A stretch of DNA of 32,909 nucleotides from Pseudonocardia sp. (lineage in GTDB: Bacteria; Actinomycetota; Actinomycetes; Mycobacteriales; Pseudonocardiaceae). The position numbers and the translations under genes were made by a program. Positions 1 to 32,909 of the stretch are shown here, piece after piece (the stretch's first letter is position 1; every line of letters begins with the position of its first letter). The notes beneath the pieces were generated by a model. That model saw only the letters and a program-made list of their open reading frames with translations. It did not search any database and had not been told where the DNA came from. The stretch is from positions 1-32,909 of the forward strand of contig JAJAZD010000246.1 in the NCBI GenBank assembly GCA_026785945.1, in the 5' to 3' direction.

Positions 1-57
1 ACCACCCCCCCCCCCCCCTGTCCCCCAACCCCACAAACCCCCCCCCCCCCGCCCATT
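1..57. other. Poly-C low-complexity window edge, probable sequencing or assembly artefact
   Basis: The first 57 bases are almost entirely C on the plus strand, poly-G on the other, with runs of about 16 and 15 C. They lie in the 3' part of an oxidoreductase gene and would encode mostly glycine there, unlike any member of the family. Poly-G read tails are a known artefact of two-colour short-read chemistry, so a bad contig end is the simplest explanation. The protein already stops resembling the family at about position 85, so the damage may reach that far. Confidence 0.6.
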
Positions 58-2159
58 ATGTGGGTTACCAAAACCCCGGACGCCACGAACGGGCGGCGGG
101 GGATCCTGGGGATCGCGCGTTCCGGCGTGAGCCCGCCCAGGCGTTTCGCCAGCGCGCCGGCGGGGCCTCGCGCCAGGGCGTTGAGGGCGTCCACCGCCGG
201 GGCGGGGAGCCTTCCGACCAGGCCCATCCAGCGAGGCAGGGCACCCATCGAGTAGTGCGACGCCGGGCGCACCTTCCCGGCCCAGCGCTGAGCCAGGAAC
301 TCGGTCTTGTACGCAGCCATGTCGACGCCCACGGGGCAGTCGCGCTTGCAGCCCTTGCACGACAGGCACAGGTCGAGGGCTTCGGCGACCTCCGGGGACT
401 GCCAACCCCCCGTGATGACCTCACCGGACGCCATCTCGAACAGCAGCCGCGCGCGGCCCCGCGTCGAGTGCATCTCCTCGCCCGTGGCGCGGTAGCTCGG
501 GCACATCACGCCGCCGTGCGCGGTGACGCACGCACCCACCCCGAGGCATCGGCGCGTGGCGCGGGTGAACGAGCCGCGGTCGTGGGCGAAGGCGAGCACT
601 GGCTCGTCCCGGATCGTCGGCATCCCCACGAAGACCCGCAGGTCCTCGTCCAGCTTCGCGGGGCGGACGACGCGGTCGGGGTTCATGCGGTCGTCAGGAT
701 CCCAGATCCCCTTGAACTCCTCGAACGCGGCGATGATCTCCGGCGGGTACATCCTGGGCAGCAGCTCGGCTCGGGCGGCGCCGTCGCCGTGCTCCCCCGA
801 GAGCGACCCGCCGTGCGCGACGGCGAGGTCGGCGGCGTCCTCGGTGAAGCTGCGGAAGTTCGCGATGCCGGGCCGCGTGAGCAGGTCGAAGTCGATCCGG
901 ATGTGCAGGCAGCCGTCGCCGAAGTGGCCGTAGTAGGCCCCGGTGCGCCCGTGTGCGCAGAGCAAAGCGTCGAACTCCCGAAGGTAGGAGCCGAAGCGCT
1001 CGGGCGGGACGGCGGCGTCCTCCCAGCCCGGCCACGCCTCGCCGCCGTCGGGCGAGCGAGTGACGGTGCCTGCGCCGTCCTCGCGGATCCGCCACAGCGC
1101 CTTCTGGGCCGCCGGGTCGCCCACGACCAGGCTCGTCGGGCCGTACGGCTTCATCGCCGTGACGACGGCGTGCGCGGCGGCCTCCGCCTCCGCGCGCGTG
1201 GCCCCGCCCGTCTCGACGTAGAGCCAGCCACCGCCCGGAGGAAGCGCCCGCGACGCCGTCTCGACCGGGTTCGCCGAGCGCAGCGCCGCGACCAGCCCCG
1301 CGTCCATGCCCTCGATCGTCAGTGGCCGCAGCTCGCGCACGACCATCACGTGGTCGGCGGCGAGGTAGGCGTCGGGAAAGCCGAGCACCGCCAGCGCGCG
1401 GGCCGGTGGCGACTCCACCAGCCGGACCGTCGCGCCCAGCACCGTTGCGCACGTGCCCTCGGTGCCCACCAGCGCGCGGGCCAGGTCGAACCCGTTCTCG
1501 GGCAGCAACTGGTCGAGGTTGTAGCCCGACACCCGCCGCGTCAGGTCGGGGAACGACGCGCGGACGTCACCGGCGATCCGCTCGCCCAGCGCCCGCAGCG
1601 CCGCCGGAACGCGGCCGTTCACCGGTGTCCCTCGTCCCAGGGAGAGCCGCTCGCCGCGGTAGGTGAGCACGTCGAGACCGACGACGTTGTCGACGGTCTT
1701 TCCCCACGCCACCGAATGCGCACCGCACGCGTTGTTGCCGATCATCCCGCCGAGGGTGCAGCGGTTGTGCGTGGAGGGGTCCGGCCCGAACGTCAGGCCG
1801 TGCGGGCGGGCCGCGTCGCGGAGCGTGTCGAGCACCAGCCCGGGCCGGACGTACGCGGTGCGGGCCGCCGGATCCAGCGACACGACCTGGTTCAGGTGCG
1901 TGGTGAGGTCGAGCACCACCGCGGTGTTGACGGCCTGCCCGGCGATCGACGTGCCTGCGCCGCGGGGCAGGACGGGCACGCCGTGGGTGCGGCACACCGC
2001 GACGGCGGCCTCGACGTCGTCCGTGTCGACGGGCGTCACGACGCCGATCGGGACGCGCCGGTAGTTCGAGGCGTCCGCGGAGTACATCGCGCGGGTACCG
2101 GCGTCGAACCGGACCCGGCCCCGCACAGCCCGGCCGAGGTCCGCGGCCAGGTCCCGCAC
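1..2159 (-). CDS. FAD-linked oxidase fused to Fe-S domain (GlcD/D-lactate dehydrogenase type), 3' partial
   Basis: This is the N-terminal ~719 codons of a large flavin and iron-sulfur oxidoreductase; the 3' end is lost at the window edge. The start is a GTG two bases after the terD stop, with GGAGG nine bases upstream. A PCMH-type FAD-binding domain comes first, with GAGTSIAGQ near residues 67-75 and later GGMIGNNACGAHS. The glycolate/D-lactate oxidase C-terminal domain follows, with HFGDGCLH and GGSLSGEHGDGAAR. An Fe-S region then begins with CLGVGACVTAHGGVMCPS and the cluster motif CLSCKGCKRDCPVGVD (cysteines 598, 601, 604, 608). Full-length relatives are about 950-1000 residues and end in CCG domains, which are missing here. 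Members oxidise 2-hydroxy acids and pass electrons to the respiratory chain; the substrate cannot be told. It appears co-transcribed with the terD-like gene. Confidence 0.88.
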   Translation of the reverse strand, partial: MRDLAADLGRAVRGRVRFDAGTRAMYSADASNYRRVPIGVVTPVDTDDVEAAVAVCRTHGVPVLPRGAGTSIAGQAVNTAVVLDLTTHLNQVVSLDPAARTAYVRPGLVLDTLRDAARPHGLTFGPDPSTHNRCTLGGMIGNNACGAHSVAWGKTVDNVVGLDVLTYRGERLSLGRGTPVNGRVPAALRALGERIAGDVRASFPDLTRRVSGYNLDQLLPENGFDLARALVGTEGTCATVLGATVRLVESPPARALAVLGFPDAYLAADHVMVVRELRPLTIEGMDAGLVAALRSANPVETASRALPPGGGWLYVETGGATRAEAEAAAHAVVTAMKPYGPTSLVVGDPAAQKALWRIREDGAGTVTRSPDGGEAWPGWEDAAVPPERFGSYLREFDALLCAHGRTGAYYGHFGDGCLHIRIDFDLLTRPGIANFRSFTEDAADLAVAHGGSLSGEHGDGAARAELLPRMYPPEIIAAFEEFKGIWDPDDRMNPDRVVRPAKLDEDLRVFVGMPTIRDEPVLAFAHDRGSFTRATRRCLGVGACVTAHGGVMCPSYRATGEEMHSTRGRARLLFEMASGEVITGGWQSPEVAEALDLCLSCKGCKRDCPVGVDMAAYKTEFLAQRWAGKVRPASHYSMGALPRWMGLVGRLPAPAVDALNALARGPAGALAKRLGGLTPERAIPRIPRRPFVASGVLVTHIMGGGGGVCGVGGQGGGGV

Positions 2160-2161
2160 GG

Positions 2162-3289
2162 CTACCGGCCTCCGAACCCGCGCACCACGGCCTCCGCCGG
2201 TCCGTACATCGCGCGGACGGTCTTGCCGTCGTGGAACTCCCCGATGGCGGTCATGTCCCACGCCGGGCCGTTCCTGCGCAGGACGCTCATGATCACGCCG
2301 GTCCGCGCCTGCGAGTCGGTGAGGTCGAACCGGACGAGCTCGGCGCCCGTGTCCAGATCGATCAGCCGGCAGTACGCACGTGCCACCTCGGTGAACTTCT
2401 GGCCCCGGAAGGAGTTGACGACGAACACGATCGCGGCGACGTCTGCCCCGAGCGCCCGCAGGTCGACGGTGATCGTCTCGTCGTCTCCGTCGCCCTGGCC
2501 GGTGAGGTTGTCACCGGAGTGCTCCAGCGCTCCCCCGCACGCGCTCTTGCCCATGAACCAGACGGCGTCGATCTTCGAGCCGCGGCCGTCGACGGTGATC
2601 GCCGACGCGTCGAGGTCGATGTCGCGGCTGCCCGCGGCCGGGTCCCAGCCCAGCCCCATCGCGACCCGACGCAACGCGGGGGCACCGGTCTTGGTCAACG
2701 AGACGGTCTCGCGCTTGCGCAGCGACACCTGTCCCTTGTCGAGGTTGACCGTCCCGGTCGCCGGCGCCGCAGCGGGTGTCGCAGCGGGTGTCGGCGCCGG
2801 CTCATCGTCGTCGACGGTGATGCCGTAGTCCGCGGCGATGCCGGCCAGGCCGTTCGCGTAGCCCTGCCCCACCGCCCGGACCTTCCATCCCTCGCCCCGC
2901 CGGTAGATCTCGACGCACAGCAGGGCCGTCTCGGCGCCGAGGCCACCGGGTTCGAACGTCGCGACGGCCTGCCCGGACACGGCGACGTCCATCCGCAGGC
3001 CGCCGAGCTGCCCGAACGTCGCCGGGCCTCGCCCGTCGAGGCTGGCGGTGACGACGACCGTCGCGATCTCACCGTCCACCGCGGTCGGGTCGACGTCGAC
3101 ACCGTCGGGCCGGTAGCGCACGCCGGGCGCCTCGGGCTGGTTGTAGAAGACGAAGTCGGTGTCCGCCCGGACCTTCCCGGACGCCGCCACCAGTAGGGCG
3201 GAGATGTCGACGGGTGAGCTCGCCTGCACGCGCACCGCGACCGGACCGGACGGGAGGGGCGCGTTGGCGCCCTTGGGAAGGGTCTGCAC
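2162..3289 (-). CDS. TerD-family protein with two TerD domains
   Basis: The product is 375 residues with two TerD-like domains. Domain 1 (about 1-160) is divergent. An Ala/Pro linker covers about 163-180. Domain 2 (about 181-370) is canonical, with LGWDPAAGSRDIDLDASAI, then HSGDNLTGQGDGDDE and FVVNSFRGQKFTEV. The acidic clusters in domain 2 match the TerD calcium-binding sites; domain 1 lacks them. TerD proteins belong to the tellurite/stress-resistance (Ter) group and are usually cytosolic calcium-binding proteins of unclear biochemistry. I chose the GTG start because AGGA lies eight bases upstream and the protein then begins MQTLPKGANAPL, typical of the family. An in-frame extension reaches 4129 but reads antisense through the membrane-protein gene. 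The gene sits 29 bases after that gene and 2 bases before the oxidoreductase, so a three-gene operon is likely. Confidence 0.88.
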   Translation of the reverse strand: MQTLPKGANAPLPSGPVAVRVQASSPVDISALLVAASGKVRADTDFVFYNQPEAPGVRYRPDGVDVDPTAVDGEIATVVVTASLDGRGPATFGQLGGLRMDVAVSGQAVATFEPGGLGAETALLCVEIYRRGEGWKVRAVGQGYANGLAGIAADYGITVDDDEPAPTPAATPAAAPATGTVNLDKGQVSLRKRETVSLTKTGAPALRRVAMGLGWDPAAGSRDIDLDASAITVDGRGSKIDAVWFMGKSACGGALEHSGDNLTGQGDGDDETITVDLRALGADVAAIVFVVNSFRGQKFTEVARAYCRLIDLDTGAELVRFDLTDSQARTGVIMSVLRRNGPAWDMTAIGEFHDGKTVRAMYGPAEAVVRGFGGR

Positions 3290-3318
3290 GGCAACGATCC
3301 TGCCAGATTCCGACCGGG

Positions 3319-3918
3319 TCAGGCCGCGGCGACGGGCTCGCGCGCCGGGGTCGCGGGGACGGACGGTCGGCGCGCCGCGGCCAGCAGAGCGAACCCGAGT
3401 GCGTAGCCGACCATCGCGACCACGCCCACCGGCGAGAAGATGTGGCCGATGTAGAACGGGTAGGCGGCCGCGAGTGCCACCAGCGCGCCGGCGGCGGCCG
3501 GCATCCCGTCGCGGCGGATCAGGACCATCCCGGCGAGCGCGGTCCCGACGGCCAGGCAGATCACACCGGCCTGTCCGAGCTGGCCGCCCAGCCCGAACAG
3601 CGCACCCACCCCCGTGCCCGGGCCCTGCACGTCGGTGACGAGGCCCGCGCCGATCCCGGCCAGGACGTCGAGGCCGGTGTACAGGCAGGCGTAGAGGTAG
3701 GCCGCGATCCGCGCACCCCAGGCCAACACGCCGCGCTCTCCGCGCAGCAGCCACCACAGCGCGACCGCCAGCAGCGGGAACAGCGGGATCAGCGGAACGT
3801 GCAGCTGCCACCATGCGGGCGCGGTGGTGGCGTCGAGGAACAGCGGGTGGGTGAGCCCGAAGCCGGCCAGTACGAGCCCCGGCAGCGCGACCCCGATCAC
3901 CCCGATCCAGCGCGTCAT
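3319..3918 (-). CDS. Multi-pass membrane protein of unknown function
   Basis: The 199-residue hydrophobic protein has about six predicted membrane segments, roughly at residues 5-22, 36-58, 65-90, 105-125, 133-150 and 155-178, and a short basic Ala/Pro tail. I recognise no family motif. It is first of a likely three-gene operon with the TerD and FAD/Fe-S genes. Its ATG is 26 bases from the divergent ATG of the DUF4177 gene, so one very short region must hold both start signals. AGGG lies seven bases before the ATG. Confidence 0.75.
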   Translation of the reverse strand: MTRWIGVIGVALPGLVLAGFGLTHPLFLDATTAPAWWQLHVPLIPLFPLLAVALWWLLRGERGVLAWGARIAAYLYACLYTGLDVLAGIGAGLVTDVQGPGTGVGALFGLGGQLGQAGVICLAVGTALAGMVLIRRDGMPAAAGALVALAAAYPFYIGHIFSPVGVVAMVGYALGFALLAAARRPSVPATPAREPVAAA

Positions 3919-3944
3919 GGCGCCACCCTGGCAGCCTGTGCCCC

Positions 3945-4154
3945 ATGACGCGATACGAGTACAGGGTGTTGCAGCTGCGGGAGAGCCTGATCGGAGGGAA
4001 GCTCTCGGACGACAAGCTGGAGAAGGTCCTCAACGACGAGGCGCGCGACGGTTGGCAGCTCAAGGCCATCACCAGCGCGGAGGTGAAGGGGCGTGTCGGT
4101 CCCGGCGGGGTGGACGGGCTGCTGGTCACCTTCGAGCGTCCGGTCGCGCACTAG
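3945..4154 (+). CDS. DUF4177-like small protein
   Basis: The 69-residue soluble protein begins MTRYEYRVLQLRES and contains LEKVLNDEARDGWQLKAI, the pattern of DUF4177 domains (an aromatic strand, a helix, then DGW followed by a hydrophobic strand). No function is established for the family. No clear ribosome-binding site precedes the ATG, so the message may be leaderless or nearly so. It starts 26 bases from a divergent gene and ends nine bases before the menB GTG, so it is probably the first cistron of the menB-menE-menA unit. Confidence 0.75.
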   Translation: MTRYEYRVLQLRESLIGGKLSDDKLEKVLNDEARDGWQLKAITSAEVKGRVGPGGVDGLLVTFERPVAH

Positions 4155-4163
4155 GCTCCTTCG

Positions 4164-5072
4164 GTGCCGCAATCCGTCTCCGAGCTGTTCGATCCTTCGG
4201 CGTGGCGGGAGGTCGAGGGTTTCGAGTTCTCCGACGTCACCTACCACCGGGCCGTCGACACCGGCGTCGTCCGGATCGCCTTCGACCGGCCGGAGGTACG
4301 CAACGCGTTCCGTCCCGGCACGGTCGACGAACTCTACCGGGCGCTCGACCACGCTCGGCAGACCCCCGACGTCGGATGCGTGCTGCTCACCGGCAACGGC
4401 CCCTCGCCCCGCGACGGTGGGTGGGCCTTCTGCTCCGGCGGCGACCAGCGCGTCCGGGGTCGTAGCGGCTACCAGTACGCGTCCGGGGACACCGCCGACA
4501 CGGTGGACCCGGCGCGGGCGGGGCGGTTGCACATTCTGGAGTGCCAGCGACTGATCCGGTTCATGCCCAAGGTGGTGATCGCGGTCGTCCCGGGCTGGGC
4601 GGCCGGTGGCGGTCACTCGCTGCACGTCACCGCCGACCTGACCCTGGCCAGCGAGGAGCACGCGCGGTTCAAGCAGACCGACGCCGACGTGGGCAGCTTC
4701 GACGGCGGCTACGGGTCGGCCTACCTCGCCAAGCAGGTGGGCCAGAAGTTCGCCCGCGAGATCTTCTTCCTGGGCCGGGAGTACTCCGCCGCCGACGCGC
4801 ACCGGATGGGCATGGTGAATGCCGTCGTGCCGCACGCCTCGCTGGAGACCGTCGCGCTGGAGTGGGCGAGGGAGATCAACGGCAAGTCGCCGACCTCGCA
4901 GCGGATGCTCAAGTACGCGTTCAACCTGACCGACGACGGGCTGGTCGGCCAGCAGTTGTTCGCGGGCGAGGCCACGAGGCTGGCCTACATGACCGACGAG
5001 GCGGTCGAGGGCCGCGACGCGTTCCTGCAGAAGCGGGAGCCCGACTGGGCTGCCTATCCGTGGCACTACTGA
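4164..5072 (+). CDS. menB: 1,4-dihydroxy-2-naphthoyl-CoA synthase
   Basis: MenB closes the second ring of the menaquinone precursor, converting o-succinylbenzoyl-CoA to 1,4-dihydroxy-2-naphthoyl-CoA in the cytosol. The 302-residue protein has the crotonase fold. Visible signatures are FDRPEVRNAFRPGTVDELY, the oxyanion-hole segment FCSGGDQRVRG, PGWAAGGGHSLHVTADL and DADVGSFDGGYGSAYLA, the last specific to MenB within the crotonase superfamily. It ends EPDWAAYPWHY, as MenB proteins commonly do. Length matches actinobacterial homologues (about 300-315). The GTG start gives MPQSVSELFDPSAW. It lies nine bases after the DUF4177 gene and 35 bases before menE. Confidence 0.96.
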   Translation: MPQSVSELFDPSAWREVEGFEFSDVTYHRAVDTGVVRIAFDRPEVRNAFRPGTVDELYRALDHARQTPDVGCVLLTGNGPSPRDGGWAFCSGGDQRVRGRSGYQYASGDTADTVDPARAGRLHILECQRLIRFMPKVVIAVVPGWAAGGGHSLHVTADLTLASEEHARFKQTDADVGSFDGGYGSAYLAKQVGQKFAREIFFLGREYSAADAHRMGMVNAVVPHASLETVALEWAREINGKSPTSQRMLKYAFNLTDDGLVGQQLFAGEATRLAYMTDEAVEGRDAFLQKREPDWAAYPWHY

Positions 5073-5107
5073 CCCGGCCCGATGTCGGTCATCGGACGGT
5101 CGCGGTG

Positions 5108-6253
5108 ATGCGTCGCATCCCGGTGGACGGGTCGCCCGAGCGCGTCGTCGAGTTGACCACCGCGCTCGACGCGGCGCTGCGCGGCGGGCCCGCCGTGTTC
5201 CCGCTCGGCCGCGGCACGACGGTCTCGGTCACCACCGAACCCGGCCCGGGGGCCGCGGTGGTCCTCGCGACGTCGGGCTCCACCAGCGAACCGAAGCTCG
5301 TGGTGCTCTCCGCGGCGGCGCTGCGGGCCTCGGCGGACGCCGCCGCGGCCCGGCTCGGCGGACCCGCCCGCTGGCTGCTGGCACTGCCGGCGGAGCACGT
5401 GGCGGGGGTGCAGGTGATCGTGCGGGCCCGGCACGCGGGCGGGACACCGGTCGTGCAGGACGTGCGCGGCGGATTCCGGCCCGACGACTTCGCGCTGGCC
5501 ACGGCCCGGCTGGGGCCCGGCAGGCGCTGCACCAGCCTCGTTCCCACCCAGCTACGCCGCATCGTCGAGGCGGGTGGCGCCGCCCTCGACGCGCTGACGA
5601 CCTTCGACGCCGTCCTCGTCGGCGGTGCGGCCCTGGAGCCCGCGATGCGTATCGGTGCGCAGAGCAAAGGAGTGCGGGTCGTCACCACCTACGGCATGAC
5701 CGAGACCGCTGGGGGCTGCGTCTACGACGGGCGGCCGCTCGACGGGGTCACCGCGGACCTCGACGAGGAGGGCCGCATCCTGCTCGGCGGCCCCACGCTC
5801 GCCGACGGCTACCTCGGGCGGCCCGACGAGACCGCGGCCGCCTTCGAGGGCGGGCGCTTCCGCACCGGCGACCTCGGATCGTGGGCGCAGGGCCACCTGC
5901 ACGTCCTCGGCCGGGCCGACGACGTGATCATCACCGGCGGGGAGAACGTGTCCCCTGCCGCCGTCGAACGGGTGCTCGGCGCGCAGCCGGGAGTACGTGC
6001 GGCGTGCGTGGTCGGGCTCCCCGACGTCGAGTGGGGCCAGCTCGTGGCCGCCGCCGTCGTCCTCGATCCCGGGCCCGGGCCGGCGAAGGAGCAGGACTGG
6101 ATCCGGCTACGCACCTCCGTGCGGGACGAGTTGGGGCGCGCCGCGGTACCCCGCCGGTTCCGGGCGGTCGCCGAGATCCCGCTGCGCGGTGTCGGCAAAC
6201 CGGACCGCGCCGCGGTCGCCCGGCTGATGTCCGCTGAACCCGCGCAAGGGTGA
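5108..6253 (+). CDS. menE: o-succinylbenzoate-CoA ligase
   Basis: MenE activates o-succinylbenzoate with ATP and CoA and so makes the substrate for MenB next door. The 381-residue ANL-family enzyme shows the phosphate loop [30 protein letters not shown], the hinge [25 protein letters not shown] and the C-terminal lysine motif [10 protein letters not shown]. It is shorter than Bacillus MenE, as is usual in actinobacteria. The ATG at 5108 gives [16 protein letters not shown]; a GTG one codon upstream is possible and neither has a strong Shine-Dalgarno. The reading frame is open upstream but runs antisense-like through menB, so I reject a longer start. The stop overlaps a potential GTG of the menA frame. 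Confidence 0.93.
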
Positions 6254-6321
6254 ACGGTCAAGTGCATCCCATCCGCCCGCCGGTACGGCCGCCGACGCCG
6301 TCGCCGGATAACCTGCGTCCC

Positions 6322-7203
6322 GTGGCCACCCCGGCGCAGTGGATCGAGGGCGCCCGCCCGCGCACGCTGCCGACGGCGATCTCACCCGTGCTGGTCGGCA
6401 CCGGCGCCGCTCTCAGCGTCGGTGTGGTCGCGCCGGGCGCGGCGCTGCTGGCGCTGGTCGTCGCGATCGCGCTGGTCGTGGGCGTCAACTTCGCCAACGA
6501 CTACTCCGACGGCATCCGCGGCACCGACGACGAGCGCGTCGGCCCGATGCGGCTCGTCGGGTCGAGAGCGGCCGCGCCGTCCACGGTGCGCGCCGCGGCG
6601 CTCGCCTGCTTCTCGGTGGCGGCGCTCGCCGGCCTCACGCTGGCGTCCCTGAGCCGGCAGTGGTGGCTGATCGGCATCGGCGCGGTCTGCATCGCCGGGG
6701 CCTGGTTCTACACCGGTGGCAGGCGGCCCTACGGCTACGCGGGCCTGGGCGAGGTCGCGGTGTTCGCGTTCTTCGGGCCCGTCGCCGTCCTCGGCACGGT
6801 CCTGACGCAGAGCGGGCCGCCCGGAGCGCTACCGGTCGTCTCGGCCGTGGGGGTCGGCATGCTGGCGTGCGCCGTGCTCGTGGCCAACAACCTGCGCGAC
6901 ATCCCGACCGACGCCGTCGCGGGCAAGCGCACCCTCGCCGTACTGCTCGGCGACACCGACACCCGCCGCCTCTACGCCGTGCTGGTGGCGGTGCCGTTCC
7001 TGCTCTCCACACTTGCGGGCGTGCGCAGCTGGCCACTGCTGCTGGCCCTGGTGGCCGTGCCCCTGGCGGTGGTCCCGGCCCGCCGGGTGCTCGGCGGAGC
7101 CGACGGCCGGGCACTCGTCCGCGTACTCGGCCAGACGGGGCTACTGCTGCTCGCCTGGTCGATCCTGACCGCCGTCGGGCTCGCCCTGAGCGCGGTCTCC
7201 TGA
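6322..7203 (+). CDS. menA: 1,4-dihydroxy-2-naphthoate polyprenyltransferase
   Basis: MenA transfers a polyprenyl chain to 1,4-dihydroxy-2-naphthoate in the membrane to give demethylmenaquinone. It is a UbiA-superfamily protein with about eight or nine membrane segments. The first prenyl-diphosphate/magnesium site is [15 protein letters not shown] (about residues 56-70) and the second is [20 protein letters not shown] chose the GTG at 6322 because the protein then starts [17 protein letters not shown] and is 293 residues, like other actinobacterial MenA. The frame is open back to a GTG at 6250 that overlaps the menE stop, giving 317 residues with a Pro-rich leader, so translational coupling from there is possible. 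The last 63 bases are overlapped by the convergent DUF4229 gene. Confidence 0.93.
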
Positions 7204-7464
7204 CTCCTCGTCCGGCACCGCCTCGCCGCGCAACCCGGCCCGCAGGGCGTCGCGCTCCACGGACCGCCGCGCCGTCGCCTGCCTCAGCGCGGTGTCGAGC
7301 CGGGTCCGCAGACCTCGGAACAGCACCATCGACAGCGGCAGCGCGACGATCAGCCCGACCAGCACGGCCACCGCGAGCGGCACACCCGCCACCACCAGCA
7401 GCCCGGCGACGACCGCGACGACTCCGATACGCGCGAGGGCGTAGAGCGCGATCGCGGCAATCAT
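7141..7464 (-). CDS. DUF4229-like membrane protein
   Basis: The 107-residue protein has two adjacent membrane segments (about residues 3-24 and 27-48) followed by [16 protein letters not shown] and a charged, disordered Glu/Asp/Gly/Gln-rich tail. This fits DUF4229 proteins, which in actinobacteria are often found beside menA. Function is unknown. Its 3' end overlaps the convergent menA 3' end by 63 bases, and the overlap encodes only the disordered tail. An assembly factor for menaquinone enzymes would be speculation. Confidence 0.75.
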
Positions 7465-7587
7465 GCAGCAAGTCTACGGCCGGGCGTCGCGACCTGCCGC
7501 TCGCCGATCCGGTGGTGTCCGGTTCGTCCTTGAAGGGCTCTTTACCTCCGCCCAACCGTTCGAATACCCGAGGCCCGGACTGTCACG

Positions 7588-7818
7588 ATGGGCGCCGTGA
7601 CCACCCCGACCGACAACGGCAACGAACGACTGCTCACCCCGGGCGAGGTGGCCGCGCTGTTCCGCGTCGACCCCAAGACCGTCACGCGCTGGGCCTCCGC
7701 GGGCCGAATCGGCTCCATCCGCACCCCCGGTGGCCACCGCCGGTTCCGTGAGTCCGAGGTCCGCGGCTTGCTCGCCGACCTCACGAGCGAGGCCACGGTG
7801 CCGGCCACCCGGGGCTGA
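7588..7818 (+). CDS. bldC: BldC-type MerR-like developmental regulator
   Basis: The 76-residue DNA-binding protein carries the MerR-like winged helix only, with no effector domain. The core LLTPGEVAALFRVDPKTVTRWA, followed by GRIGSIRTPGGHRRFRESEV, is nearly identical to Streptomyces BldC, which delays entry into development and binds DNA as head-to-tail oligomers at direct repeats. The ATG gives MGAVTTPTDNG; the in-frame GTG at 7597 would give MTTPTDNG, closer to the usual BldC length (about 68-70). Neither has a strong ribosome-binding site. The 123 bases upstream are comparatively AT-rich for this window and should hold the promoter. Neighbours (menA/DUF4229, then a small membrane gene) do not suggest an operon. 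Confidence 0.93.
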   Translation: MGAVTTPTDNGNERLLTPGEVAALFRVDPKTVTRWASAGRIGSIRTPGGHRRFRESEVRGLLADLTSEATVPATRG

Positions 7819-7903
7819 CCCACGACGAAAGCGGCCCCGCACGCGGACTTCACCCCCTCGTCGCCCGCGCTCCGCTAACCTCGGCGGTGGAGGTGATGTA
7901 CCG

Positions 7904-8116
7904 ATGCTGTTCCTCATCGCGCTCGTCGGCGCTGCGGTCATCGCACTGGTGCTGTGGAAGGCGATGAACGCCGCCCGTGGCGAGATCCCCGAGGCCCAGG
8001 GCCGGCCCGTTCCCCCGCCGAGCCGGCCCCGCGTCAGCGGACCGGATGACGATCCAGACTTCCTCCGCCAGCTCGACGAGCGGGCCCGGCGGCAGGACGA
8101 ACCGCCCTCCGCCTGA
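7904..8116 (+). CDS. Small single-pass membrane protein
   Basis: The 70-residue protein has one N-terminal membrane segment (MLFLIALVGAAVIALVLW) followed by a Pro/Arg/Asp-rich cytosolic tail ending ERARRQDEPPSA. The start is well supported: GGAGGTGA lies at 7889-7896, seven bases before the ATG, the strongest Shine-Dalgarno in the window. I do not recognise the family. It follows bldC by 85 bases and converges on the MinD-like gene. Confidence 0.7.
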   Translation: MLFLIALVGAAVIALVLWKAMNAARGEIPEAQGRPVPPPSRPRVSGPDDDPDFLRQLDERARRQDEPPSA

Positions 8117-8140
8117 GTTCCGGACCCGCCCGTCAGGCGG
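8109..8140. terminator. Bidirectional hairpin between convergent genes
   Basis: CCGCCTGA (8109-8116) pairs perfectly with TCAGGCGG (8133-8140) around a 16-base loop. The arms contain the stop codons of both convergent genes, the small membrane gene on plus and the MinD-like gene on minus. There is no U-tract, as is common for actinobacterial terminators. Confidence 0.5.
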
Positions 8141-9623
8141 TCGGCGTGGCCTCGAAGGCGTCGGCCACGGCCGCCGCCAGTTCAAGCAGTGCGAGGCGGG
8201 TCCCCGGCTCCAGGCGGTCCAGATCCACCTCGGCGCCCTCCTCCAGGTGAGCGTCGAACGGGATACGGATCACCGATCGGCACCGGGCGGCGAAGTGCTC
8301 GGCCACCCGGTCCAGGTCCACGCCCCCGGCCGAGCGGTGCACACAGTTGATCACTACCACGGAGCTGGCCACCAGGTCGCCGTGCCCGTGGGCGTCGAGC
8401 CAGTCCATCGTGGCCGACGCACTGCGCGCCCCGTCGATCGAGCCGGACGACACGATGATCAGCTGATCGGCCACACCGAGGACGCCGTACATGGCCGAAT
8501 GCATCAGGCCGGTGCCGCAGTCGGTGAGGACGATGTTGTAGAAGTGCTCGAGCAGGGTCACCGTGCGCCGGTAGTCGTCCTCGCTGAACGCCACCGACAC
8601 CGCGGGGTCCTGCTCACTGGCCAGCACCTCCAGCCGTGAGGGTCCCTGCGAGGTGTAGGCCCGCACGTCGGTGTAGCGGCGTACTCGCTGCGCGTCGCGC
8701 AGGAGGTGACGCACGGTGGCGCTGGTCTCCAGGGGGATCTTCTGGCTCAGCGTGCCCCGGTCGGGGTTGGCGTCCACGGCCACCACCCGGTCGCCTCGCA
8801 GCGACGCGAACGTCGCGCCCAGGGTCGCCGTCATCGTGGTCTTCCCGACACCGCCCTTGAGGCTCAGCATCGCGATCTTGTGGCACCCGAGGAGCGGCTG
8901 GTTGACCCGCGTGGTCAGCTCCCGGCGGTGGATGTCGGCAGGGCTCTCACCGGGATTGACCAGCCGCCCGGACAGCACGTAGAGCAGGCGCCGCCAGCCG
9001 GACTGGGGCGGGCGCCTCGTCGGAACCAGCAGGCGAGCCGACGACAGGTCGGCGGTGGACTGGTCCGTACCGCTGCGGGCCTGCTGGGCCTGCTGGGCCG
9101 CGAACGCACCGGGATCCGTCCACCGCGCCGGGTTGCGCAGGCCCGGGTCGGACACGGACCGATGGGCAGCCGGCCGGGCGGTGGTCCGGCGGTCAGCGGT
9201 CCGGCGGTCAGCGGTCTGGCGGTCAGCGGCCTGACCCGCCCACCGGGGAGACGTCTGGTCGGCAGGGCCGGCCGCTCGACCGTCGGGGGACCCGGCCGCG
9301 GGACCGCCGCGACCGGGATCTCCACGGTCGGGAGCCGGGTGTTCGGGAGCAAGAGCGGTCGGGACGGATTGCAGCGGGGGCACCTGCACCGACCCTGATG
9401 GCGGGGTCAGCTCGGTATCGAAGGGCGGGGTCGACGGCGAGTGCGTGGGTTCGGCCATCGGGCTGGGCTCCAGGTCGGGCTCGGGGCGAAGTGTGGGCGG
9501 CCCGATCGGCCGGACGTAGGGCCGGGCCTTTCGCGCGGGGGCCGCGCCCCAACGCTCGCGCACGTAACGCCCCACCGAGCCGTCCGGGTAGTCCCGGTCA
9601 TCGTCGGATTCACGCTCCGTCAT
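8133..9623 (-). CDS. MinD/ParA-family ATPase, EspI-like, with long disordered N-terminus
   Basis: The 496-residue protein has about 200 residues of Pro/Arg/Ala/Ser-rich disordered sequence, then a MinD/ParA ATPase. The deviant Walker A is SLKGGVGKTT (P-loop about 256-263), followed by VVAVDANPDRGTLSQKI and a Walker-B-like LTDCGTGLMHSAM. The architecture and sequence resemble EspI-type and other MinD-like proteins linked to ESX (type VII) secretion in mycobacteria, but no ESX gene is visible here. A membrane-associated partitioning or secretion-regulating role is possible; substrate unknown. The N-terminal part contains a DRRTA pentapeptide repeat. It is transcribed alone, converging with the small membrane gene. 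The ATG is preceded only by a weak GGA. Confidence 0.85.
   Translation of the reverse strand: MTERESDDDRDYPDGSVGRYVRERWGAAPARKARPYVRPIGPPTLRPEPDLEPSPMAEPTHSPSTPPFDTELTPPSGSVQVPPLQSVPTALAPEHPAPDRGDPGRGGPAAGSPDGRAAGPADQTSPRWAGQAADRQTADRRTADRRTTARPAAHRSVSDPGLRNPARWTDPGAFAAQQAQQARSGTDQSTADLSSARLLVPTRRPPQSGWRRLLYVLSGRLVNPGESPADIHRRELTTRVNQPLLGCHKIAMLSLKGGVGKTTMTATLGATFASLRGDRVVAVDANPDRGTLSQKIPLETSATVRHLLRDAQRVRRYTDVRAYTSQGPSRLEVLASEQDPAVSVAFSEDDYRRTVTLLEHFYNIVLTDCGTGLMHSAMYGVLGVADQLIIVSSGSIDGARSASATMDWLDAHGHGDLVASSVVVINCVHRSAGGVDLDRVAEHFAARCRSVIRIPFDAHLEEGAEVDLDRLEPGTRLALLELAAAVADAFEATPTA
9186..9230 (-). repeat. 15-bp in-frame tandem repeat, three copies
   Basis: Three head-to-tail copies of ccggcggtcagcggt, the third with two changes, encode DRRTA-like pentapeptides in the disordered N-terminus of the MinD-like protein. 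The unit keeps the reading frame. Confidence 0.85.
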
Positions 9624-9770
9624 GAATCCATCCCACCGAACCCGTGTACCTGACCCTCGACCCGCTCACGGACTCCGACGGTAGTCGCGCGACTGCTCCC
9701 GGTCGAGGCGTGGCCGGGTTCTTCTCGCCCGTGGAGGTAGTTCGTGCCGTACGGCGTGTCGAGCGGCTGC

Positions 9771-9789
9771 GGCCCGGGTCACCCGAGCC
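9771..9789 (-). terminator. Hairpin at the ccsB stop codon
   Basis: On the minus-strand RNA, GGCUCGGG and CCCGGGCC form an eight-base-pair stem (one G-U) with a three-base loop that is the ccsB UGA stop codon itself. It is the last gene of the run, so termination here is sensible. No U-tract follows. A palindrome GCCGTACGGC lies just beyond, at 9746-9755. Confidence 0.4.
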
Positions 9790-10726
9790 CTGCATAGGAG
9801 TGCAGGCCCGCGATCACCATGTTGATGAAGAACAGGTTGAAGATGATCATCGAGAACCCGGCGACGTTGATCCACGCTGCGCTGCCGGTACGCCAGCCCG
9901 CCGTGGCCCGCGCATGCAGGTAGGCCGCATAGATGACCCATGCGACGAAGGCGACGGTCTCCTTGGGGTCCCAGCCCCAGAACCGGCCCCAGGCGGCCTC
10001 GGCCCAGATCGCGCCGGTGATGACGCCGAACGTGTAGAGCGGGAACGCGATGATCGTGGTGCGGTAGGCGAGCCGGTCCAGCACGTCGGCACCCGGCAGC
10101 CGCTGCGCCAGCGAGGCAAACCGGCCCGAGCGGCGCAGGAGGAACAACAGGCTCGCCGTGCCGGGTACGAGCAGGAGACCTGACGACAGGCTGATCGTCG
10201 TGACGTGCACGACGAGCCAGTAGGACCGCAGAGCGGGCACCACCGGCGCGGCCTGCGCGTAGAGCACCGTGCCGCCGAGGAACAGCAGGATCACCACGGG
10301 AAGCAGCACGAAGAGCCCGACCGGGCGCATCGCGGGCGACCGGCGCAGCACCACCAGCCAGGTCACCACCGCCGTCAGGCAGATCATCGACGTGAACTCG
10401 TACATGTTGCCCAGCGGCCAGCGCTCGGCGGACACACCGCGCAGGACGATCGACACGATGTGCAGGCCCACGCCCAGCACGATGAGCGCCACGGCCATCC
10501 GGCCGAACCGGTCGGCCCGCACCCGCGGGGCGGTGGCCGGGCGCGCCGGAGGCAGGGGCGCAGGGGCAGGAGGCTCAGGGGTAGGCGGACCGCCCGCGCC
10601 GACCAACAGGGCGTTCTCCGAGCGCTCCCGGGCGAACTCCAGGCCGTGCAGGATCATCGCCAGCACGTACACGCCGACGGCGGCCATGAAGAGGCGATCG
10701 CTGTACAGGGCGAATTCGGTGAGCAT
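9779..10726 (-). CDS. ccsB: Cytochrome c heme lyase subunit CcsB/CcsA (System II)
   Basis: With ResB this forms the System II synthase that exports heme and attaches it to apocytochrome c on the outer membrane face. The 315-residue polytopic protein carries the WWD heme-handling motif WGRFWGWDPKETVAF (about residues 246-260) and histidines suited as heme ligands near 89, 174, 271 and 309. A Pro/Ala-rich loop (about 46-70) follows the first membrane segment. The ATG overlaps the resB stop by one base (TGATG), showing translational coupling. Naming differs between groups (CcsA in plants and Helicobacter, ResC in Bacillus). Confidence 0.93.
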   Translation of the reverse strand: MLTEFALYSDRLFMAAVGVYVLAMILHGLEFARERSENALLVGAGGPPTPEPPAPAPLPPARPATAPRVRADRFGRMAVALIVLGVGLHIVSIVLRGVSAERWPLGNMYEFTSMICLTAVVTWLVVLRRSPAMRPVGLFVLLPVVILLFLGGTVLYAQAAPVVPALRSYWLVVHVTTISLSSGLLLVPGTASLLFLLRRSGRFASLAQRLPGADVLDRLAYRTTIIAFPLYTFGVITGAIWAEAAWGRFWGWDPKETVAFVAWVIYAAYLHARATAGWRTGSAAWINVAGFSMIIFNLFFINMVIAGLHSYAGLG

Positions 10727-12348
10727 CAGGCGTCCTTCTCCGGTGTCTGCAACAGGTCCGCCCGCAGGCGGTCGAACTCCTCGCCGTAACCCGCGCGGTC
10801 GGTGCGCGCCAGACCGCCGATCTCCACGGCGGTACCCCCGCCGTCGACAGAGGTGAGGCGGGCCCAGAACCGGCGGCGCCGGATCGACAGCGACAGACCC
10901 AGACCGGCCAGCATCAGCACGGCGAACACCAGAACGGCGTTCTGCCCGGGATCGTGGCTCACCTGGATCGAGACCCACTCACGCACGCCGTCGAAGCGCA
11001 CGACCGTACCGTCGTCGAGCGTGGTGGCCTGGCCCGGCAGCAGGTTCGCCCGCGCCACTCGCACGAGCTCCCCCGAGTCGACCTTGGCCCGGTCGACCTG
11101 GAAGATCGACTGGCCCCGCCCGTCGTCGAGACCGAGATCGCCGCGCAGCACGTCGATCGCCACCTCGGGGTCGCGCAACGCAGGGAACACCGAGGTCACG
11201 AGGTCACCGCCGGACGTGGTGGGCGCGAGCAGCCCGGTGACGGCGAGTTGGGTGGTGCGGCGCTGCTCGTCGTCGGTGACACCCGGGCGCTCGAACTTGG
11301 TCGCCCCCTCCGACAGCAGGGTCACCTGGTCCACCGGGCGCCACTGGACGTCGCCGGTGCGCTGCTGCCCGTCGGGGAAGGTGACGGTGAAGCGGGGAGC
11401 GTAGCCGTGGCCCAGCAGGTAGACGCGGTTGCCTTCCAGGCGAAGCGGGTTGTTGACCGCCAGCGGGAAGTACCGCCACTCGTCGACGCGACCGGCCTCG
11501 AGGTCCTCGGTCGACTGGTAGCCCAGGCTCGCGTCGAAGCTCTCGGCTTGCCCGTTGGGGAGGTACTCGGCCCGGAAGTCGTCGACCCGCACGCAGAACG
11601 GTGCGAGGTCGGTGCCGTCCACGCGCAGCCCGGCGCGGAACGAGTCGTAGCCCAGGATCCCGGTGTTGCAGAACTGGCCACCGCCCGACGCCACGATGAC
11701 CTGGCCCTCGTAGCCGAACAGCTTGCCCGCGGCGAACCCGACCAGCAGCCCGATCAGGCTCAGGTGGAAGACCAGGTTGCCGGCCTCGCGCACGTAGCCC
11801 TTCTCGGCGGAGAACGTCCGGCCCGCGCCGTCGTCTTCCTCCCGCACGCGCCACCCCTTCAGCCGGCCGCGAACCCGTCCGGCGGCTTCGTCGAGGCCGG
11901 CGTCGAGGACGGCGGTGCCGTGGTGGGGCAGCCGCTCGAGGTTGCGCGGGGTGGCGACTGGCATCGCCCGCAGCGCCGAGGCGTGCTCGACCGTGCGCGG
12001 CAGCACGCAGCCGACCAGCGACACCATCAACAGCAGGTAGATCGCGGCGAACCACGGCGCGGCGAACACGTCGAAGAACCCGAGGTCGTTGAGCACGGGT
12101 GCGATCGCGGGGTAGTCGGCGAAGTACTGGTCGACGAGGTTGCGGTTCAGCGAACGCTGTGGCAGCAACGCCCCGGGAAACGCCGCGACGGCCAGCAGGA
12201 ACAACAGCACCAGCGCGGTCCGCATCGACGTCAGCGCCCGCCAGGAGTTCCGCACCACCGCCACCCCGAACCACGCCCGCGAGTCGGGGTCTCGATGCGC
12301 GCGAGTCGGGGTGTCCGTGCAAGTCGGGGTGTCCGCACGAGTCGACAT
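10726..12348 (-). CDS. resB: Cytochrome c biogenesis protein ResB
   Basis: ResB is the second subunit of the System II cytochrome c synthase. The 540-residue protein has membrane segments near residues 40-60, 95-115 and 190-210, a large extracytoplasmic domain, and a final segment near residue 480 (NAVLVFAVLMLAGLGLSLS) followed by a cytosolic tail. GNLVFHLSLIGLLVGFA and GKLFGYEGQVIV are family landmarks. The ATG is two bases after the ccdA stop, with GGTGAT upstream. Oddly, the first ~28 codons consist of a degenerate repeat (ADTPT, TDTPT, RDPDS) that shares an 18-base exact inverted match with the tlpA-ccdA spacer. The frame is open upstream but runs antisense through ccdA. Confidence 0.93.
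   Translation of the reverse strand: MSTRADTPTCTDTPTRAHRDPDSRAWFGVAVVRNSWRALTSMRTALVLLFLLAVAAFPGALLPQRSLNRNLVDQYFADYPAIAPVLNDLGFFDVFAAPWFAAIYLLLMVSLVGCVLPRTVEHASALRAMPVATPRNLERLPHHGTAVLDAGLDEAAGRVRGRLKGWRVREEDDGAGRTFSAEKGYVREAGNLVFHLSLIGLLVGFAAGKLFGYEGQVIVASGGGQFCNTGILGYDSFRAGLRVDGTDLAPFCVRVDDFRAEYLPNGQAESFDASLGYQSTEDLEAGRVDEWRYFPLAVNNPLRLEGNRVYLLGHGYAPRFTVTFPDGQQRTGDVQWRPVDQVTLLSEGATKFERPGVTDDEQRRTTQLAVTGLLAPTTSGGDLVTSVFPALRDPEVAIDVLRGDLGLDDGRGQSIFQVDRAKVDSGELVRVARANLLPGQATTLDDGTVVRFDGVREWVSIQVSHDPGQNAVLVFAVLMLAGLGLSLSIRRRRFWARLTSVDGGGTAVEIGGLARTDRAGYGEEFDRLRADLLQTPEKDA
12275..12345 (-). repeat. Cluster of CCCGACT repeats forming the resB N-terminal coding sequence
   Basis: On the minus strand three ACCCCGACT cores occur in a row, two of them within near-identical ~18-base units (GCGGACACCCCGACT, then ACGGACACCCCGACT), the third as GAGACCCCGACTCGCGGGC. 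The 18 bases at 12275-12292 are exactly the reverse complement of 13220-13237. Cores fall in different codon phases, TPT and then DPDS, so selection on the peptide is an unlikely cause. Confidence 0.75.
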
Positions 12349-12350
12349 GC

Positions 12351-13127
12351 CTAGATCACCGGGACGAAGCCGGCGGCGGACGTCTGCAGCGTCGCGAGGA
12401 TGCCACCCCACAGGCCGCTGAGCAGCAGGATCCCGACGGCGACCAGCATCACACCGCCACCGATCTGGATGGCGCGGGTGTGGCGGCGCAACCAGCCCAG
12501 CGCCCGCACCGCGCGGGACGCCCCCAGCGCGATGAGGACGAACGGCAGCCCGAGGCCCGCGCAGTAGGCCAGCGTCAGGACGACCCCGCGCAGCGACCCG
12601 CCGCCGGTGCCCGCCGCCACGGCGACCACCCCGGCGAGCGTCGGCCCGATGCACGGCACCCAGCCGAGCCCGAACACCGCGCCCAGCAGCGGCGCACCCC
12701 AGATCCCGGCGCGCGGGACCCAGTGCACCCGCCGCTCGTTCTGCAGAACCGGGATCAGCCCGACGAACGCCAGGCCCATGGCGATCATGACGACCCCGCC
12801 GGCGCGCTGCAGGACCGCTTCGTTCTCGATCAACGCGTCCGACAGCCAGACGACTCCGACGAGGATCGTGCCGAACACGACCGTGAACCCGGCGACGAAC
12901 AGCCCGGCCGCGCCCGCGACCCGCCACCTGCCGGAACGCGGCTCGACGGCCTGCGCCGTCGTGGCCGGTGGGGCGTCGGCTCCGACCAGCCCGGCGAGGT
13001 AGGCCAGGTAGCCCGGCACGAGCGGCACCACACACGGCGACGCGAAGCTCACCGCGCCCGCGAGCGCAGCGACGACCGCTGCCAGCAGCAGCGGGCCGGA
13101 GACCGCGAGTGTCGTCGTAGGATCCAT
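12351..13127 (-). CDS. ccdA: Thiol-disulfide carrier CcdA
   Basis: CcdA passes reducing equivalents from cytosolic thioredoxin across the membrane to the extracytoplasmic thioredoxin that keeps apocytochrome c cysteines reduced. The 258-residue protein has about six membrane segments and the two redox cysteines: Cys32 in SFASPCVVPLVPGYLAYL and Cys159 in GLGWVPCIGPTL. I prefer the ATG at 13127 (MDPTTTLAVSG); an in-frame ATG at 13166 would add 13 residues. Neither has a strong ribosome-binding site. The stop is two bases from resB. The 122-base gap to tlpA holds a repeat element. Confidence 0.93.
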   Translation of the reverse strand: MDPTTTLAVSGPLLLAAVVAALAGAVSFASPCVVPLVPGYLAYLAGLVGADAPPATTAQAVEPRSGRWRVAGAAGLFVAGFTVVFGTILVGVVWLSDALIENEAVLQRAGGVVMIAMGLAFVGLIPVLQNERRVHWVPRAGIWGAPLLGAVFGLGWVPCIGPTLAGVVAVAAGTGGGSLRGVVLTLAYCAGLGLPFVLIALGASRAVRALGWLRRHTRAIQIGGGVMLVAVGILLLSGLWGGILATLQTSAAGFVPVI

Positions 13128-13195
13128 CACCGGCAGGGTAAGCCGCGATCGCAGTGGTCCGCTCATCGGGTTCTACGACGTGTAGTGGAACGCAC

Positions 13196-13237
13196 TCACG
13201 CCCCGACTCGCCCTCACTCAGACCCCGACTCGCGGGC
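13196..13237. repeat. Tandem CACTCA-CCCCGACTCG intergenic repeat
   Basis: Two copies of a ~22-base unit (cactcacgccccgactcgcc and cactcagaccccgactcgcg) lie between ccdA and tlpA. The right copy (13220-13237) is an 18-base exact inverted match to 12275-12292 in the resB coding start. This looks like a dispersed intergenic repeat family of this genome. Confidence 0.75.
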
Positions 13238-13249
13238 TGTTCTGGGCCC

Positions 13250-13837
13250 TTACTCGGCGGCGAGGCGTTCGACCACCGGGATCAGTTCGGGGACGCGGAT
13301 CGGGAGCAGGGTCACCCACGCCACGCGGTGCTGCTTGTCGAGCACGATCGTCGACGGCACCGCGTTGCGCGGGAAGCCGTCGAGCCGGGCGAGGTTGCGC
13401 TGAGGGAAGTCGAAGATCGAATCGTAGGTCAGCCCGCGGTCCCGCAGGAAGTCCGTGGCGAGCGCCCGGTCGTCGCGCACGTTGAGGCCGAGGACGACGG
13501 CACCGGTCTGTTCGCCCACGAACTGCAGGTCGGGAGCTTCTTCCCGACACGGAGGGCACCATGCGCCCCAGATGTTGAACACCACGACCTGCCCGGCGTA
13601 GTCGTCGAGCCCGATCGTCTCGCCGGGCCGCAGCAGGCTCTCCCCGGTGATCCCGGTGACGCGGCCGCGATCCTCCGGCGGATCGTAGGTGATCGTCGTG
13701 CGCCCGTTCGGCGCCACGAACTGGAACTCCCCGCCCGTCACGACGGCGTCCTGACTCGTGGAGCACCCCGCCAGCAGCAGCAGGCCCGCCACCAGGGCCG
13801 CGGCCCGACGGGTGGATCTCGCGACGGCGTCGGTCAT
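13250..13837 (-). CDS. resA: TlpA/ResA-type thioredoxin lipoprotein
   Basis: This is a membrane-tethered extracytoplasmic thioredoxin that reduces the CXXCH cysteines of apocytochrome c using electrons from CcdA. The 195-residue protein has a basic n-region, a hydrophobic core and the lipobox LLAGC (lipidated Cys25), a linker, then the fold with the active site WCPPC (Cys94, Cys97) in FNIWGAWCPPCREEAP. The cis-proline region is NAVPSTIVLD. The ATG overlaps the stop of the upstream histidine-phosphatase gene (ATGA). The name follows position beside ccdA-resB-ccsB; other TlpA functions cannot be excluded. Confidence 0.9.
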   Translation of the reverse strand: MTDAVARSTRRAAALVAGLLLLAGCSTSQDAVVTGGEFQFVAPNGRTTITYDPPEDRGRVTGITGESLLRPGETIGLDDYAGQVVVFNIWGAWCPPCREEAPDLQFVGEQTGAVVLGLNVRDDRALATDFLRDRGLTYDSIFDFPQRNLARLDGFPRNAVPSTIVLDKQHRVAWVTLLPIRVPELIPVVERLAAE

Positions 13838-14460
13838 GCGCCCGTGTGCGTCGGTGCGCTCGCACCGGCCGGTTCCGAGTAGCGGAGCTGGGACAGTTCC
13901 GTACCCGTGAAGACGAGCGTCGTCAGCGACGCCAAGGAGCACTGGCGGTGGCGCGGGTCGTGCCACAGCCGCCTGCCGGTGACGAGACGCCGCAACGTCC
14001 AGATGGGGAGCTGGTGGGAGACGCACAGCGCCTCGTGGCCCTCCGCGAGGTCGCGGGCACGGTGCACGGCGCCGAGCATCCGGTGCGCGATCTGCAGGTA
14101 CGGCTCGCCCCAGGACGGCGTGAACGGGTCGCGGAGCTTCGGCCAGTTCCGCAGGTTGCGCAGCGCCCCGTCGCCGACCGAGACCTTCCGACCCTCGAAC
14201 ACGTTGCCGGCCTCGATCAACCCCTCGTCGGTGACGATCGACAGGTCGTGCGCGGAGGCGATCGGCGCCGCGGTCTCCTGGGCCCGTTGCATCGGTGACG
14301 CGACCACGACCGTCAGATCGGCCCCGGCCAGCGACGTCGCGACGAGATCGGCCTGCTTCAGACCGGTGTCGGACAGCCGGAAACCGGGGAGCCGGCCGTA
14401 GAGGATGCCGTCGGGGTTGTGCACCTGACCGTGGCGGAGAAGGTGGACGACGGTCCTCAC
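13834..14460 (-). CDS. Histidine phosphatase (phosphoglycerate-mutase-like) family protein
   Basis: The 208-residue cytosolic enzyme is of the branch-1 histidine phosphatase family. The catalytic [12 protein letters not shown] holds the phosphorylated histidine (about residue 10); a second core histidine lies in [21 protein letters not shown] and [13 protein letters not shown] are also typical. The substrate is unknown. The start is a GTG overlapping the hemL stop (GTGA) and the stop overlaps the resA ATG, so it is tightly coupled between hemL and resA. The same placement is common in actinomycetes, but no role in heme metabolism is established to my knowledge. Confidence 0.88.
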
Positions 14461-15797
14461 CGGGGCTCCGCCGCTGCGGCGGCCTCTGCCGCGGCGGGCA
14501 GCGCGGCCTCGATGACCGCGAACGTGTCGTCGTCCAGAACCGCCGAGACGAACCACGCCTCGTAGGCGCTAGGCGGCGGGTACACGCCCCCGTCCAGCAG
14601 CGCGTGGAAGAACGCGGGGAAGCGCCAGGTCGCGGCGGCCTGCGCGCCGGCGTAGTCGCGCACCTCGTCCTCGGTGAAGAACACCGAGAGCATGTTCGCT
14701 GCGAACTGGACGCGGTGCGGCACGCCCTCCTTGTCGAGCGCCTCGCCGATCAACGCGCCGAGCCGGGCGGCGTTCGCGTCGAGTGTGGCGTAGGTGGCGG
14801 CGTCGGCGGTGCGAAGCGTCGCGAGCCCCGCGGCGACAGCGACGGGGTTCCCCGACAGCGTCCCGGCCTGGTAGACCGGCCCGGCCGGCGCGAGGTGACC
14901 CATGAACTCCGCCGGCCCGCCGAACGCGGCCGCCGGCAGCCCGCCGGACATGACCTTGCCGAACGTGTAGAGGTCGCCCGCGACACCGTCGATTCCGAAC
15001 CAGCCGGCGGGAGACACGCGGAACCCGGTCATGACCTCGTCGACGACGAGCAGCGCACCGTGGTCATGACACACCTCCCGCAGCCCTGCGTTGAACCCGG
15101 GAACCGGTGGGATCGCACCCATGTTGCCCGCCGCGGCCTCGGTGATGACGCAGGCGATCTCGGGCCCGCGTTCGGCGAACACGCCGCGCACGGCGTCGAG
15201 GTCGTTGTAGGGCACGACGACCGTGTCGGCGGCCTGCGCCCCGGTCACTCCCGGGCTCGTCGGCAGGCCCAGCGTCGCGACACCCGACCCGGCCTGGGCC
15301 AGCAGTGCGTCGACGTGGCCGTGGTAGCACCCGGCGAACTTGACGACCACCGAGCGACCGGTGATGCCGCGGGCCAGGCGGATGGCGCTCATCGTCGCCT
15401 CGGTACCGGAGTTGACCAGCCGCACCTGCTCCACCGGCGCGACCCGGCGGATGATCTCCTCGGCCAGCTCGATCTCGGCCGGGGTCGGGGCGCCGAAGGA
15501 GAGCCCCTGGCCCGCGGCGGCACGCACGGCGTCGACGACGGCGGGGTGCGCGTGCCCGAGGATCATCGGACCCCAGGAGCTGATCAGATCGACGTACCGG
15601 TTGCCGTCGGCGTCGGTGAGCCACGGGCCGGCCGCGGAGATCATGAACCGGGGCGTGCCCCCGACCGAGGTGAACGCCCGGACCGGCGAGTTCACCCCAC
15701 CGGGGATGACAACCGACGCGCGTTCGAACAGCGTGCGGGAGGTCTCGGTGCCCCGGCCGACGACCGGGCTGACGGGCGAGGAGGACGGGCTGGCCAC
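14457..15797 (-). CDS. hemL: Glutamate-1-semialdehyde 2,1-aminomutase
   Basis: HemL converts glutamate-1-semialdehyde, made by HemA, to 5-aminolevulinate using PLP. The 446-residue protein shows the fold-type I aminotransferase landmarks: [15 protein letters not shown], Asp253 in [12 protein letters not shown] and the PLP lysine Lys281 in [18 protein letters not shown]. The N-terminal [10 protein letters not shown] is diagnostic of the family. The GTG start gives [12 protein letters not shown] and has only a weak ribosome-binding site. It follows the Pro/Gly-rich membrane gene by 26 bases and overlaps the next gene at its stop. The C-terminus is a short Ala/Glu-rich tail. Confidence 0.96.
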
Positions 15798-15823
15798 AGT
15801 CCGCAGTCTTGCAGCCCGTGCCG

Positions 15824-16597
15824 TCAGCGGCGCGCTCGGGAGAAGAAGCGGCTGGACGCGGGCGAGAACAGGATGCCCACACCGCCCACCGATGCTGCGA
15901 TGACCAGCAGCAGGAACGCGAGGCTGCCCGGGTCGGCACCGGCCCCACCGACCAGCGCTGCCACCAGCACCATCGTCAGCGCGACCGTCAGGATGGTGAG
16001 GACGATCCGCGCCCCGTTCCGGCCCATGAACGCCAGCACCGCGAGCAGCAGGTAGATCAGCGAGACCGCCAGGATGATGCCGCCGCCCGTCTGGAACACC
16101 TGGATGATCAGGTCCGGAGTGGCTCCGGCGTCGACGAGCTGGGGATTGTTCACCAGCTCCTGAGGGAGCGTCTCCGTGGTGAAGGGGAGGAGTAACAACA
16201 CCGCACCGAAAGCCAGGAACGGCAGCACGCCGAGAATGAGCAGCACCAGCGAGAGGATCATGATGCCCGGCCTCGACACCGGCTCGGCGTCACCCTCACC
16301 CGTCGCGGTCGGGTACGGCGCGCCGTACGGGCTGTAGGCGAGCTCGGCGGCGCCGTACGGGCCAGGGTGGGGCTTGCCCTGGGTGGACTGGCCGGGTGCC
16401 TGCTGCACACCGCCGTACGGGCCCGACCCGTACGGCGGCTGCCCGTACTGGCCGGGCGGCTGGGGATAAGGCCCCTGTCCGTACGGGCCGGGCTGCTGCG
16501 GGCCGGGCTGCTGCGGGCCGGGCTGCTGCCCGTGGAGCGGGCCGGGCGGCCGGCTCGGTCCACCCTCCGGGTCGTACGGATTCGTCACGTTCTCCAC
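15824..16597 (-). CDS. Pro/Gly/Gln-rich membrane protein
   Basis: The 257-residue protein has a long disordered N-terminus (about 1-108) rich in Pro, Gly, Gln and Tyr with QQPGP and PYG repeats, then about four membrane segments and a short basic C-terminus ([10 protein letters not shown]). I do not recognise the membrane part. The N-terminal style resembles that of the RDD protein encoded just upstream and of many actinobacterial envelope proteins. The ATG gives [13 protein letters not shown]; a GTG three codons on ([10 protein letters not shown]) is as plausible, because the RDD protein starts MTSPYDPQRG, suggesting the two leaders are related. Confidence 0.75.
16486..16530 (-). repeat. 15-bp in-frame tandem repeat, three copies
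   Basis: Three copies of ggccgggctgctgcg, the last with one change, encode the QQPGP repeats in the disordered N-terminus of the membrane protein. Confidence 0.85.
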
Positions 16598-16657
16598 CGT
16601 ATGATCGGTCGACGCCGCTGTCCACGCAGGTCGACCACCCGGCCCACCGTCGCGGTC

Positions 16658-17404
16658 CTAAGCCTTGATGACGATGGTGCCGGCCCACTTGTCGTGAAGG
16701 GCCCGACGCAGCGGGGTGTCGGTGAGGACGAAAATCACGTTGACGAGAGTGAACACCGCCACGGCGAAGGAGACGATCGCGCCGAGGACGGGGAGGAAAG
16801 CGAACAGGCCGCTCACGACCAGGACGCCCGGGTAGATCAGCGAGCGCCTGATGAGGGTGGCCTGGTCGGGCGTGCTGCCGTCGGCAGCCACGAGCCGGGT
16901 CTTGAAGACCATCTTGCCGAGGGTCTGGCCGTTCCTCGAGTGCATGAAGAAGTCGTACGCGGCGTAGGCCAGACCGGCCAGCACGGTGGGCAGCACGGCG
17001 GCGAGCGCCGTGGGTCCCCCGGTCACCGCACCCGTGGTCGGATTGATCGAGACCTCCGAGACGAAGATCGCGATGGAGATCCCGAAGATGATGCCGTAGA
17101 CGACTCCGAAGACCAGGCCGTCGATGATCCGGGCGACCAGACGTTCCCACCACTCCGGGATCGGGCCGGGCGCGCCTGGCGGCAACGGGGACGGTCCGCC
17201 GTAGCCGGGCTGCTGGCCGTAGCCCTGCGGGGGCTGACCGTAGCCCTGGGGCTGCTGACCGTAGCCCTGCGGGGCCTGGCCCCCGGACTGCTGCTGACCA
17301 TACCCGGCCGGCGGGGGTCCCCCTTGCTGGGGGTAGCCGGGAGGGGGGCCGTAACCCGGAGGAGGCTGCTGCTGACCCCGCTGTGGGTCGTAGGGCGACG
17401 TCAT
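16658..17404 (-). CDS. RDD-family membrane protein with Gln/Gly/Tyr-rich N-terminus
   Basis: The 248-residue protein has a disordered leader (about 1-90) of GYGQQPQ-type repeats, then an RDD domain: WWERLVARIIDGLVFGV holds the Arg...Asp that names the family, followed by three to four membrane segments and GQTLGKMVFKTRLV. RDD proteins are small polytopic membrane proteins, some proposed to be ion exchangers; function here is unknown. The ATG at 17404 gives MTSPYDPQRGQQQ. It lies 58 bases after hemB and 60 before the related Pro/Gly-rich gene. The spacer at 16607-16636 contains an inverted repeat GGTCGAC/GTCGACC. Confidence 0.85.
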   Translation of the reverse strand: MTSPYDPQRGQQQPPPGYGPPPGYPQQGGPPPAGYGQQQSGGQAPQGYGQQPQGYGQPPQGYGQQPGYGGPSPLPPGAPGPIPEWWERLVARIIDGLVFGVVYGIIFGISIAIFVSEVSINPTTGAVTGGPTALAAVLPTVLAGLAYAAYDFFMHSRNGQTLGKMVFKTRLVAADGSTPDQATLIRRSLIYPGVLVVSGLFAFLPVLGAIVSFAVAVFTLVNVIFVLTDTPLRRALHDKWAGTIVIKA

Positions 17405-17462
17405 GGACCGAAAGGTATTGGCGCACCGTGATCGTGTCCAGCATGGCGACCCAACCGTGACG

Positions 17463-18443
17463 TCAGCCGTGGTCGAGCCGGCCCGCGACCTCGGCGGCCC
17501 AGTAGGTGAGGACGACGTCCGCGCCGGCCCGCCGGATGCAGGTGAGTGTCTCGAGGATCGTCCGGTCGCGGTCGAGCCAGCCGTTCGCGGCGGCGGCCTC
17601 GACCATGGCGTACTCCCCCGACACCTGGTATGCGGCCACCGGCACGTCGACGGCGTCGGCAACCGTCCGCAGCACATCGAGGTAGGCCGTCGCCGGCTTG
17701 ACCATGACCATGTCGGCGCCTTCCTCGAGGTCGAGCGCCAACTCGCGCAGGGACTCGCGGGCGTTGGACGGATCCTGCTGGTAGGTCATCCGGTCGCCGC
17801 GTAGCTGCGAGTCGACGGCCTCCCGGAACGGCCCGTAGAACGCCGAGGCGTACTTCGCGGTGTAGGCGAGGATGCCGGTGCCGGCATGCCCGGCGGCGTC
17901 GAGCGCCTCGCGGATCACACGGACCTGACCGTCCATCATGCCGCTGGGGCCGAGCACGTGAGCACCGGACGCGGCCTGCGCCACGGCCATCTCGGCGTAG
18001 ACGGCCAGCGTCGCGTCGTTGTCCACACCGCCGTCGGCGTCGAGCACGCCGCAGTGGCCGTGGTCGGTGAACTCGTCGAGGCAGGTGTCGGACATGAGGA
18101 CCGTGGCGTCGCCGACCTCGGCTCGAACGTCGCGGAGCGCGACGTTCAGCACGCCGTCGGGGTCCACACCCGCGGACCCGACCGCGTCCCGCCGCAGCGG
18201 CACCCCGAACAGCATCAACCCGCCGACGCCCGCGGTCACCGCCTCGGCGGCCGCCTTGCGCAGCGAGTCGCGCGTGTGCTGCACGACCCCCGGCATTGAC
18301 CCGATCGGCACCGGCTCGGTGACCCCCTCCTTCACGAACAGGGGCAGTACGAGGTTCCGCGGTCGCACCTCGGTCTGGGCCACGAGCCGCCGCAGGGCAG
18401 GGGTGGCCCGCAGACGCCGGGGCCGGGAGGAAGGAAACGCCAT
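17463..18443 (-). CDS. hemB: Delta-aminolevulinic acid dehydratase (porphobilinogen synthase)
   Basis: HemB condenses two 5-aminolevulinates to porphobilinogen in the cytosol. The 326-residue protein has both Schiff-base lysines: Lys197 in [15 protein letters not shown] and Lys249 in [13 protein letters not shown]. The metal-site segment reads [18 protein letters not shown], so two of the three classical zinc cysteines are present (121 and 131) while the middle one is Asp123, an intermediate between the zinc and magnesium types. The ATG gives [20 protein letters not shown]. It is 107 bases downstream of hemD, with a large hairpin in the gap, so it may have partly separate expression. The frame is open upstream to 18800 but that is antisense-like sequence across the hemD 3' end. 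Confidence 0.95.
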
Positions 18444-18466
18444 GGCGCCGAGCCTACGACGACGGA

Positions 18467-18511
18467 CGAACGGCACCCTCGTCCAACCGGTGTGGACGAG
18501 ACTGCCGTTCG
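18467..18511. other. Large interrupted inverted repeat upstream of hemB
   Basis: CGAACGGCA (18467-18475) pairs with TGCCGTTCG (18503-18511) and CTCGTCCA (18478-18485) with TGGACGAG (18493-18500). This gives 17 perfect base pairs interrupted by one 2x2 internal loop, with a 7-base loop containing ACCGGT. It begins about 40 bases after the hemD stop and ends 24 bases before the hemB ATG. It could be a partial terminator, an RNA-processing site or a protein-binding palindrome. Confidence 0.7.
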
Positions 18512-18550
18512 TTGCGGAGCCGGGCCGGGGGTGCGCGCCGGGGTCCGGGG

Positions 18551-20095
18551 TCAGCGGCGGCGCGCCTTCGCCTTGCGGGGCGGGGGGAGAGCGCCCTCCG
18601 CGCGGAGGCGGGCGGCGTGCGCGGCCAGCGCGTCCACCAGGGCAGGGACCCGCGCCTCGTCCGGCTGGACGTCGACGCGCAGGCCGAACTCGCGGGCGGT
18701 CTCGGCCGTCTGCGGGCCGATGCAGGCGACGATCGTGCGGGCGTGGGGCTTGCCCGCGATCCCGACGAGGTTGCGCACCGTGGACGACGAGGTGAAGCAC
18801 ACCGCGTCGAACCCGCCGGTCTTGATCGCCTCACGGATCGGGGCGGGCGGCGGCGCGGCGCGGACGGTGCGGTAGGCGGTGACGTCGTCGATCTCCCAGC
18901 CGCGTTCGCGCAGGCCGGCGGCGAGGGTCTCGGTGGCGATGTCGGCGCGCGGGAGCAGGACACGGTCCACCGGGTCGAGCACGTCGTCGTAGGGCGGGAA
19001 GATCCCGAGCAGTCCCTCGGAAGAGGACTCCTGCGCCTCCTCGATCGAGGGCACCAGCTCGGACGCGATACCGAAGGCGCGCACCTTGTCGGCAGTGGCC
19101 TGCCCGACGCAGGCGATCTTCACGCCGGAGAACGCGCGCGCGTCCAGCCCGAACTCGGCGAACTTCTCCCACACCGCGCGCACGGCGTTGGTGGAGGTGA
19201 AGACCACCCACTGGTAGCGCCCGTCGACGAGGCCCTTGACCGCACGCTCCATCTGCGTGGGCGAGCGGGGCGGTTCGACGGCGATCGTCGGCACCTCCTC
19301 CGCGGTGGCGCCGTGCACGGCCAGGCGCTCGCTCATCGCGCCGGCCTGGTCCTTGGTGCGCGGGACGAGCACGCGCCACCCGTACAGGGCTCGGGACTCC
19401 CACCAGGACAGTTCGGCACGCAGACCCACCTCTGCGCCGACGGTGACCACCAGCGGACCGTCCAGGTCGGCGCCCTCGGCGGCCAGCGTGGCGAGGGTCG
19501 CCTGCACCGTGCGCTGGGTGGTGGTGGTGCCCCCGGCGGTGACGGCGACGGGCGTCTGGGCGGCGCGGCCGTGCTCCGTGAGGGCCCCCGCCACCTCGGC
19601 GAGGTGCGAGACCCCCGCGTGGAGCACCAGGGTGCCGGGCGCCGCCGGCGGCCCCCGCCCGCCGCGAACCCCGCGGGCGGCGGGGGCGGGGTGGGGGGGG
19701 CCGCCGCGCCGCCGGCGGGGGCCGCCCGCCACGGCCGTGCCCGCGGGCACCCCGGGTATGACGTCGAACGCCACCTCGGTGCCGGCCACCGCCAGTGCCT
19801 CCTGCACCACGGAGTCGACGGTGAGCGGGTCGCCGCTCACCAGCCGGGTGACGGTGCGGCCGCTGCGGGCCTCGGCGACCAGGTCACGCGCGACGTCGGC
19901 GGGTTGCCCGACGGCGGGACGCACCTCGGCCCCGTCGGCGACCAGCGCGAGGATCGCCTCGGGGACGTCGGGGTCGGTGACGATCAGCGGGGCGCTCACG
20001 AGTGCGTCCCGGGCGCGGACGGTCAACAGGCCGGGATCGCCGGGGCCGCTGCCCACGAAGGCGACCCGTCCAGGGGTGGCAGGTGGTCGTGTCAT
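18551..20095 (-). CDS. hemD: Uroporphyrinogen-III synthase with N-terminal SUMT-like domain
   Basis: The 514-residue fusion is the usual actinobacterial HemD. An N-terminal uroporphyrinogen-III methyltransferase-like domain (about 1-245; [36 protein letters not shown]) is joined to uroporphyrinogen-III synthase (about 255-490; [48 protein letters not shown]). HemD closes and inverts ring D of the tetrapyrrole; the first domain could feed siroheme or cobalamin. The ATG overlaps the hemC stop (ATGA). Oddity: after AGTAV the family's conserved PAYAGV-type motif is replaced by an Arg/Pro/Gly low-complexity stretch encoded by a ~97% GC patch, which should disable methyl-donor binding if real. The basic tail ends [11 protein letters not shown]. 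Confidence 0.9.
19636..19732. other. Extreme-GC, self-complementary patch inside hemD
   Basis: About 97 bases are only G or C apart from three A/T. They contain mutually inverted blocks, for example ggcggcccccgcc near 19646 and ggcgggggccgcc near 19714, and an eight-G run. The stretch replaces conserved hemD sequence without breaking frame. Such hairpin-forming GC blocks are difficult for sequencing and consensus calling. Confidence 0.65.
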
Positions 20096-21042
20096 CTGTG
20101 GGAACTCCCGATCCAACGATTGTCCGGGGGCAATGCTGTGCCCCCCATATCGAGCAACTCGACGGCGAGTGCCGTGCCGAGCTTCTCGGCGACGTCCAGG
20201 TCTCCGGTGGTGGACGCGCGCAGGAGCGCGCCGTCCAGGGTGCCGACCACGGCGCGCAGCGAGATGCGGTCGACCACCCGGCCGTCGTCGTCCAGGTCGC
20301 TCACCACGTCGGCGAGCGCTCCGACGGGTGCGCTGCAGCCCGCCTCCAGCGCGGCGAGCACCGCACGTTCGGCGGAGACAGCGGCGCGGGTCTGCCCGTC
20401 GTCGAGCACCGTGGCCAGCTCGACGGCGAGGTCGCCGTCGCCGGCCCGGCACTCGATCGCCAGAGCGCCCTGCGCGGGCGCGGGCAGCATCTGCAGCGGA
20501 TCGAGCAGCTCGGTGGCCTCATCGATCCGGCCCAGCCGGCGCAGCCCGGCGGCGGCGACCACGACGGCGTCGAGCTCACCCGAGGCGACCTTGCCGATCC
20601 GGGTGTCGACGTTGCCGCGGATCGGCACCATCACCCACCCCAGACCGAGCGCTTCGAGCTGCGCGATGCGCCTGGGCGAACCGGTGCCGACGCGCGCGCC
20701 GACCGGGAGCTCTCCGAGCACCTTGCCGTCGCGGGCCACCAGCGCGTCGCGGGGATCCTCCCGCGTCGGGACGGCGGCGAGGACGAGCCGCGGGTCGGGC
20801 GCGGTGGGCAGGTCCTTGTAGGAGTGCACCGCGACGTCGACCTCGCCGGCGGCGAGCGCGTCGCGCAGCGCGGAGACGAACACCCCGACGCCCAGCTCGA
20901 CGACGGGCGCCAGTGAGCGGTCCCCGGGGGTGCGCACCTCGACGAGCTCGACGTCGTGACCGGCGGCGCGCAGCCGGTCGGCGACCGCGCCCGTCTGGGC
21001 CGTCGCGAGCGCGCTGGGACGGGTACCGATGCGGAGCTTCAC
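20092..21042 (-). CDS. hemC: Hydroxymethylbilane synthase (porphobilinogen deaminase)
   Basis: HemC polymerises four porphobilinogens into hydroxymethylbilane, the HemD substrate. The 316-residue protein has [13 protein letters not shown] at the start, the catalytic aspartate Asp77 in [17 protein letters not shown] and IRGNVDTR for the acidic substrate, and the dipyrromethane cofactor cysteine Cys236 in [10 protein letters not shown]. Length is normal. The ATG overlaps the hemA stop and its own stop overlaps the hemD ATG (both ATGA), so hemA-hemC-hemD are translationally coupled. Confidence 0.97.
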
Positions 21043-22400
21043 GTGGCGTCCTCCTCCGGGCCGCGGGCCTCCAGCGCGGCGAGCACGTCACCGCTGCGCT
21101 GGATGGCCACGGCGCCCGGTGTCTGCGGGTCGAGCTCGAACAGCTTGCGCAGGGCCGCGGCGTAGCTGTCGCCGTCCGGGCCCTCGGCGAGTCGTTTGAC
21201 CTGCACGGTCGGGGTGTGGAGCAGCTTGTCGACGACGCGGCGCACGCTGCGGTCGAACTCCGCGCGGACGTGGGCGTCGATGTCGGGCAGCTTGGAGTCG
21301 AGCCGCAGCAGCTCGGCGTCGATCACATCGGACGCGTGCCTGCGCAGCGCCGTGACGGTCGGCGTGACCTCGGCGGACCGCTGCGCCGTGAGGTAGGTCT
21401 GCGCCTCCTCCGCCACCAGTTCCTGCGCGGCGGACACGGCGGCACCCCGCTCACCGGTGGCGAGCCGACGTTGCAGGCCGATCAGGTCGACGATCGTGAC
21501 ACCCGGCAGCGCGCCCGCCCCGGCGTCGACGTCGCGGGGCAGGCCGAGGTCACAGATCGCCAGCGGGCGACCTGCGCGGGCGGCGACGGCCTCCGCGACG
21601 GTGGCGCGGTCGACGACGACGCCGACCGCGCCGGTGCAGGCCACCATGACGTCGGCGGTGGCGAGCTCGGTGGCCAGTGCGTCGAGGGTGGCGCCGCGGG
21701 CGGGCGTGCCGTGCTCCGCCGTGATCGCGGCGAGCCGCACCGCACGAGCGGGGGTGCGGTTGAGCACCACCACCTCCGACGCTCCGGCGCGGCGCAGGTG
21801 GGCGGCAGCGAGCCCGCCCATCGCCCCCGCACCGACGAGTACGGCCCGCCGTCCCGCGAGATCGCCGCCCAGTGCGTCGGCGGCGTCGGCGAGCGCCTCG
21901 GACACCACCGAGGCACCGGCCGCGTCGATGCCGGTGCTCGCATGAACCCGCTTGCCGACGCGCAGCGCGTGCTGGGAGAGCTCGTGCAGGACGCGGCCCA
22001 CGGCGCCGAGCTCGTCGGCACCCGCGTAGGCGGTGCGGAGCTGGCCGAGGATCTGCGCCTCGCCGACCACCATCGAGTCGAGGCCCGACGCGACGGCGAA
22101 CAGGTGCTGGACCGCCGCGGCCGCGTAGTGGACGTAGAGGTGCTCGGTGAGCTCGGGCAGCTCCATGCCCGCGTGCCGTCCGAGCACCGCGGAGACGTCG
22201 GCGAGGCCGCCGTGGAACGCGTCGACGACCGCGTAGACCTCGATGCGGTTGCACGTCGAGAGCAGCACCGCCTCCGAGACGTGGGTGCCGCGCAACATCT
22301 CGTCGAGGAGCTTGGCGACGTCGTCCGCCCCGACCGCCGCGCGCTCGAGGACCTCGACCGGTGCGCTGCGGTGCGACATCCCGACCACCAGGACACTCAT
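21039..22400 (-). CDS. hemA: Glutamyl-tRNA reductase
   Basis: HemA reduces the glutamate on tRNA-Glu to glutamate-1-semialdehyde, the committed step of the C5 heme pathway, and is the usual control point. The 453-residue protein carries the catalytic Cys50 in [12 protein letters not shown], the substrate segment [16 protein letters not shown], the NADPH Rossmann motif [16 protein letters not shown] and a C-terminal dimerisation helix region (about 320-420). The ATG overlaps the rex stop by one base (TGATG), so rex and hemA are coupled. Confidence 0.97.
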
Positions 22401-23194
22401 CAGAGCCGCCCCCCGGATCCGTTGACCGTCCGGCCGTTCACCGCGTACCCGTAGGCCACCGGCCCGGCCTCGGCCTCTGGTTCGGCCTCTGGTTCGGCCT
22501 CTGCCTCTGCCTCGACAGCGAGGTTCCGGCGGGCCAGGTGGAAGGCCAGGACCTGGAGCTCGACAGCGAGGTCCACCTTGCGCACCTCCACCTCGGCCGG
22601 CACCTGGAGCAGGACCGGTGCGAAGTTGAGGATGCAGCGCACCCTCGCGGAGACCAGCAGGTCACAGATGCTCTGGGCCGCCTGGCCGGGAGTGGCGATC
22701 ATGCCGATGGTGACGCCCCGCTCGGCGCAGACCTCCGGGATCGACCGGACGTGGTCCACGACGATGCCGTTGATGTGGATGCCGACCAGGTCGGGATCGA
22801 CGTCGAACAGCGAGGTGACCGGGAAGCCTCGGCCGCCGAACCCGCTGTAGCCGGCGAGGGCGTGCCCGAGGTTGCCCACGCCCACGAGCGCGACGGCCTG
22901 GGGGTGGCCCAGCCCGAGGACCCGTTCGAGCTGGTGGGCGAGAGCGGAGATCTCGTAGCCGACGCCGCGGATGCCGTAGGTGCCGATGTGGGAGAGGTCC
23001 TTGCGGAGCTTGGCCGGGTTGACGCCGGTGACAGCGGCGAGCTCGTCGCTCGACACCGTCTCCGCACCCTGCTCGGCGAGTTCACCGAGCATCCGGAGGT
23101 ATACGGCGAGCCGGGCGACGCTGGCCTCGGGAATGGACCGGGGAGCGGAGCGCTGCCTCGTGCCGGCCGTACCCTCAGGGCCCGGCTCGGTCAC
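22400..23194 (-). CDS. rex: Redox-sensing transcriptional repressor Rex
   Basis: Rex binds its operator when NADH is low and releases it when NADH/NAD+ rises, linking gene expression to respiration. The 264-residue protein has an N-terminal winged helix (about 20-85; [20 protein letters not shown] and [11 protein letters not shown]), the Rossmann nucleotide motif [10 protein letters not shown] (about 103-112) and the dimer-swapped C-terminal helix ([16 protein letters not shown]). I chose the GTG at 23194 because GAGGAG lies five bases upstream; an ATG at 23239 without such a site would add 15 residues. The tail after the swapped helix is an unusual Glu/Ala/Pro repeat. It heads rex-hemA-hemC-hemD, an operon known from Streptomyces coelicolor, and has its own operator upstream. 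Confidence 0.96.
22471..22514 (-). repeat. 12-bp/6-bp in-frame tandem repeat in the rex tail
   Basis: Two copies of cggcctctggtt are followed by 6-base ctgcct units. They encode the alternating [12 protein letters not shown] stretch just after the Rex dimerisation helix. Confidence 0.8.
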
Positions 23195-23303
23195 GACTTC
23201 TCCTCGCTGACGCTGACGTGCTGACGGTTGGCCGCTCATCCCGCAGGTCGGGACGGGCCCGACCGGATACACCGGGATCGGACGTTGACGGCGCCTGGTT
23301 TAC

Positions 23304-23332
23304 ACGGTAGTCGCTTGTGAACGTGCGCACAA
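23304..23332 (-). promoter_or_regulatory. rex-hemACD promoter
   Basis: Read on the minus strand, TTGTGC (23332-23327) and TACCGT (23309-23304) are separated by exactly 17 bases, giving a plausible -35/-10 pair for the housekeeping sigma factor. Transcription would begin near 23297 and give a leader of about 100 bases before the rex GTG. The -35 and part of the spacer lie in the Rex operator. Confidence 0.6.
23315..23332. promoter_or_regulatory. Rex operator (ROP)
   Basis: The 18-base site TTGTGAACGTGCGCACAA has the form TTGTG-N8-CACAA, matching the Rex consensus TTGTGAANNNNTTCACAA at all but two positions of the right half-site. It covers the -35 and spacer of the rex promoter, so bound Rex should block RNA polymerase. 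This is the autoregulation known in Streptomyces. Confidence 0.85.
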
Positions 23333-23432
23333 AGTTGCGATCTTGAACGCGATCGTGTCACGCGAGCGGCTCGACCAGCCCGACCGGTGGACGTCGTGAG
23401 GGGGCCGCTCGCCGCCCGATGTCTCGGACACG

Positions 23433-23476
23433 ACGCCGCAGGGCGGCCCCGGGGTTCCGGAGCCGCCCTGCGGCGT
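23433..23476 (-). terminator. Strong hairpin terminator after the fasciclin gene
   Basis: A 15-base-pair perfect stem (ACGCCGCAGGGCGGC with GCCGCCCTGCGGCGT) closes a 14-base loop. It begins about 30 bases after the fasciclin stop and insulates that gene from the rex promoter. There is no U-tract. Confidence 0.75.
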
Positions 23477-23506
23477 GATTCTGCGGTCTGATGTCCGGGG
23501 GCGGGA

Positions 23507-24196
23507 TCAGCCCGCCATCAGCACCTTGTCGATGACGAAAACGGTGGCGTTCGCGGTGGGGATGTTGCCGCACAGGGTGGTCGCCGCGTTGCCGTCGCCA
23601 CCGGTGAAGGTCGGGGCGTCGGCGCTGCCGCCGACGGTGACGTTCCCACCGGCGAGCTGTGTGGTGGAGCCGGCCGCGACGAGCTGCTCGGCATCCATCC
23701 GCGAGCCGACGACATGGTAGGACAGGATCGCGCCCAGGTCGGTCGGGTTGGCCAGCAGCGCGGTGAACGCCTCGTCGCCCAGAGCGGCCTTGACCTCGTC
23801 GAACGCTCCGTTGTACGGGGCGTAGACGGTGAGGGCCTTCGAGCTGTTGAGGGTGTCGCCCAGGTTGGCGGCGCCCACGGCGGTGGCGAGCGTCGACAGC
23901 AGCGGGTTGTTCGACGCGGCGGTGGCCACCGGGTCGTCCACCATGCCCTGGGCGGAGCCTTCGCCCTCGGGCGGGACCTGGCTGCAGGCCGGGCCGAAGA
24001 TGTCGGAGATCTCGGTCACGCCGCTGCCGGACGCGGCCGCCGCGGTGGGGGCGGCGGACGCGGAGCTGCTGGGGGCTGCGGCCGAGCTGGACTCGGACGT
24101 GGTGGAAGCCGGGGTCTCGGCAGCGCCACAGGCTCCGAGCGCCACGGTGAGTGCCGCCATGGCGCCGATGGCGGCCAGTCGCTGGATCTTTCGCAC
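23507..24196 (-). CDS. Fasciclin (FAS1) domain lipoprotein
   Basis: The 229-residue secreted lipoprotein has a basic n-region, a hydrophobic core and the lipobox ALGAC (Cys23), then a Ser/Ala/Thr-rich linker (about 27-58) and one FAS1 domain (about 85-229). NLGDTLNSSKALTVYAPYN is the FAS1 H1 box and AILSYHVVGSRM the YH motif. A cysteine pair (GPACSQVPP and TTLCGNIP) resembles mycobacterial MPT70/MPT83, the closest architecture I know. The GTG start is supported by AGGAGG seven bases upstream. Roles proposed for the family are adhesion or surface organisation; here unknown. The gene lies downstream of a membrane molybdoenzyme with a 181-base gap and has a strong terminator. Confidence 0.9.
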   Translation of the reverse strand: MRKIQRLAAIGAMAALTVALGACGAAETPASTTSESSSAAAPSSSASAAPTAAAASGSGVTEISDIFGPACSQVPPEGEGSAQGMVDDPVATAASNNPLLSTLATAVGAANLGDTLNSSKALTVYAPYNGAFDEVKAALGDEAFTALLANPTDLGAILSYHVVGSRMDAEQLVAAGSTTQLAGGNVTVGGSADAPTFTGGDGNAATTLCGNIPTANATVFVIDKVLMAG

Positions 24197-24364
24197 GGGT
24201 TTTCCTCCTGGAGCTCGGCCCGGCAGTTCCGGGCCTGTCATCTGGACATTCGGCATCGCGCCAAAGGTGGTTCAGTAACTGGACGTAACTTTTCGACCAC
24301 GGGGGCCGACTGCGCTACACGCCCAGCCTCTCGCGTCGACTCACGCCCGAACAGACTAGTGCAT

Positions 24365-24380
24365 TGAGCCGAACGGCTCA
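24365..24380. terminator. Palindrome at the molybdoenzyme stop codon
   Basis: TGAGCCG and CGGCTCA surround AA at 24365-24380. On the minus strand the right arm includes the TGA stop of the molybdoenzyme gene. It may be a weak terminator or a binding palindrome; the stem is short. Confidence 0.3.
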
Positions 24381-25955
24381 GGATGCGGTAAAGATGATGG
24401 ACTGCCAGCCGGTCGCACCATCGGGGATGGGCGCGACTCGCACCTCCGGCTGCGTCACACCGTTACGGTCCGTAGCGCGCACTTGGACCGTGTGACTACC
24501 CGGCGGTAGATCGAGACCGACCCGCCACATCCGCCACGTCACGCCGGACACCTCGGTGGCCAGCTCGGCCTCCTGCCAGGCTCCGCCGTCGGCCCGCACC
24601 TCGACCTTGCCGATGCCGTCGGGCTGCGACCAGGCGATCCCGGCCACCGGCACGCGCCCGGCGGGCACGGTGGCGAACGCCTGAGGGCTGTCGATGCGCG
24701 ACTGCGTCTTGATGGGCGCCAGCCGCCCCCACCCGCGCTGCAACCAGTAGGTCTGCCTCGCGTCGAACGTGGTGACGTCCAGGTCGGTGAGCCACTTGGT
24801 GGCGGAGACGAAACCGTAGAGGCCCGGCACCACCATCCGCACCGGGAACCCGTGCTCGGGCGGCAGCGCCTCGCCGTCCATGCCGATCGCGAGCAGCGCA
24901 CCGCGGCCAGGCTCCATGATCACATCGAGGGGCGTGCCGGCGGTCCACTGGTCGAGACTCGTGCTCACCAGCTGGTCCGCCCCGGGCCGGATCCCCGCCT
25001 CCAGCAGGATCTCCCGCAGGTCGACGCCGACGAAGTTCGTCGTGGAGATGTACCGGCCGCCGACCTCGTTGGACACGCAGGTCAGCGTGATGGTGCGCTC
25101 CAACAGCGGGCGGGAGAGCAGGTCGTCGAAGGTGAGGGTGAGCTCGTCGCCCACCATCCCGTGCACGCGCATCGTCCACTCCGAGGCCGCCTGCGTCGGG
25201 ATACGCAGCGCGACGTCCACGCGGTAGAACTCCGCGTTGGGAGTCAGGAACGTCGGGGTGCCGAGCTCCGGGAACGCCGCGCCGGCCGGGATCGCGGGCG
25301 CGCGTTCCGCGAGCGTGGCGCGGGCCAGCCGGTCGGTGACGAGCTGGCGGGAGCGGCCCGACCCGCCTCCGAGGAGAACCCCGCCCACGCCCGCACCCAG
25401 CGAGACGGCGCCCACCGAGGCCGACGACCCGATCAGGACCCTGCGCCGCGAGACACCCCCGCCCGAAGGCGGTGCCTCGATGCCCAGAGCGCGTGTGTGC
25501 AGCTGCCGGAACACGACGATGCCCGCGGCGAGCGACACGGCCGGAGCGACGAGGTCGACCGCGGTGAACGCCGGCGCGAAGATCACCGCGAGGAACCCCA
25601 GCACGCCCAGCACCGTGACGACCACGACACCCGGCGTCGACCGGTGCCGCGACCCGATCCCCGCCCCGGCGCCGAGAATCGCGATGGCGACGCCCATGCC
25701 GGCGAGCAGGATGGGCTTGTCGGCCGTGCCGAAGGTGACCTTGGCGAACTCGGTCAGCCACTGCGGGGAGAAGCGGATGACGGTGTCGCCCACCGCGAGA
25801 TAGGGCGACGACGCCGGCGAGACGAGCGCGGCCACCAGATGACCCACACCGAGTGCCGCACCGACTGCCAGCACCCCGATGAGCGCAGCGAAGCCACGCG
25901 GGACGGCGGGTCGGGACGGGAGGGTGGGCTGGGGTGGTGCCGCGGTCGTGCTCAC
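24378..25955 (-). CDS. Membrane-anchored molybdopterin oxidoreductase (sulfite oxidase family)
   Basis: The 525-residue protein has four N-terminal membrane segments (about 22-46, 80-101, 108-130 and 133-149), then SRRRVLIGSSASVGAVSLGAG (about 169-189), which looks like a twin-arginine export signal inside the protein, then a sulfite-oxidase-type molybdopterin domain. The molybdenum-ligand cysteine is Cys293 in TLTCVSNEVGGRYI. GVDLREILLEAGI, GFPVRMVVPGLYGF and a C-terminal Mo-co dimerisation-like domain (about 420-525) follow. Substrate is unknown; sulfite oxidase and other enzymes share the fold. The start is a GTG with no clear ribosome-binding site. It is followed by the fasciclin gene, an association I recall from other actinobacteria. 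Confidence 0.88.
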   Translation of the reverse strand: MSTTAAPPQPTLPSRPAVPRGFAALIGVLAVGAALGVGHLVAALVSPASSPYLAVGDTVIRFSPQWLTEFAKVTFGTADKPILLAGMGVAIAILGAGAGIGSRHRSTPGVVVVTVLGVLGFLAVIFAPAFTAVDLVAPAVSLAAGIVVFRQLHTRALGIEAPPSGGGVSRRRVLIGSSASVGAVSLGAGVGGVLLGGGSGRSRQLVTDRLARATLAERAPAIPAGAAFPELGTPTFLTPNAEFYRVDVALRIPTQAASEWTMRVHGMVGDELTLTFDDLLSRPLLERTITLTCVSNEVGGRYISTTNFVGVDLREILLEAGIRPGADQLVSTSLDQWTAGTPLDVIMEPGRGALLAIGMDGEALPPEHGFPVRMVVPGLYGFVSATKWLTDLDVTTFDARQTYWLQRGWGRLAPIKTQSRIDSPQAFATVPAGRVPVAGIAWSQPDGIGKVEVRADGGAWQEAELATEVSGVTWRMWRVGLDLPPGSHTVQVRATDRNGVTQPEVRVAPIPDGATGWQSIIFTAS

Positions 25956-26007
25956 GACAGGAGTTTCGCCCCGGGGCCCGGTTGCGGTTCACCCGTGCAG
26001 CTGTGAC

Positions 26008-26033
26008 GGTGCCGGCGCGGCCGGCTCGGCACC
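26008..26033 (-). terminator. Hairpin after the glutaredoxin-like gene
   Basis: GGTGCCG (26008-26014) pairs with CGGCACC (26027-26033) around a 12-base loop with its own GCCGG/CCGGC alternative. It starts nine bases beyond the stop of the glutaredoxin-like gene on the minus strand and separates the ligase-glutaredoxin pair from the molybdoenzyme gene. Confidence 0.45.
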
Positions 26034-26041
26034 ACTCACGG

Positions 26042-26314
26042 TCAGGACAGCGCGGCTCGTAGGCGGGGTTCCTCCACCCTCCAGAAGCCGTGCTCGCGGC
26101 CGTCGACCACGATCACAGGTACACGGTCGCCGTACTCGGCGCGCAGCTCCGGGTCGGAGTCGATGTCGACGGTGTCGAAGCGTTGCCCCAGCTCGGTGCA
26201 GATCCGGTCGACGTCGGCCTCGGCCTGGGCGCAGAGCCCGCAGTTCACCCGGGTGTAGACCCTCACGCGGGCGTTCCCGCCACCTCCCGTCCCGGTCGCG
26301 ACCGGGACGGTCAT
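26042..26314 (-). CDS. Glutaredoxin-like thiol protein (CGLC motif)
   Basis: The 90-residue thioredoxin-fold protein has a redox motif CGLC (Cys25, Cys28) in VYTRVNCGLCAQAEAD and the cis-proline segment DRVPVIVVDG. It belongs to the DUF836/glutaredoxin-like group, small cytosolic thiol-disulfide proteins of unknown partner. The ATG overlaps the stop of the acyl-CoA ligase gene (ATGA). An internal GTG at RVRVYTRV could be an alternative start, because the first ~14 residues are a Gly-rich leader unlike the fold. Confidence 0.82.
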   Translation of the reverse strand: MTVPVATGTGGGGNARVRVYTRVNCGLCAQAEADVDRICTELGQRFDTVDIDSDPELRAEYGDRVPVIVVDGREHGFWRVEEPRLRAALS

Positions 26315-27864
26315 GCCCGGCCCGCCAGCTGCCGCCGGGCCACCTTGCCGGTGGGTGTGCGCGGAAGGAGGTCCACGAACTCGATCACCGTGGGTATCTT
26401 GAACCGGGCGAGCCGCACCGCGCAGTGCGTCCGGACCTGTTCCTCGGTCAGCGGGTCCCCCGCCGCGCGTACGAGCACGGCCTTGACCGCCTCGCCCGTG
26501 CGGTCGTCGGGCACGCCGACCACCGCGGCCTCGGCGCCGCCCGGCAGCTCGGCGAGCACGTCCTCGACCTCGCGGGGGTAGACGTTGAAGCCGTTGACGA
26601 TCACCAGGTCCGACGCGCGGTCGACGAGGTACAGGTCGCCGTCCGCGTCGAGGAAGCCCACGTCCGCGGTGCTGAACCAGCCGTCGGTGTCGGGTCCGCC
26701 GTGACCGTCGGGCCAGTAGCCGGAGAACAGGTTCGGCCCGCGCACGGCCACCAGCCCGGTGTCCTGTGCGGTGTCGGAGACGTCCATGTCGTCGGGATCG
26801 GGGTCGAGCCCGGTGTCGATCGGCCGGCCCTGGGCGTCAACGAGGCGCAGCTCGACCCCCGGTAGCGCGCGGCCGACGGAACCGGCCTTCGGCACGCCGC
26901 CGAGCGCGTTGATGGTCAGTACCGGGCCGGCCTCGGTGAGCCCGTACCCCTCGAAGATCGACAGGCCCGTCGTGTCACGGAACTCGGCGAGCCACCTCGA
27001 CGGGAGCGGCGCGCCGCCCGAAGTACACAGACGCAGGCCCGCGGTCGCGGCCCGCAGCCGCTCGGGGGGCAGGTCCAGGAGCGCGCGGAACATCGACGGC
27101 ACCCCGGCCACCTCGCTGACCCGGTGCTCGACGAGGAGGTCGGCGATCTCGGTGGGCTCGAAGCGCTCCGTGAGCACGACGGTGGCGCCGGCCCAGCAGA
27201 CCTGCAGCAGGCCCGCGCCCAGCCCGAAGATGTGGAACAGGGGCAGCGACAGCAGTACCCGGTCGACCGCGGTGACGGGCGCGGGCCGCAGCGCCGCGGT
27301 CTGCTGCCGGTTGGCCAGGACCGCGCGGTGGCTCAGCTGCACGCCGCGGGGGGTGCCCGTGGTGCCCGAGGTGTAGACGAGCAGCGCGATGTCCTCACCA
27401 CCGCCGACCTCGGCGACGGGCTCACCGCGCGCCGTGAGGTCGGGCGGGGGAAGCGTGACCGCTCCCGCGCGCGTCGCGGCGGCCTCGGCCGCCTCGTCAC
27501 CGGCGGCGGCCACCACCACTGCGGGCCGGCAGTCGTCGAAGACGATGTCCAGCTCGCGCGGCACCGCGATCGGGCCGTAGGGGGCGGCGATCGCACCGAT
27601 GCGCAGCGCGCCGAGCAGCGCGACGCAGAACGCGGCCCCGTTGGCCAGCCGCACGATCACCCGGTCGCCTGCCCCGACCCCGGCAACCCGTAGCCGGGCC
27701 GCCTCGGCCGAGACCGCGCCGTCCAGATCGACCCAGGTCAGAGTGACGGCACTGGTCACGTCGACGACGGCGGGGTGGGCGGGAACCCTGGCGGCAGCAC
27801 GCGTCACGAGCTCGGCCACGTGCGCGGCCGCCCTTTCGTCGGGGCGTGGGGCGGGGTTGTCCAC
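26311..27864 (-). CDS. AMP-forming acyl-CoA ligase (ANL family)
   Basis: The 517-residue cytosolic enzyme activates a carboxylic acid with ATP and CoA. Signatures are the phosphate loop LVYTSGTTGTPRG (about 162-174), FEGYGLTEAGPVL, the hinge-region DGDLYLVDRASDLVIVNGFN, YPREVEDVLAELPG and the adenylating lysine Lys507 in RTPTGKVARRQL. Medium- or long-chain fatty acids are the likely substrates, but chain length cannot be read from sequence. The GTG start at 27864 has AGGAG six bases upstream; a longer in-frame start at 27972 lacks one. It overlaps the glutaredoxin-like gene at its stop. Confidence 0.9.
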   Translation of the reverse strand: MDNPAPRPDERAAAHVAELVTRAAARVPAHPAVVDVTSAVTLTWVDLDGAVSAEAARLRVAGVGAGDRVIVRLANGAAFCVALLGALRIGAIAAPYGPIAVPRELDIVFDDCRPAVVVAAAGDEAAEAAATRAGAVTLPPPDLTARGEPVAEVGGGEDIALLVYTSGTTGTPRGVQLSHRAVLANRQQTAALRPAPVTAVDRVLLSLPLFHIFGLGAGLLQVCWAGATVVLTERFEPTEIADLLVEHRVSEVAGVPSMFRALLDLPPERLRAATAGLRLCTSGGAPLPSRWLAEFRDTTGLSIFEGYGLTEAGPVLTINALGGVPKAGSVGRALPGVELRLVDAQGRPIDTGLDPDPDDMDVSDTAQDTGLVAVRGPNLFSGYWPDGHGGPDTDGWFSTADVGFLDADGDLYLVDRASDLVIVNGFNVYPREVEDVLAELPGGAEAAVVGVPDDRTGEAVKAVLVRAAGDPLTEEQVRTHCAVRLARFKIPTVIEFVDLLPRTPTGKVARRQLAGRA

Positions 27865-28334
27865 GGCTCTCCTGGGGTCTTCTCGACGGACGACGGCCTC
27901 GTGCCGAGTCTGGCATGGACCGCGCGGCGACTCGGACGCGACGCTCAGCGAACCGGAGCCGGGCGACGGCACCGGCGACGGCCGGGCGACGGAGGGTCGA
28001 GTACGTTCACCGCCTGGAGTCGTCCGCTCACCGGTAGATGACGAAAGCGGTCGGCGACTCAGCGGTCACGGAACGAACCCGGTCGTATGCTCCGCGCTAC
28101 CTGCCTCACCACCACAATGCACCGCGTCGCGAGACTCACCCGAGAGAGTGGCATGCAGCCTGTTGTCAGTGCACCGCGGGTGATCCCGCGGGGTACTTCT
28201 CGACACGGCAGCCCACCCGCGTGCGACGGCCGGTCACGTCCGGGCAGCAAGGCAAGTCGGGAGACATGACCCTCCCGACGCGACCGGCCCGACTAGTCCA
28301 CACCGACACCGCCCACCCGGGCGGGGAGGTCACG
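27865..28334. other. Divergent regulatory region before the BldN-type sigma gene
   Basis: About 470 bases separate the ligase start (minus) from the sigma-factor start (plus). The region has weaker codon bias than the surrounding genes. It contains a GC hairpin CCGCGGG-TGAT-CCCGCGG at 28174-28191 and a TATGCT at 28086-28091 that could be a -10 box, though no good -35 precedes it. An in-frame ATG at 28266 would extend the sigma factor by 23 residues, and a 60-codon frame (28087-28269) overlaps that ATG as ATGA. Regulation of bldN by BldD is known in Streptomyces, but I found no clear BldD palindrome. Confidence 0.5.
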
Positions 28335-29084
28335 ATGCCCCCGACGACCGCTCCCCCGGTCGGGTCACCCCCGGGCTACGCCCGCCCGGCCCCCACCGGT
28401 CCGCCGCTTCCACGGCAGCGCCCGCGCGGTGCCGCCGGCGGCGATCCCGCGCCGGTACCCGACCCCGAGGAACGCCGCACCGCCGGCCCGGACCAGGCCG
28501 TGACCACCCGACCCGTGGACCCCGACGACCATCCCGACGTGACCGGAGCCTGGGCGCTGGTCAAGGCCGCGCAGGCCGGCGACATGGGCGCGTTCGGCGA
28601 GCTCTTCGACCGCTACTACGACGTCGTGTTCCGCTACGTCCTGTTCCGCATGGGCGACCGGTCACCGGCCGAGGACATCACCCAGGAGACGTTCGTCCGG
28701 GCGCTCCGCCGGATCACCTCGGTGAGCTACCAGGGCCGCGACATCGGCGCGTGGTTCGTCACCATCGCCCGGAACCTCATCTTCGACCACGTGAAGTCCA
28801 GCCGGTACCGGCTGGAGCAGACCACCGGCGAGATGGTCGAGCCGTCGCCCAGCACGAACGGGCCCGAGCAACAGGTCATCGACCGCGCCGCCAACGACGA
28901 ACTGCTCCTTGCCGTCAAGAAGCTGAACCCCGACCAGCAGGAATGCATCCAGCTCCGGTTCCTGCAGGGCATGTCGGTGGCCGAGACCGCGCGGATCATG
29001 AATCGCAACGACGGTGCCGTCAAGGCCCTGCAACACCGCGCGGTTCGCCGCCTGGCACAGTTGATGCCGGAGGGGTTCCGGTGA
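28335..29084 (+). CDS. bldN: BldN-type ECF RNA polymerase sigma factor
   Basis: The 249-residue protein has a disordered Pro-rich N-terminus (about 1-68), sigma region 2 (about 70-160: GAFGELFDRYYDVVFRYVLF, AEDITQETFVRALRRI, GAWFVTIARNLIFDHVKSS) and region 4 (about 190-245: LNPDQQECIQLRFLQGMSVAETA). The closest family I know is Streptomyces sigma-BldN, which drives aerial-development genes and is made with an N-terminal pro-sequence. I chose ATG 28335 because GGGGAGG lies just upstream at good spacing; the ATG at 28266 gives a ~90-residue extension closer to the Streptomyces pro-sequence and cannot be ruled out. The next gene encodes an RsbN-like membrane anti-sigma factor. Whether this organism sporulates cannot be told. 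Confidence 0.9.
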   Translation: MPPTTAPPVGSPPGYARPAPTGPPLPRQRPRGAAGGDPAPVPDPEERRTAGPDQAVTTRPVDPDDHPDVTGAWALVKAAQAGDMGAFGELFDRYYDVVFRYVLFRMGDRSPAEDITQETFVRALRRITSVSYQGRDIGAWFVTIARNLIFDHVKSSRYRLEQTTGEMVEPSPSTNGPEQQVIDRAANDELLLAVKKLNPDQQECIQLRFLQGMSVAETARIMNRNDGAVKALQHRAVRRLAQLMPEGFR

Positions 29085-29115
29085 CGGGGCTGCCCATCGC
29101 TCCGAAACGCATCTG

Positions 29116-29143
29116 CGTTACGTGTGCGACGAGTGACCGAATC
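29116..29143 (+). promoter_or_regulatory. Candidate BldN-type promoter for rsbN
   Basis: CGTTAC (29116-29121) and CGAATC (29138-29143) are spaced by 16 bases. The sigma-BldN consensus I recall from Streptomyces is CGTAAC-N16-CGTTGA, so the -35 differs at one position and the -10 shares only CG. In Streptomyces rsbN is transcribed by sigma-BldN. The element lies in the 157-base gap between the sigma gene and rsbN. Confidence 0.35.
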
Positions 29144-29241
29144 GATGCGGTGAACGGTTCGAGGTTCGTATCCCGTCGCTCCGCTGCTCGTTGTGCGAGT
29201 AAGTATCGGAACAGCGCAGGTATGCAGTGAGGACGGCCGAC

Positions 29242-30750
29242 ATGCCCGCCGACAAGGGCAACGACGACGCGGAGCGCTTCGCTGCCGCGCTGGAGCTGGG
29301 GCGACCCCTCGTTTACGCCGACGCCGAGCTTCTGCGTGACCTCGACATCGCGGCGGCGCTGCGGGCCAGGGGTGACGCCTTCTCGCCGCATCCCGACGCC
29401 AAGGCACGCGCCCGGCAACGCGTGATGGCGGCGCTGGCCGCCGGCGCACGGCCGCGTACCCCCGCCCCGTCGGCCCCCGATCGCACGGCCCCCGATCACA
29501 CGGCCCCCGATCGCACGGCCCCCGATCGCACGGCTTCGGCGGCCCGTGTCCTCATGCCGCCGCTCCCGCCGACCGCGGCCACCCGCGTGGACCACTCCCC
29601 GGTCCGCGAGACCCGCGCCGAGACCGACGTGGACACCGTCACCACGCGGCTGCCGACGGTGCTCGGGACGACCGCCGCCGCGATGGAGGCCGACACCACG
29701 GCGCCGTCCATGACCGTCGCCCGCCGCCGGGGTCGCCACACCGTGCCCAGCCGTCCCCCGGGGCACGCAGGGAGTCGGTCGGTGCTGCGCCGGGGCGTGC
29801 TGGTCGGAACGGCGGCGCTGGTCGCGGTGATCGCCCTCGCCGGCAGTGGGATCTTCGCCAGCCGCGAGGCGTTGCCGGGCGACGGTCTCTACGCGCTGAA
29901 GCGGGCGTCCGAGTCGGCCGGGATCGCCACGACCTTCGACGAGGTGGCCAGGGCCCGCCGTCATCTCCAGCTCGCGACCACCCGGCTCGACGAGGTCGAG
30001 CAGCTGGTGGCCCGACGGTCGACCGTGGCAGACACCGGGGTCCTCCGATCGACGATCCTGGAGTTCGACACCTCCACCGGCGAGGGCTCCCGCATCCTGC
30101 TGACCCGCGACGACTCCGCCGCGATCGATGACATGCAGACATGGGCGGCAGGCCAGTCGGCCCGGCTGTCGGGGCTGCGGCCCTCACTCCCGGACTCCGC
30201 GGGTGCCGACGACTCGATCGAGCTCCTCGCCCGGCTCATGGGCCGCGCGGAGGCCCTCGAGGACCGGTCCAACTGCACCGAGGTCACCTCGGGTGCGGTC
30301 GACGAGCTCGGTCCTCTGCCCGCCGAGAGCAGCTGCGCCCAGCGGCGTACGGGTTCCGGCGACGACACGGGCATCCCGGCGCCGAACCGTCCCGGCGCGC
30401 CCGGCATCACCGACGACACCGCGACACCCGATCCGAGCGCCGATGCCGAGCCGGGCACCGGGCGGTCACCGGCCTCCGGTCCGCAGTCCGGGGCACCCGG
30501 CCCCCAGGAGGAGGAGGAGCCCGGTGGGCTGCTCCCCGGCTCGGGCAGCGGATCCGACCTGGGTGGGTTGCTTCCCGACCGGTCCGGAGAAGGTTCCGGC
30601 GCCGGCGCACGTGCAGGACAGCCTGCCGGTGGAGGCGCCGCTGCCGCTGCCTCCGGTCAGGCTGCCGCCGCTGCTCCCCGGCCAGACCGGGATCACTCTC
30701 GGCTGACACGAGCCGCCGGCACGAGCGGCGGGCCGATGCGGCGCCAGTAG
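29242..30750 (+). CDS. rsbN: RsbN-like membrane anti-sigma factor (DUF5667), probable 3' frameshift
   Basis: The ORF encodes a single-pass membrane protein. It has a cytosolic N-terminus (about 1-60), presumably the sigma-binding part, a disordered Thr/Ala/Pro region with APDRT repeats (about 78-98), a membrane segment (about 185-203) and an extracytoplasmic DUF5667 domain starting [19 protein letters not shown]. Streptomyces RsbN, the BldN anti-sigma factor, has this layout. The ATG has GAGGA eight bases upstream; a GTG at 29227 is an alternative. From about 30570 the codon bias collapses in this frame and becomes strong in the +1 frame, which reads [19 protein letters not shown] and ends [11 protein letters not shown] with a stop at 30704-30706. 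A one-base insertion near 30570-30600, in the strain or the assembly, is likely. The true protein then ends at 30706. Confidence 0.85.
29473..29532 (+). repeat. 15-bp in-frame tandem repeat, four copies
   Basis: Four copies of gcccccgatcgcacg, the second with one change, encode [10 protein letters not shown] pentapeptides in the disordered part of the RsbN-like protein. Confidence 0.9.
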
Positions 30751-30785
30751 GCTGGGCCGACAAGACGCCGACCGGAGGCCCGCAC

Positions 30786-31784
30786 GTGGTGGGAGAAGCA
30801 CAGACGCGCCCCGGTGACGGCCCTCCCCGGGAGCCCCTCACACCGACCGAGGGGGGCGGACTCGCCGGCGCCGCGGAGGTCCCCGCGGTGCTCGACGCCG
30901 CCTCGGCGCTGGACCCGGCGGTACGGGCGGGCCAGGCAGCGGCTGCCGCGGCCGTCGCGGCCGGTGACGGCGTCGCGCGCGACGGCACCACGGGAGGCCC
31001 CGCGGACGTGCCGCACGCCGATCTCACCGCGGCTGCGTTCTTCGACGTCGACAACACGATGATGGTCGGCGCGTCGATCTTCCACTTCGCCCGTGGGCTC
31101 GCCGCCCGCAAGTTCTTCACCACCGCCGACCTCGCGGGATTCGCCTGGCAGCAGCTCAAGTTCCGCGTCGGTGGCCGCGAGACGAGCTACTCCACCACCA
31201 CCGGCCGCGACACGGCGTTGTCGTTCGTGGCCGGGCGCGCGGTCGCGGAGATCGTCGAACTCGGTGAGGAGATCTACGACGAGCTGATGGCCGACCGGAT
31301 CTGGACCGGCACCCGCGCGCTGGCCCAGATGCACCTCGACGCCGGGCAGCGCGTGTGGCTGGTCACGGCGACGCCCGTCGAGCTGGCGTTGATCATCGCG
31401 CGGCGCCTCGGGCTGACCGGGGCGCTCGGCACGGTCGCCGAGAGCGTCGACGGCCACTACACCGGCCGGTTGGTCGGCGACATCCTGCACGGCCCCGCGA
31501 AGGCGCACGCCGTCCGCGCCCTCGCGGTGTCGGAAGGCCTGGACCTGCGCAGATGCACCGCATACTCGGACTCGGTCAACGACGTGCCCATGCTCTCGGC
31601 CGTCGGAACCGCGGTGGCCGTCAACCCCGACTCGGAGCTGCGCGACGTCGCCAAGGACCGGGGCTGGCAGATCCGCGACTTCCGCACCGGCCGCCGGGCC
31701 GCCCGCATCGGCGTGCCGTCGGTACTGGGTGCCGGCGCCGTGGCGGGCGCGGTGGCGGCGGGACTGGCCCGCCGCAAGCGCTGA
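30786..31784 (+). CDS. HAD-IB family hydrolase (phosphoserine-phosphatase-like)
   Basis: The 332-residue protein has an Ala/Gly-rich leader (about 1-80) followed by a HAD phosphohydrolase. Motif I is FFDVDNTMM with nucleophile Asp87 and acid Asp89; motif II is [10 protein letters not shown]; the lysine is in [11 protein letters not shown]; motif IV is [13 protein letters not shown]. The C-terminus is a hydrophobic Ala/Gly segment with a basic end ([12 protein letters not shown]), possibly membrane-associating. The GTG start (tandem GTG GTG) has GGAGG seven bases upstream. It follows rsbN, an order I recall from Streptomyces bldN loci. Substrate unknown. The neighbouring convergent gene encodes a phospholipid acyltransferase, and relatives of both families are sometimes linked or fused. 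Confidence 0.87.
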
Positions 31785-31786
31785 AG

Positions 31787-31825
31787 CCGTCGACCCCGAG
31801 GTCGGTGACCGCTACCTCGACGGGG
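31787..31825. terminator. Possible bidirectional terminator between convergent genes
   Basis: Bulged inverted repeats pair GAGGT (31798-31802) with ACCTC (31814-31818), extended by either CCCC/GGGG or CCGTCG/CGACGG. It lies between the HAD hydrolase stop and the acyltransferase stop. Pairing is imperfect and there is no U-tract. Confidence 0.35.
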
Positions 31826-31887
31826 TGCGTCCACGTCCACAGGTTCCGCATCTCCGCCGCCGAGGCGCCGTCGGGGTCAGCCGCGGA

Positions 31888-32909
31888 TCAGCCGAGGAAT
31901 GCGTTGCGACGTTGGCTCAGCAGGCGGTAGAGGGTGTGCTGGATCGTCTCCCGCACCTGGTCGGTCAGGTTGAAGACCCTCATGGGGTCGTCGGCGTCGG
32001 CGGGATCGACCGTGTCGGTGCAGAGCGGGGCACCGAACTCGATGTACCACTTGGACGGCAGCGGCACGAGGCCCAGTGGCCCGAACAGCGGGAACAGGGG
32101 CGTCACCGGGAAGTACGGCGCCCCGACGAGCCGCGCCAGCGCCTTGATCTCGCCGATCTTCGGATAGATCTCCTCGGCGCCCACGATGGAACACGGGATG
32201 ATCGGCACCCCGGTGCGCAGCGCCGCCGAGACGAACCCGCCGCGGCCGAAACGCTGCAGCTTGTAGCGGTCGGCGAACGGCTTGCCGATGCCCTTGAACC
32301 CTTCCGGCCACACCCCCACCAACTCCCCCGCGGACATGAGCCGTTCCGCGTCGGGCGTGCAGGCCAGCGTGCTGCCCTGCTTGCGCGCGAGCGCACCGAC
32401 ACCCGGAAGGCGGAACGCCACGTCGGCCGCCAGCAGCCGCAGGTGGCGGCGCGCGGGATGGTCGTCGTGCAGGGCCACGGACGTCATCAGCGCGTCGAGC
32501 GGCAGCGTGCCGGAGTGGTTGGCCACCACGAGCGCACCACCGGTGTCGGGCACGTTGTGCATGCCGATCGTCTCGACACGGAACCACTTGCGGTAGAGCG
32601 GGCGCATCGCCGGCAGCAGCACGTGGTCGGTGAGGTCGGCGTCGAAGCCGAAGTCGTCCACCGCGTAGTCGCCCTCGACGCGGCGACGCAGGAACGCCAG
32701 GGCCGACGCCAGTGCCTCCTCCCACTCCGAGGGCTCGGGCTCGACGTCGGGCGGGTCGGCATCCGACAGCGCCGACGGATCCGCCGGCGCCGACCGACCG
32801 ACCAGCGGCGACGGGTCCGCCAGCGGCGACGGGTCCGTCAGCGGCGACGGGTCCGTCAGCGGCGACGGGTCCGTCAGCGGCGACGGGTCGGGCGCGGCCC
32901 GGTCCTGAC
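31888..32909 (-). CDS. Lysophospholipid (1-acylglycerol-3-phosphate) acyltransferase-like protein, 5' partial
   Basis: The frame is open to the window edge, so the N-terminus is missing and at least 339 residues are encoded. The PlsC-like domain shows VVANHSGTLPLDALM, the catalytic H-X4-D type block, then VWPEGFKGIGKPF and GVPIIPCSIVGAEEIYP. The segment upstream includes PSEWEEALASALAFLRRRVE and a run of DPSPLT hexapeptides. A GTG at the MDDFGFDAD position could start a 257-residue form, but conserved-looking coding sequence with normal codon bias continues upstream. The likely role is acyl transfer to glycerolipids at the membrane; the substrate is unknown. It converges with the HAD-IB hydrolase. 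Confidence 0.87.
   Translation of the reverse strand, partial: QDRAAPDPSPLTDPSPLTDPSPLTDPSPLADPSPLVGRSAPADPSALSDADPPDVEPEPSEWEEALASALAFLRRRVEGDYAVDDFGFDADLTDHVLLPAMRPLYRKWFRVETIGMHNVPDTGGALVVANHSGTLPLDALMTSVALHDDHPARRHLRLLAADVAFRLPGVGALARKQGSTLACTPDAERLMSAGELVGVWPEGFKGIGKPFADRYKLQRFGRGGFVSAALRTGVPIIPCSIVGAEEIYPKIGEIKALARLVGAPYFPVTPLFPLFGPLGLVPLPSKWYIEFGAPLCTDTVDPADADDPMRVFNLTDQVRETIQHTLYRLLSQRRNAFLG
32807..32889 (-). repeat. 18-bp in-frame tandem repeat, four to five copies
   Basis: Units of ggcgacgggtccgtcagc repeat at 32807-32824 (one change), 32825-32842, 32843-32860 and 32861-32878, with a partial copy to 32889. On the coding strand they give DPSPLT/DPSPLA hexapeptides at the N-terminus of the acyltransferase. 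Confidence 0.95.

Follow-up and report, generated by a model that had tools for sequence, protein, structure and literature searches.

RsbN is presented as a membrane-anchored anti-sigma factor in PMC8103513, and the pair which it forms with the sigma factor BldN has been published for Streptomyces (PMC4255298 and PMC8103513). According to PMC4255298, RsbN proteins diverge strongly between species; the binding mode of RsbN is treated in PMC7406223.

The locus dealt with here lies on a single contig (C246) of a Pseudonocardia assembly of 380 contigs and 4.46 Mb. This contig, with a length of 32,909 nucleotides, is the whole stretch of DNA that was analysed and is referred to as the window. It contains a gene which, by its position and its predicted domain, is RsbN-like. 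Towards the 3' end of this gene the coding frame switches, and what follows in the +1 frame is a C-terminal tail that is conserved among relatives.

The RsbN-like gene and its neighbourhood

The RsbN-like gene is placed directly downstream of a gene encoding a BldN-type ECF sigma factor (Table 1), and an orthologue of the latter adjoins the RsbN-like gene also in the Pseudonocardia genomes G035 and G071. The best NCBIfam match of the sigma factor gene is the BldN family model TIGR02952, with an E-value of 1.3e-56 and a score of 191.2 bits, which falls below the curated cut-off of 206.45 bits; matches to Sigma70_r2 and r4 are carried in addition. The label DUF5667 had already been given to the downstream protein in an earlier inspection of the letters without database searches (the sequence-only reading). 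It is borne out by a Pfam match above the gathering cut-off, and a second DUF5667 search returned a match at the same place of the gene. Outside residues 191-209, the best hydropathy values are 0.88 ahead of residue 170 and 0.58 beyond residue 230; a single transmembrane segment is predicted on this ground, with the N-terminal part presumably facing the cytoplasm. By analogy with the published Streptomyces pair, the protein would probably be the inhibitor of the neighbouring BldN-type sigma factor, and the Pseudonocardia gene product probably restrains a developmental switch.

The HAD-family hydrolase gene located downstream has matches of 85-88 percent identity in four of the five other Pseudonocardia searched, and neither reading of the anti-sigma factor gene extends into its start at 30786. 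Two tandem repeats are present in the window, one of 15 bases in 4.3 copies at 29471-29534, where the RsbN-like gene, in its N-terminal part, encodes APDRT repeatedly, and one of 18 bases in 7.1 copies at 32762-32889, near the contig end and inside a long minus-strand ORF (31888-32907).

Table 1. Features around the RsbN-like gene, in coordinates of the window
Feature	Position	Strand	Basis or remark
BldN-like gene for an ECF sigma factor; N-terminal extension long, start codon provisional	28038..29084	+	TIGR02952
Predicted RsbN-like anti-sigma factor gene, open frame as it stands, 507 aa	29227..30750	+	DUF5667; genus homologues
Predicted transmembrane segment, residues 191-209	29797..29853	+	hydropathy maximum 2.29
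DUF5667 (PF18915) domain match, residues 215-265	29869..30021	+	39.9 bits, gathering cut-off 27
In-frame direct repeat, GGLLP encoded twice	30523..30577	+	last main-frame stretch resembling relatives
Interval holding the frame switch (+1)	30562..30616	+	over 99 percent of the posterior, linker codon model
Conserved C-terminal tail and stop, +1 frame	30611..30706	+	tail profile, codon shuffles
Main-frame run-on, Ala/Gly-rich	30617..30750	+	third-position bias lost; not the end type of 56/59 genus genomes
HAD-family hydrolase gene, downstream	30786..31784	+	PF12710, 94 bits

A frame switch ahead of a conserved C-terminal tail

The sequence-only reading had held that the third-position G/C bias of the gene is lost near its 3' end and moves to the +1 frame, and this is what was found. 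In the main frame, 396 of 444 codons end in G or C between 29227 and 30558, compared with 16 of 31 between 30610 and 30702 (Fisher test, p = 8e-7), while in the +1 frame the figure for 30611-30703 is 29 of 31. The +1 peptide and its stop at 30706 were likewise as described there. Under a general codon model, the inclusion of a switch improves the fit by about 33 nats; the best point is 30562, and alternatives ranging from 30541 to 30571 fall short of it by no more than 2.4 nats. A codon model specific to the linker, trained on 4420 linker codons from 34 relatives, gains 47 nats from the switch and peaks at 30610. The position suggested earlier, near 30570-30600, falls within the interval computed from the linker model (Table 1). 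The direct repeat that precedes the switch is an imperfect one of 16 bases, with copies at 30523-30538 and 30562-30577 that lie 39 bases apart. Since the GGLLP which it encodes in frame resembles the linkers of relatives, several of which contain GLLPD or GGLLPD, the switch probably occurs after 30577. As to its nature, the earlier proposal of one extra base stands insofar as a net shift of +1 is supported; the loss of two bases gives the same frame and is equivalent to it.

In most relatives the tail has the consensus LLPPITLPPLLPGLPGITIG. A profile built from the tails of 15 relatives was run against 14,244 six-frame segments, which were a sample of this genome together with a control genome, and the +1 frame of the window was matched with an E-value of 2.4e-5. 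Only the gene of the control genome itself matched better; after the window, this genome's next segment came at an E-value of 6.3. When the whole genome was searched for the tail, one match was obtained (30626-30703, E-value 1.1e-5), so that the tail is single-copy at that sensitivity. Out of 2000 codon shuffles made of the region, 1984 could be scored, and none of these reached the observed tail score. The tail of the +1 frame reaches its end exactly at the stop at 30706.

The RsbN-like gene was matched in 60 of the 62 genus genomes searched, the source genome (G000) being counted, and was without a match in G003 and G019. None of the relatives compared is of the same species, and the best identities are about 50 percent. 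With one locus taken per genome, body and tail share a frame in 52 of the 59 other genus genomes; no tail was detected in four, the tail is in another frame in two (G030 and G077), and in one (G029) there was no body match. The comparison of C-termini thus sides with the frameshift reading advanced from the letters, the Pro/Leu tail being the in-frame end of those 52 genomes. In the window's gene, the PPLLPG..GI.IG tail is present in the +1 frame, and an in-frame C-terminal tail is therefore missing. A long Ala/Gly-rich end was also looked for in the relatives. Where no tail could be detected, in G010, G012, G028 and G060 (loci L029, L028, L022 and L184), the C-terminal ends are different, and none of them is Ala/Gly-rich. 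An Ala-rich stretch like that of the window occurs in the main frame of G030, as is to be expected if the same off-frame is read there; a similar end was seen in no other relative examined. Three of the four tail-less genomes show an NLxLPLLP-like stretch at the C-terminal end, and the four may form one clade.

The BldN-type sigma factor and the RsbN-like protein are both unmatched in G003, where both flanks are syntenic with the window (L165, G003:C213:13000-26000, about 8954-9567). As the stretch between these flanks contains zero masked bases, the pair would not be indispensable.

Origin of the shift

The linker of low complexity holds, at 30562-30616, a net shift of +1 by which the conserved tail falls out of frame. 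Translated as written, the gene would depart from its true frame, about 44-62 Ala/Gly-rich residues would be read up to the stop at 30750, and the tail would be lost, while the N-terminal part, the membrane segment and the DUF5667 domain would be unaffected. The intact product would be a membrane protein of the RsbN type that probably acts as anti-sigma factor towards the BldN-type sigma factor encoded next to it, its tail presumably lying outside the membrane. Because the tail keeps its conserved residues, the shift must be either very young or not real.

The quality of the assembly bears on this choice. At the strict setting of a frame-switch detector, 13 strong switches were called in 443 kb of the source assembly, whose sample of 40 stretches was non-random (contigs C1-C38, the first by number, with the window added, or 443 of 4462 kb); a closed one-contig genome gave 10 in 400 kb. 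The detector is noisy: of 20 simulated single-base insertions it found 12 at its strictest setting, and 13 and 17 at looser ones; its calls in clean DNA we take to be mostly false. Under the codon model of G071, strict counts were 77 in 200 kb for G077 and 46 in 155 kb for G030. Rescoring with their own codon models changed these counts little, to 71 and 44, so that the contrast with the source assembly stands. As these two assemblies are frameshift-rich, their tail shifts are probably sequence errors, whereas the shift in the window cannot be dismissed as the product of such an assembly. The two genomes belong to Pseudonocardia sp. CNS-139 (G077) and CNS-004 (G030); in the stretches sampled (L115-L134), they have at least ten times as many strong switches per kb as the two comparison genomes, and caution is advisable with the gene models of both.

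Outside the window, 12 strong events were called in the source genome, and the ORFs of 10 of them, all except L062:17572 and L088:5355, were checked with Pfam, in one of the two frames for L060, L070 and L093:17761; this check was confined to the source genome. In a subtilase gene (L057:3653 and 3879), an I9 inhibitor is encoded in one frame and a weak S8 match in another, and in a gene for a luciferase-like monooxygenase (L072:7101) the luciferase match stops at the switch. Both look like genuine disruptions, which would fit error and mutation alike. An HTH-TPR protein gene (L088:11326) is possibly disrupted as well, and L093:8757 looks like a false call of the detector. A search for further pieces of the L057, L072 and L088:11326 genes gave no match. 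In the window itself, a homology scan with 214 genes of relatives, by which 25,792 of the 32,909 bases were covered, revealed no frame-split gene; the scan is blind to short tails and missed the tail shift of the anti-sigma factor gene as well.

At the switch site there is no homopolymer longer than 3. The interval has a G+C content of 73 percent, no more than the genome sample, and an unusual base composition as the cause of an error is unsupported. The site is flanked by inverted repeats that are short and imperfect, and DNA folding near it is not unusual when compared with shuffles (z -1.09).

In our judgement, which is not a computed one, a local error of sequencing or assembly is slightly the likelier origin of the shift when set against a real mutation. 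That a sequence error can hit this gene follows from the two other out-of-frame genomes, both of which have frameshift-rich assemblies; the inverted repeats and the broken genes at L057 and L072 were counted on the same side, and the lack of a clear excess of switches in the sample, the lack of a homopolymer over 3 and the ordinary G+C content against it. A real and very recent indel, by which the RsbN-like protein would have received an Ala/Gly-rich end in place of the tail, with a possible effect on the release of the sigma factor, is quite possible, even if we lean against it. It would accord with the source assembly, which is not clearly frameshift-rich, with the absence of homopolymers and with the inverted repeats around the site, although the latter do not fold unusually. 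The failure to match the sigma/anti-sigma pair in G003 indicates, moreover, that such a pair can be missing. The conserved residues and the codon bias that are kept in the +1 tail demand, however, that such a change be very young.

Other readings fare considerably worse. Programmed +1 ribosomal frameshifting or slippage, yielding two C-termini from one gene, finds some support in the intact +1 tail and in the lack of stops in either frame throughout the interval; yet the tail is read without any shift in 52 of the 59 genus relatives, so that a conserved programmed frameshift is ruled out as a trait of the family, no run longer than 3 exists at the site, and structure is not above that of shuffles. 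We consider this mode of expression highly improbable. The same low standing is accorded to a real shift acting as a switch, by slippage or by reversible mutation of the repeat-containing linker, in which protein with and without the tail would tune the release of the BldN-type sigma factor and PPLLPG..GI.IG would be a signal docking or sensing element of DUF5667 anti-sigma factors. Next to no credence is given to the view that there is no frameshift, the longer Ala/Gly-rich end being the true protein. The main frame is indeed open to 30750 without overlapping the next gene, and G030 likewise has an Ala-rich main-frame stretch, but that assembly is frameshift-rich, the bias of the main frame collapses, and the tail is kept in frame by the large majority of relatives; a chance origin of the +1 frame is rejected on the profile match and the codon shuffles. 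In isolation the finding amounts to an ordinary frameshift of which annotation should beware, as the functional C-terminus is probably not that of the main frame.

The tail beyond the genus and its relation to known systems

In a family-wide search, the tail was matched in 8 of 120 genomes at E-values up to 1e-3, namely in the window itself, in two other Pseudonocardia (G002 and G069) and in five genomes of other genera, in all cases in RsbN-like genes. The five matches in other genera are all DUF5667 proteins, with the tail at the end or 1-2 residues from it. This count is a lower bound, since the search missed the intact, divergent tail of G074, which was found in the examination of the genus only at an E-value of 0.0054; most of the related tails recognised by eye in DUF5667 loci were missed as well. 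DUF5667 is present in 90 of the 120 family genomes. Among 20 loci of other family members, chosen from the best DUF5667 matches, 18 had C-termini readable by pattern, and 12 of these carry a related Pro/Leu-rich tail, as judged by eye. Loci at which PPLLPG..GI.IG or a similar Pro/Leu tail follows a drifting linker are found in L034-L054, L199-L206 and L207-L226.

In our reading, the tail is a trait that DUF5667 anti-sigma factors have long retained at their presumably extracytoplasmic end. Where a low-complexity region drifts and its end is conserved, that end suggests itself as a candidate sensing part or as the place gripped by a protease or partner, and our guess is that the tail serves as a docking or sensing element. 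A limited search of the literature on DUF5667, RsbN and BldN brought no earlier description of it to light. This tail is the most useful outcome of the comparison, and a role in sensing or gripping is testable.

Compared with known systems, the gene shares with the copies of CNS-139 and CNS-004 that the tail is in another frame than the body. It differs from them in that the sampled stretches of their assemblies contain ten or more times the strong switches per kb, and from the CNS-004 copy also in that the match of the latter is interrupted nearer the start of the gene, at query residue 235. With the DUF5667 (PF18915) proteins of the same bacterial family it has the domain in common, and it departs from them by the out-of-frame position of the tail. 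When the predicted protein is set against Streptomyces RsbN, single-sequence and profile comparison gave no match to any solved chain at E-values up to 1, the N-terminal sigma-binding domain of the solved RsbN-BldN complex included; alike are the location beside a BldN-type sigma factor gene, the predicted membrane anchor and the high divergence, the likeness being one of position and domain. In spite of the fast divergence of RsbN proteins that is described in PMC4255298, the final 20 or so residues show strong conservation in Pseudonocardia and can be recognised in several other genera of the family.
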